Shown piece by piece: positions 1 through 48,614 of a stretch of 48,614 nt of DNA. This stretch comes from Actinomyces denticolens (lineage in GTDB: Bacteria; Actinomycetota; Actinomycetes; Actinomycetales; Actinomycetaceae), in NCBI RefSeq assembly GCF_002072185.1, contig NZ_MVIW01000024.1, positions 1-48,614 of the forward strand, written 5' to 3'. The position numbers and the translations under genes were made by a program. How positions within the stretch are numbered: position 1 is the first letter of the stretch; each line of letters begins with the position of its first letter. Under the pieces are notes generated by a model. That model saw only the letters and a list, made by a program, of their open reading frames with translations, was not told the origin of the DNA and searched no databases.

Positions 1-293
1 CGCAAGGAGCGCGCCCTGCGCAAGCTCGACTCCATGGCAGCCGACCTGGCCCGCGTCGCCGACCTGACGAACGAGCTCCACCGCCAGCTCGGGCCCCTGG
101 CCAAGCAGGCCGCCGTCGCACAGGAGGCTGAGCTCGCCGAGGCGGTGGAGGCCGCACGCTCCGTCCTGAGCGAGGCGACCAGTCAGCGGGCCGACGCCGA
201 GGCGGCACAGGCCGCGCTCGACGAGCACATGGGGCACGCTGACGTCGGGCCGGATGGCTCCGGTGGCGCCGACGGCGCCCGCCGGTCGCCTCC
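1..293 (+). pseudogene. smc: Chromosome-segregation SMC protein, internal fragment, truncated
   Basis: The frame open from base 1 begins [20 protein letters not shown] and continues [21 protein letters not shown]-like. This is the stretch just after the N-terminal ATPase domain of actinobacterial SMC, where the coiled coil starts. SMC proteins are about 1,200 residues, but this frame loses SMC character within about 80 codons and stops at 463-465, inside the opposite-strand permease gene. The residues after the AAVAQ motif are coiled-coil-like (Ala/Glu rich) but do not look like the sequence expected at that point, so an internal deletion is possible. The exact end of the homologous part is uncertain; I placed it at the permease stop. 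The 5' part lies outside the window. It could be a genuine gene remnant or a misassembly junction. Confidence 0.6.
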
Positions 294-1649
294 TCAGTCC
301 CGGGCCCGCAGGGTCTCCACCGCGGAGCGGCCCAGCAGCGCGGAGGACGCGACGATGGCGAGCGCGATGACCAGCAGCGTCGCCGCCCCCAGCGCGCCGA
401 GCTCTCCCCAGGGGCCTCCCCGGGCCACCTGGGCCGCCGGTACGGTCCTGTCCCAGGTGATATAGCCGATGATCTGCACTGCGACGGCAATGATCGCGCC
501 CAGGAGCGTCGTCGTCACCGCGTGGATCACCCCCTCCAGGGCCTGGGCCGCGCGGACCTGCCCGGGCCGGGAGCCCGCCGCTACGAGCAGCGCGGCATCG
601 CGGCGGCGCCGGGCCGCCCCCATGGCGATGACCGCCACCCCGCCGGTCCAGGCCACGATGAGCGCCGGGCCGAACATGGAGAACAGTCCCGTGGGCGTGA
701 CGCCGCTGGCCCCGAAGATCTTCATCGGGTAGAACATGCCGACCAGGCCGCTCGCCACGGTGAAGGGGATGACGGTCGCCGCCGAACGGCCCGCCTGATG
801 CGCTGCCGCGCGCCGCGCCAGGAACCAGGCGGGGGCGCGGGCGGGGATGAGCGCTGTCCAGGCCCGCTCGACGACCGGCACGAGCCACGGTGCCGCCAGG
901 AGTACCGCCCCGAGCGCCCCGAAGGCGCCCCCGGTGATGGTCACGATAGCGCGCTCTGTCTCCGGCTCAGCGCCGGCCGCCGACACGGCGGCGGCCACTA
1001 CCCCCACGAGGCATCCCAGCACGCAGGTCCCTCTCAGGGCCGCGCGCCCCAGGCGCCAGCGCCGCTCACGCCGCTCATCGAGACCCCGCAGGAGGCTCAC
1101 CACCTCGGCCCTCGTGGAGCGGCGGGTGGCGCCAAGACCGCCGAGGGCGCTCACCGCGATCGCCAGGACCACGAGCAGCGGTAAGTCCCCGGCGCTGGGG
1201 ACCAGGCCCGCCCCGGGCAGGACGATGCCCTCCTCCACGAGCATCGGGCGCAGGAGGCGCGCGAGCGGGTAGGCGCCCGCCTGCCCCACCAGTGCGCCGA
1301 GCGCCCCGACCACCGCCAGCTGCCCGAGGAGGATGGCGCGCAGGACGCGCGGTCTCATGCCCAGAGCCCGCCACAGCCCGTGCGCGCGCTCGCGCTGGCG
1401 CACGACGAGGGCGGCCACGATGGTGAGGATGGTGATGGCGGACAGCGATACGGCTGTGAGGGTCCAGCCCTGGAACACCCTGGCGCCCTCGATCATGTTC
1501 TCATCCCCTGCGGCACGTGCCGCCGCCAGCGCGCCACGGGTGATCATCATCTGCGCGCCCGAGCAGGCGCCCGCCACGGCCACGATGATGAGGGACCAGA
1601 GCCACTGGCCCGCGTTGCGGCGCAGGTCGGTCAGTGCCAGTCGCAGCAT
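294..1649 (-). CDS. FtsX-like ABC transporter permease
   Basis: 451 residues, membrane protein. An N-terminal hydrophobic segment (about 17-36) is followed by paired segments around 63-83 and 105-130 and several more to the C-terminus. Residues 84-110 carry the cytoplasmic [16 protein letters not shown] stretch typical of FtsX/MacB-type permeases, where an Arg/Glu helix is followed by an Ala-Leu-Gly motif. The ATG shares its A with the TGA stop of the upstream ATPase gene (TGATG), so the two are translationally coupled. Such pairs extrude peptides, lipids or antibiotics, or act in antimicrobial-peptide sensing; the substrate cannot be read from sequence. The 3' end lies directly against the smc fragment. 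Together with the divergent two-component system at 2641-4656 it makes a self-contained module. Confidence 0.85.
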
Positions 1650-2488
1650 CAGGCGAGCCTCCCCTCATCGGTCCCGGCGGCCCGTGCACGCAGGAGGGCC
1701 CGTGAGACCCCCGTCGCCTCGCCCCCGGGAAGCACCTCGACCACGCGCCCGCCGTCCATGACGATGACGTGCCGCGCCCGGGCCGCCGCGGCGGGGTCGT
1801 GGGTGACCATGAGGACGCAGGCCCCCTCGGAGGCGATCTGGGCGAACCAGTCCAGGACGATCCGCGCCGAGACGACGTCGAGCGCGGCCGTCGGCTCATC
1901 GGCCAGGACGATGGCCGGTCGGGAGGCGAGGACGCGGGCGATCGCCACCCGCTGGCGCTCGCCGCCGCTGAGGCGCTCGGGCAGCGCCCCGGCCTGGGCC
2001 GCGAGCCCGACGCGCTCCAGGGCGGCCCGCGCCCGGCCGCGCGGCAGCGGCCGACGGCGGAGACGCCCGGGCAGCGCCACATTGTCCTCGGCCGACAGTG
2101 AGGAGACGAGGTTGTCCTCCTGGAAGACCACTCCCACGTGGGCCGCCCGGAAAGCGGCGAGCGCGCTGGGGCGCAGCGACGTCGTCGTCGTACCCAGCAG
2201 GGTGACGCTCCCGGCCGTGGGGCGGTCCAGGCCTGCGATCACGTGCAGGAGCGTCGACTTCCCGCATCCCGATGCACCGACGATCGCGGTGAAGGAGGAG
2301 GAATGCAGGTCCAGGTCCACTCCGGCCAGAGCGTGGACATCGGCCGCCCGGCGCCCTGGGACCGTGTAGTCGCGCCTGAGGGCGCGCGCGGAGACCGCCG
2401 GGGGCGGCTGCGCGGGTGAGGCGGGGGCGGTTGGAACGGAGGCGCCGTCAAGGGGGCCGCGGCGGGGCGAGTGCTGAAGAGGTCTCAT
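1649..2488 (-). CDS. ABC transporter ATP-binding protein (FtsE/LolD-like)
   Basis: 279 residues, cytoplasmic nucleotide-binding subunit for the permease encoded immediately downstream. Visible motifs are Walker A GASGCGKST (71-79), Q-loop Gln123, signature LSGGERQR (173-180), Walker B AIVLADEP (192-199) and switch His230. The first 30 residues are a Pro/Ala-rich extension, so the true start may be slightly downstream, for example at an internal GTG. The gene is divergent from the histidine kinase at 2641. A near-perfect 22-bp palindrome lies between them at 2521-2542. The sequence class (MacB/LolD/FtsE) is clear; the transported substrate is not. Confidence 0.87.
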   Translation of the reverse strand: MRPLQHSPRRGPLDGASVPTAPASPAQPPPAVSARALRRDYTVPGRRAADVHALAGVDLDLHSSSFTAIVGASGCGKSTLLHVIAGLDRPTAGSVTLLGTTTTSLRPSALAAFRAAHVGVVFQEDNLVSSLSAEDNVALPGRLRRRPLPRGRARAALERVGLAAQAGALPERLSGGERQRVAIARVLASRPAIVLADEPTAALDVVSARIVLDWFAQIASEGACVLMVTHDPAAAARARHVIVMDGGRVVEVLPGGEATGVSRALLRARAAGTDEGRLA

Positions 2489-2520
2489 GCTCCGATCTCA
2501 TCCCGGGCGGGGCGGTGAGT

Positions 2521-2542
2521 CATTGGCGCCCGGGCCCCAATG
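2521..2542. promoter_or_regulatory. 22-bp palindrome in a divergent intergenic region, candidate operator
   Basis: CATTGG (2521-2526) and CCAATG (2537-2542) are perfect inverted arms around a GCCCGGGC core (2528-2535). All base pairs of the 22-mer are self-complementary except position 7/16. It lies 33 bp upstream of the ATPase ATG and about 100 bp upstream of the histidine-kinase start. That position suits a binding site for the response regulator encoded at 3922, but the assignment is inference. Confidence 0.45.
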
Positions 2543-2604
2543 CACTGGCGACCCGCCTGCCCCTCGGGGGAGGCAGGTGGATGCCCATGGTGGTGCCAGC
2601 GCCA

Positions 2605-2633
2605 CTGACGACGGCGACCCGCGAGGGTAGCGT
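2605..2633 (+). promoter_or_regulatory. Candidate promoter for the histidine-kinase gene, leaderless
   Basis: CTGACG (2605-2610), 17-bp spacer, TAGCGT (2628-2633), then 7 bp to the ATG at 2641. The predicted transcription start coincides with the start codon, which supports 2641 as the translation start over upstream in-frame ATGs. Confidence 0.5.
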
Positions 2634-2640
2634 CCGGGCC

Positions 2641-3870
2641 ATGATGACGCGCCAGACCTCCTCGCGCCGCTGGCCGGCGGTCGTCCTCTACGAGTTGATC
2701 CACGCCGGGCTATGGCTGCCGCTCTTCATGATCATGGCTCTCGGGTTCCTCCTGGCGCATCTGACGATCCCCGCCCTGGCGCAGGCCGAGCGGTGGGCCG
2801 CCCGGCGTCTCGGCGCCAACGCCCCCTCCGGCCGCCAGGACGGCGAGCCGTTGGCGCGCTGGTACTCCTCACGTGCGGTGACGGCGGCCTTCTGGCGCCA
2901 GGACCTCCCTCTGGCGGTCGCCTCCCTGGTCCTCGGCCTGGCCTCCATGCTCGTGGCGATGACCGGAATCATCATGGCCGCCATCGCGGTCGGCCTGCCG
3001 TGGATCGCCTCCGAGGAGCGCCCGGCGAGGATCGGGATCTGGGAGGCCACCGGGCCGAAGGATGCCTGGTGGGCCACCCCCGCGGTCCTGCTCATGAGCG
3101 TCATCTGCCTGGCGCTCCTGGCGGCCATCGGCCGACTGCGCCTGGTGATCACGCAGGCCCTTGGGCGCGATACCGTTGCCGAGCGCGCCCGCGAGCTGGA
3201 TGCCCGGGTCGGTGATCTCACGCGGGGGAGGGCCAGCCTCGTCGATGCCTTCGAGGCCGAGCGCAGTCGCATCGAGCGCGATCTGCACGACGGCGCTCAG
3301 CAGCACTTGAGCGCCCTGGCCATGACACTCGGATCGGCGCGACTCGCTGCGGCGCGCATGGGCGACCAGGAGCAGCGCGACGCGGTGCTGGCCCACGTGG
3401 ATCGCGCCCAGGAGCAGGCCGAGGCCGCCCTGGTGTCACTGCGCGCCACCGTGCGCGCCGTGCGCCCCGCCGTGCTCACCGATCGAGGGCTGGCGGCGGC
3501 CGTGCGCGAGCTCTGCGCGGGGTCGGGCCTGGAGACGGGCACGTCGATCAGCGGGGACGACTCGGCGATCAGCCCACCGGTGGCCACCGCGGTCTACTTC
3601 GCGATCAGCGAGGCCCTGACGAATGTCTCCCGGCATTCGGGCGCGTCCGCCGCCCGGGTGGCGATGGTCTGCTCGGCCGCGGGGGTGGAGGCCGGCGTGG
3701 AGGACGACGGCGTCGGCGGCGCCCGTATCGAGGAGGCAGGGAGCGGGAGCACGGGTCTGGCGGGTATCGCCCAGCGGATGGCGACCGTCGGCGGCGAGTT
3801 GGCCATCGACTCCCCGCCCGGACGGGGAACGACGATCCGCCTGAGCGCCCCGGCCGCGCCGCCGTGGTGA
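2641..3870 (+). CDS. NarL-family sensor histidine kinase
   Basis: 409 residues. Membrane segments lie at about 24-42, 90-120 (two closely spaced helices) and 145-165, so the sensor part is membrane-embedded with little extracytoplasmic sequence. The HisKA_3-type dimerisation motif ERDLHDGAQQH gives phospho-acceptor His216. The ATPase domain shows the N box around Asn328 (EALTNVSRH), the G1 box VEDDGVGG (353-360) and the G2 box around 372-379. The frame is open further upstream to 2416, but 2641 is preferred because a -10 box lies 7 bp before it. The partner response regulator starts 51 bp downstream. The gene is divergent from the FtsX-type ABC operon, which it probably controls (inference). 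It could sense cell-envelope stress or a peptide; the ligand is unknown. Confidence 0.85.
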   Translation: MMTRQTSSRRWPAVVLYELIHAGLWLPLFMIMALGFLLAHLTIPALAQAERWAARRLGANAPSGRQDGEPLARWYSSRAVTAAFWRQDLPLAVASLVLGLASMLVAMTGIIMAAIAVGLPWIASEERPARIGIWEATGPKDAWWATPAVLLMSVICLALLAAIGRLRLVITQALGRDTVAERARELDARVGDLTRGRASLVDAFEAERSRIERDLHDGAQQHLSALAMTLGSARLAAARMGDQEQRDAVLAHVDRAQEQAEAALVSLRATVRAVRPAVLTDRGLAAAVRELCAGSGLETGTSISGDDSAISPPVATAVYFAISEALTNVSRHSGASAARVAMVCSAAGVEAGVEDDGVGGARIEEAGSGSTGLAGIAQRMATVGGELAIDSPPGRGTTIRLSAPAAPPW

Positions 3871-3908
3871 GCCGACGGCGCGGGGCCCAGCGAGTGCGGT
3901 CCTTCGGG

Positions 3909-3914
3909 CACAAT
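3909..3914 (+). promoter_or_regulatory. -10 box before the response-regulator gene
   Basis: CACAAT followed by 7 bp and the ATG at 3922. No Shine-Dalgarno sequence sits upstream of this ATG, so an internal promoter giving a leaderless transcript is plausible. No good -35 is visible. Confidence 0.35.
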
Positions 3915-3921
3915 CGTCCCC

Positions 3922-4656
3922 ATGAGGATCGTTCTGGCCGACGACGCCGCCCTGCTGCGCGAGGGCTTGGCCGCGCTCCTTGCCGACGCCGGGCATGAGG
4001 TCGTCGCCCAGGCCGTCGACGCGCCCGGGCTCGTGGATGCCGTGGAGGGGCTGGCCTCGCGCGGTGCTCTGCCCGATGCCGTCATCACCGATGTGCGCAT
4101 GCCCCCGGGCGACGCGGACGACGGCCTCAGGGCCGTCGTCGCCCTGCGCGCCGCCCACCCGGGGCTGCCCGTCGTCGTCCTGTCGGCCTACACGGCCGGT
4201 GACTACGTGCGCGACCTGCTCGCCGAGGAGTCCGGCGGGGTCGGCTACCTCCTCAAGGAGAGGGTGGGGCGCGTCGAGGACTTCATGCGATCCCTCCAGG
4301 TCGTCGTCGGCGGGGGAGTGGTCGTGGATCCCGAGGTTGTGGCGGGCCTCCTGGCCCGCACGACGACGGCCGGCCCGTCCACGCCGTCGCAGATGAGCGC
4401 GATGGATAGCCCGGATGGCGCGGCGGCGCGCCCACAGGGCTCCAGCGCCGTCGAGCGCCTGACCCATCGCGAGCGGGAGGTCCTGGCCCTCATGGCCGAG
4501 GGCCTGTCCAACAGTCAGATCGCCGCTCGACTCGTCGTCTCCGACGGCGCGGTGGCCAAGCACGTGGCGCATATCCTCGCCAAGCTCGATCTGCCCCCCG
4601 AGGAGGAGAACCGGCGAGTGCGCGCCGTCCTCGCCTGGTTGCGGGCCACCGCTTGA
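3922..4656 (+). CDS. NarL/FixJ-family response regulator
   Basis: 244 residues. The receiver domain (1-125) has the acidic pair Asp7-Asp8, phospho-acceptor Asp57 (ITDVRMPP), Ser88 at the switch position and Lys112. The C-terminal LuxR-type helix-turn-helix (about 178-235) contains LTHREREVLALMAEGLSN and the recognition-helix region SDGAVAKHVAHIL. A low-complexity linker of about 50 residues separates the two domains. It follows the histidine kinase by 51 bp and is its cognate partner. Likely targets are its own divergent region, including the palindrome at 2521-2542, and the ABC operon at 294-2488 (inference from context). Confidence 0.88.
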   Translation: MRIVLADDAALLREGLAALLADAGHEVVAQAVDAPGLVDAVEGLASRGALPDAVITDVRMPPGDADDGLRAVVALRAAHPGLPVVVLSAYTAGDYVRDLLAEESGGVGYLLKERVGRVEDFMRSLQVVVGGGVVVDPEVVAGLLARTTTAGPSTPSQMSAMDSPDGAAARPQGSSAVERLTHREREVLALMAEGLSNSQIAARLVVSDGAVAKHVAHILAKLDLPPEEENRRVRAVLAWLRATA

Positions 4657-4739
4657 AAGACGGCCGAGCGGCCGGCTCCGAGGCCCTCAACTCCGCGAGT
4701 GGGAGGCTGCCCCTTCCTGCGCGCGGACCGGGTTCTGCC

Positions 4740-4910
4740 GCACTGTATTCATCGCCGATGTCTTCACCCGCCGGATCGTTGGCTGGGCGTTTCCCGCTAT
4801 CCCCGCGCCCCGGTTGGGGCCGTGGATACAGCTACGACAAAGCGATGACCGAGACGGTCAACGATCTGTGCAAGGCCGAGTCCATCGACGCCGAGCGCGT
4901 ATTCATGTGA
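4740..4910 (+). pseudogene. IS3-family transposase (OrfB) remnant
   Basis: Two transposase motifs remain in different frames. From 4745 the frame reads VFIADVFTRRIVGW, matching the segment around the second catalytic Asp of IS3/IS150 OrfB. From 4824 a different frame reads GYSYDKAMTETVNDLCKAES, matching the GDSYDNALAE(T/S)VNGLYKAE block around the catalytic Glu. Some 50-60 residues normally lie between them, so there is a deletion plus a frameshift. No terminal inverted repeats were recognised. The remnant sits at the left border of the low-GC cassette and marks past mobile-element activity. The rest of 4657-5064 shows no other gene. Confidence 0.75.
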
Positions 4911-4954
4911 GGCGCAGTTCTGTGCGGGCGTCCAAGATGAGTCCAGTCGACCTC

Positions 4955-4984
4955 TTGACATCCTTTGACCAGCAGTATTACGAT
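4955..4984 (+). promoter_or_regulatory. Consensus-like sigma-A promoter for the low-GC cassette
   Basis: TTGACA (4955-4960), 18-bp spacer, TACGAT (4979-4984). The -35 is a perfect consensus, unusual for this window. Predicted start is near 4991, giving a leader of about 74 nt before the ATG at 5065. An alternative -10, TATTAC, lies at 4976 with a 15-bp spacer. Confidence 0.6.
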
Positions 4985-5064
4985 GTTGCCGCTTGGGGAT
5001 CGGATCAAGGGCACTTGATCTTCAAGCCATGTATGCGCGCGCCACTAAGGGAGATGAGTGCATT

Positions 5065-5619
5065 ATGAAAACGACAGTGAAGTCGATCATGCTCGTGATT
5101 GCCGCCACTGTGCTGTGCGCATCGATCGGTGCTCCCGCAGGTGCGGTAGTCCGAGAAAGATATCAGCAGGTTCTTGCGTCTCAGGATCAAGTTGCAGTAG
5201 ATCCTCGGACCGGTGCTCAGCGTTCCGCAGTTCCCGTGCAGGGGCAAGGTCTTAAATTGAATATGGTTGAAGGGGATGAAATCTCAATTGAAGGTGATGC
5301 TGTCACGTGGACCGACTCGGCCGGACTGATTGTAGCGAGGATTGACATAACTTCTCCAGATTCCGGAATGACATTCTACTTCGATGAATCTACTCAGATG
5401 ATTCGAGAAGAGGGCGCATCGTTCGTTTCGCCTGATCTTCCTCAAGGGTACTGCATGCCGAAATGGATTGGTTGGGCTTTCAATATCGCCTGGGGAGGGC
5501 TTGTGTGTCTTCCAGCATCGGCGGGCGCGAGCGGTGTTGCTACTCCGATCGCTGGCGCTGCTACGGCCGCTGCTTGCGAAGCTGCTGGCGGTGCGCTGGT
5601 CACTGCGATTTCCTGCTGA
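5065..5619 (+). CDS. Secreted protein with four-cysteine, Gly/Ala-rich C-terminus (bacteriocin-like precursor, unproven)
   Basis: 184 residues; I do not recognise the family. The N-terminus is a Sec signal peptide: MKTTVKSIM, then a hydrophobic core, with probable cleavage after an Ala near residues 24-27. Residues 28-120 are hydrophilic and beta-rich. From 128 to the end the protein changes character: Gly/Ala/hydrophobic with Cys130, Cys148, Cys171 and Cys184, the last being the final residue. This order of signal, pro-region and Cys-bearing hydrophobic tail recalls halocin-C8-like and other secreted bacteriocin precursors, but no specific match is claimed. Start chosen at 5065 because GGGAG lies at 5049-5053. 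Base composition is near 50% GC in sampled lines, far below its neighbours, and codon use includes many A/T-ending codons. Both point to horizontal transfer. The membrane protein at 5653 follows after 33 bp. Confidence 0.75.
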   Translation: MKTTVKSIMLVIAATVLCASIGAPAGAVVRERYQQVLASQDQVAVDPRTGAQRSAVPVQGQGLKLNMVEGDEISIEGDAVTWTDSAGLIVARIDITSPDSGMTFYFDESTQMIREEGASFVSPDLPQGYCMPKWIGWAFNIAWGGLVCLPASAGASGVATPIAGAATAAACEAAGGALVTAISC

Positions 5620-5652
5620 CGATTGATATTGGCTTCACGGAGGAATGTGTTA

Positions 5653-5919
5653 ATGCGCGTCAGTCGTGGCAATAATTTTCTTATTGTGGCCTGTATTCTT
5701 GGGGTTGCATCGATGTTCAGTCGAGGTATTCCCTGGTGGGCTTGGGGTGCCGCGTTCCTGATTCTAATCCTGGAAGCGGAATTTCTGTCCCGCTCATTGG
5801 CCGGCAAATCGTCTTCCGGTCAGAAGGCCCTTGGCTGGAGATTGATTGCCGTTGCGGCCGTGGCGGCCGTCTTTCTAATGGTGTCGCTATTCTTGCTCGA
5901 CTTCACTGGAATTTTCTGA
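5653..5919 (+). CDS. Small three-helix membrane protein, possible immunity protein
   Basis: 88 residues, no recognised family. Three hydrophobic segments: about 9-22 (FLIVACILGVASMF), 27-43 (starting WWAWGAAFLILIL) and 65-85 (ending VSLFLLDF), with a short Ser/Lys-rich loop around 50-60. The ATG at 5653 has GGAGG at 5639-5643; an in-frame TTG at 5623 lacks a ribosome-binding site. It lies 33 bp after the secreted Cys-tail protein, shares its low GC content and is probably co-transcribed. Size, topology and pairing with a bacteriocin-like precursor suggest immunity or export assistance (inference only). A GC-rich hairpin follows at 5974-6013. Confidence 0.72.
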   Translation: MRVSRGNNFLIVACILGVASMFSRGIPWWAWGAAFLILILEAEFLSRSLAGKSSSGQKALGWRLIAVAAVAAVFLMVSLFLLDFTGIF

Positions 5920-5973
5920 CCTGCGCCATTTTGTCTCTTGTGGTCAGCAGGGGGCCGGCGAAGTCCTGGTGAG

Positions 5974-6013
5974 GTCCGGGCCCGGGCGGGGATCGGAGGG
6001 ACAGGGCCCGGAC
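5974..6013 (+). terminator. Hairpin after the low-GC cassette
   Basis: GTCCGGGCCC (5974-5983) pairs perfectly with GGGCCCGGAC (6004-6013) across a 20-nt loop. No U-tract follows. It lies between the small membrane protein gene and the merR promoter. Confidence 0.45.
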
Positions 6014-6025
6014 TCGGCCGCATCC

Positions 6026-6056
6026 TTGACCCTCACGCGGCGTGAGGCGACAGGCT
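6026..6056 (+). promoter_or_regulatory. MerR-type promoter with operator palindrome
   Basis: TTGACC (6026-6031) and CAGGCT (6051-6056) are separated by 19 bp. The spacer contains the perfect palindrome CCTCACGC-G-GCGTGAGG (6031-6047). An overlong spacer filled by a palindrome is the hallmark of MerR-family promoters. Seven bases separate the -10 from the ATG at 6064, so the autoregulated transcript is probably leaderless. Confidence 0.75.
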
Positions 6057-6063
6057 GCGTCGC

Positions 6064-6933
6064 ATGAGAGATCCTCAGGGCATGAACGACGCGCCCCACC
6101 CCAGCGCCCCGGCACCGGCCCCCGCCGCTGCCGAGGCCCCCGCGCGAGAGAGCGACCGCACGGTCGGCGCCGCCGCGCGGCTGCTGGGCGTGAGCGTGCG
6201 CGCGCTCCACCACTGGGACGCGATCGGCCTGCTCACCCCCTCGGGGCGCAGCTGGTCCGGCTACCGCCTCTACAGCGACGCCGACATCGACCGCGCCCAG
6301 CAGATCCTCGTCTACCGCGAGACCGGTATGAGCCTGTCCGCGATCGGCGAGCTGCTCGACGCCGCCCCGACGACGGCGATCGATCACCTGGTGCAGCAGC
6401 GGCGCCTGTTGACCGAGAGGGTCTCTCGCCTGACGCGGATGGTCCGCGTCATCGACACCATGATGGAGGCGGAGACGATGGGTAATCACATGAGCGGGAC
6501 CGAGCGGGCCGAGGCCTGGGGCGGTCAGTGGACCGAGGCGTACGCCGCTGAGGCCGAGGAGCGCTGGGGCGACACGGACGACTGGGTCGAGTCCCAGCGC
6601 CGCAAGGCCGCCATGACGCCCGAGGACTGGCAGCGGGCGATCAGCGAGACCAAGCAGCTCGAGGACGGCCTCGCCGAGGCCATGCGCCGTGGCGTGGCGC
6701 CGGGCAGCCAGGAGGCCAACGCCCTGGCCGAGCGCCATCGGGCGGACCTGAACCGCTGGTTCGAGGTGAGCGTGCCCAAGCAGGTGCTCATCGCCCGCGG
6801 GTACGTCGCCGATCAGCGCTTCACCGATTACTACGACTCCAGGGAGAAGGGTCTGGCTGCCTGGCTCAAGGAGGTCATCGACGCCTCCGCCCTCGCCCAG
6901 GGGGTGGACCCGGGCTCCGTCACCTGGGAGTGA
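6064..6933 (+). CDS. MerR-family regulator with TipAS-like ligand domain
   Basis: 289 residues. After about 30 disordered Pro/Ala residues, a MerR winged helix spans about 32-100: TVGAAARLLGVSVRALHHWD, then IGLL, then GYRLYSDADIDR. A dimerisation coiled coil follows (about 105-140). The C-terminal part (about 150-285) has the TipAS pattern, with WGG-WTEAYAAEAEERWGDTDDW and WFEVS. TipA of Streptomyces binds thiopeptides covalently through a cysteine. This protein has no cysteine at all, so any ligand must bind non-covalently. Start 6064 is supported by the MerR promoter ending 7 bp upstream; Met at 6082 is an alternative. It stands alone and is likely autoregulated; other targets are unknown. 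Confidence 0.85.
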   Translation: MRDPQGMNDAPHPSAPAPAPAAAEAPARESDRTVGAAARLLGVSVRALHHWDAIGLLTPSGRSWSGYRLYSDADIDRAQQILVYRETGMSLSAIGELLDAAPTTAIDHLVQQRRLLTERVSRLTRMVRVIDTMMEAETMGNHMSGTERAEAWGGQWTEAYAAEAEERWGDTDDWVESQRRKAAMTPEDWQRAISETKQLEDGLAEAMRRGVAPGSQEANALAERHRADLNRWFEVSVPKQVLIARGYVADQRFTDYYDSREKGLAAWLKEVIDASALAQGVDPGSVTWE

Positions 6934-7064
6934 CGCGCGGGGTGGGGGAGCGCGCTTGCCCTGGCCGCTATCCTGGGCGGCAGCAACGCGCGATGCCCGG
7001 GCGGCGCCATGCCGCCCGGGCCCGCATCCCCGACCGGCGCGCCCGCGCCCCAGGAAGGACCCCC

Positions 7065-8768
7065 GTGTTCGGCAACCTCTCCGACCGGCTCACCGCCTCC
7101 TTCAACTCGTTGCGCGGCAAGGGCCGCCTGACCGAGGCCGACGTCGAGGCGACCGTCACCGAGATCCGCCGCGCCCTCCTCGAGGCCGACGTCGCGCTGC
7201 CAGTGGTGCGCGCCTTCACCGCCGCCGTGCGCGAGAAGGCCGTCGACGCCGCCCGCTCCCAGGCCCTCAACCCCGCCCAGCAGGTCATCAAGATCGTCAA
7301 CGACGAGCTCATCGAGGTCCTGGGCGGCGCCACCCGCGAGATCAACTGGGCGGACCGCGGCCCCACGATCATCATGCTCGCCGGCCTCCAGGGCGCCGGT
7401 AAGACGACGCTCGCCGGGAAGCTCGGCCGCTGGCTCAAGGACGACGGCAAGCGAGTCCTGCTCGTGGCCTCCGACCTCCAGCGCCCCAACGCCGTCACCC
7501 AGCTCGGCGTCGTCGCCGAGCGCGCGGGCGTGGACATCTGGGCCCCCGAGCCCGGCAACGGCGTCGGGGACCCGGTTCGGGTGGCCGCCAGCGGTGTCGA
7601 GCAGGCCCGCGCCAAGGGCTACGACGTCGTCGTCGTGGATACCGCCGGCCGCCTGGGCGTGGACGCGGAGATGATGGACCAGGCCATCCGCATCCGCGAC
7701 GCCGTCGCCCCCCATGAGATCCTCTTCGTCCTGGACGCGATGGTCGGCCAGGACGCCGTCAACACCTCGGTGGCCTTCCGCGATGGCGTGGGCTTCACCG
7801 GCGTCGTCCTCTCCAAGCTCGACGGCGACGCCCGCGGCGGCGCGGCCCTGTCCGTGCGCGGGGTGACCGGCGCCCCGGTCCTGTTCTCCTCCACCGGCGA
7901 GGGCCTGGACGACTTCGAGCGCTTCCACGCCGACCGCATGGCCAGCCGCATCCTCGACATGGGTGACCTGCTCACCCTCATCGAGCAGGCGGAGAAGACC
8001 CTCGACGCCAAGGAGGCCGAGGATGCCGCCGCCAAGCTCGCCAAGGGCGAGTTCACCCTCGACGACTTCCTCACCCAGCTGCGCCAGATCCGCAAGCTCG
8101 GATCGATGAAGAAGCTGCTGGGCATGATGCCCGGCATGGGGCAGATGCGCGAGGCCATCGAGGCATTCGACGACCGCGAGGTGGACCGCATCGAGGCGAT
8201 CGTCTGCTCCATGACGCCCGCGGAGCGCAAGGACCTCACGATCCTCAACGGCTCGCGCCGCACCCGTATCGCCAAGGGCTCGGGCACCACCGTCCAGGCG
8301 GTCAACGAGCTCGTCGACCGCTTCGAACAGGCCAAGAAGATGATGGAGGCCATGGCATCGGGCGGCATGGGAGGCGCGGGCGGCCCGGGTGGAATGCCCG
8401 GCATGGGGTCGCTGCCGTCCATGGGCAAGCACTCCAAGGCCCGTCAGGCGCCCAAGGCCAAGAAGAAGGGCAAGGGCGGCAAGAAGGGACGCTCCGGCAA
8501 CCCCGCCAAGGCGGCGCGCCAGGCCAGGGAGGCCGCGCAGGGCGCCCAGGAGGCGCCCGCCGCGCCGGTGGCCGGGTCCTCCTTCGGGCTGGGCCAGGCG
8601 GCGGGCGGGGGAGTGGGCGGTGCTGCCAGCACTGCCGGCGGCTACGGCATCATGCCGGGCCAGCAGGCCGCCCCCGCGCAGCCCCAGCAGGCGGCCTCCA
8701 GTGGTGACGACGTCGCCGACGCCATGGCAGCGCTTCCCGAGGACCTGCGCCGCCGCCTCGGGCTCTGA
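7065..8768 (+). CDS. ffh: Signal recognition particle GTPase Ffh
   Basis: 567 residues from a GTG with GGAAGGA at 7053-7059. It binds 4.5S RNA and signal sequences and delivers ribosomes to FtsY. The NG domain shows G1 GLQGAGKT (107-114), G3 DTAGR (192-196) and the G4 motif as SKLD (250-253; usually TKLD). The M domain (about 330-435) has the methionine-rich GMMPGMGQM and the RNA-binding SMTPAERKDLTILNGSRR region. The final 130 residues are a Gly/Met- then Lys- then Ala/Gln-rich tail, longer than in most Ffh proteins. In related genomes smc and ftsY lie just upstream; here a MerR gene does. TATCCT at 6969-6974 is a possible -10. An open frame continues upstream to 6930 but is not needed. Confidence 0.97.
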   Translation: MFGNLSDRLTASFNSLRGKGRLTEADVEATVTEIRRALLEADVALPVVRAFTAAVREKAVDAARSQALNPAQQVIKIVNDELIEVLGGATREINWADRGPTIIMLAGLQGAGKTTLAGKLGRWLKDDGKRVLLVASDLQRPNAVTQLGVVAERAGVDIWAPEPGNGVGDPVRVAASGVEQARAKGYDVVVVDTAGRLGVDAEMMDQAIRIRDAVAPHEILFVLDAMVGQDAVNTSVAFRDGVGFTGVVLSKLDGDARGGAALSVRGVTGAPVLFSSTGEGLDDFERFHADRMASRILDMGDLLTLIEQAEKTLDAKEAEDAAAKLAKGEFTLDDFLTQLRQIRKLGSMKKLLGMMPGMGQMREAIEAFDDREVDRIEAIVCSMTPAERKDLTILNGSRRTRIAKGSGTTVQAVNELVDRFEQAKKMMEAMASGGMGGAGGPGGMPGMGSLPSMGKHSKARQAPKAKKKGKGGKKGRSGNPAKAARQAREAAQGAQEAPAAPVAGSSFGLGQAAGGGVGGAASTAGGYGIMPGQQAAPAQPQQAASSGDDVADAMAALPEDLRRRLGL

Positions 8769-9107
8769 GGCCCGGGCTCCGAGACCGGCGGGGCAGCGGC
8801 CTTGGGCGCGGGCGCCGAGGACCTCGATCCCGCCCCTGGTCCCCGGGGCCTCGGCGACGCACCCCGCAGGTGACGAGGGGCCCGCCTCCGCGAGGGTCGC
8901 GTCGTTCCGGCCATCGGCGTCGTCGGCCCGATCCGGGGCCTTCCGCCCCCGCGAGGGCTGCGCAGGCGGCGTCATGGACACTCGGGTGGTCCCGCTCCCG
9001 GCTTCGGCCGCGTACTCCATGTTGGCGAGGGCCTGCGAAGCGCTGAGCGACCGACAGATCATGCCCGTGCCCCGGAGCACTGGGCGGCGAGTGGCGACGA
9101 GCGCCGC
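8769..9107. other. Intergenic stretch without recognisable features
   Basis: Follows ffh. Long open frames on both strands here are by-products of high GC; none has a ribosome-binding site or recognisable protein motif. I see no terminator with confidence. Confidence 0.5.
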
Positions 9108-9225
9108 GTCAATTCTGCTGCCGTGGCGGAGGGCGCGCGCTGGGGGCGAGCGGGGAATCAGCGGAATCTCAACGGTATTGGTCGCGTGTTTCTCGCGGCG
9201 CTGGTTCCACGGCAGCAGAAATGAC
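9108..9225. repeat. 118-bp element with 19-bp terminal inverted repeats
   Basis: The left arm GTCAATTCTGCTGCCGTGG (9108-9126) and right arm CCACGGCAGCAGAAATGAC (9207-9225) are inverted copies with one mismatch in 19. The 80-bp interior has no coding capacity and slightly lower GC than its surroundings. No target-site duplication was seen. It could be a small non-autonomous (MITE-like) element or a structured RNA. Confidence 0.6.
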
Positions 9226-9289
9226 AGTGCTTCCCCATCGGCGGAGGGCGCGGAGGCGGATTGAGGCCGCGGTATGAGACGGGGGCTGC

Positions 9290-9418
9290 GCCAACTGGCG
9301 GGGGCTCCCACCGAGTGATGCCTTTCCCACTGAGTGGTGCCCTCCGCACCCACTGGTGCGGGCAGGACGCACTAATGGGTGCGGACGGCACCGTTCAGTG
9401 CGGAACGCACCGCTGAGG
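9290..9418. repeat. Degenerate 19-bp tandem repeat array (copy A)
   Basis: Units start at 9310, 9329, 9348, 9371, 9390 and 9409, with a degenerate one near 9290. Their lengths are 19, 19, 23, 19 and 19. Examples are ACTGAGTGGTGCCCTCCGC and ACCGTTCAGTGCGGAACGC; the consensus is roughly ACYNANTGGTGCSNNNSGC. Several unit junctions form small palindromes such as GCACC-CACT-GGTGC. The same family occurs at 28094-28209. The 9419-9601 stretch after it is partly G/T-rich (about 9449-9515) with no gene. Confidence 0.65.
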
Positions 9419-9601
9419 CTCCGTGGACGTCGAGGCTGCGCGTGCCGGCTTGTGGGGTGTTATCTGTTGGTTGTGGGTGTCTTGGTCGGGTTGGTCCTCG
9501 TCCGGGTCGCCGCCGTGTGTTGGGGCTGCGGGCGGTCCCCCGGGCCCCGCGTCGAGGGCGGCGCTGGGCCGTCGGGAGTAGCAGCGGGCCGTTCGGGGCA
9601 G

Positions 9602-9702
9602 CGCTCCCCGCGCTGCTCTGGACGGCCAAGCGGTGCTTTCAACGGCTCAGCGCTGCCCCACACGGTCCCGCGGTGCTCACGACGGCGCAGGCGGTGCCCA
9701 GG
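9602..9702. repeat. Degenerate 20-bp tandem repeat array
   Basis: Units begin exactly every 20 bp at 9602, 9622, 9642, 9662 and 9682, for example ACGGCCAAGCGGTGCTTTCA and ACGGCTCAGCGCTGCCCCAC. Consensus is about ACGGYNCRGCGGTGCYCNNN. The period is not a multiple of three and no credible gene overlaps. The rest, 9703-9976, shows no feature. Confidence 0.55.
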
Positions 9703-9976
9703 TGGGGCCCGCGCCGGGCCGCGGCGAGCACCGATCCCGACGCCAACGCGACCACGGTCCCCGGGCGGATCACCACGGCGCCCTCATGGGTCGGCTTCCA
9801 CCGGCAGGTGAGTGGAGAAGCCGGTTCAACGAGCCTACGCAACGGAAAGCCAGCCCCTGAACCAACATGATGCGCCCTATGCGCCGAGTTCGGCGGGCAG
9901 GAGGACGGAGCCCGTCATCAGCAGTGCGAGCTCGATGCCGGAGGGGGCTGCCGGCTGCTCCGACAACCATCCGCTC

Positions 9977-10615
9977 CTACAGCCAGCCGTTGCGCTCGGC
10001 CGTGCGGGCCGCCTCGGTGCGGTTGCGCGCGTGGGTCTTGGCGATCGCGCTCGACAGGTAGTTGCGCACGGTCCCCTCACCCAGGCGCAGACCGGCCGCG
10101 ATCCCATGGGCCCCGTCCCCCCGGGCCGCCAGGCGCAGCACCTCCTTCTCCCGCTCGGTGAGCGGATTGGGCCCCAGGAGCACCGATTCCTGGGCCAGGG
10201 TCGGGTCGATGACCCTCAGCCCCGCGTGAATGCGACGGATCGCGTCCGCCAGCTGCTCCGGGGGAGTGTCCTTGACCAGGAAGCCGCTCGCCCCCGCCTC
10301 CAGCGCCCGCGACAGGTACCCCGGGCGCCCGAAGGTGGTCACGATGAGGCTTCGGCAGGCCAGCCCCGAGGCGGCCAGGGCCGCAGCCGCGGCCAACCCA
10401 TCGCCGTCGGGCATATCGATGTCCAGCAGCGCCACGTCGGCGCCGTGCTCGTGGGCCGCGGTCACCACGTCATTGCCGGAGCCCACCTGCGCCACGACCT
10501 CCAGGTCCGCCTCCAGGCCCAGCAGGGTCGCCAGCGCGCCGCGCACCAGCGCCTGGTCATCCGCGATGAGCAGGCGGATGACGCCGCTGCCGCGCTCGGA
10601 ATCCGTCGCCTTCAC
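9977..10615 (-). CDS. DesR/LiaR-like response regulator
   Basis: 212 residues. The receiver domain has Asp19-Asp20, phospho-acceptor Asp65 (ALLDIDMPDGDG), Thr93/Thr94 and Lys115 (FLVKD). The LuxR-type helix-turn-helix spans about 150-205 (LTEREKEVLRLAARGDG, GTVRNYLSS). The ATG overlaps the kinase TGA by 4 bp, so it is translationally coupled and is the last gene of the ABC-HK-RR operon (13772 to 9977). Paralogues of this type activate adjacent ABC-2 exporters. Candidate binding sites lie upstream of the ATPase gene at 13815-13844. Confidence 0.9.
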   Translation of the reverse strand: MKATDSERGSGVIRLLIADDQALVRGALATLLGLEADLEVVAQVGSGNDVVTAAHEHGADVALLDIDMPDGDGLAAAAALAASGLACRSLIVTTFGRPGYLSRALEAGASGFLVKDTPPEQLADAIRRIHAGLRVIDPTLAQESVLLGPNPLTEREKEVLRLAARGDGAHGIAAGLRLGEGTVRNYLSSAIAKTHARNRTEAARTAERNGWL

Positions 10616-11814
10616 AGCAGGACCTCCATCTCGGTGCCCGGGCCGGCCCCGCCCGGGCCGGGAACGGGGCGCGGCGCCGGGCTCGTCAAGCGCGCCTCGC
10701 CCCCAGCGGCCTCCACCCGCTGTCGCAGGCCCCGCAGCCCGTTCCCGGCGGGAGCCCCATCGAGCCCGCGGCCATTGTCCGCCACCACGATCCGCCCGGG
10801 GGACAGGGCCACCCTCACCGCTGTGGCGCCCGCATGGCGCAGGATGTTCGTCGTGGCCTCGCGCAGCGCCCAGGAGGCCAGCTCGCGCTGCCCCAGGGGG
10901 AGGTCCTCGGGACCGCCGGCGATCTCGGCGTCGATTCCGGCCGCCGCGAAGGCCGTGCGCGAGGACTCGATCTGGCTGGCCAGATCCGGGGTGCGCAGGC
11001 GCGTGACGGTCGCCCGCACGTCCGCCAGGGCGGCCCGCGAGAGCTCGATGACCTCGGCGAGCTCCCGCTCGGCCGCTTCGGGATCCCGGCGCAGGAGCCG
11101 CTGGGCCACTTCCGCCTTGAGTGTCAGCACCGTGAGCGAGTGACCGAGGATGTCATGCACGTCCCGGCCGATCTCCTCGCGCTCGGCCATCGCCGCCTCC
11201 GCGCGGGCCTGCCGGGCGCGCTGCACCTCCTGCTCGGAGTAGAAGCGGGAGATGATCACGAACCCCGACGACGTGATGCAGCCGAGTGCCATGTACACGA
11301 GCCCCGGCTCGCCCGTGTCCACTGTCAGGATGACGGCCAGGGCGGCCAGGCACATTCCCGCACTGGCCATCAGGCCCGTGCGCAGCCTGGTGGTGAACAG
11401 GACGACAGCGCAGAAGTAGGGCAGGAACACCGCGGAGTACCAGGTGATCGCGATCGTGGCCCCAACCGCGCAGACTCCCAGGAGGACGAGCGGGCGGATC
11501 GCGGGGGCCAGCTCCTCGCGCGGCGTCGACTGCGGGGAGAGGCGGGCGAAGTCGCCGCGCTTGGCGATAAGGCTGACCTCGATCACGTAGATCACCGCGA
11601 AGGCCGCCAGGCCGCAGGACCCCAGGATCTTCGCCCAAAGCGGGGCCCGCGATGCCAGGAGGAAGGCGGTCACCGGGAGGAGGAAGCCGATCCAGATGGA
11701 GGCCTCCCAGTCGACGCCGAGCCATCCGGGCGTGCCGGGCCAGGTGTCGCGCCAGTCCCTCCAATTCGGCCCCGGCGCCGAGGGCGGAGCCTGGCCGGGG
11801 CCGCGCCCGCTCAT
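10612..11814 (-). CDS. DesK-like sensor histidine kinase
   Basis: 400 residues from an ATG whose first 4 bases overlap the permease stop (ATGA); an upstream in-frame ATG at 11874 lies inside the permease gene and is less likely. Five or six membrane helices lie between about 40 and 190. A charged linker (191-212) leads to the HisKA_3 motif with His220 (GRDVHDILGHSLTVL). The ATPase domain follows, with ALREATTNILRHAG and VVADNGRGLDG, and ends with GNGLRGLRQRVEAAGG. Multi-helix sensors of this kind detect membrane state or membrane-active compounds. The partner regulator is coupled downstream. Confidence 0.9.
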   Translation of the reverse strand: MSGRGPGQAPPSAPGPNWRDWRDTWPGTPGWLGVDWEASIWIGFLLPVTAFLLASRAPLWAKILGSCGLAAFAVIYVIEVSLIAKRGDFARLSPQSTPREELAPAIRPLVLLGVCAVGATIAITWYSAVFLPYFCAVVLFTTRLRTGLMASAGMCLAALAVILTVDTGEPGLVYMALGCITSSGFVIISRFYSEQEVQRARQARAEAAMAEREEIGRDVHDILGHSLTVLTLKAEVAQRLLRRDPEAAERELAEVIELSRAALADVRATVTRLRTPDLASQIESSRTAFAAAGIDAEIAGGPEDLPLGQRELASWALREATTNILRHAGATAVRVALSPGRIVVADNGRGLDGAPAGNGLRGLRQRVEAAGGEARLTSPAPRPVPGPGGAGPGTEMEVLL

Positions 11815-12656
11815 CGCCGCACCGTCGCCCGACGGCGGGAGAGCAGGCAGACGACGGCGATGATGAGCGTCCATGCCACGAGGTTAGCGGCCTGGATCCA
11901 CGGGCTCTCGTGGACGATCCTCGAGGCCGTGTTGATGACATCGCCCATGATGGGGCGCTGCGCGAGGGTCACGGCCCCGTAGAGGGGCGTGTAGTGGGCG
12001 ATCGTGAACAGCGTCCCGGACAGCGGCATGAAGATATTGGACAGGAAGGCCCACACCGTCACCGAGGCGGCGGCCGTGCCCACGGCGCCCTGGGAGGGGA
12101 ACCACATGCCGATGGCCAGGCCGTACAGGGCGAAGGGGATCGTCGGCAGCAGGCAGCCCAGGAAGGAGGCGATCCAGACGAGCGGGGTGTCGCAGTGCGC
12201 GCCCATGACGGCCCCGGTGCCGAACAGCAGGGTGGTGGGCACGAGCGACAGCAGGACCGCCGCGGCGGATTTGACCAGGTAGTACGCGCGCATTCCACCG
12301 GGGGTCAGCCCCATCTGGCGGCCCCATCCCCCCGCGAGCTCGACGGCGCTGCTCCCCGCCACGGTCGTGGCCGCCATGGCGGCGCTGAAGGCCGCCATAT
12401 TGACCATGACGACGGCGTTGACATTGCCTCGGCCCGCATCGATGTCGCTGTAGGAGGCCATGGTCCCGAATAGGAGGTACATGCCCAGCGGCATGACGAC
12501 GATGAAGATGATCGTGTCCGCCCTCAGGACCGTTGTGCGCAGCTCGCAGAGCAGGTAGGGGATCAGGCTCGGGCGCTCCGAGGGGGCCGGGGCGGGCCCG
12601 GGGCGGCGGGGCGCGGGGGCCGAGGTAGTGGTCGCAGTGCTGTCATCAGTGCTCAT
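11811..12656 (-). CDS. ABC-2 type transporter permease
   Basis: 281 residues. A Pro/Ala-rich N-terminus (1-30) is followed by about six membrane helices: IIFIVVMPLGMYLLFG (about 50-65), VVMVNMAAFSAAMAA (about 82-97), and later helices near 130-150, 160-180, 195-215 and 255-275. It lacks an ATPase domain and pairs with the ATPase encoded 51 bp upstream. Its stop overlaps the kinase start. ABC-2 exporters with DesKR-type regulators usually export lipids, polyketides or antibiotics; the specific substrate is unknown. Confidence 0.88.
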   Translation of the reverse strand: MSTDDSTATTTSAPAPRRPGPAPAPSERPSLIPYLLCELRTTVLRADTIIFIVVMPLGMYLLFGTMASYSDIDAGRGNVNAVVMVNMAAFSAAMAATTVAGSSAVELAGGWGRQMGLTPGGMRAYYLVKSAAAVLLSLVPTTLLFGTGAVMGAHCDTPLVWIASFLGCLLPTIPFALYGLAIGMWFPSQGAVGTAAASVTVWAFLSNIFMPLSGTLFTIAHYTPLYGAVTLAQRPIMGDVINTASRIVHESPWIQAANLVAWTLIIAVVCLLSRRRATVRR

Positions 12657-12707
12657 GGTGTTCTCCGGGAGGTGTCGAGATGGTCGTGGGCGGGCGCACT
12701 CGGGCGC

Positions 12708-13772
12708 TCATCGCGCCGGAGGGGCGGACGATCCTCCGGCTGTTCCCCCGACCGGCACGGAGTCCTCGACGAGATCGGCGAAGACGTCGTCGAGGCTGAG
12801 GGCCGTGATCCCCAGGTGGTGCGCCGGAGTGCGGGTCAGCAGGATGCGGGCGACGTCGTCGGGCGCGGTGGTCCGCAGCTCGACGTGCTCGCCGCGCACC
12901 GCGACGTCCTGGAGCGAGTCGCGCACGCCGGCCAGCACCTCCTCGAGCGCGGCCATGCCGGCCATGCCGGCCATGCCAGCCATGCCGGGCCAGGTGGCGG
13001 TGACGATGGTGCCCTCCCCGAGCGCCCGCACGTCGTCCACCGAGCCCGAGGCGATGATCCGGCCGCGGTGGATGATGACGATCCGGTCTGCGAAGTCCGC
13101 GGCCTCCTGGAGGTAGTGCGTGGCGAACAGGACCGCCTTGTCCCCGGCGGCGCGCTCGCGGATCGCGGCCCAGAAGGAGCGGCGGGCGGTGACGTCCATG
13201 CCGGCGGTGGGCTCGTCGAGCACCATGAGATCCGGGTTGCCCAGCAGCGCCAGGGCCAGGCGCAGGCGCTGACGCTCGCCCCCGGAGCACTTGGCGACCC
13301 TCCGGCCCAGGATCGGGCCGATACCGGCGAGCTCCAGGACGGCCGGGACATCGTGGCGGGCGCCGCGCATGGCGGACACGGCGCTGATCGTCTGGCGCAC
13401 CGTGTAGTCGGGCAGGAGGCCCCCCTCCTGGAGGATTGCGCCGGTGCGCAGCCCCCGGGCCGCTTCGGCGGGGGTGAGGCCGAAGACCCGGGCGATCCCG
13501 GCATCGGGGGCGGAGAAGCCGAGGATGATGTCCAGGGTGGTCGACTTGCCGGCGCCATTGGGGCCGAGGAAGGCCACGATCTCACCGGGGGCCACGCGCA
13601 GGTCGATGCCGTCGACCGCGCGCACCGGCCCGAAGGTCTTGACCAAACCGGTCACCCCGACGGCCGGAGGCGGGGCGCTCCTCCCACTGCGCGGGCCCGG
13701 GGCGGGCGAGTGCGAGTGACCTGGGGGCAGGGGCTCCGCGGCGCCTGGGCCGCCCGGCATGTGCTGTGTCAT
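12708..13772 (-). CDS. ABC-2 type transporter ATP-binding protein
   Basis: 354 residues. Motifs: Walker A GPNGAGKST (70-78), Q-loop Gln115, signature CSGGERQR (162-169, Cys replacing the usual Leu/Phe), Walker B LMVLDEP (182-188), switch His219. After the nucleotide-binding domain comes a C-terminal domain (about 255-345) typical of drug/lipid exporters of the DrrA/CcmA class. Residues 263-274 are the in-frame repeat GMAGMAGMAGMA, encoded by a 9-bp tandem repeat. First gene of the operon that continues with permease, DesK-like kinase and DesR-like regulator. The start could be Met at 13772 or 13760. Divergent from the AGCS symporter. Confidence 0.9.
   Translation of the reverse strand: MTQHMPGGPGAAEPLPPGHSHSPAPGPRSGRSAPPPAVGVTGLVKTFGPVRAVDGIDLRVAPGEIVAFLGPNGAGKSTTLDIILGFSAPDAGIARVFGLTPAEAARGLRTGAILQEGGLLPDYTVRQTISAVSAMRGARHDVPAVLELAGIGPILGRRVAKCSGGERQRLRLALALLGNPDLMVLDEPTAGMDVTARRSFWAAIRERAAGDKAVLFATHYLQEAADFADRIVIIHRGRIIASGSVDDVRALGEGTIVTATWPGMAGMAGMAGMAALEEVLAGVRDSLQDVAVRGEHVELRTTAPDDVARILLTRTPAHHLGITALSLDDVFADLVEDSVPVGGTAGGSSAPPAR
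12951..12986. repeat. 9-bp tandem repeat inside the ABC ATPase gene
   Basis: Four units, GGCCATGCC three times then AGCCATGCC, add in-frame Gly-Met-Ala residues to the ATPase. Copy-number change would alter protein length by 3 residues without breaking the frame. Confidence 0.85.
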
Positions 13773-13814
13773 GGCCCCATGGTCGGCGCGATGGGCGGCG
13801 CCGGGTACTGAGCG

Positions 13815-13844
13815 CTGTCACCATCCGCCGATGACAGATGTCAT
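13815..13844. promoter_or_regulatory. TGTCA/TGACA operator cluster upstream of the ABC-DesKR operon
   Basis: The palindrome ATGACA-GA-TGTCAT (13831-13844) is preceded by CTGTCA (13815-13820), which forms a second inverted pair with TGACAG (13832-13837). It lies 43-72 bp upstream of the ATPase start, upstream of a possible -10. The spacing and dyads fit a DesR/LiaR-type activator site. Direct binding is inferred. Confidence 0.5.
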
Positions 13845-13959
13845 GCGGGCGGGCCGGCCCTCGGCGCCCCAGCCGAGGGCCGGACGTGAGAACGCGGCGT
13901 TTCACGGTCTCGGCTAGTCTCACGGGGTTCACCTCGGAACCGGACTGACGGGACCCCTC

Positions 13960-15528
13960 ATGCCGATCGCCATGCCCCTCGCCCTCCCGGCCGCCCTCCC
14001 CGCGACGATCACAGCAGCGGCTTCGGACGCGCCCCTCGCCGAGCGGCTCACCGAGTCGCTGGGCGCCTTCGAGGGCTTCGTGTCGGGCAAGATCCTCGTG
14101 TGGATCCTGCTCGGCGCCGGGCTCTTCCTCACCCTGGGCACCCGCGGGGTCCAGCTGCGCCTCTTCGCCCGCAGCCTCCGCCTGGTCCTGCGCTCGCGTC
14201 ATCAGCGCGGATCCCTCTCCAGCTTCCAGGCCTTCGTCATCGGCCTGGGCGGGCGCGTGGGCACCGGCAACATCGCCGGCGTCGCCCTGGCGGTCACCCT
14301 GGGCGGGCCCGGCGCGCTGTTCTGGATGTGGGTGGTGGCCCTGCTCGGCATGGCCACATCCTTCGCCGAATCCACGCTCGCCCAGGTCTTCAAGGTCCGC
14401 AATGCCGATGGCATCTTCCGGGGCGGGCCCGCCTACTACATGCAGCGGGGCCTGGCCCTCGAGGGGCGCGGTGGAATCGGCCGGGCGATGGGCATCGTCT
14501 TCGCGCTCATGCTCATCTTCTCCTACGGGCTCATCTTCCCGATGGTCCAGTCCAATACGATCGCCGCCACCCTCGACTCCTCCCACCACGTGTCCACCAC
14601 GGCCACCGCGATCGTCCTCATGCTGGTGACCGCCCCGATCCTCCTGGCCGGGATGCGCTTCGTCGCCCGGGTGACCGAGTGGCTGGTGCCCCTCATGGCC
14701 CTGGCCTACATCGTCGTGGTCGCCGTCGTCATCATCGTCTCCCTCCCCAGCCTCCCCGGGGTCTTCGGGGACATCATCGCCGGTGCCTTCGGCCTGCGGC
14801 CGGGCCTGGCGGGCGTGGGCGGGGGCCTGTTCGCCACCTTCCTCAACGGCACCAAGCGCGGCCTGTTCTCCAACGAGGCGGGCCAGGGCTCCTCACCCAA
14901 CGGCGCTGCCACCGCCGACGTCGCCCACCCCGTGGTCCAGGGACTCATCCAGTCCCTCGGCGTCTTCATCGACACGATCGTCATCTGCACCGCCACCGGC
15001 CTGACGGTGCTGCTGGCCGCCCCCTCGATATACACCCCGGGGGTCCAGCCCGCGTGGGCCGAGACCACGCTCGTCCAGCACGCCCTGGCGGACGCCCTGC
15101 CCGGCGGGTGGGTCGTGTGGTTCATGACCTTCGTCGTGGCGACCTTCGCCTACTCCTCGGTTCTGGGCTACTCGAACTTCGCCGAGATCAACCTCAGCTA
15201 CCTGGGCGGCGGGCGCGGGGCCGGGGTGGCGCTGCGACTGGCGATGACGGCGACCACGGGACTGGGCGCGGTCGTCGCCCTCGACCTGGCCTGGGTGATG
15301 GCCGACGTCGCCCTCGCCCTCATGACGATCCTCAACCTCGTGGCCGTGCTCTGGCTGAGCCGCTGGGTCTTCGCCGTCCTGCGCGACTACGACCGCCAGC
15401 GATTCGACGGCGTCGCCGAGCCGGCCTTCGTCGCCGATCGCGCCGGCCTGCCCGCGGCCCTCGACGGCGACATCTGGACGGCGGACAAGGCCGCCGCGCG
15501 CGTGGCCAGCCTCGACGAGGAGGCCTGA
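13960..15528 (+). CDS. AGCS-family sodium:alanine/glycine symporter
   Basis: 522 residues, inner-membrane amino-acid transporter driven by sodium. The family signature appears at 97-109 as GGRVGTGNIAGVA, followed by TLGGPGALFWMWVVALLGM, and the later FSNEAGQGSSPNGAAT block is also characteristic (AlsT/DagA/YaaJ). About ten or eleven hydrophobic helices are visible. The N-terminal 25 residues are hydrophobic/Ala-rich; Met at 13972 is an alternative start. TAGTCT (13915-13920) is a possible -10. It is divergent from the ABC-2 operon and precedes the rpsP unit on the same strand with a 265-bp gap. Confidence 0.92.
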   Translation: MPIAMPLALPAALPATITAAASDAPLAERLTESLGAFEGFVSGKILVWILLGAGLFLTLGTRGVQLRLFARSLRLVLRSRHQRGSLSSFQAFVIGLGGRVGTGNIAGVALAVTLGGPGALFWMWVVALLGMATSFAESTLAQVFKVRNADGIFRGGPAYYMQRGLALEGRGGIGRAMGIVFALMLIFSYGLIFPMVQSNTIAATLDSSHHVSTTATAIVLMLVTAPILLAGMRFVARVTEWLVPLMALAYIVVVAVVIIVSLPSLPGVFGDIIAGAFGLRPGLAGVGGGLFATFLNGTKRGLFSNEAGQGSSPNGAATADVAHPVVQGLIQSLGVFIDTIVICTATGLTVLLAAPSIYTPGVQPAWAETTLVQHALADALPGGWVVWFMTFVVATFAYSSVLGYSNFAEINLSYLGGGRGAGVALRLAMTATTGLGAVVALDLAWVMADVALALMTILNLVAVLWLSRWVFAVLRDYDRQRFDGVAEPAFVADRAGLPAALDGDIWTADKAAARVASLDEEA

Positions 15529-15656
15529 GCCGCCCGGGGCCCACCCGCGGGGCCCTGGACACCGGGGCTGCGCCCCGTGAAGTCCTGTGGGCGATCTCGC
15601 ACGGCATCGCGGCCGGTCGGCGGCCCCCGCAGTAGCGGCCTCTTGGCGGCATCTGG

Positions 15657-15662
15657 CACAAT
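15657..15662 (+). promoter_or_regulatory. Candidate -10 box for the rpsP transcript
   Basis: CACAAT at 15657-15662, about 130 nt upstream of the rpsP start. No convincing -35 is seen. The leader between it and 15794 is a candidate autoregulatory region, but no specific structure was recognised. Confidence 0.3.
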
Positions 15663-15793
15663 CCCCTGTGCACTCGGGCGCGCGAGGTCCCTCTCCCCAA
15701 CGCGCTCGCGTCTCGGCTCCCGCCGGAAACCGTTGCTTGACCCCACCGGGGATCGGCGCGGGCCAAACCATCCAGAACCAGGAGTTCAACCAA

Positions 15794-16279
15794 GTGGCAG
15801 TCAAGATTCGCCTCAAGCGCATGGGCAAGAAGTTCGCCCCCTTCTACCGGGTCGTCGTCCTCGACTCCCGCAAGAAGCGCGATGGCCGTGTCATCGAGGA
15901 GGTCGGCCTCTACGACCCGATGCAGGAGCCCTCGCTCATCCGCATCGACTCCGAGCGGGTCCAGTACTGGCTCGGCGTGGGCGCCCAGCCCTCCGACACC
16001 GTCTTCAACCTGCTCAAGATCACGGGCGACTACCAGAAGTTCAAGGGCCTGCCCGGCGCCGAGGGTCGTCTGAAGATCAAGGACGCCGAGGCCGCTGCGG
16101 CGGCCAAGGAGGCAGCAGTCAAGGCCGTCTCCGATGACGCCGAGAAGCGCAAGGCCGCCGCTGCCAAGGCGAAGGCCGATGCCGAGAAGGAGGCGGCCGA
16201 CGCTGCCGCCGCCGAGGCCAAGGCCGCGGAGGGTACCGCCGAGGAGGCGGCTCCCGAGGCCCCCGCCGAGGAGGCCTGA
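15794..16279 (+). CDS. rpsP: 30S ribosomal protein S16
   Basis: 161 residues from GTG with AGGAG at 15779-15783. The start [20 protein letters not shown] is diagnostic, followed by [19 protein letters not shown] and [15 protein letters not shown]. The S16 fold ends near residue 85. The remaining 75 residues are an Ala/Lys/Glu-rich charged tail, common in actinobacterial S16 and here long. S16 is an early-assembling 30S protein. The khpA start lies 1 bp after the stop, so the two are in one unit. Confidence 0.97.
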
Positions 16280-16280
16280 C

Positions 16281-16517
16281 ATGCTCGCTGACGCGCTCGA
16301 GCACCTCGTCCGCGGGATTGTCGACAATCCCGACGACGTCACCGTCACCTCCCGGTCGCTGCGCCGCGGCGACCTCCTCGAGGTGCGTGTGAACCCCGAG
16401 GACCTCGGCCGCGTCATCGGGCGCTCGGGCCGCACCGCCCGGGCCCTGCGCACGGTCGTGGGCGCGCTGGCGGACTCGCCGGTGCGCGTCGACGTCGTCG
16501 ACACCGACCGCCGCTGA
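16281..16517 (+). CDS. khpA: KH-domain RNA-binding protein KhpA
   Basis: 78 residues, single KH domain with the GxxG loop as GRSG (47-50) in VNPEDLGRVIGRSGRTARAL. It is the usual length for this small RNA chaperone, which in Firmicutes pairs with KhpB/Jag. It sits between rpsP and rimM as in most actinobacteria, although here a terminator and an aldo/keto reductase separate it from rimM. The ATG is 1 bp after the rpsP stop. Confidence 0.93.
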   Translation: MLADALEHLVRGIVDNPDDVTVTSRSLRRGDLLEVRVNPEDLGRVIGRSGRTARALRTVVGALADSPVRVDVVDTDRR

Positions 16518-16550
16518 GCGCGGGTCGGCCGAGCGGCCTTCTCACCCCGC

Positions 16551-16592
16551 GCCGTCGCCCGGCCCTCCAGGAATGGAGGGCCGGGCGACGGC
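16551..16592 (+). terminator. Strong hairpin terminator after khpA
   Basis: An 18-bp perfect GC-rich stem (16551-16568 with 16575-16592) closes a 6-nt loop. No U-tract follows, as is usual for GC-rich actinobacterial terminators. An in-frame ATG in the loop is not a real start for the next gene. Confidence 0.85.
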
Positions 16593-16668
16593 GTTGTGCC
16601 TGCCATCGGCCCTCATCCGGGCCGGATCACCTGCCCGCAACACGCAGTTCGACGAAGGAGACAGACTC

Positions 16669-17613
16669 ATGCGCTTAGGAGACTCGGACCTCGACGTCGC
16701 CAGGATCGGATTCGGCGGCAACGTCCTGGGATGGACCGCCGACGAGGCGACCAGCCACGCCGTCCTCGACGCCTACGTCGCCGCGGGCGGCAATTTCATC
16801 GACACCGCCGACGGCTACTCCCACTGGGCGAGCGGCCACCGCGGCGGGGAGTCCGAGACCATCATCGGCTCCTGGATCCGCGCGCGGGGCCGCCACGACG
16901 ACCTCGTCATCGCCACGAAGGTCTCCACCAAGCCCGACCGGGCCGGACTGGCCCCCGACAACGTGCGCCTGGCCGTCGACGAGTCCCTCACCCGCCTGGG
17001 AGTCGAGGCCATCGACCTCTACTACGCCCACTTCGACGACCCCACCGTGCCCCTGGCGGAGACGGTCGCCGTCTTCGAGGAGATCCGCGCCGTCGGCAAG
17101 ATCCGCCACGTCGCCCTGTCCAACTACACCCCTGAGCGCATCGAGGAGTGGATGGCGCTCGCCGCCGAGCAGGGCGCCGCCGCCCCCGTCGCCCTCCAGC
17201 CCCACTACAACCTCCTGCACCGCGGCGACGTCGAGGGCCCCGGCGGGCGCGGCGAGGTCGCCGCCCGGCACGGCCTCGGCCTCGTGCCCTACTTCTCCCT
17301 CGCCGCGGGCTTCCTCGCCGGCAAGTACCGGCGCGATGAGGCCCCCACCGGTGACCGCGCCGGAATGGTCGCCGACTACCTGCGCCCCGAGTGCTTCGAC
17401 GTCGTTGACGCCGTGGTCGAGATCGCCGCCGCCCACGGCGTCGAGCCCGCCTCCGTGGCCCTGGCCTGGCTGCGCGACCGCCCCGGCGTCGTCGCGCCCC
17501 TGGCCTCGGCCCGCTCCCTCGCCCAGCTCCCGGCCATCACCGCCGCGCTCGACCTCGCACTGGCCCCGGAGGAGACCGATCGCCTCACGCGCCTGTCCGA
17601 CGCCGTCGCCTGA
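16669..17613 (+). CDS. Aldo/keto reductase
   Basis: 314 residues from ATG with GAAGGAG at 16654-16660. NADPH-dependent oxidoreductase with a TIM-barrel fold. The catalytic tetrad is visible: Asp45 and Tyr50 (FIDTADGY), Lys84 (VIATKVSTK) and His121 (YYAHFDDP). Later motifs VALSNYT and LVPYFSLAAGFLAGKYR fit the AKR11/YajO-type subgroup. The physiological substrate is unknown. It interrupts the normally contiguous khpA-rimM arrangement, sits behind a strong terminator, and is followed by a large hairpin, so it looks like an independently expressed insertion. Confidence 0.92.
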   Translation: MRLGDSDLDVARIGFGGNVLGWTADEATSHAVLDAYVAAGGNFIDTADGYSHWASGHRGGESETIIGSWIRARGRHDDLVIATKVSTKPDRAGLAPDNVRLAVDESLTRLGVEAIDLYYAHFDDPTVPLAETVAVFEEIRAVGKIRHVALSNYTPERIEEWMALAAEQGAAAPVALQPHYNLLHRGDVEGPGGRGEVAARHGLGLVPYFSLAAGFLAGKYRRDEAPTGDRAGMVADYLRPECFDVVDAVVEIAAAHGVEPASVALAWLRDRPGVVAPLASARSLAQLPAITAALDLALAPEETDRLTRLSDAVA

Positions 17614-17638
17614 GGGCCCGCCAGCGCGGCGTTGAGCG

Positions 17639-17753
17639 GAGACGGGCTCGGCCCGCAGAAACCGTCTCATTCCGGCGTTGCGTCCTCGAACTACGAGGAT
17701 GAGGGCGCAACGCCGGGATGAGACGGTAAGAAGGGGACGAGGGCGCAACGCCA
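17639..17753. repeat. Large hairpin with alternative pairing, upstream of rimM
   Basis: A 22-bp stem (17661-17682 with 17706-17727, one mismatch that would be a wobble pair in RNA) encloses a smaller TCCTCG/CGAGGA hairpin. GAGACGG at 17639-17645 could instead pair with CCGTCTC at 17663-17669, competing with the main stem. The 14-mer GAGGGCGCAACGCC occurs at 17701 and again at about 17740. TAGGTT (17827-17832) is a possible -10 for rimM downstream. Confidence 0.65.
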
Positions 17754-17891
17754 GGGCTACCTCCTGCTCGGGGAGTGACCTTCACCCCTCCTCGCGTCGA
17801 CGCGGGGGCCGGGCCGGGCGGCGCGGTAGGTTGGTCACTGATGCGCGGCGGATCGATCGCGCCGCCGACCCACGCCTACCCAGGAGACTAG

Positions 17892-18464
17892 GTGCAGCTC
17901 ACCGTCGCCATCATCGGCCCCGCCCACGCCCTCAAGGGCGAGGTCCGCCTGGAGATCCGCACCGACGACCCGGACGGCCGCCTCGCCCCCGGCGCCGTCC
18001 TGGCCACCCAGGACCGTTCCGGGAGACCGGCCGCCGACCTCACCGTGGAGCGCCTGCGCTTCGACGGCACCCGCTGGTTCGCGGCCTTCGCCGAGGCCCC
18101 CGATCGCACCGCCGCCGAGGCCCTGCGCGGCCACCGCCTCCTCATCGACACCGACGCCGAGCCCGAGGATGAGGACGACGACGCCTGGTACCGTCATGAG
18201 CTCGTGGGCCTGGCCGCCCACCACATCGACGGCACCGGGCTCGGCACCGTCACCGACCTCGAGCCCGGCGTCGCCCAGGACCGTCTCATCATCACCACGC
18301 CCGGCGGGCAGCGCATCGCCGTCCCCTTCGTCGAGGCGCTCGTGCCCGAGGTCGATCCCGGGGCCGGCCGGGTCCTCATCGACCCTCCCGGCGGCCTCTT
18401 CCCGGGCCTGGGCGCCATCGAGATCAGCGAGGAGACCACGGCCGACGGCGGTGACCATGGCTGA
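17892..18464 (+). CDS. rimM: Ribosome maturation factor RimM
   Basis: 190 residues from GTG with AGGAG at 17882-17886. It assists 30S 3'-domain assembly through S19. The N-terminal RimM domain starts [20 protein letters not shown], close to the family V-G-R-I-x-K-A-H-G-x-x-G-E-V pattern. The PRC-barrel-like C-terminal domain includes WYRHELVGL, then [12 protein letters not shown]-type residues. The 3' end overlaps the trmD start by 8 bp if the first ATG is used, indicating coupling. Confidence 0.93.
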
Positions 18465-19968
18465 GATGAGCGCCGCGCCCGCCCGTCGGATGCGCATCGA
18501 CGTCGTCAGCATCTTCCCGGCCTTCCTCGGCGTCTTGGATCTGTCCCTCATCGGGCGCGCCCGAGAGGACGGCCTCATCGATCTGCGCCTCCACGACCTG
18601 CGCGACTGGGCGCATGACCGCCACCGCACCGTCGACGACACCCCGCTCGGCGGTGGCCCCGGCATGGTCATGAAGCCCGACGTGTGGGGGGAGGCCCTCG
18701 ATGACGTCCTCGCTGATGGCAGCGAGGCATCGGGGACCCCCGGGGCTCCGGGCGAGGCGCCCGGGGCGGGCCGCGCCGTCCTCCTCATCCCCACCCCCGC
18801 CGGGGAGGTCTTCACCCAGCGCACCGCCGAGGACCTCGCCGGGGCCGACCGCCTCATCGTGGCCTGCGGGCGCTACGAGGGCATCGACTCGCGCGTGCCG
18901 CGCCACTACGCGGCGCGCGGCATCGAGGTGCGCGAGCTGTCCATCGGCGACTACGTCCTCAACGGGGGAGAGGCGGCCGCCATCGTCATGATCGAGGCCA
19001 TCGCCAGACTCCTGCCGGGCGTCGTCGGCAACCCCGCCTCCGTCATCGAGGAGTCCCACAGCGCCGCCGGCCTCCTCGAGCACGAGGTCCTCACCCGCCC
19101 CGTGTCCTGGCGGGGACTGGATGCCCCCGAGGTCCTGCTCTCCGGGGACCACGCCCGCATCGCCCGCGCGCGCCGCGATGGGGCCATCGCCCGCACCGCC
19201 GCCCGGCGCCCCGACATGATCCGCGCCCTGGATCCCACTGCCCTCGACTCCCAGGACCGCGCCGCCCTCGCCCGCCACGGCTGGGTGGTGCCCGCCGGGG
19301 CCCCGCGCCCCGTTCCCATGCGCCTGCGCCCCGCCGAGCCCGCCGACGCCGAGCCCCTCGCCGCCCTGGCCGCGCGGACCTTCCCGGACGCCTGCCCGCC
19401 CTTCCTCACTGAGGAGGGGATCGCCGCGCATATCGCCCACTCCCTCACCCCCGAGCGCTTCGCCCGGTGGATCGCCGACGAGCGCGCCGGCGTCGCCGTC
19501 GCGGAGCTGCCCGAGGGCTCGCCCGCCGGCCCCGATGCCGAGCCGATCGCCCCCGGCGAACTCGTCGGCTACACGGTCTGCCTCCTCGAGGCCCGCGACG
19601 CCGACGGCGCCCTGCCCGAGGGCCTCGACGCCCGCCCGCCCAGCATCGCCGCGCCCGACCCGGCCAGTGGCAGGGCCGTGGCCGAGCTGTCCAAGGTCTA
19701 CGCCGACGCCCGGCTGCGCGCCTCGGGCCTGGCCTCGGCCCTCATCTCCCATGCCCTCGCCGGCGCCGGCCGTGCCGGCGCCACCGAGATCTGGCTGGGC
19801 ACCCACGAGGGCAATAAGCGGGCGCAGAAGGCCTACAAGCGCGCCGGGTTCCGGCAGCGCGGCAAGCGCGTCTACGAGGTGGGCGGAACCGCCTGCCGCG
19901 ACGTCGTCATGTCCCTGACCCTCGACCCCGCCGGCGGGGTCGGCCCCAGGAAGGAGCCGCGCGCATGA
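18457..19968 (+). CDS. trmD: TrmD tRNA (guanine37-N1)-methyltransferase fused to a GNAT acetyltransferase
   Basis: 503 residues, about twice the usual TrmD. Residues 12-260 are Trm[41 protein letters not shown] (137-147) and the SAM-knot [11 protein letters not shown] (162-172). Residues 288-490 form a GNAT domain, with the acetyl-CoA loop region [19 protein letters not shown] (411-429) and [13 protein letters not shown]. An 18-residue Gly/Pro/Glu insert sits at 88-106. The usual conserved stretch D-G-L-L-x-x-P-x-Y-T-R-P, which holds the general-base Asp (Asp169 in Haemophilus and E. coli), reads [12 protein letters not shown] here (204-215), so Ala replaces Asp and Leu replaces Tyr. Alternative starts are 18466 and 18490. 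lepB overlaps its stop by 4 bp. Confidence 0.93.
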
Positions 19969-20741
19969 GTGACGCGCTGACCAGAACCGAGGACGCCCCG
20001 GCCGACCGGGACGCCGAGACCGAGCCCGCCGGCACCGCCGAGGGTACCGACGCGACCGACGCTGTTGACGGCGCCGAGCGGAGCCGGGCCGACCGCTGGC
20101 GGGGCCGCCTCACCGTCGTCGCCTTCCTCATCGTCGGTCTCATCGGCGCCGCCCTGGTCAAGTCCTACGTCGCCCAGTCCTTCGTCATCCCGTCCGGCTC
20201 CATGGAGAACACCCTCCAGGAGGGCGACAGGGTCGTGGTCACCATGTACGACAGCACCGATATCCACCGCGGCGACGTCGTCGTCTTCGCCGATCCCGAT
20301 GACTGGCTGAACGACCCCCAGCCCACCGGGCTCCGCGGCCTCCTCCAGGACACCCTCATCGCCGTGCGCATCCTGCCCGATCGCACCGGCGACTACCTCA
20401 TCAAGCGCGTCATCGGGATGCCCGGGGACCACGTCGTCGCCGATGGCGTCGGCCCCATCACCGTCAACGGCTCCCCGGTCGACGAGCCCTACATCAAGCC
20501 CGGCCGCGCCCCCTCCGAGCTCGCCTTCGACGTCGTCGTCCCGCCCGGGAGGGTCTGGGTCATGGGGGACAACCGCGCCAACTCCGAGGACTCGCGCTAC
20601 CACCAGGATGATGCCAACGGGGGCTCCGTGCCGCTGAGCGACGTCGTCGGCGTCGCCAAGGGAGTGGCCTGGCCGTTCTCCCGCTGGGGCGGTCTGACCG
20701 ACGGTGAGAGGGCCTTCACCGGCGTGCCCCCCGCCTCCTGA
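19965..20741 (+). CDS. lepB: Type I signal peptidase (first copy)
   Basis: 258 residues. An acidic cytoplasmic N-terminus (1-45) precedes one membrane helix (about 50-67), and the catalytic domain is outside. Catalytic Ser79 lies in [11 protein letters not shown] and general-base Lys147 in [12 protein letters not shown]; the [11 protein letters not shown] box is intact. It removes signal peptides from exported proteins. The ATG overlaps the trmD stop (ATGA), so it is coupled to that gene. A second, similar peptidase lies just after rplS. Confidence 0.95.
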
Positions 20742-20810
20742 CGTCGCAGGGCCCGCGTGAGGTCGCGCACTTGGGCGGGGGCGTTATCGCCGCGCCCCGC
20801 GGCCCTGTGG

Positions 20811-20816
20811 CAGACT
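20811..20816 (+). promoter_or_regulatory. Possible -10 for a separate rplS transcript
   Basis: TGTGG-CAGACT resembles an extended -10. A 150-nt leader would follow, with a short CATCC/GGATG hairpin near 20910-20930. Evidence is weak. Confidence 0.25.
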
Positions 20817-20975
20817 GGGCCCGCCCACGGGACTCGGGGCGCTCCGCCACTGGGGAGGGCCCGGCACCGCAGGACCCGTCGGGCTCACGCACCGGGGCGG
20901 CCCCATCCTCGAGGGGATGGCGCGGTCCCACTTATCAAGCGCTCATGACCAGTGGCACGTGCGCAGGAGAGAACA

Positions 20976-21323
20976 ATGAACCTGATCGACGAGATCAACG
21001 CCAAGTCGCTGCGCAGCGACATCCCCAGCTTCCGCCCCGGCGACACCGTCAAGGTGCACGTCAAGGTCGTTGAGGGCAGCCGCTCCCGCATCCAGGTCTT
21101 CCAGGGCGTCGTGATCGCCCGTCACGGCGGCGGCATCGGCGAGACCTTCACGGTCCGCAAGATCTCCTTCGGCGTTGGCGTCGAGCGCACCTTCCCGGTG
21201 CACACCCCCTCGATCGACAAGATCGAGGTCGTCACCCGGGGCGACGTGCGCCGCGCCAAGCTGTACTACCTGCGCAACCTGCGTGGGAAGGCCGCCAAGA
21301 TCAAGGAGCGCCGGGAGTCCTGA
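20976..21323 (+). CDS. rplS: 50S ribosomal protein L19
   Basis: 115 residues, full family length, ATG with AGGAGA at 20965-20970. Recognisable by [20 protein letters not shown], then [11 protein letters not shown], then [21 protein letters not shown] and the basic [20 protein letters not shown] end. It sits at the 30S/50S interface. A strong hairpin terminator follows at 21340-21368. The position between two signal peptidase genes is characteristic of some actinobacteria. Confidence 0.98.
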
Positions 21324-21339
21324 TCCCGCCTCTCCCTCA

Positions 21340-21368
21340 AGCGCCCGGGGCCCCGCGCCCCGGGCGCT
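21340..21368 (+). terminator. Hairpin terminator after rplS
   Basis: AGCGCCCGGGG (21340-21350) pairs perfectly with CCCCGGGCGCT (21358-21368) over a 7-nt loop. It may partly separate rplS expression from the second lepB. Confidence 0.8.
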
Positions 21369-21431
21369 GAATCCATCCGGCGCCGCCGGACCGCAGCACG
21401 CCCGACAGCATGATCGTCGAGAGGAGGCCCC

Positions 21432-22334
21432 GTGACCGATCAGCGCCACCCGATCATCGTCCTGGGCACCTCCCAGGACGACCCGGGGGACGAGGACTCC
21501 CCCCAGGACGGCCAGGACTCCCCCCAGTCCCTTCCCCCCGCCTTCCCTCCCCGCCAGGCGGTCGCCAATGCCACGGGCACGCGCCTGGCCGACTCCGCTC
21601 CCACGCCCTCCGCCCCCAGCCGCTGGCGGCGCCTGCTCTCGAGCCTCATCGTCATCGCCGTGGTCCTGGCAGGCTCGGCGCTCATCAAGTCCTTCGTCGT
21701 CCAGACCTTCGAGATCCCCTCGGCGTCCATGGAGCCCACCCTCGTCAACGGGGACCGCGTGGCCGTCACCATGTACGACTCCAAGGACTTGCAGCGCGGG
21801 GACATCATCGTCTTCCGCGACCCCGACTCCTGGCTCACCACCACCGACCCCACGGGCCTCAAGGGAGCGATGCGCGACTTCTTCATCGCGATCCGCCTCC
21901 TGCCCGAGGACTCCGGGCACCATCTCATCAAGCGCATCATCGGGATGCCGGGGGACCACGTCGTGGCCGACGGCCGGGGCAGCCTGACCGTCAACGGCGT
22001 TCAGATCCACGAGCCCTATCTGCGCCAGGGGAGCTCGCCATCCACCACCGCCTTCGACGTCGTCGTGCCCGAGGGCTGCGTGTGGGTCATGGGGGACAAC
22101 CGCTCCAACTCGGCCGACTCCCGATTCCACATCCAGGACGCCCATGGGGGCGCCCTGCCCCTGACTGATGTCGTGGGCGTGGCCAAGAGGATCGTCTGGC
22201 CCCTGTCCCACTGGGGAACGCTCGCGGGCGGGCGCGAGGCCTTCAAGGATGTTCCCGCCGCCGACCCGGCCGCCACCACGGCCGCCACCGCCTCCCGGCA
22301 GGGCGCGGCCGCGGGCATGGTCCGCGCGGCCTGA
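21432..22334 (+). CDS. lepB: Type I signal peptidase (second copy)
   Basis: 300 residues from GTG with GAGGAGG at 21420-21426. The long N-terminal cytoplasmic region (1-65) is Asp/Gln/Pro rich, then one membrane helix (about 70-86). Catalytic Ser99 lies in EIPSASMEPTL (SASM rather than SGSM) and Lys167 in HLIKRIIGMPGD; the GDNRSNSADSR box is intact. The catalytic domain is very like that of the copy at 19965, so the pair arose by duplication. The C-terminus has a 25-residue Ala/Thr tail. rnhB starts 3 bp after the stop. Confidence 0.95.
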   Translation: MTDQRHPIIVLGTSQDDPGDEDSPQDGQDSPQSLPPAFPPRQAVANATGTRLADSAPTPSAPSRWRRLLSSLIVIAVVLAGSALIKSFVVQTFEIPSASMEPTLVNGDRVAVTMYDSKDLQRGDIIVFRDPDSWLTTTDPTGLKGAMRDFFIAIRLLPEDSGHHLIKRIIGMPGDHVVADGRGSLTVNGVQIHEPYLRQGSSPSTTAFDVVVPEGCVWVMGDNRSNSADSRFHIQDAHGGALPLTDVVGVAKRIVWPLSHWGTLAGGREAFKDVPAADPAATTAATASRQGAAAGMVRAA

Positions 22335-22337
22335 CCC

Positions 22338-23048
22338 ATGCCGCGCATCCGACCCGACCGCGCGCTCGAGGCCTCGCTCCTGGAGGGCCACGGGCTCGTC
22401 GGCGGCCTCGACGAGGTCGGCAGGGGCGCCCTGGCCGGACCCGTCACCGTGGGCCTGGCCGTGGTCTCCCGCAGCACCGCGGACGCCTTCCCCGAGGGCC
22501 TGGCCGACTCCAAGGCGCTCAGTGCGGCCCGGCGCCAGGCGCTCGTCGCGCCCGTGGCCGAATGGCTCGCCGACCATGCCATCGCCCACGCCTCAGCCGC
22601 CGAGATCGACGCCCTCGGCATCGCCGCCGCCCTGCGCCTGGCCGGGCGGCGGGCCCTGGCCAAGGTTCGCGAGCGCGGCAACCTTCCCGGCATCATCATC
22701 CTCGACGGCGCGGCGAACTGGCTGTCACCGCCCGCGGATGACCTCTTCGCCGCCCTCGACCGGCCGGAGGCGCTCTCGTCCGCCCACGAGTACGGCCCCG
22801 CGATCCCCGATGACGACGTCCCCGGCGTCATCATGCGCGTCAGGGCGGACGCGAGCTGCGCCGTCGTCGCGGCCGCGTCCGTCCTGGCCAAGGTCGAGCG
22901 CGACGCGATCATGTCCGCCCTTCCCGACCCCGGCTACGGCTGGGCCTCCAACAAGGGCTACGGCTCGGCGGCGCACCAGGCGGGTCTGGCCGAGCTCGGT
23001 GCCTGCGAGCAGCACCGCCGCAGCTGGCGCCTGCCGGGGCTGGGCTGA
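22338..23048 (+). CDS. rnhB: Ribonuclease HII
   Basis: 236 residues. Cleaves the RNA strand of RNA-DNA hybrids, including single ribonucleotides in DNA. The motif GLDEVGRGALAGPV (about 23-36) holds the DE metal ligands. IIILDGAANWL and RVRADASCAVVAAASVLAKVERD hold the remaining acidic residues, and GYGWASNKGYGS is the C-terminal conserved block. ATG 3 bp after lepB, co-transcribed. Confidence 0.95.
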   Translation: MPRIRPDRALEASLLEGHGLVGGLDEVGRGALAGPVTVGLAVVSRSTADAFPEGLADSKALSAARRQALVAPVAEWLADHAIAHASAAEIDALGIAAALRLAGRRALAKVRERGNLPGIIILDGAANWLSPPADDLFAALDRPEALSSAHEYGPAIPDDDVPGVIMRVRADASCAVVAAASVLAKVERDAIMSALPDPGYGWASNKGYGSAAHQAGLAELGACEQHRRSWRLPGLG

Positions 23049-23147
23049 GGCCCCCGCGCCACCGCAGCCGGCCCGGGCCGCCCCGGGTGGGCGACGCAAC
23101 CCGTCCGCCTCTCGCGCCCGGGACGGGGCGACGGGCATGATGGCCCG

Positions 23148-23453
23148 GTGAGTGCAGAGGACCTTGAGGCATACGAGAACGATCTGGAGCTCGACCTGTA
23201 CCGGGAGTACCGGGACGTCGTGGGGCTGTTCGCCTACGTCGTCGAGACGGAGCGCCGCTTCTACCTGGCCAACTCCGTGGACGTGCAGGTGCGCACCAAC
23301 GGCGGCGAGGTGTTCTTCGAGTTGAGCCTGGAGGACGCCTGGGTGTGGGACATCTACCGCTCCTCCCGCTTCGTGAAATCCGTGCGAGTGGTCACGTTCA
23401 AGGACGTCAACGTCGAGGAGCTGTCCAAGCCGGAGATGGAGATCCCCTCCTGA
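23148..23453 (+). CDS. DUF2469 family protein
   Basis: 101 residues from GTG. The start SAEDLEAYENDLELDLYREY and the following VVGLFAYVVETERRFYLAN are typical of this small, highly conserved actinobacterial family (Rv2901c type), found between rnhB and yraN. Function unknown; the protein is acidic and soluble. A -10-like CATGAT ends 6 bp before the GTG, so the gene may have its own leaderless transcript. Confidence 0.93.
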   Translation: MSAEDLEAYENDLELDLYREYRDVVGLFAYVVETERRFYLANSVDVQVRTNGGEVFFELSLEDAWVWDIYRSSRFVKSVRVVTFKDVNVEELSKPEMEIPS

Positions 23454-23559
23454 GCGCCTGACCCGGCGCCGCCGCGTCGGGAACCACCACGCCCGCCGCG
23501 CGCGGGTCCCGCCCAGCGCTGGGGACGGGGACCGCGGGTCGGGCCGACGGTGGGGCACC

Positions 23560-24111
23560 GTGGTCGCGGAGGTGACCACCGTGACCCCGACGACCCCGAC
23601 GACCCCGACAGCCCCAGCGCGCCTGACGCCCCCGAAGACCCCGGCAGCCCCGGCCATGCGATCGACCGCGCCGCCCGGCCCACCGGGCCCGGGCGCGCCC
23701 GCCCCACGGAGCGCCCCGGCGCTGAGCCCGGCGGAGAAGCGGCGCCTGACCGGCCGGAGAGGCGAGGACATCGTCGTCGGCTACCTGCGCGACTCGGGCT
23801 GGCGGATCATCGACCGCAACTGGCGCGCCCCGCGAGGCTCCGGCCTGCGCGGTGAGATAGACATCATCGCCGAGGACCCCATCGGTGCGCTCGTCATCGT
23901 CGAGGTCAAGACGCGATCCAGCCTGCGGGCCGGGCCGCCCGCCGCGGCCGTGACCCCCGCCAAGGAGGCGCGCCTGCGGCGCCTGGCCGCCGCCTGGGCC
24001 GGTCGGAGGGGAGCCCCGCCCCACCGGCTCCGCCTGGACGTGGTCTCCGTGCTCCTGCGCGAGGGCGTCCCCGCGCTCCTGCGCCACCACAGGGCGGTGA
24101 GCGGATCATGA
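23560..24111 (+). CDS. yraN: YraN family (UPF0102) predicted endonuclease
   Basis: 183 residues if the first GTG is used; the family core is only about 120. The core begins near residue 57 with LSPAEKRRLTGRRGEDIV and carries the restriction-endonuclease-like residues in LRGEIDIIAED and LVIVEVKTRSS. The first 55 residues are Thr/Pro/Ala low complexity encoded by GAC/CCC-type repeats, so the true start may be lower (GTG 23572 or ATG 23656). None has a good ribosome-binding site. The stop overlaps the comM start by 4 bp. Role in DNA processing is inferred. Confidence 0.88.
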   Translation: MVAEVTTVTPTTPTTPTAPARLTPPKTPAAPAMRSTAPPGPPGPGAPAPRSAPALSPAEKRRLTGRRGEDIVVGYLRDSGWRIIDRNWRAPRGSGLRGEIDIIAEDPIGALVIVEVKTRSSLRAGPPAAAVTPAKEARLRRLAAAWAGRRGAPPHRLRLDVVSVLLREGVPALLRHHRAVSGS

Positions 24112-25688
24112 GCATCGCGAGAGCACTCGCCGTCACCCTCACCGGGCTGCGGGGGCATATCGTCGACGTCGAGGCGCACGCCACGTCCGGCCTGCCGGGA
24201 TTCGTGCTCGTGGGCCTGCCCGATGCCGCGATCCGCGAGTCGCGGGAGCGCGTGCGCGCCGCCCTGACCGTCTGCGGCACCACCTGGGGCGAGCAGCGCC
24301 TCACCGTCAACCTCTCCCCGGCGGACCTTCCCAAGACGGGCACCGGCTTCGATCTCGCCCTCGCCCTGGCCGTGCTCGGCGCCCGCGGGGCGCTCCCGCC
24401 CCGCGCCCTGGCCGCCATGGCCCGCGTCGCCTACATCGGCGAGCTCGGCCTCGACGGCGCCGTGCACCCCGTGCGCGGCGTCCTGCCCGCTGTCCTCGCC
24501 GCCGTCGAGGCGGGCGTGCGCAGCATCGCGGTCCCCGCGGCCTGCGCCTCGGAGGCCCGCCTGGTGCCGGGGGCGAGCATCCAGGCGGTCCACCACCTCG
24601 GCGAGCTCGTCCAGGGCCTGGGAGGGCGCCTGCCGCGAGCCGCCGTCGAGATCATGCGCGGCGCCCAGGAGCGCCCTCCCTCCTCCATCGCCGCCCCCGC
24701 GAGCAGCCGGGCGGGCTCCGGCCATCGGGCGGACCTCGCCGACGTCGTCGGTCAGGCCCAGGCCCGCCACGCCCTGGAGGTGGCGGCCGCCGGCGGGCAC
24801 CACCTGCTCATGGTCGGGCCACCCGGGGCCGGCAAGACCATGCTCGCCGAGCGCCTGCCCTCGATCCTGCCTCCCCTGGCCGAGCGCGACGCCGTCGCGG
24901 TCACCTCCCTGCACTCCCTGGCGGGCCTGTTCAACGCCGATGCCGGCCTGCTCACCGCCCCGCCCATGCGCTGCCCCCACCACACGGCCACGCGCGCCGC
25001 CATCATCGGCGGGGGCTCCGGCCTGCCCCGTCCGGGGGACGTGTCCCTGGCGCATCGCGGCGTCCTCTTCCTCGACGAGGCGCCCGAGTTCCCCGCCAGC
25101 GTCCTGGACTGCCTGCGTCAGCCCCTGGAGGCCGGGGAGGTGAGCATCGACCGCGTCGGCGGCCGCGCCGACTACCCGGCGGCCTTCCAGCTCGTCCTCG
25201 CCGCCAACCCATGCCCCTGCGGGCGCGCCAGTGGCAAGGGCCTGGAGTGCACCTGCACATCCCTCCAGCGCCGCCGCTACTTCTCCCGCCTGTCCGGGCC
25301 CCTCCTGGACCGCGTGGACATCCAGGTGGAGGTCGACGCCGTGAGCGCCGCCGATCTCGCCTCGGGCGCTCCCGGGGAGTCGAGCGCGGTGGTGGCCGCG
25401 CGGGTGCTCACCGCCCGTGAGCGAGCGGCCGCGCGACTGGCGGGAACGCCATGGCGCCTCAGCTCCCAGGTGCCGGGGTCCTACCTGCGCAGCGAGAGGG
25501 GCGGGGCCGATCCCTCCCTCATGCGCCCCCTCATGGATGCGCTCGACCGCGGTGACCTCACCCTTCGAGGCGTGGACCGCGTCCTGCGCCTGGCCTGGAC
25601 GCTCGCCGACCTCGCCGAGCGCGACCGCCCCACCCCGCCCGATCTCGGGGCCGCCCTGGCCCTGCGCACACGGGGAGCCCGCCCATGA
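24108..25688 (+). CDS. comM: YifB/ComM family Mg-chelatase-like AAA ATPase
   Basis: 526 residues. The N-terminal Lon-protease-like fold domain includes SGLPGFVLVGLPDAAIRESR, RLTVNLSPADLPKTG and FDLALALAVLGA. The AAA domain has Walker A GPPGAGKT (237-244) and Walker B GVLFLDEAPEF. It also has a zinc-like Cys cluster, NPCPCGRASGKGLECTC. In Haemophilus and Vibrio, ComM is a helicase driving branch migration during natural transformation. ATGA overlaps at both ends couple it to yraN and dprA. Presence of dprA beside it supports a DNA uptake/recombination role. Confidence 0.94.
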   Translation: MSIARALAVTLTGLRGHIVDVEAHATSGLPGFVLVGLPDAAIRESRERVRAALTVCGTTWGEQRLTVNLSPADLPKTGTGFDLALALAVLGARGALPPRALAAMARVAYIGELGLDGAVHPVRGVLPAVLAAVEAGVRSIAVPAACASEARLVPGASIQAVHHLGELVQGLGGRLPRAAVEIMRGAQERPPSSIAAPASSRAGSGHRADLADVVGQAQARHALEVAAAGGHHLLMVGPPGAGKTMLAERLPSILPPLAERDAVAVTSLHSLAGLFNADAGLLTAPPMRCPHHTATRAAIIGGGSGLPRPGDVSLAHRGVLFLDEAPEFPASVLDCLRQPLEAGEVSIDRVGGRADYPAAFQLVLAANPCPCGRASGKGLECTCTSLQRRRYFSRLSGPLLDRVDIQVEVDAVSAADLASGAPGESSAVVAARVLTARERAAARLAGTPWRLSSQVPGSYLRSERGGADPSLMRPLMDALDRGDLTLRGVDRVLRLAWTLADLAERDRPTPPDLGAALALRTRGARP

Positions 25689-27118
25689 GCGCCCAGAGCA
25701 CCACTGCCCCTGTCGCCCCCGACGCCGCCCTCCGCCCCGTCCTGCCGATCGATGGCACCGCGCCATCCGGAGACGCACCGATGCCGCAGCCTCCGGAGGC
25801 GCGACCGGCGGAACCGCCCGATGAGGCGGACTTCCTGGCCCGCGCCACCTGGTCGCGGCTCGCCGAGCCGGCCGACCACGCCGCGACCCTCCTCGTGGCG
25901 GGCCTCGGCGCGCCCGAGGCCCTGGCCTGGGCGCGTCACAGGGCCGAGCACGGCTCGGGGCGCCCTGAGGCCCCGCCGTTGCCGGAGCCCCTCCTGGAGG
26001 GCACCGCGCCCCGCCGATGGGCGAGCGCGGTGGAGCGATGGGCGCCCAGGCTCGCGGGCCTGGACATCCGCCGTGAACTCGATGTCCTGGAGCGCCTGGG
26101 CGGCTCGCTCGTCGTCCCCGGCGACCCCTGGTGGCCACCGGGCCTGGATCACCTCGAGCACCCGCCCTTCTGCCTGTGGCTGCGCGGCGATCCCGCCCTG
26201 CTCGTGGGCCGCGAGGAGGCGGGCGCCGCGGAGAGCTCGTTGGGGCTGCCGCTGCGGGAGGACCGCATGGGCGCGGGGCGCGGCGCCGGTCACGCGCTCG
26301 CGCTCGTCGGCGCGCGCGACTCCACCGCCTACGGCGAGCGCATGGCCAACGATCTCGCCCGAGGGCTCACCGAGGCCGGCGCCCTCATCGTCTCCGGCGG
26401 CGCCTTCGGGATCGACGCCGCCGCGCACCGGGGGGCGCTCACCGCCGGGCCCACACTGTCCGTCTCCGCCGGGGGCGTGGACCGCCTCTACCCTGCCGGC
26501 AACGCCGCCCTGCTCGAGGCCGTGGTGGACCACGGGGCCCTGGTGGCCGAGGTGCCGCCCGGCAGCCAGCCCGCTCGGCACCGGTTCCTCACCCGTAACC
26601 GGATCATCGCTGCGATGACGGGCGCCACGCTCGTCGTGGAGGCCGCCTGGCGCTCGGGCGCGCTGTCCACCGCGCACCATGCCATGGAGATCGGTCGTCC
26701 CGTGGGGGCCGTGCCCGGGCCCGTGACCTCCATGGCCTCCGGCGGCTGCCACCGGCTGCTGCGCCAGGGCGCGACCTGCGTCACCGACATCGAGGAAGCG
26801 CTCGAACTGCTCCTGCCCGTGGGCGACGCCGACGCCGACGCCCTCAAGGAGGAGAGCGCCGGGGCGCGGCGGCCCGGGCTGCTCGATGGCCTCGACGCGG
26901 TCTCCGCCGCCGTCGTCGATGCCCTTCCCGTGCGCGCGGCGGCCAGCATCGAGTCCATCGCCCGGGCTGCGGGACTGTCCGAGCGCGAGACCCTGGCGGC
27001 CCTCGGAGCCCTCGAACTGGCGGGCCGCGCCAGGCGCGACGGCGCCCGCTGGCGCCGCCCCGCCCAGCGCCGCGCGGCCCCCGATGCCGCAGCGCCGTCG
27101 TCTACCCTGAAGGCATGA
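25685..27118 (+). CDS. dprA: DNA-processing protein DprA
   Basis: 477 residues, longer than the usual 300-400 because of a 50-residue N-terminal Pro/Ala stretch and a C-terminal winged-helix extension. The Rossmann-like domain shows LALVGARDSTAYGER (206-220), VSGGAFGIDAAAHRG (236-250) and GGVDRLYPAGN. A C-terminal helix-turn-helix (about 405-455: VDALPVRAAASIESIARAAG) is present. DprA loads RecA on incoming single strands. The start overlaps the comM stop and the end overlaps xerC. Confidence 0.94.
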   Translation: MSAQSTTAPVAPDAALRPVLPIDGTAPSGDAPMPQPPEARPAEPPDEADFLARATWSRLAEPADHAATLLVAGLGAPEALAWARHRAEHGSGRPEAPPLPEPLLEGTAPRRWASAVERWAPRLAGLDIRRELDVLERLGGSLVVPGDPWWPPGLDHLEHPPFCLWLRGDPALLVGREEAGAAESSLGLPLREDRMGAGRGAGHALALVGARDSTAYGERMANDLARGLTEAGALIVSGGAFGIDAAAHRGALTAGPTLSVSAGGVDRLYPAGNAALLEAVVDHGALVAEVPPGSQPARHRFLTRNRIIAAMTGATLVVEAAWRSGALSTAHHAMEIGRPVGAVPGPVTSMASGGCHRLLRQGATCVTDIEEALELLLPVGDADADALKEESAGARRPGLLDGLDAVSAAVVDALPVRAAASIESIARAAGLSERETLAALGALELAGRARRDGARWRRPAQRRAAPDAAAPSSTLKA

Positions 27119-28092
27119 CCTCCCAGGGCACCCGCCACCTCTCGCCGGGGGGCGGCCCGCCCGCCCTGCGCGGGGAGCTCCTGGACGCCTGGTTCCGGCA
27201 CCTGGGCCTGCAACGGGGCCTGTCAGAGCACACGGTGCGGGCCTACGTGGGGGACCTGGAGGACCTGCTCGACTTCCTCGGGGTGGGCGCGGGGGAGTCC
27301 GAGCCCATCGGGCCGGCCCTGGCCGGCCTGGACCTGGCCGACCTGCGCGCCTGGCTCGCCTCCATGTCCGGCGCCGGGCGCTCGCGGGCCACCATGGCGC
27401 GGCGCGGCGCGGCGATCCGCGCCTTCTCCACCTGGGCGCGACGATCCGGCCTCCTCCGGGAGGACATCGCGGCGCGCCTGCGCTCCCCGCGCGTGGACAA
27501 CCGCCTGCCCACCGTCCTCACAACCGAGCAGGCCGAGGCGCTCCTGACAACGGCGGGCGAGCGGGCCGGCCAGGCCCCGCCAGCCGAGCGCCCCCTGGCC
27601 GCGCGGGACCTCGCCCTCCTGGAGATCCTCTACGCCACCGGCATGCGGGTCTCCGAGCTCGCCGGGCTGGACCTCGGGGACGTCGACTCCGGCAGGCGCA
27701 CCATCCGCGTCATGGGCAAGGGCGGCAAGGAGCGCACCGTCCCCTACGGCGGTCCCGCCGCCCGCGCCCTGGAGCGATGGCTCGAGGCCCGCCCCGCCCT
27801 CGTCGGCCCGCGCACGGGCGCCGCCCTCTTCCTCGGCGCCAGGGGCGGGCGCGTGGACGCCCGCGCCATCCGCGACGTGGTCCACCGGGCGACCGCCGCC
27901 GCGGGCGTACCGGACCTGGGCCCGCACGGGCTGCGGCACTCGGCGGCCACCCATGTCCTGGGCGGGGGCGCTGATCTGCGCACCGTCCAGGAGCTCCTCG
28001 GGCACTCCTCCCTGGCCACGACCCAGCGCTACACGCACGTCTCCGCCGAGCGGCTGCGGGCCGTCTACGAACAGGCCTTCCCCCGGGCCTGA
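27115..28092 (+). CDS. xerC: Tyrosine recombinase XerC
   Basis: 325 residues. The core-binding SAM-like domain spans about 21-125. The catalytic residues are all present: Arg178 (GMRVSEL), Lys in GKGGKER (201-207), His271 and Arg274 (HGLRHSAATH), His297 (LLGHSS) and the nucleophile Tyr306 (QRYTHV). It resolves chromosome dimers at dif with XerD. The ATG overlaps the dprA stop; TACCCT ends 6 bp upstream, so an internal leaderless promoter is also possible. Length and position indicate the housekeeping enzyme, not a phage integrase. Confidence 0.94.
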   Translation: MTSQGTRHLSPGGGPPALRGELLDAWFRHLGLQRGLSEHTVRAYVGDLEDLLDFLGVGAGESEPIGPALAGLDLADLRAWLASMSGAGRSRATMARRGAAIRAFSTWARRSGLLREDIAARLRSPRVDNRLPTVLTTEQAEALLTTAGERAGQAPPAERPLAARDLALLEILYATGMRVSELAGLDLGDVDSGRRTIRVMGKGGKERTVPYGGPAARALERWLEARPALVGPRTGAALFLGARGGRVDARAIRDVVHRATAAAGVPDLGPHGLRHSAATHVLGGGADLRTVQELLGHSSLATTQRYTHVSAERLRAVYEQAFPRA

Positions 28093-28093
28093 G

Positions 28094-28209
28094 CCCAGTG
28101 GTGCCCCGGCGCCCCCGCAGGTGCGAGCCGCACCGAGCGGTGCCGTTCGCACCGAGCGGAGCGTCCTGCCCGCTAGTGGGTGCGAGCCGCACCGGTGGGC
28201 GCGGTGGGC
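28094..28209. repeat. Degenerate 19-bp tandem repeat array (copy B)
   Basis: Units start at 28094, 28113, 28132, 28151, 28174 and 28191 (lengths 19, 19, 19, 23, 17, 19). Examples are ACCGAGCGGTGCCGTTCGC and CCCCGCAGGTGCGAGCCGC. GCACCG-AG-CGGTGC is a perfect small palindrome. Same family and same 19/23 spacing as 9290-9418. The array runs into the M23 gene and supplies its stop codon and last dozen codons. Confidence 0.65.
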
Positions 28210-28838
28210 TTGAGACGGATGACGGGAGGGCGCAGCAGGCGAAGCGGATCGATGTAGGACTTCTTCCCGGTGCGCGCGCCCCAGTGCAGGGCGTCGACGC
28301 CGTCGGAGCGGTGCCCGGGCAGGAGCGTGCCGACGACCTGCCCGGGCGCAACCGCCTGGCCCGCCTGCACGGAGGGCTCGACCGGCTCGTAGGTCGTGCG
28401 GATGCCGCCCGCGTGCTCGACCGAGACCACGGGGCGTCCCGCCACCACTCCGGCGAAGGCCACCGTGCCGGCGCCCGCCGCCCGCACGGGGCTGCCCGCG
28501 GCCAGGGCGAGGTCCACGCCCCGGTGCCCCCGGCCCCAGGTGACGGCGGGGGGATCGAAGCCCTCGACCACCGCCGCCGGCCCTCCCGTGGGCCATACGT
28601 AGCGCGTGCGCCGATGCGCCTCATCATCGCGCGCGGGCGCTGCCCCCACCGGACGGGCCGGGCGATGGGCGGTCATCGCTCCGGCGACGGTGCCGCCGGG
28701 CGCCTCGCCGAGGGCGGGGGAGGGGACGAGCAGCACGAGTACGAGCACGGCGAGCAGCGCGAGCGGCAGGAGCGGCGCGCGGCTCGGCCGCGAGGAGGGG
28801 CGGGGGATCGACGAGGGGGCGGCGCGCGGTGCGGGCAT
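28173..28838 (-). CDS. M23/LytM-family exported protein, probably degenerate peptidase
   Basis: 221 residues from ATG at 28838 (GGAG 4 bp upstream); the frame extends to 28985 without support. A basic Pro-rich N-terminus and a hydrophobic helix (about 23-44) form a signal peptide or anchor. The LytM core begins near 79 (RYVWPTGG). His105 and Asp109 (HRGVDLA) and the final His185 (ALHWGAR) are present, but the first His of the usual HxH motif is Ala183, so metal binding may be lost. It may act as a regulator of cell-wall hydrolases instead. The xerC-M23-rpsB order is common in actinobacteria. The gene converges on xerC. Confidence 0.85.
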
Positions 28839-29415
28839 GGCTCCATGCTCGACCCGGCCGCCGCGCCCCGGCCCGCCCGCCTCACAGGGGCGCCGGGGGG
28901 CCACGCGCCGCAGCGCCTGTGGTTCCCGAGCGGGAGCGCCCCGTGATGAGAACGACATCCGACCAGCGGCATCATTGCCCGCCACGATGCGGAAAGGTCG
29001 GTATCGCTGTGATAGCCTCGCGCACGCAGTTCGCTGCGATGCGTATCGATACTCGTGTCAGTACTCCTGCCGGCCCGGCTCTTCTGAGCGCAACGGCCCG
29101 CCACTGGCCCGAGGCCCGGATCCTCGCGGAGCGGCAGCTGACTTCGCGTGCCCGCACCCAGTGCCCTCGGGCCCTGGGATCGTCCTTTCGGACGCCGCGG
29201 TCGCGGTCCCGCAGGCCCCTCCCGATGCACGGCGAGGCGCAGGCGGGTGGCCGCGCGTCGCGGGCACCAGGCCCTATCCGCCCGCATTGGCGGACCCGGC
29301 TCGCCCGGGCGCAGGGGATCAACTCAAAGAACCCGTGGGACGCCGTCGCCGATCGGCGGCGCCCCCTGACACATGGCGGACCGGGCAACCTCCCGGCCGC
29401 GCGAAAGGACAAGTC
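28839..29415. promoter_or_regulatory. Intergenic region and long leader upstream of rpsB
   Basis: 577 bp without a gene. The 28940-29060 part has noticeably lower GC and contains the palindrome GTATCGATAC (29043-29052) and TAGCCT (29013-29018), a possible -10. If used, the rpsB leader would be near 395 nt, room for the S2-type autoregulation known in other bacteria. No specific ribosomal-protein binding motif was identified. A divergent promoter for the M23 gene must also lie here. Confidence 0.35.
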
Positions 29416-30306
29416 ATGGCAGTCGTGACCATGCGCCAGCTCCTCGAGTCCGGTGTCCACTTCGGGCACCAGACCCGCCGGTGGAACCCCAAGATGAAGC
29501 GCTTCATCCTCACCGAGCGCAACGGCATCTACGTTATCGACCTCACGAAGTCCGTCGACGGCATCAACACCGCCTACGACTTCGTCAAGGAGACCGTCGC
29601 CCGCGGCGGCAACATCCTGTTCGTCGGCACCAAGAAGCAGGCGCAGGCCGCTGTGGCCGAGCAGGCGCAGCGCGTCGGCATGCCCTACGTCAACCAGCGC
29701 TGGCTGGGCGGAATGCTCACCAACTTCTCCACCGTGCGCGCCCGCCTGGACCGCATGAAGGAGCTCGAGCAGATCGACTTCGACGACGTGGCCGGATCCG
29801 GCCGCACGAAGAAGGAGCTGCTCATGATGCGCCGCGAGAAGGACAAGCTCATCCGCACCCTCGGCGGTATCCGCGACATGGCCAAGCTCCCCGCCGCCGT
29901 GTGGGTCGTGGACACCAAGAAGGAGCACCTGGCGATCTCCGAGGCCTCCAAGCTCAACATCCCGGTCATCGCGATCCTCGACACCAACTGCGACCCCGAT
30001 GAGGTCACCTACGGCATCCCAGGCAATGACGACGCCATCCGCTCCGTCGGCCTGCTCACCCGCGTCGTCGCCGACGCCGCCGCCGAGGGCCTCCTCGCCC
30101 GCTCCGCCGGCCGCGCCCGCACCGGTGCCGAGGCCGAGGCCGGCACGCCCGAGGCCGAGCCGCTGCCCGAGTGGGAGGCCGAGCTCCTCGCCGGCGCCGA
30201 GGCCGCCGCGGCCGAGCAGCCCTCCGAGGGCGCCCCCGCCGCCGAGGCCGCCGAAGAGGCGCCCGCCGCCCCTGCCGCTGACGAGGCCCCGGCCGAGCAG
30301 GCCTGA
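29416..30306 (+). CDS. rpsB: 30S ribosomal protein S2
   Basis: 296 residues from ATG with AAAGGA at 29404-29409. Opening [20 protein letters not shown] followed by [11 protein letters not shown] is diagnostic, with [16 protein letters not shown] and [26 protein letters not shown] later. The S2 fold ends near residue 230; the remaining 65 residues are an Ala/Glu/Pro acidic tail typical of high-GC actinobacteria. Co-transcribed with tsf, 44 bp downstream. Confidence 0.98.
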
Positions 30307-30350
30307 GCGCCCCCGACGACATTCCTCACGCTTCAACACCAGGAGAATCC

Positions 30351-31190
30351 ATGGCGAACTACACCACCGCTGACATCAAGGCGCTGCGGGAGAAGACCGG
30401 CGCCGGCATGCTCGACGTCAAGAAGGCCCTCGACGAGGCCGCGGGCGACGTCGAGAAGGCCATCGAGATCATCCGCGTCAAGGGCCTCAAGGGCATCGCC
30501 AAGCGCGAGGGCCGCGCCGCCTCGGCCGGCCTCATCGCCGCCAAGGTCGTCGACGACGCCGATGGCCAGACCGGCGTGCTCGTCGAGATCAACGCCGAGA
30601 CCGACTTCGTCGCCAAGAACGAGAAGTTCCTCGACTACGCCGACAAGGTCCTCGCCGCCGCACTGGCCTCCGGCGCGGAGTCGGCCGAGGCCCTGGCCGA
30701 GGTCGAGGTCGACGGCTCCACCGTCAAGGACCTCACCGACGGCATGCAGGCCGTCATCGGCGAGAAGATCGTCGTGCGCCGCGTCGGCCGCCTGAGCGCC
30801 CCCAAGGTGGAGCTCTACCTGCACCGCACCAACCCCGACCTGCCCGCCCAGGTCGGCGTGCTCGTCGGCACCGACGCCAAGGCCGCTGAGGTCGCCCACG
30901 ACGTCGCGATGCACACCGCCGCCTACTCGCCGGCCTACGCCACCCGCGAGGACGTCCCCGCTGACATCGTCGACAAGGAGCGCGCCATCGCCGAGGAGAC
31001 CACTCGTGCCGAGGGCAAGCCCGAGAAGGCCATCCCGAAGATCGTCGAGGGCCGCCTGGGCGGGTTCTTCAAGGAGAACTGCCTCGTCGAGCAGGCCTTC
31101 GCGAAGGACCCCAAGACCACGGTCGGCAAGGTCATCGAGGCCACCGGCGGCGAGCTCGTCGGCTTCGTGCGCTTCCGCGTCGGCGCCTGA
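30351..31190 (+). CDS. tsf: Translation elongation factor Ts
   Basis: 279 residues, full length, AGGAGA at 30339-30344. Nucleotide exchange factor for EF-Tu. The N-terminal UBA-like domain has ADIKALREKTGAGMLDVKKA, and the core TDFVAKNEKF motif inserts between EF-Tu subdomains. Family features continue to FVRFRVGA at the end. Second gene of rpsB-tsf, terminated by the hairpin at 31225-31261. Confidence 0.98.
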   Translation: MANYTTADIKALREKTGAGMLDVKKALDEAAGDVEKAIEIIRVKGLKGIAKREGRAASAGLIAAKVVDDADGQTGVLVEINAETDFVAKNEKFLDYADKVLAAALASGAESAEALAEVEVDGSTVKDLTDGMQAVIGEKIVVRRVGRLSAPKVELYLHRTNPDLPAQVGVLVGTDAKAAEVAHDVAMHTAAYSPAYATREDVPADIVDKERAIAEETTRAEGKPEKAIPKIVEGRLGGFFKENCLVEQAFAKDPKTTVGKVIEATGGELVGFVRFRVGA

Positions 31191-31224
31191 CCATCAGAGC
31201 CCACTGACGCGGCGATCAGCGATA

Positions 31225-31261
31225 CCACGGCCCCCGGTTCCTCGCGGACCGGGGGCCGTGG
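31225..31261. terminator. Bidirectional hairpin terminator after tsf
   Basis: CCACGGCCCCCGGT (31225-31238) pairs perfectly with ACCGGGGGCCGTGG (31248-31261) over 9 nt. It lies between the convergent tsf and symporter-operon genes and can serve both. Confidence 0.85.
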
Positions 31262-31326
31262 CACGCGCGACGGCGATCGAGAGGCGCGACGCGGGACGAC
31301 GGGGGAATCCGAGGAGTGGGGCGGCC

Positions 31327-31599
31327 TCAGCCCTGGTGCCGGGCCCCGGGATCGGACGGGGAGCCGCCCGAGTCCTTGCCCGAGTCACCGGGGGAGACGC
31401 CCCACCACAGGGCCATGAGCACCGCCACGACGATGAGGGCGATGCCCGCCCACAGGTTCGCATTGACGCCGCCGGTCTTGGCCATCTCGTCCTCCCCGTT
31501 GAGGAATCCCGAGCAGACGAGCAGGAAGAGGCCGAAGATGCCGAGGACCGCGGCGATGACCGTGCGGATATCAGCCAGGATCTTTAACAGCAGTGACAT
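31327..31599 (-). CDS. Small two-helix membrane protein
   Basis: 90 residues; family not recognised. Hydrophobic segments lie at about 12-30 (VIAAVLGIFGLFLLVCSGF) and 48-67 (LWAGIALIVVAVLMALWWG), joined by a short acidic loop. The tail is Ser/Gly/Asp rich. It begins 12 bp after the stop of the symporter gene and is therefore the second gene of that operon. Small membrane partners are known for some solute:sodium symporters, but a subunit role is inference. Confidence 0.75.
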   Translation of the reverse strand: MSLLLKILADIRTVIAAVLGIFGLFLLVCSGFLNGEDEMAKTGGVNANLWAGIALIVVAVLMALWWGVSPGDSGKDSGGSPSDPGARHQG

Positions 31600-31611
31600 G
31601 TCTGGGGCTCC

Positions 31612-33360
31612 TCAGTGGAAGATCGAGTTGAGCAGGATGACGAGCGCACCCGCGCAGATCGCCAGCGGGACCGGCTTGCGGAACCAGGGCAGCGCCGCCT
31701 CGTTGGGGTCGGTGCGCGCCTCGTGCGGCGTGAGGGAGTAGACGAAGCCCTCCAGCTCCGCGGCGGGCTTGGGCGCGGTCATCAACGAGACGACGATCGT
31801 CACGAGGATGTCGACGGCGAAGGCCGTGCCCGCGGCGAGGAAGGCCAGGCCCTGGCCGGGCAGCTTCAGGGGTCCGAACCAGGACGACAGGTTGAGGGCG
31901 AGGGCCGCCAGCGTCCCGCAGGCCAGCCCGGACCAGCCTGCGTGGCTCGTGGCCCGGCGCCAGAACATCCCGATGATGAACGTGGCGAACAGCGGGGCGT
32001 TGAACATGGAGAAGAGCTGCTGGAGGTAGTCCATGAGGTTGGAGTAGTTCGACGCGATGAGCGCGGTGAAGATAGCGACGGTCGTGGCGAGCGCCGTCGT
32101 CAGTTTGCCCATGCGCAGGTAGGTGGCGTCATCGGCCTTCGTGTTGATGTAGCGCTCGTAGAGATCCACGGTGAACACGGTGTTGAAGGCGGAGATATTC
32201 GCCGCCATGCCCGCCATGAATGAGGCCAGCAGGCCGGTGATCGCCAGGCCCAGCAGGCCGTTGGGCAGGACGTCGCGCATGAGCAGCAGGACGGCGTCGT
32301 TGTAGGTGACCTCCCCACCGGCGGTGGCGCCGCTGAGCGAGGACTGCTTGAGCCCGACGATCTCGGAGACGAGGACCGCGGCCACCATGCCCGGGATGAT
32401 GACGAGGAAGGGCACGACCATCTTGGCGAAGGTGCCGATGATGGGGGCGGAGCGCGCCGCCGAGATCGAGTCGGCGGCCATGGCGCGCTGGACCTCGACG
32501 AAGTTCGTCGTCCAGTAGCCGAAGGACAGCACGAAGCCCAGGCCGAAGACGATGCCGAAGACGGACAGGGCCGAGGAGTCGAAGCCGGACAGCAGGTTGC
32601 CGGGCCAGGAGTGCAGCTGCGCGCTGGGGTCGGCGTAGGCCCCCGTGCCGTGGGTGGTGGCCGCCTCGGTGATCTTCTCCTTCAGGCCGCCCCACCAGCC
32701 CACCCGGTTGAGGCCGATGAGGGTCAGCGGCAGCAGCGCCACGATGATGACGAAGAACTGGAGGACCTCGTTGTAGATCGCGGCGGACAGCCCGCCCAGG
32801 CTGATGTAGCTGAACACGATGACGGCGGCGACGATGAGCGCCACCCACAGCGGCCACCCCAGCAGGCGGTGGACGATCGAGCCCAGGAGGTACAGGTTGA
32901 CGCCGGCGATGAGGAGCTGGGCCAGCGCGAAGGAGAGGGCGTTGATGAGATGGGCGGCCTTGCCGTAGCGCTTGAGCATGAACTCGGGCACTGATCGCAC
33001 GCCGGAGCCGTAGTAGAAGGGCATCATGACCAGGCCCAGGAAGATCATGGCCGGGATGGCGCCGATCCAGAAGTAGTGGAAGGTCGGCAGGCCGTACTGG
33101 GCGCCGTTGGCGGACATGCCCATGATCTCCACGGCGCCGAGGTTGGCCGAGACGAAGGCGATGCCGGTCACCCACGCGGGCAGGGAGCGCCCGGAGGTGA
33201 GGAAGTCGTCGGAGGAGGCCATGCGCCGTTTGGCCATGAAGCCGACGGCCAGGACGAAGGCGAAGTAGACGACGATGGGGAAGTAGTCGTACCAGCGGGC
33301 CTCCAGCAGGGTGGAGGAGCCTGACGCGGCGAGGGACGGGATCAGATGGGATGTGGTCAT
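31612..33360 (-). CDS. Solute:sodium symporter (SSS family, vSGLT-like)
   Basis: 582 residues from ATG at 33360 with AGGAGG just upstream; the frame is open to 33882 but that part is not protein-like. About 14 hydrophobic helices. Features of the SGLT branch include DDFLTSGRSLPAW followed by VTGIAFVSANLGAVEIMG, then the FSYISLGGLSAAIYNEVLQ region and GYWTTNFVEVQRAMAADS. Sodium-coupled uptake of a sugar or related solute is likely; the substrate cannot be read. TAGGCT on the minus strand (33407-33402) is a good -10 candidate. The small membrane protein at 31327 follows. Confidence 0.92.
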   Translation of the reverse strand: MTTSHLIPSLAASGSSTLLEARWYDYFPIVVYFAFVLAVGFMAKRRMASSDDFLTSGRSLPAWVTGIAFVSANLGAVEIMGMSANGAQYGLPTFHYFWIGAIPAMIFLGLVMMPFYYGSGVRSVPEFMLKRYGKAAHLINALSFALAQLLIAGVNLYLLGSIVHRLLGWPLWVALIVAAVIVFSYISLGGLSAAIYNEVLQFFVIIVALLPLTLIGLNRVGWWGGLKEKITEAATTHGTGAYADPSAQLHSWPGNLLSGFDSSALSVFGIVFGLGFVLSFGYWTTNFVEVQRAMAADSISAARSAPIIGTFAKMVVPFLVIIPGMVAAVLVSEIVGLKQSSLSGATAGGEVTYNDAVLLLMRDVLPNGLLGLAITGLLASFMAGMAANISAFNTVFTVDLYERYINTKADDATYLRMGKLTTALATTVAIFTALIASNYSNLMDYLQQLFSMFNAPLFATFIIGMFWRRATSHAGWSGLACGTLAALALNLSSWFGPLKLPGQGLAFLAAGTAFAVDILVTIVVSLMTAPKPAAELEGFVYSLTPHEARTDPNEAALPWFRKPVPLAICAGALVILLNSIFH

Positions 33361-33542
33361 CAACGCCTCCTGGGAGTGAACCGAGACACGTGAATAGAGT
33401 GAGCCTAACGGCCATTCCCGCGGATCGTGACCGTTTCGGCGCCCTGATCCGCCAGTGCTCACCCCGCGCTCCCCTGTGCCTGTCCCCGGGCCTCCCGTCG
33501 GGTCGCCGATCCGCCCGGGTCTCCCGTCCGGCCGCGAGCGGG

Positions 33543-33548
33543 TACGCT
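33543..33548 (+). promoter_or_regulatory. Candidate -10 for pyrH
   Basis: TACGCT, about 100 bp upstream of the pyrH start, in the intergenic region divergent from the symporter gene. No clear -35. No other gene is seen in 33361-33649. Confidence 0.35.
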
Positions 33549-33649
33549 CTACCGGGCGGCGCAATGCCCGCCCGCGACGGCCGCCCCGCCGGCGCATGAT
33601 CGGCTCCCGGGGCCGCGAGGGCGCCCACGGCACAGGCAGAGAGGCAGAG

Positions 33650-34408
33650 ATGGCAGACAAGAGCAGCAGAGACGACCGCGTCGCGCACGGCCACCACCCG
33701 CGGCGCGTCCTGCTCAAGCTCTCGGGCGAGGTCTTCGGCGGGGGCTCCATCGGCCTCGATCCCGACGTCGTCTCCGATGCCGCCGAGCAGATCGCCGACG
33801 CCGTGCGCGCCGGCGTGCAGGTCGCCGTCGTCGTCGGTGGGGGCAATTTCTTCCGCGGCGCCGAGCTCTCGGCCCATGGCATGGAGCGCGCCCGCGCCGA
33901 CTACATGGGCATGCTCGGCACCGTCATGAACGCCCTCGCCCTCCAGGACTTCATCGAGAAGGCCGGGGTGCCCGCCCGCGTGCAGACCGCCATCGCCATG
34001 GGGCAGGTCGCCGAGTCCTACATCCCGCTGCGCGCCATCCGGCACCTGGAGAAGGGGCGCGTCGTTGTCTTCGGCGCGGGCGCCGGCCTGCCCTACTTCT
34101 CCACGGACACAGTGGCCGCGCAGCGGGCCCTGGAGACCGGCTGCGATGAGCTGCTCGTCGGGAAGAACGGCGTCGACGGCGTCTACACGGCGGACCCCCG
34201 CAAGGACCCCAGCGCCGTCAAGCTCGACCACCTCACGTACGAGCGCGCCCTGTCCGACGGCCTCGCCGTCGTCGACGCCTCCGCCTTCGCCCTCTCCCGT
34301 GACAATGGCCTGACGATGCGCGTGTTCGGGATGGGCGAGGACGGCAATATCACCAAGGCCCTCCTGGGTGAGAAGATCGGCACGCTCGTCTCCAGCGAGA
34401 GGCCCTGA
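33650..34408 (+). CDS. pyrH: UMP kinase
   Basis: 252 residues; ATG with GAGAGG about 10 bp upstream. Phosphorylates UMP to UDP. The amino-acid-kinase fold shows [44 protein letters not shown], and the C-terminal [20 protein letters not shown]. The first 18 residues are a charged extension. First of the pyrH-frr-cdsA-rlmN run. Confidence 0.97.
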
Positions 34409-34499
34409 GCCGCAGGGCGCCGAACCGATCCAGTCCGACGACCAGTGCCGCGCGGCGGCGCGATGACCACCCAGATACCTCTCAAGCGAAGGAAGAACG

Positions 34500-35057
34500 A
34501 TGATCGACGATGTCATGCTCTCCACCGAGGAGAAGATGGACAAGGCCCTGGAGGCCGCCAAGGGCGAGCTCGCCGCCATCCGCACCGGCCGCGCCAACCC
34601 CTCCATGTTCAACTCGATCATGGTGGACTACTACGGCGCCCCCACACCCCTTCAGCAGCTCGCCTCCCTGACGATCCCCGAGGCCCGCACGGTCATCGTC
34701 AGCCCCTTCGACCGCTCCGCGATGAAGGCGATCACCACCGCCATCCGCGAATCCGACCTCGGGGTCAACCCCACCGATGACGGCACGGTCATCCGCGTCA
34801 CCCTGCCCGCGCTGACCGAGGAGCGCCGCAAGGACTACGTCAAGCTGGCGCGCTCGCGCGCCGAGGAGGCCCGTGTCCAGGTCCGCGGCGTGCGCGGCAA
34901 GGCCAAGAAGGAGCTCGAGGCCATCAAGCGCGACGGCGAGGCCGGCGAGGACGACGTCAAGCGCGCCGAGGGCGAGCTCGACCACCTCACCAAGCGCTTC
35001 GTCGACGCCATCGACAAGGCCCTGGCCTCCAAGGAGGAGGAGCTCCTCTCCGTCTGA
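34500..35057 (+). CDS. frr: Ribosome recycling factor
   Basis: 185 residues, exact family length. Splits post-termination ribosomes with EF-G. EKMDKALEAAKGELAAIRTG then RANP at the N-terminus, DYYGAPTPLQQLASLTIPEA in the middle, and the RRKDYVKLARSRAEEARVQV helix are diagnostic. GAAGGAAG lies just upstream of the ATG. It follows pyrH by 91 bp. Confidence 0.97.
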   Translation: MIDDVMLSTEEKMDKALEAAKGELAAIRTGRANPSMFNSIMVDYYGAPTPLQQLASLTIPEARTVIVSPFDRSAMKAITTAIRESDLGVNPTDDGTVIRVTLPALTEERRKDYVKLARSRAEEARVQVRGVRGKAKKELEAIKRDGEAGEDDVKRAEGELDHLTKRFVDAIDKALASKEEELLSV

Positions 35058-35123
35058 TCCCGCCGCCCGCCCCTCGTGAGGCCGGTACGAACGGCGCGGC
35101 CCCCCTACCCCGAAGAACCCCTC

Positions 35124-36062
35124 GTGACCATTCTGAGCGCCCTGCTGACACCGCCACCGACGCGCAACCGCGCGCCCCTGCCCGCCACGGGCCGGGCCGG
35201 CCGCAACCTGCCGGCCGCGGTCGGCGTCTCCGTGGTCCTCATCAGCGCGATCCTGGCCTCCCTGATCTTCGAGAAGAAGTACTTCGTCGGCGTCGTCATC
35301 CTCGCCGTGTGCGGCGCGCTCTGGGAGCTCGCGGGCGCCTTCGCCCGCAAGGGCATCGCCCTGCCGCTCCTGCCCCTGTGGGTGGGCACCGCGGGTGTCG
35401 CCGTAACCGCCTGGACCCTCGGGGCGGAGGGCGCCTTCGGGGCCTACCTCGCGACCGCCGGGGCGTGCGTCCTGTGGTCCTTCGTGGACCACGCCGAGGC
35501 CGAGGACGGCACCGTCCTCGAGGCCAGCCCCCACGACGTGCCGCGCACCGACGCCCATGACGAGGCCCGGCGCTCGCGCTCCGTCGATGCCACGGCCTCC
35601 GTCCTGGCCGCCACCTACCTGCCGTTCCTCGCGAGCTTCGCCGTGCTGCTCGTCGCCCAGGACCATGGCGTGACCAAGGTGATCACCCTCTTCGCCCTGC
35701 CGATCGCCAACGACACCGGCGGCTGGCTGGCCGGAATCACGATGGGCCGCCACCCCATGGCCCCCTCCGTCTCCCCGAAGAAGTCCTGGGAGGGGTTCGC
35801 CGGATCCCTCATCGCGGCCGTCGGGGCGGGCGTGGGCTGCCTGGCGCTCCTCGACGGGGAGCTGTGGGCGGGGGCCGCGCTCGGCGCCTGCTGCACGATC
35901 GTGGCCACGCTCGGGGATCTGGGGGAGTCGCTCCTCAAGCGCGATCTCGGCCTGAAGGACATGGGCACGCTCCTGCCCGGTCACGGCGGGCTCATGGACC
36001 GGCTCGACTCGATCCTGGTCACCGCGCCTATCGTGTACCTGTTCACCCTCATCCCCTGGTGA
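35124..36062 (+). CDS. cdsA: Phosphatidate cytidylyltransferase
   Basis: 312 residues from GTG at 35124; an in-frame GTG at 35076 would add 16 residues, and neither has a strong ribosome-binding site. Makes CDP-diacylglycerol for phospholipid synthesis. The PROSITE-type signature is complete near the C-terminus: [20 protein letters not shown] followed by GLMDRLDS. About seven or eight membrane helices. Residues 120-170 form a longer hydrophilic loop than in many CdsA proteins. Confidence 0.93.
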
Positions 36063-36117
36063 GAGCCACGCGGAACGAGAGCATGAGACGTCAGTGAGAG
36101 AAAGGACCCCGAGCCCC

Positions 36118-37377
36118 GTGAGCCCCGCCGCCCGCACCAGGAGCCCCGAGCCCGCCGCCCTCCGGCGCCGGGCCGGTGGGCCGGTGCCCGGCGAGGTCCA
36201 GGTGATGCCCACGGACCAGCCGCCCGAGGGCGCCGCCACCCCGGACGCGCGTCCCCGCCTGTCCTTCGCCGTGCCGCCCGCCCGGGGCAAGGCCCCCCGG
36301 CACCTCGCCGACCTCGACCTCACCGGCCGGAGGACGGCGCTCGCCGAGGCCGGTCTTCCCCCCTTCCGCGCCGATCAGCTCTCCCGCCACTACTTCACCC
36401 GCTTCACCCGTGACGCCGCTGAGATGACGGACCTGCCGGCAGGGGCGCGCGAGCAGCTGGCGGCCGAGCTCCTGCCCGAGCTCATCACCGAGGCCAGAGT
36501 CATGCGCGCCGACGGCGGCCGCACCCTCAAGCACCTCTGGGAGCTCCACGACGGGGTGCGCGTGGAGTCCGTGCTCATGCGCTACAGGGACCGCACCACG
36601 CTGTGCGTCTCCTCCCAGGCCGGCTGCGGCATGGCCTGCCCCTTCTGCGCCACCGGGCAGATGGGCCTGACCCGCAACCTCACCACCGCCGAGATCGTCG
36701 AGCAGGTCCGCCGCGCCGCCCGCGCCTCCGCCGACGGCGCCCTGGCCGGCGGTCCCGCGCGCCTGAGCAACGTCGTCTTCATGGGCATGGGCGAGCCGAT
36801 GATCAACTACAGGAACGTCGTCGCCGCCCTCCACCGCCTCGTCAACCCCTCCCCGGAGGGCTTCGGCCTGTCCGCCCGCGGCATCACCGTCTCCACCGTC
36901 GGCCTCGTGCCGCTCATCCGCAAGCTGGCAGGGGAGGGGATGCCCGTCACACTCGCCGTGTCCCTCCACGCCCCCGACGACGAACTGCGGGACGCCCTCA
37001 TCCCGGTCAACTCCAAGTGGAGGGTCGGCGAGCTCCTCGACGCCGCCCACGACTACTTCCGCGTCACCGGCAGGCGCGTGTCCATCGAGTACGCCCTCAT
37101 CAAGGACATGAACGACCACGCCTGGCGGGCCCAGATGCTCGCCGATGAGCTGAACCGGCGCGGCCGCGGCTGGGCGCATGTGAATCCGATTCCGCTCAAC
37201 CCCACGCCGGGATCGATCTGGACGTGCTCCGAGCCGAGCGTGCAAGATCTATTCGTGGGCACGCTGCGGCGCGCCGGCATCACCACCACCGTGCGCGACA
37301 CGCGCGGAAGCGACATCGACGGCGCCTGCGGCCAGCTGGCGGCGGAGGTTCTCAAACAGGAGAGGATCAGGTCATGA
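36118..37377 (+). CDS. rlmN: 23S rRNA (A2503-C2) methyltransferase RlmN
   Basis: 419 residues from GTG at 36118 (AAAGGA at 36101-36106); GTG at 36094 and ATG at 36205 are alternatives. Radical SAM enzyme that also modifies A37 of some tRNAs. The iron-sulfur cluster cysteines are Cys170, Cys174 and Cys177 (CGMACPFC). The methyl-carrying Cys lies in DGACGQLA near the C-terminus. [11 protein letters not shown] and [13 protein letters not shown] are family motifs. The first 55 residues are disordered. The stop overlaps the DivIVA-type gene by 4 bp. Confidence 0.95.
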
Positions 37378-37916
37378 CCATGTTCCCCAGGACGTCGTTC
37401 TTCCGCCGGGGATACCGTCCCTCGCAGGTGGACGGCTACTTCGAGACGGCCAAGGACATCTATGAGTCCGAGGACCTCGATGAGATGGACTCCGAGGGCG
37501 TGCGCACCGTCGCCTTCGACATCGTGCGCCGGGGCTACGAGCCCGGCGCCGTCGACGCGGCCCTCGACCGCCTCGAGACCGCCTTCCTGCAGCGGCGCCG
37601 GGCCGAGTTCGTCGCCCAGAACGGGCGCCAGGCCTGGATGGACCAGGTGGCCGAGCTCGCCACCACGCTCTACCCGCGCCTCCTGCGCCCCTCCGGGGAG
37701 CGCTTCGCCCCGGCCCGCCGCCACGGCTACGCCAAGGCCGACGTCGATGCCCTCATGGATCGCATCGCCGCCTACTTCGACTCCGAGGCGCCCCTGACCT
37801 CCGCCGAGGTCCGCACGGCCGTGTTCGGCACGGCACGGGGCTCCAAGGCCTACGACGAGTCCAGCGTCGACCGGTACCTCGCGCGCGTCGTCGAGGTCGT
37901 CTTCTCCGTCGAGTGA
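37374..37916 (+). CDS. DivIVA-repeat (DivIVA domain) protein
   Basis: 180 residues, ATG overlapping the rlmN stop. It is built from repeated short DivIVA-type N-terminal motifs: [15 protein letters not shown] (about 8-22), [14 protein letters not shown] (about 45-58), [13 protein letters not shown] (about 120-132) and a diverged [12 protein letters not shown] (about 161-172). There is no long coiled coil, unlike Wag31/DivIVA itself. Proteins with this repeat pattern are seen in actinobacteria and may bind membranes or polar DivIVA; the function is unknown. Confidence 0.85.
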
Positions 37917-37950
37917 CGCCCACCAGGGCCGCGTCCGGAAGGGGACGAGC

Positions 37951-39228
37951 ATGACCGCCCGTGTCGGCGCCCCCGGGGCGCTCGTCCTCCTGGGCTCCAC
38001 CGGATCCATCGGCACCCAGGCCCTCGAGGTCGTCCGGCGCCTCGGGGATCGCGCCCCCCGCGTCGCCGCCCTCGCCGCCGGGGGCTCGCGCCTCGGCCTC
38101 CTGGCCGAGCAGGCGCTGCGCTTCGAGGTGCCGATCGTGGCCCTGGCCGATACGCGCCCGGGTATCGAGCGGGGGCTGCGCGACGCCCTGTCCGCCGCCT
38201 CCGAGCACCTGGGGCTCCCGGATCCCGTCACCACCATCCTCATCGGTCCCGACGCCGCCACGGCGGCCATCGGGGCCTCGGGCGCGGGGGAGCAGGACAC
38301 GATCCTCAACGGCATCACCGGCTCGGTGGGCCTGCGCCCCACCCTGGCCGCGCTCGCCAGCGGAGCGCGCCTGGCCCTGGCCAATAAGGAATCGCTCGTC
38401 GTCGGCGGGGCACTGGTCAAGGAGGCCCTGCGCCGCCCCGGTCAAGTGGTCCCCGTGGACTCCGAGCACTCCGCGATCGCCCAGGCCCTGGCCTCCGGCC
38501 GCCACGAGAAGGGTCTGACCAGTCCCGTCATCACCGGCGCCAGCGAGGTTCGCCGCCTGATCCTGACCGCCTCCGGCGGGCCCTTCCGCGGACGCGACCG
38601 CGCCTCGCTCACCGGCGTCACCGCCGAGCAGGCCCTGGCCCACCCCACCTGGGCGATGGGCCCCGTGGTGACCATCAACTCCTCCACCCTCGTCAACAAG
38701 GGGCTCGAGCTCATCGAGGCGCACCTCCTCTTCGACATCCCGCCCGAGCGCATCGACGTCGTCGTCCACCCCCAATCGGTCATCCACTCGATGGTCGAGT
38801 TCATCGACGGCGCCACGATCGCCCAGGCCTCCCCGCCGGACATGCGACTGCCCATCGCGCTGGGGCTGACCTGGCCCGAGCGCCCGGACCTGGCAGGGCT
38901 GGTGGCCCCCAACGACTGGAGCGCCCCTGCGGCCTGGGGCTTCGAGCCCCTCGACGACGATGCCTTCCCCGCCGTCGGCCTGGCGCGCAGCGCCGTGGCC
39001 GCCTCGGCCACCCACCCCGCCGTCCTCAACGCCGCCAACGAGCAGGCCGTCGCCGCCTTCCTGGCGGGCGGCCTGGAGTGGCTGGACATCGTGGGCATCG
39101 ACGCCGCCGTCCTGGGCGAGCACGAGGGCCTGGCCGCGCCCGGGCTCGACGAGGTGGCGCAGGTGGAGGCCTGGGCGAGGGCGCGCGCCGACGAGCTCAT
39201 CTCCTCCCGTGGCAGACTGCGCGCATGA
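37951..39228 (+). CDS. dxr: 1-Deoxy-D-xylulose 5-phosphate reductoisomerase
   Basis: 425 residues. Second step of the MEP isoprenoid pathway. NADPH-binding LLGSTGSIGTQALEVV (13-28), LALANKESLVVGG, metal-binding VDSEHSAI and the flexible loop region ASGGPFRG are present, followed by HPTWAMGPVVTINSSTLVNK. RBS-like AAGGGGACGAG precedes the ATG. The 3' end overlaps rseP by 4 bp. ispG, a later enzyme of the same pathway, lies two genes downstream. Confidence 0.97.
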   Translation: MTARVGAPGALVLLGSTGSIGTQALEVVRRLGDRAPRVAALAAGGSRLGLLAEQALRFEVPIVALADTRPGIERGLRDALSAASEHLGLPDPVTTILIGPDAATAAIGASGAGEQDTILNGITGSVGLRPTLAALASGARLALANKESLVVGGALVKEALRRPGQVVPVDSEHSAIAQALASGRHEKGLTSPVITGASEVRRLILTASGGPFRGRDRASLTGVTAEQALAHPTWAMGPVVTINSSTLVNKGLELIEAHLLFDIPPERIDVVVHPQSVIHSMVEFIDGATIAQASPPDMRLPIALGLTWPERPDLAGLVAPNDWSAPAAWGFEPLDDDAFPAVGLARSAVAASATHPAVLNAANEQAVAAFLAGGLEWLDIVGIDAAVLGEHEGLAAPGLDEVAQVEAWARARADELISSRGRLRA

Positions 39229-40550
39229 CTCAGGCCCTCGCATACGCCCTCGGCGTCCTCGTCCTCGTCATCGGGATCGGCATCTCGGTCGCCCTCCACG
39301 AGCTCGGGCACATGATCCCCGCCAAGCGCTTCGGCGTGAAGGTCCCCGAGTACTTCATCGGCTTCGGGCCCCGTGTCTGGTCCACGCGCCGGGGGGAGAC
39401 CGAGTACGGGGTGAAATGGATCTGGCTGGGCGGCTACGTCAAACTCGTCGGGATGATTCCCCCGGCCCGGCCGGGCCGCCCGGACAAGCCCGGATCCCAG
39501 ATCGCCGAGGCCCGCGCCGAGGCCCTGGAGGAGATCGGGCCGGGCGAGGAGCACCGGGCCTTCTACCGCCTCAGCGTGCCCCGCAAGCTCCTCGTCATGG
39601 CGGGCGGGATCCTCACCAACCTCGTGCTGGGAGCCCTCCTGCTCGCCATCGCCTTCTGCGGCATCGGCATCCCGGGCGGCACCACCACGCTCAAGACCGT
39701 CTCGACCTGCCTGACCTCCGACGTCGACTCCGACACCGCCTGCACCGACGACGATCCCGTGGCGCCCGGGGCAGCCGCGGATCTCCGAGCGGGCGATGAG
39801 ATCCGCTCCTGGGACGGCGCGCGCACCTCCTCCTGGAAGGACATCCAGGCCGCGATCGCCGCCTCCGGAACGCGCTCCGTGCCCGTCGTCGTCGAGCGCG
39901 ATGGCGCCGAGGTCACCCTGACCGTCACCGCCGCCGAGGTCCAGCGCCGGGTCCTCGACGCCCAGGGAAACCCCGTGCTCGACTCCGACGGCAGTCCCAT
40001 GACCACCACTCGCCCCTACGTCGGCATCAGCCCCGCCTACGGGGCGGTGCCCCTGCCGATCGGCGAGCTCCCATCCACGATCGGGCAGGCCGTGACCGGC
40101 ACGGTCAAGGTGATCGCCACCCTGCCGGTGGGCCTCTACCACGCGGTGGCCGCCGGGCTCGGCCATGAGGAGCGCTCCGCCGGCGGCGTCATCGGCCTGG
40201 TGGGTGTCGGGCGCATCGCGGGCGAGGTGTCCAGCGCCGGCACGGGCACGTCCGCGGCGAGCATCCCGTTGGAGCTGCGCGTGGCCCAGATGCTCATGCT
40301 GCTCGGCTCGCTCAACCTGGCGCTCTTCGCCTTCAACCTCATCCCCCTGCTCCCCCTCGACGGCGGTCACGTGGCCGGTGCGCTCTGGGAGGGGGCCCGG
40401 CGTCGTTGGGCGCTGGCGCACGGGCGCCCCGACCCCGGCCCCGTGGACACCGCCCGCATGCTGCCCGTGGGGCAGGTGGTCTTCGGCATCCTCATCGTCA
40501 TGACCGTCATCCTCGTGTGGGTCGACCTCGTCGCCCCGATCACCGGATAG
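39225..40550 (+). CDS. rseP: Site-2 protease RseP/Rip1 (M50)
   Basis: 441 residues, intramembrane zinc metalloprotease that cleaves anti-sigma factors and remnant peptides. The zinc motif HELGH lies at 25-29 in the first membrane helix, with the third ligand Asp379 in NLIPLLPLDGGH near the C-terminus. A single PDZ domain lies around 180-260 (GAAADLRAGDEIRSWDG). Coupled to dxr by an ATGA overlap; the dxr-rseP-ispG order is the standard actinobacterial one. Confidence 0.95.
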   Translation: MTQALAYALGVLVLVIGIGISVALHELGHMIPAKRFGVKVPEYFIGFGPRVWSTRRGETEYGVKWIWLGGYVKLVGMIPPARPGRPDKPGSQIAEARAEALEEIGPGEEHRAFYRLSVPRKLLVMAGGILTNLVLGALLLAIAFCGIGIPGGTTTLKTVSTCLTSDVDSDTACTDDDPVAPGAAADLRAGDEIRSWDGARTSSWKDIQAAIAASGTRSVPVVVERDGAEVTLTVTAAEVQRRVLDAQGNPVLDSDGSPMTTTRPYVGISPAYGAVPLPIGELPSTIGQAVTGTVKVIATLPVGLYHAVAAGLGHEERSAGGVIGLVGVGRIAGEVSSAGTGTSAASIPLELRVAQMLMLLGSLNLALFAFNLIPLLPLDGGHVAGALWEGARRRWALAHGRPDPGPVDTARMLPVGQVVFGILIVMTVILVWVDLVAPITG

Positions 40551-40707
40551 GGGCACTGACCAGGTGATGCCCTGCTGACGGGCCGGCCTTGTTGCCCGTC
40601 ATCGCCATCCTCTTCCATATGCCGACCAGGCGGGCGCCGGAGCGAACGGCAACGCGATGGCTCGCTCACCACACCCGGCGGCGTCGTGCGCGCGCCCAGC
40701 GCGGTGC

Positions 40708-40713
40708 CATACT
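40708..40713 (+). promoter_or_regulatory. -10 box of a candidate leaderless ispG promoter
   Basis: CATACT followed by 7 bp and the GTG at 40721. TCGTGC at 40684-40689 could be a weak -35 (18-bp spacer). No Shine-Dalgarno sequence precedes the GTG. Confidence 0.45.
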
Positions 40714-40720
40714 GGGGCGC

Positions 40721-41899
40721 GTGACTGAAGCGATCGCCCTTGGCATCCCCTCCATGCGCGAGGAGCGCCCTGTTCTCGCCCCCCGCAGGCCCACCCGGAA
40801 GATCCGGGTCGGCGACCTCTCCGTCGGCGGTGACGCCCCCATCACCGTGCAGTCCATGACGACGACGAAGACCCACGACATCGGGGCCACCCTCCAGCAG
40901 ATCGCCGAGCTCACCGCCTCCGGCTGCGACATCGTGCGCGTCGCCTGCCCCACGGACAAGGACGCCGAGGCGCTGCCCATCATCGCCAAGCAGTCCCGCA
41001 TCCCCGTCATCGCCGACATCCACTTCAAGCCGAAGTACGTCTTCCAGGCGATCGAGGCCGGATGCGGGGCCGTGCGCGTCAACCCCGGCAACATCCGCAA
41101 GTTCGACGACCAGGTCGCCGAGATCTGCAAGGCCGCCTCCGACGCCGGGGTGAGCCTGCGCATCGGCGTCAACGCCGGCTCCCTGGACCCGCGCCTGCTC
41201 AAGAAGCACGGCAAGGCGACCCCGGAGGCCCTCGTGGAGTCCGCCGTCTGGGAGGCCGGCCTCTTCGAGGAGTGCGGCTTCCACGACTTCAAGATCTCCG
41301 TCAAGCACCACGACGTCGTCACCATGGTGCGGGCCTACCAGTTGCTGAGCGAGATGGGCGACTGGCCGCTCCACCTCGGCGTCACCGAGGCCGGCCCCGC
41401 CTTCCAGGGCACCATCAAGTCCTGCGCCGCCTTCGGAACCCTCCTCGCCCAGGGCATCGGGGACACCATCCGCGTCTCCCTGTCCGCCCCGCCGGTCGAG
41501 GAGGTCAAGGTCGGCACCAAGCTGCTGGAGTTCATGGGCCTGCGCGAGCGCAAGCTCGAGATCGTCTCCTGCCCCTCCTGCGGCCGCGCCCAGGTGGACG
41601 TGTGGAGTCTCGCCGAGTCCGTCGAGGAGGGCCTGAAGTCCATCAGCGCCCCGCTGCGCGTGGCCGTCATGGGCTGCGTCGTCAACGGTCCCGGAGAGGC
41701 CCGCGAGGCCGACCTCGGCTGCGCCTCGGGCAACGGCAAGGGCCAGATCTTCGTCCACGGCAAGGTCGTCGAGACCGTGCCCGAGGACCAGGTCGTCGAG
41801 ACCCTCATCAAGCATGCCGAGGCCATGGCCGAGCAGATGCGCGCCGAGCTCGGCGAGGACGCCCTCAAGGGCACGGCCCCCTCGGTCCTGACGGTCTGA
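40721..41899 (+). CDS. ispG: 4-Hydroxy-3-methylbut-2-enyl diphosphate synthase
   Basis: 392 residues from GTG at 40721; the longer open frame to 40589 lacks support. Iron-sulfur enzyme of the MEP pathway. The TIM barrel includes [20 protein letters not shown] and [11 protein letters not shown]. The cluster cysteines are in [12 protein letters not shown] and [11 protein letters not shown]. It is transcribed after rseP with a 170-bp gap that holds a candidate promoter of its own. Confidence 0.96.
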
Positions 41900-41943
41900 G
41901 GGACGGCAGTCCGGCGGGAGCGGCCCGCCTCGCCCGTATCGTC

Positions 41944-42900
41944 ATGCCCCTGTTCACGCGCCGACTGACCCCCGTCAGCCCCCGCCGCGTCGGGGGCGTG
42001 CTCGCGCTGTGCTCCCGCGATCCCGTCCTGTCCCTGCCGCTCGCCCAGCAGCTCGAGCGCTGGAGGCACTGGGGATCGGGGGACGTCGTCGTCCTGGGGC
42101 GGCCCGCCGCCCCCGACGCTGCGGCCTGGTCCACGGGCTCCCTCATCGTCATGGGCCTCGCCCCGCGCCCCGAGCTGGGCCTGCCCGGGGCGGGCCGCGT
42201 CGGCGCCCGAGCGCTCGCCGAGCACTCCCGCCCGCGCCTGACGCGCAACGGCTCGATCCTCGGCAGCCCCGAGGACGTGGCCCTGCTGTGGGAGCACCTG
42301 GAGGCGGCCGGGATGCGGCACCGGGAGGCGCGGTGGAACCAGCCCGTCCTCGTCGCGCCGAGCCCGCCCGGGGGACTCGCCGCCCAGGCGCTGGCCCGAC
42401 GCCCCTCCTTGGACTGGGCCGCGCGCGGGACGCGCCAGGCGCGCCCCGAGGAGGAGCCCCTCGTCCTGCCGGCCTCGGTGGCCATGTTCACCGAGGAGGT
42501 CGGCTACGACCCCATGTCCTCCGGGGGCTCCTACGCCCGCCACGTCTCCTGGCTCGTGAGCGAGGGCCGCAGTTACGTGCTCCTCGACGACGGCCAGGGG
42601 CGTCCCGCGCGCCCCGGGGGCCCGGCGCGAGTGGCCTTCAAGGTCGACGTCGGCGGGATCTGGCACGCGCCCGACGGCGCGGTCGCCCAGCTCACCGGCG
42701 TGTGGACGCGCCCGGACATGCGGGGCAGGGGAGTGGGCGGCGTGGCGCTGGCCGCCGCCGTCGACGCCGTGCGGCGCGAGCATGTGGGGCCCGACGGTGG
42801 GGTGAGCCTGTACGTCAACGACTTCAATGCCCCGGCGCAGGCGCTCTACCACTCGCTCGGCTTCACCCGGCACGGTGCCTTCGCCACCATCCTGCTGTGA
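41944..42900 (+). CDS. GNAT-family acetyltransferase with N-terminal DUF4081
   Basis: 318 residues. Residues 10-110 resemble the DUF4081 domain found beside ispG in actinobacteria (Rv2867c type). Residues about 170-318 are a GNAT domain, with AFKVDVGGIWHA, the acetyl-CoA loop TRPDMRGRGVGGVALAAAVD, and the end YVNDFNAPAQALYHSLGF. The substrate is unknown. The ATG has no obvious ribosome-binding site. It starts 44 bp after ispG and is probably co-transcribed. Confidence 0.88.
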   Translation: MPLFTRRLTPVSPRRVGGVLALCSRDPVLSLPLAQQLERWRHWGSGDVVVLGRPAAPDAAAWSTGSLIVMGLAPRPELGLPGAGRVGARALAEHSRPRLTRNGSILGSPEDVALLWEHLEAAGMRHREARWNQPVLVAPSPPGGLAAQALARRPSLDWAARGTRQARPEEEPLVLPASVAMFTEEVGYDPMSSGGSYARHVSWLVSEGRSYVLLDDGQGRPARPGGPARVAFKVDVGGIWHAPDGAVAQLTGVWTRPDMRGRGVGGVALAAAVDAVRREHVGPDGGVSLYVNDFNAPAQALYHSLGFTRHGAFATILL

Positions 42901-43021
42901 ACCATCAGGGGCCGCGCGGCGGGCGGTCCCACCGGACTCGCGGGGATCTCGGGGCATCCGGGCCCCGCCGTCCCGGCCCCGCTCCTCCCGCCCTGATTCG
43001 GGCGCCCGCGCGCCGAGCACG

Positions 43022-43027
43022 TAGGAT
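43022..43027 (+). promoter_or_regulatory. -10 box of a candidate leaderless proS promoter
   Basis: TAGGAT, then 6 bp and the GTG at 43034. No Shine-Dalgarno is present. No convincing -35. Confidence 0.45.
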
Positions 43028-43033
43028 CGGCAC

Positions 43034-44857
43034 GTGCTACAGACGATGTCGAACGCCTTCATCCGTACCCTGCGCGAGGACCCCGCCGACGCCGAGGTCG
43101 ACAGCCACAAGCTCCTCGTGCGCGCCTGCTACATCCGCCGCGCAGCGCCGGGCATCTACACCTGGCTGCCGCTGGGGCTGCGCACCCTGCGCAAGATCGA
43201 GGCGATCGTGCGCGAGGAGATGGACGCCATCGGCGGCCAGGAGGTCCACTTCCCCGGACTGCTGCCCGCCGACCCCTACAAGGCCTCCGGCCGCTGGACC
43301 GAGTACGGTCCCACCCTGTTCACCCTCAAGGACCGCAAGGGCGGCGACTACCTCCTGGCCCCCACTCATGAGGAGATGTTCACCCTGGCGGTCAAGGACA
43401 TGTACTCCTCGTACAAGGACCTGCCCGCCATCGTCTACCAGATCCAGACCAAGTACCGCGATGAGGCCCGCCCCCGCGCCGGCATCATCCGCGGCCGCGA
43501 CTTCGTCATGAAGGACTCCTACTCCTTCGATATCGACGAGACCGGCCTGGATGCCTCCTACCAGCTCCACCGCGACGCCTACGAGCGGCTCTTCAAGAGG
43601 CTGGGCCTGAACTACGTCATCGTCAACGCCATGTCCGGCGCCATGGGCGGCTCCCACTCCGAGGAGTTCCTCCACCCCTCGCCCATCGGGGAGGACACCT
43701 TCGTGCGCTCCGCCGGCGGCTACGCCGCCAACGCGGAGGCCGTCACCACCGTCGTTCCCGACGAGGTCGACGCCACAGGGGCGCCCGAGGCGCGCGTCGT
43801 CGACACACCCGACACCCCCACGATCGACACCCTCGTCGCCCTGTGCAACGAGGCCTACCCGCGCGCCGACGGGCGCGCATGGGAGGCCGCCGACACTCTC
43901 AAGAACCTCGTCGTCACCCTCACCCACCCCGGCGGTGAGCGCGAGCTGCTCGTCATCGGCATCCCCGGCGACCGCGACCTCGACATGAAGCGCCTGGAGG
44001 CGGCCGTCGCCCCCGCCGAGGTCGCCATGGCCGAGGAGGCGGACTTCGAGGGGCACCCCGAGCTCGTGCGCGGCTACATCGGGCCGGCCGCCGTCGGCCC
44101 CAACTCGCCCCTGCGCCGCGTGGAGAGGGCCGAGGACGGCGCCGAGCGCCTCGTGGGCTCCGTGCGCTTCCTCGTCGACCCCCGCGTCGTCAACGGCACC
44201 AGCTGGGTGACGGGCGCCAACGAGCCCAAGAAGCACGTGCTCGGCCTCGTCATGGGCCGCGACTTCACCGCCGACGGCACCATCGAGGCCGCCGAGGTCC
44301 GCGAGGGCGACCCCGCCCCCGACGGCTCCGGCCCGCTCAGCCTCGCCCGAGGCATCGAGGTCGGCCATATCTTCGCCCTGGGCCGCAAGTACTCCGAGGC
44401 CCTGGGACTGAGCGTCCTGGACGAGAACGGCAAGTCCCGCGTGGTCACCATGGGCTCCTACGGCGTCGGCGTCTCCCGCGTCATGGCGGCCCTGGCGGAG
44501 GCCTACCACGATGAGCGCGGCCTGGCCTGGCCCATCGCGGTGGCCCCCTTCCACGTGCAGGTCCTGGCCACCGGCAAGGACGACGCCGTCTTCTCCACCG
44601 CCCAGGGCATCGCCACCGCCCTGGACGCCGACGGCGTCGAGGTCCTCTACGACGACCGCCGGAAGGTCTCCGCCGGCGTCAAGTTCGCCGACGCCGAGCT
44701 CCTGGGCCTGCCCTGCACCATCGTGGTCGGTCGCGACCTCGCCAAGGAGGGCACCGTGGAGATCCGCGACCGCCGCAGCGGCGAGCGCCGCTCCGTGCCC
44801 GCCGAACAGGCCGCCGAGCAGGTCAGCGCACTCGTGCGCGAAGCCCTCGCCCGATAG
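43034..44857 (+). CDS. proS: Prolyl-tRNA synthetase (bacterial type with editing domain)
   Basis: 607 residues. The class II catalytic core begins with [12 protein letters not shown] and [18 protein letters not shown]. Motif 2 lies in [20 protein letters not shown] and motif 3 in [10 protein letters not shown] (about 473-482). An INS editing insertion of about 170 residues (about 235-405) separates motifs 2 and 3, which marks the bacterial type that hydrolyses Ala-tRNAPro. The anticodon-binding domain occupies the last 110 residues. The gene is monocistronic and converges on a DUF4439 gene. Confidence 0.97.
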
Positions 44858-44890
44858 GCCGACGACGGGCGCGGCGGCGCTCCCGTCGGC
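44858..44890. terminator. Imperfect hairpin between convergent genes
   Basis: GCCGAC (44858-44863) with GTCGGC (44885-44890) and an inner GGG/CCC pairing. It starts immediately after the proS stop and may terminate both proS and the opposing gene. Confidence 0.4.
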
Positions 44891-44901
44891 CTCCTGGCGC
44901 C

Positions 44902-45927
44902 TCAGCCCGAGGTTCCGGGCAGTGCCTCGGCGGTCTCGACTCCCCAGGAGGATGCCCGCAGCGCGGCGGCCACGGAGGCGTCCGCGGCCACCAGGCGCTG
45001 CTCGCCCGAGCCCGCGACGGCGATCGACATCTCCTCGACCATGATCGAGCGCCACAGCGCGCCCATCCACTGGCCGGAGGGGGCATCGGCGGAATCCGTC
45101 CCGGTGGGCGCCCCGTAGGCGGGCTGGCGCGGGTCGGTGGCCCGCGCCGTCGCCGGTCCCCCGGCCGCGATCGAGGCGTTGACCACCGCCGTGGCGGCCG
45201 TGGCGTCGTCGAGGCCCCGCGCCCGCACGGTCGAGTCGGAGGGCGACTGCGCCGCCAGCAGCTCGCCGGTGTAGCGCAGCTGGTCGTAGAGCGCCAGGGC
45301 GGGGTCCGGCAGCGGGGAGGCCATCGTCGAGGCCGATCGCGCCGGAGCCGTCACCGAGCCGGGGGAGAGCGCCTCCTGGCGCAGGGACCACGCGATGTGC
45401 AGCGAGGCGGCGAGCCTCGCGAAGCCCTCCTCCTGCGCGGTCTCCAGCGCCGATCGCGCCGAGGCCGCGCCGTCGTTCAGCGCTGCGATCAGATCCTCGC
45501 TCGTGGACGTCGCGGCGGCCGTCTCCACAGGAGTGGCGGTGGGGTAGCCCGTCGGCGCGCCGGTGGGCCAGGGCTCCCAGACGCCCCCGAGGGCCGTGAG
45601 CTGGGCGTCCGCCTCCTGCGCGATCACCGTCGCCTGCGCGCCGGAATCCCCCTGGCCGCCCTGGGAGTCGGCGATGGCTCGCGCGGTGGAGCCGATGAGC
45701 GCGGCGCGGCGGGCCAGTGCCTCGCGCGAGGCCTCATCCCCCGTCATCGTCGGCAGGGGATCCGGCTCCGAGTCGCCCAGGGGGACCTCGCAGGCCGCGG
45801 TCCCCGCGATGGCGGCAACCCCGAGCGCGGCAGCACCCACCCTGAACAGGGCGGATCGCCTGGAGGGCAGGGGGCGGGCCGCCTGGTGGCAGTGGTGGGG
45901 GGTGCGTGGGCGCGCGATGTCGTTCAC
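44902..45927 (-). CDS. Exported DUF4439 (ferritin-like) protein
   Basis: 341 residues. The N-terminus has a twin-arginine-like motif SRRSALFRVG (22-31), a hydrophobic core and AGTAAC with Cys46, so it may be a Tat-exported lipoprotein, although the lipobox is weak. Helical repeats dominate (about 65-130 and 140-335). The gene lies between proS and rimP in many actinobacteria (compare Rv2844), and the C-terminal part resembles DUF4439, a ferritin-like four-helix fold. Metal-binding residues could not be confirmed by eye. Divergent from rimP. Function unknown. Confidence 0.75.
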   Translation of the reverse strand: MNDIARPRTPHHCHQAARPLPSRRSALFRVGAAALGVAAIAGTAACEVPLGDSEPDPLPTMTGDEASREALARRAALIGSTARAIADSQGGQGDSGAQATVIAQEADAQLTALGGVWEPWPTGAPTGYPTATPVETAAATSTSEDLIAALNDGAASARSALETAQEEGFARLAASLHIAWSLRQEALSPGSVTAPARSASTMASPLPDPALALYDQLRYTGELLAAQSPSDSTVRARGLDDATAATAVVNASIAAGGPATARATDPRQPAYGAPTGTDSADAPSGQWMGALWRSIMVEEMSIAVAGSGEQRLVAADASVAAALRASSWGVETAEALPGTSG

Positions 45928-46114
45928 GGGTCGATCCTCCCACGCGGCGGGCCATCCTTCAGCAAGAGGCGCCCATGGGGCGCGCGGCCGGGCCCGGGCC
46001 GGGCCCGGCGGGCCGCTCGCTCGCTGACCCGGGCGGTCGGCGCGGGCAGGTACGATTGGCCCGACCGAACGCGCCGATGCCCGCCGGCATCACGCCGAGA
46101 CCATGCCAGTGCCG

Positions 46115-46154
46115 GCCGGAACCAGCCAGCACCAGCCGGAACCAGCCGGCGCCA
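46115..46154. repeat. 20-bp tandem repeat in the rimP leader
   Basis: Two units, GCCGGAACCAGCCAGCACCA (46115-46134) and GCCGGAACCAGCCGGCGCCA (46135-46154), are 18/20 identical; a decayed third may precede at 46095. It ends 24 bp before the rimP ATG. TACGAT (46051-46056) is a possible -10 upstream. Confidence 0.75.
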
Positions 46155-46178
46155 CGCCGATGAGGAACGAGGGAAACC

Positions 46179-46649
46179 ATGACGGACACGCTCGCGTCGC
46201 GGCTCACCGACCTGCTGGCCCCCGTCGTCGAGGCCGAGGGCCTCTTCCTCGAGGGCATTGAGACCACCCGGGCGGGCAGGCACTCGGCGGTGAGGGTGAT
46301 CGTCGACCTCCCCGATGGCCCCGGCGACCTCGACCTCGACCGCATCGGCGAGGCCACCGCAGCTCTCTCCGCCGCCCTCGACGACGCCGACCCGGTCAAG
46401 GGCCAGTACACCCTCGAGGTCTCCACCCCCGGCGCCGAGCGCGAGCTGCGCTCCCCCCGGCACTTCCGCCGCGCCGTCGGCCACAGCGCCACCGTCACCA
46501 CCGTCGGCGACGAGGGCTCGGACCCCATCACCGTGACCGGCGTCGTGTCCCGTGCCGACGACGAGGCCGTCACGATCGAGGCCGATGGCACCGCCACGGT
46601 GCTCCGGCTCGATGACATCGCCAGCGCGCGAATGATCGTCGTCTTCTGA
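46179..46649 (+). CDS. rimP: Ribosome maturation factor RimP
   Basis: 156 residues, normal length. Needed for 30S assembly. The N-terminal domain has LLAPVVEAEGLFLEGIE and VIVDLPDGPGDLDLDRIGEA. The central YTLEVSTPGAERELRSPRHF block is diagnostic and precedes the Sm-like C-terminal domain. First gene of rimP-nusA-ylxR-infB. The ATG is preceded by GAGGG within about 12 bp. Confidence 0.96.
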   Translation: MTDTLASRLTDLLAPVVEAEGLFLEGIETTRAGRHSAVRVIVDLPDGPGDLDLDRIGEATAALSAALDDADPVKGQYTLEVSTPGAERELRSPRHFRRAVGHSATVTTVGDEGSDPITVTGVVSRADDEAVTIEADGTATVLRLDDIASARMIVVF

Positions 46650-46704
46650 CCGCCCGGGCCCCCGCCGCCCCCGAATCCGCCTACGGCACCAGACAAGAGG
46701 AACC

Positions 46705-47751
46705 ATGGACATCAACATGCCGGAGCTGCGCGTCGCAGCCGACGAGCTGGGCATCGACCTCGAGGCCCTGCTGCCCGCCATCGAGGACGCCATCCTCGGC
46801 GCCTACTCCAAGGTGCCCGGGGCCATCCGGGGCGCCCACGTCGAGATCGACCGCAAGACCGGGCACATGTCGGTTCTGGCCCCGGAAGTCGATGAGCAGG
46901 ACGAGCCCACCGGCGAGTTCTTCGACGACACCCCGGACGACTTCGGGCGCATCGCGCAGGCCACGGCCCGCTCCGTCATCGTCCAGCGCATCCAGGACCG
47001 CCGCGACTTCGAGGTCCTGGGCGCCTTCAAGGACAAGACCGGGGAGCTCATCTCCGGCGTCGTCGAGCAGGGCCGCGACCCCAGGATCATCCACGTGCGC
47101 CTCGACGAGGAGCACGAGGGCATCATGCCCCCGCATGAGCAGGTGCCCGGGGAGCGCTACCGGCACGGGGATCGCGTCCGCGTCTACTGCACCGAGATAT
47201 CCCGGGGCATGAAGGGCGCCCAGATCATCCTGTCGCGCACCCATCCGGGTCTGGTCAAGAAGCTCTTCGAGCGAGAGGTCCCGGAGATCGCCTCCGGCGA
47301 CGTCGAGATCGTGGCCATCGCCCGCGAGGCCGGGCACCGCACCAAGATGGCTGTGCGCGCCCGCACCCGTGGCGTCAACGCCAAGGGCGCCTGCATCGGC
47401 CCCATGGGCCAGCGCGTGCGCGCCGTCATGGCCGAGCTCGGCGGGGAGAAGATCGATATCGTCGACCACTCCGAGAACCCGGCGCGCTTCGTGGCCAACG
47501 CCCTGTCCCCGGCCCGGGTGGCCTCCGTGACGGTCATCGACGAGGCCGAGCGCACCGCCCGCGCCGTCGTCCCGGACTTCCAGCTCTCGCTGGCCATCGG
47601 CAAGGAGGGGCAGAACGCCCGCCTCGCCGCGCGTCTGACCGGCTGGAAGATCGATATCCACGCCGACGCCGAGCTCGGCGAGATCGCGCCGGGCCACGGA
47701 TCGCGTGCCGACGACGTGACAGGTACCTCAAACCCCGACGACGGCTCCTGA
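46705..47751 (+). CDS. nusA: Transcription termination/antitermination factor NusA
   Basis: 348 residues, the short actinobacterial form without C-terminal acidic repeats. The N-terminal RNA-polymerase-binding domain (1-105), S1 domain (about 110-180: ELISGVVEQ, IMPPHEQVPGE) and tandem KH domains (about 200-335: GACIGPMGQRVRAVMAELGG, LAIGKEGQNARLAARLTGW) are visible. AAGAGG lies 5 bp before the ATG. In the rimP-nusA operon, 55 bp after rimP. Confidence 0.97.
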   Translation: MDINMPELRVAADELGIDLEALLPAIEDAILGAYSKVPGAIRGAHVEIDRKTGHMSVLAPEVDEQDEPTGEFFDDTPDDFGRIAQATARSVIVQRIQDRRDFEVLGAFKDKTGELISGVVEQGRDPRIIHVRLDEEHEGIMPPHEQVPGERYRHGDRVRVYCTEISRGMKGAQIILSRTHPGLVKKLFEREVPEIASGDVEIVAIAREAGHRTKMAVRARTRGVNAKGACIGPMGQRVRAVMAELGGEKIDIVDHSENPARFVANALSPARVASVTVIDEAERTARAVVPDFQLSLAIGKEGQNARLAARLTGWKIDIHADAELGEIAPGHGSRADDVTGTSNPDDGS

Positions 47752-47763
47752 CAGCGCTTTCGG

Positions 47764-47813
47764 TAGAATTCCGGCGGGCCCTGGGCGGGTCGCGGGAGCG
47801 CTGAGGAGCGCTC
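47764..47813 (+). promoter_or_regulatory. Possible promoter and hairpin between nusA and ylxR
   Basis: TAGAAT (47764-47769) is a good -10 but lacks a clear -35. A perfect 7-bp hairpin, GAGCGCT-GAGG-AGCGCTC (47796-47813), follows. An internal promoter or attenuator for ylxR-infB is possible. Confidence 0.4.
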
Positions 47814-47864
47814 GCGCCCCCGCGAGCGGTGGGCGATGAGTTCCTGGAAGGACACGGTGAGTCG

Positions 47865-48188
47865 GTGACAGCCTCCTCGCATGTTCCCGAGCGGACCTGC
47901 ATCGGCTGCCGCGCCAAGGCCCCCAGGCCGCAGTTGCTGCGGCTGGTCCTGGCCGCGAGTGGCGAGCTCGCGGTCGACGCGCGGGCGCGCATGCCCGGGC
48001 GCGGCGCCTGGATCCACGCGGATCCGGCGTGCCTCGATCTCGCCGAGCGCAGGCGCGCCCTCGGGCGCGCGCTGCGCGCCGAGGGACCGCTGGACGCGGC
48101 CCCCGTGCGAGACTGGCTCGCCGCCCACGCGGCGAGGGCGGCCGCGCATGATTCCGACCGGTCCCGCATGGGGCCGGACCACCGATAG
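47865..48188 (+). CDS. ylxR: YlxR family (DUF448) RNA-binding protein
   Basis: 107 residues from GTG at 47865, with GGAAGGA at 47846-47852; an in-frame GTG at 47829 would add 12 residues. The conserved block ERTCIGCRAKAPRPQLLRLV (positively charged with a CxxC) and RMPGRGAWIHADPACL define the family. Homologues bind RNA and, in Bacillus and Clostridium, affect RNase P or act as regulators. Its usual place between nusA and infB is kept. Confidence 0.92.
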   Translation: MTASSHVPERTCIGCRAKAPRPQLLRLVLAASGELAVDARARMPGRGAWIHADPACLDLAERRRALGRALRAEGPLDAAPVRDWLAAHAARAAAHDSDRSRMGPDHR

Positions 48189-48293
48189 CGAAGGCGGGTA
48201 GGAAGCCGATGGGCACCCGATGAGTACCCAGCGATGAGCTGCCTCTACTAGCGCTCGCTCCTGTCGGGGAGCGGGCAACCTGACAGGAGAAAA

Positions 48294-48614
48294 GTGGCAA
48301 AACCACGCGTTCACGAGCTCGCCAAGGAGCTCGACCCCACTGGCAAGAAGATCACCTCGAAGATGATCCTCTCGTGGCTCAAGGATCAGGGGGAGTTCGT
48401 CAAGGCGGCCTCCTCCGCCGTTGAGCCCCCGGTCGCGCGGCGGGTGCGCGAGCACTTCGCGGCGCAGGCCGCGGCCCCCAAGGCCGCCAGGCCCGCAGAG
48501 GCGAAGAAGGAGGCCAAGACGCCGTCCGCGCCCAAGCCCGGCGCGAGGCCCGCGGCCCCCAAGCCCGGCGCGCGCCCGGCCGAGCCGGCTGCGGCCCCCG
48601 CCGCCAGCGCCCAG
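48294..48614 (+). CDS. infB: Translation initiation factor IF-2, N-terminal part
   Basis: Cut by the right edge; 107 codons are present. The GTG at 48294 has AGGAGA just upstream. The protein starts [20 protein letters not shown] and continues [20 protein letters not shown], the IF2 N-terminal domain, followed by [13 protein letters not shown]. The Lys/Ala/Pro-rich linker begins near residue 58 and contains the repeat APKPGARPA. The GTPase core lies beyond the window. Confidence 0.95.

Follow-up and report, generated by a model that had tools for sequence, protein, structure and literature searches.

SdpC of Bacillus subtilis is an exported precursor whose C-terminal hydrophobic, disulfide-bearing peptide depolarises membranes, and immunity is provided by a separate membrane protein, SdpI. 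SdpC requires SdpA and SdpB and has one disulfide, and SdpI is larger than the 88-aa protein described below. Halocin C8 comes from a long precursor with about ten Cys, and its immunity function is encoded in the same precursor. Immunity to membrane-active bacteriocins can act in the bilayer. Actifensin has six Cys. Actifensins are Actinomyces bacteriocins with disulfides that BAGEL4 missed in the study cited; each is described there as a 37-aa defensin-like peptide with a 32-aa leader and ABC transporter genes directly upstream, and the study gives the impression that characterised Actinomyces bacteriocins are few (PMC6989792). The aureocin A53-like bacteriocins of Actinomycetota are small and leaderless, according to the sections of the source used here (PMC11580447).

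The window is a 48,614-nucleotide stretch of Actinomyces denticolens DNA (contig NZ_MVIW01000024.1). The initial annotation read a low-GC cassette within it, which encodes a secreted four-Cys protein followed by a small membrane protein, as a bacteriocin with its immunity gene. This reading is supported by the linkage of the pair, the kept Cys, and decay that hits the secreted gene. We consider it likely, judging from sequence, that the cassette is such a two-gene bacteriocin/immunity pair, with killing and immunity as predicted functions.

The family is absent from all four profile libraries searched. The secreted and membrane proteins (11 members, then 7 and 6 further) had nothing above the curated cut-offs in NCBIfam and Pfam, including any match to an enzyme or structural family, a result that would have spoken against a bacteriocin. 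There was no match in PHROGs for 11 secreted members and none in PADLOC for the two window proteins. The best hit against PDB sequences had an E-value of 0.43. The profiles to which the initial annotation pointed (halocin C8-like, circular, and class II bacteriocins) gave no link in the libraries searched. A literature search had partial coverage, and among the matches listed none was recognisable as describing this secreted four-Cys/membrane-protein family. The pair is probably a new family of a known kind, i.e., bacteriocin plus immunity protein, with killing predicted.

Insertion site of the cassette

The features of the inserted segment are listed here.

4657-6029, no strand: inserted segment of 1373 bp, missing at the same place in genome G017
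4657-4910, + strand: decayed IS3-family transposase remnant, from BLASTX pieces in two frames
4955-4984, + strand: promoter-like TTGACA-18-TACGAT, from a consensus scan, by itself no proof of function
5065-5619, + strand: secreted precursor of 184 aa, proposed bacteriocin, from translation, homologues, and Cys pattern
5443-5616, + strand: C-terminal core of the precursor (residues 127-184), proposed mature toxin, from invariant residues and a low-confidence model
5653-5919, + strand: small integral membrane protein of 88 aa, proposed immunity protein, from translation, hydropathy, and position downstream of the secreted gene

The low-GC stretch reported by the initial annotation is confirmed. 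GC content is 52-58% in 500-bp windows between 4751 and 6000 and 65%-80% across the other windows; the gene pair has a GC content of 0.536 versus 0.731 in the flanks. In G017, the response regulator and MerR-TipAS genes found on either side of the window's cassette lie 37 bp apart with no cassette between them (L137). Because these flanking genes are so close together there, the whole low-GC stretch is an insertion. The pentamer CTTGA closes the left flank (4652-4656) and also closes the insert (6025-6029), and by eye the homology between the window and G017 breaks off and restarts at this pentamer. The repeat could stem from a 5-bp target duplication or from microhomology. G044 has the same arrangement as the window, and the secreted gene of the window has a 99% identical counterpart in Actinomyces timonensis DSM 23838. 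There is no cassette match within 1.5 kb of the MerR gene in G009, which has a decayed cassette on a different contig. The MerR-type regulator (6064-6933), with a TipAS antibiotic-recognition domain, adjoins the insert and is part of the ancestral site.

The TTGACA site that had been noticed earlier is present, 81-110 bp upstream of the start codon of the secreted gene. A consensus scan of positions 4600-6100 on both strands found three promoter-like sites versus 0.5 expected. The bordering IS3 transposase remnant is also supported. Two BLASTX pieces (57% over 21 aa, E-value 0.006; 61% over 23 aa, E-value 0.002), each weak singly, are collinear with an IS3-type transposase ORF with rve and HTH_21 domains (L133:6595-7623). 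The best single piece matches L169 (46% over 41 aa, E-value 4e-5). A Pfam search of the remnant pieces found no match.

The secreted precursor and the membrane protein

Translation bears out the secreted protein as first described, with Cys130, Cys148, Cys171, and Cys184, the last of which is the final residue. A further Cys18 is inside the N-terminal hydrophobic stretch. The precursor has an N-terminal signal peptide, recognised by eye, a pro-domain, and a C-terminal four-Cys hydrophobic domain. C130, C148, P150, C171, and C184 are invariant in alignments A1-A3. The core of the window protein has a GRAVY of 0.93 and a net charge of 0. It was modelled, with low confidence, as a two-helix hairpin (residues about 133-154 and 161-182; pLDDT 66), and the model of the full precursor (pLDDT 43) has a predicted beta-rich middle. 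A Foldseek structure search returned nothing significant (best E-value 3.0). By eye, the pro-domain motif GDxI...W...G..VA is common to the window protein and several relatives; other relatives have a short linker with NYPRVS ahead of the first Cys.

The second protein has the 88 residues and membrane character first assigned to it. The three helices proposed earlier are plausible but unproven, as a hydropathy scan has two clear transmembrane (TM) peaks. A match to TgpA_N (PF11992; E-value 6e-4) is below the cut-off and was taken as TM composition.

The cassette could instead be what is left of a mobile element, non-functional and in decay. It adjoins the IS3 remnant, and in sister genome G044 the secreted gene is cut by a premature stop. 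Against this, both window genes are open and the core residues are conserved. In addition, the dN/dS of the secreted gene is 0.15, 0.26, and 0.38 in the three of six pairs for which it could be computed; the other three are saturated, and the value of 0.26 comes with high dS. We regard a non-functional remnant as very unlikely, the least probable of the explanations considered.

Family size and distribution

We found 20 apparently intact secreted homologues, 19 chromosomal and one on the Brevibacterium linens plasmid pLIM, plus one frameshifted copy (G195). The intact set is reduced to 18 when the near-identical pairs G062/G063 and pLIM/G774 are merged. All 21 have the four C-terminal Cys, so that no intact homologue lacks the cysteines, a loss that would have weakened the initial annotation. 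The Cys spacings are 18 or 19, then 13-23, then 13, 17, or 18, with 0-2 residues past the fourth Cys (21/21), and the second Cys falls in a [VI]C-x-P motif in every homologue (21/21). This pattern is partly selected for, because later members were gathered with four-Cys profiles; the first relatives were found by single-sequence search.

The taxonomic family was represented by 213 genomes, of which 20 have a match to the full-length profile A1 and 21 to the core profile A3. With either profile the matches spread over nine of 36 genera, counting that of the window, and some of them are marginal. An order-wide sample has matches in 11 of 396 genomes and adds G774, G855 (two copies), G840, and weak relics; G840 is a weak match (E-value 0.0038) accepted on its anatomy. 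Farther afield, A1 matches two of 394 genomes in a class sample, and the core matches three of 236 in a phylum sample. Both counts include the window's genome, and the other two phylum matches have E-values of 0.003 and 0.008.

The pLIM cassette spans the start of the plasmid record and is absent from the gene table used. A copy 96.6% identical to that of pLIM is on a 3.67-Mb contig of G774. In a plasmid search with eight queries, pLIM was the only plasmid found, matched by three; searches with P0001, L016, L058, L064, and L063 had no match. Among viral contigs, 13 pattern matches were found and none was confirmed, and a phage search with one member had no match. The GC content of the pair is lower than that of its flanks in 18 of 20 cassettes.

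Several weak matches look like other proteins and were dropped (L012, L014, L017, L018, L021, L022, and L024). L050, by eye an ABC substrate-binding protein, was left out of the counts, as were the weak rows L023 and L025-L031, rows without a locus, and the marginal relics L032, L059, L061, L062, L109, L110, and L113. L032 is apparently a frameshifted copy with a neighbour that may also be broken, and it is in neither tally.

Linkage of the two genes and decay of the secreted gene

The initial annotation raised co-occurrence of the two genes in other genomes as a check, and they are together in all 20 intact cases. In each of the 20 tabulated chromosomal cassettes (the 19 intact ones and G195), the secreted gene is followed on its own strand by a hydrophobic ORF of 68-134 aa. 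pLIM has the same gene order with a small hydrophobic ORF downstream, and the pairing extends to 21/21 four-Cys homologues. The genes would be co-transcribed. The intergenic distance in the 20 chromosomal cassettes ranges from an overlap of about 14 bp to a gap of 49 bp (e.g., 33 bp in G156 and -14 bp in G073), with the qualification that the start codon of G774 is uncertain and the tabulated starts of G156, G073, and G092a are a few codons off. The downstream ORF has at least two TM peaks in 18/20 cassettes, and such a follower is found for 2/257 control genes, which are the other genes of 21 neighbourhoods (the window plus 20 fetched stretches) from simple ORF calling. In G073, G052a, G774, and pLIM the membrane ORF beside the intact secreted gene is short or two-helix and may be truncated; that of pLIM has a non-hydrophobic tail. 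A second, similar membrane-like ORF of 80 aa follows the cassette in both pLIM (L053:802-1044) and G774 (L056:1991-2233), and is perhaps a second immunity or accessory gene.

Distances between cores correlate with distances between membrane proteins (Mantel r 0.54, 0/2000 permutations, n = 20). The correlation is r 0.31 without two near-duplicates (4/2000 permutations, n = 18). Shared descent could also explain it, as a Mantel test does not separate this from co-evolution.

The secreted gene is broken and the membrane gene open at seven loci, and the reverse is found at 0/20. These loci, with an eighth that is marginal, are listed below.

G044: secreted gene with a premature stop, membrane gene open
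G028 and G195: secreted gene frameshifted, membrane gene open
G010: internal deletion in the secreted gene, first two Cys gone, membrane gene open
G009 and G091: remnant of the secreted gene, membrane gene open
G092, second copy: secreted gene split between frames, membrane gene open
G018, marginal: 40-aa secreted relic (E-value 0.003), membrane gene open

The two cassettes of G092 are about 2 kb apart (L130, G092:C1:672496-674645), the second being the one with the split secreted gene and open membrane gene. If breaks struck the genes in proportion to length alone, all would fall in the secreted gene with probability 0.06 for seven loci and 0.04 for eight. The asymmetric decay is the pattern expected of a toxin and its immunity gene, and as support for that reading it is suggestive only.

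The membrane profile matches 59 genomes. Nine loci outside known cassettes were read, in addition to a search with L079; L077 (G038) is too partial and is uncounted. Relatives of the membrane gene with no secreted relic found within 1.5 kb are in G033, G051, G052, G053, G054, G080, G083, and G134. G052 has two cassettes elsewhere in addition to its orphan. In three loci of one genus (L076, L078, and L080), an orphan relative is near a gene whose end resembles, by eye, a cell-wall lytic domain. The orphan directly follows that gene in L078 and L080; in L076 two ORFs separate them.

The membrane gene has a dN/dS of 0.20 between G028 and G009, in both of which the secreted gene is dead; some of the history behind this value may be older than the losses. 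For pLIM versus G774, the ratio is 0.60 for the membrane gene and 0.15 for the secreted gene, and these values do not favour the membrane gene as the more constrained partner.

A hydrophobic C-terminus and a membrane neighbour would also suit an envelope or surface protein that has a structural role in its own cell and a membrane protein that anchors or chaperones it. Such a protein would not be expected to have so patchy a distribution (20 and 21 of 213 family genomes match), to be absent at the G017 site, to be carried on a plasmid, or to be repeatedly lost alone while its partner stays. We consider this explanation quite unlikely.

Neighbouring genes

There is no third gene common to most of the 21 neighbourhoods. 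When neighbourhood genes were clustered, the 17-genome cluster was the secreted gene itself. ABC ATPases are in 8/21 neighbourhoods, 0.4-7 kb away, and are of different kinds, sharing no more than about 40% identity except within two close pairs. The initial annotation also asked whether the pair always travels beside mobile elements, and this did not hold. A plasmid carries one copy, and three other cassettes have transposase-like ORFs 0.5, 5.4, and 5.5 kb away. In G195, a tyrosine-recombinase-like ORF, identified by eye, is about 0.5 kb past the membrane gene (L044, reverse-strand coordinates 2490-3191). In G069 (L127) and G193 (L131), which are of different genera, an aspartokinase-like gene, also identified by eye, runs opposite to the secreted gene and lies about 1.4 kb downstream of it; this is perhaps a shared insertion neighbourhood.

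A cluster of NarL-type response regulators is present in 6/21 neighbourhoods. We extended the set to 27 neighbourhoods (the 21 plus G855 twice, G840, G044, and the G018 and G033 orphans) for a profile scan, which placed a NarL-type regulator within 1 kb in seven. The regulators near cassettes are listed here.

Window 3922-4653; L114, L118, L119, L124, L115, L175, and L177: NarL-type regulators, from the profile scan

The seven fall at four apparently different sites: the window and G044 share one, G014, G010, and G018 are similarly placed and may share another, and G052a and G129 are the remaining two. G156 has a NarL-type regulator at 2.3 kb, and the other 19 of the 27 have no regulator match. 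The side and strand of the regulator vary between sites. The genome of the window has 11 GerE-domain matches in 2.83 Mb, from which we estimate that chance would put about 1% of places this near to one. The recurrence was noticed post hoc and may reflect an insertion preference or a regulatory link.

The secreted peptide could instead be a signal (pheromone) and the membrane protein its partner in sensing or export, possibly tied to the neighbouring two-component regulator. The regulators within 1 kb at several sites, compared with about 1% estimated by chance, are in line with such a role. The two-component genes of the window are ancestral, however, as G017 has them without a cassette, and regulators differ in side and orientation and go unmatched in 19 of 27 neighbourhoods. 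No histidine kinase was found near the other sites with one query. Loss of the peptide while the membrane gene is kept would also be odd for a signal pair. A signalling role is unlikely.

Proposed mechanism and comparison with known systems

As a bacteriocin and immunity pair, the cassette may function as follows. The precursor would be exported by Sec and lose its signal peptide. A protease would then remove the pro-domain (about residues 28-127), freeing a hydrophobic C-terminal peptide about 55-58 residues long. The peptide would be held as a helical hairpin by two disulfides, in the simplest case C130-C184 and C148-C171; these pairings are proposed because an antiparallel hairpin would put Cys130 at Cys184 and Cys148 near Cys171. 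The model of a free hydrophobic hairpin suggests membrane insertion, and the peptide is predicted to insert into and permeabilise the membranes of Actinomycetota that are close relatives. In the producer's own membrane, the linked protein would block the peptide. That a small membrane partner gives immunity within the bilayer is suggested by analogy with other membrane-active bacteriocins. If the peptide kills, the cassette amounts to a minimal antimicrobial system of two genes, one of them for immunity, found in several genera and also on pLIM, a long-known cryptic plasmid of Brevibacterium linens.

More tentatively, and with slightly more doubt than confidence, we propose that the family may be a new structural class. 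Its members would be Sec-dependent, two-disulfide hydrophobic hairpins released from a small beta-rich pro-domain, each with a dedicated immunity protein of two to three helices. Insertion and small plasmids would have spread the class among Actinomycetaceae and other Actinomycetales, often placing it next to two-component regulators of the NarL type, and the class would help in the upkeep of the cryptic pLIM.

The cassette resembles SdpC/SdpI in having an exported precursor, a hydrophobic C-terminal peptide, and a membrane partner, a comparison of described features. It differs in its two proposed disulfides versus one in SdpC, and no NCBIfam or Pfam profile links the two systems. Halocin C8 has a similarly long precursor with a Cys-rich hydrophobic peptide at its C-terminus, likewise by described features. 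Here, by contrast, there are four Cys and a separate immunity candidate; there is no profile match between them. As far as the source used for actifensin goes, the cassette shares with it an origin in Actinomyces and disulfides (proposed here), and differs in that its four Cys are part of a 184-aa precursor and its neighbourhoods share no transporter gene. The aureocin A53-like bacteriocins, in the sections of the source used here, are also from Actinomycetota and are leaderless, whereas the cassette encodes a long precursor.
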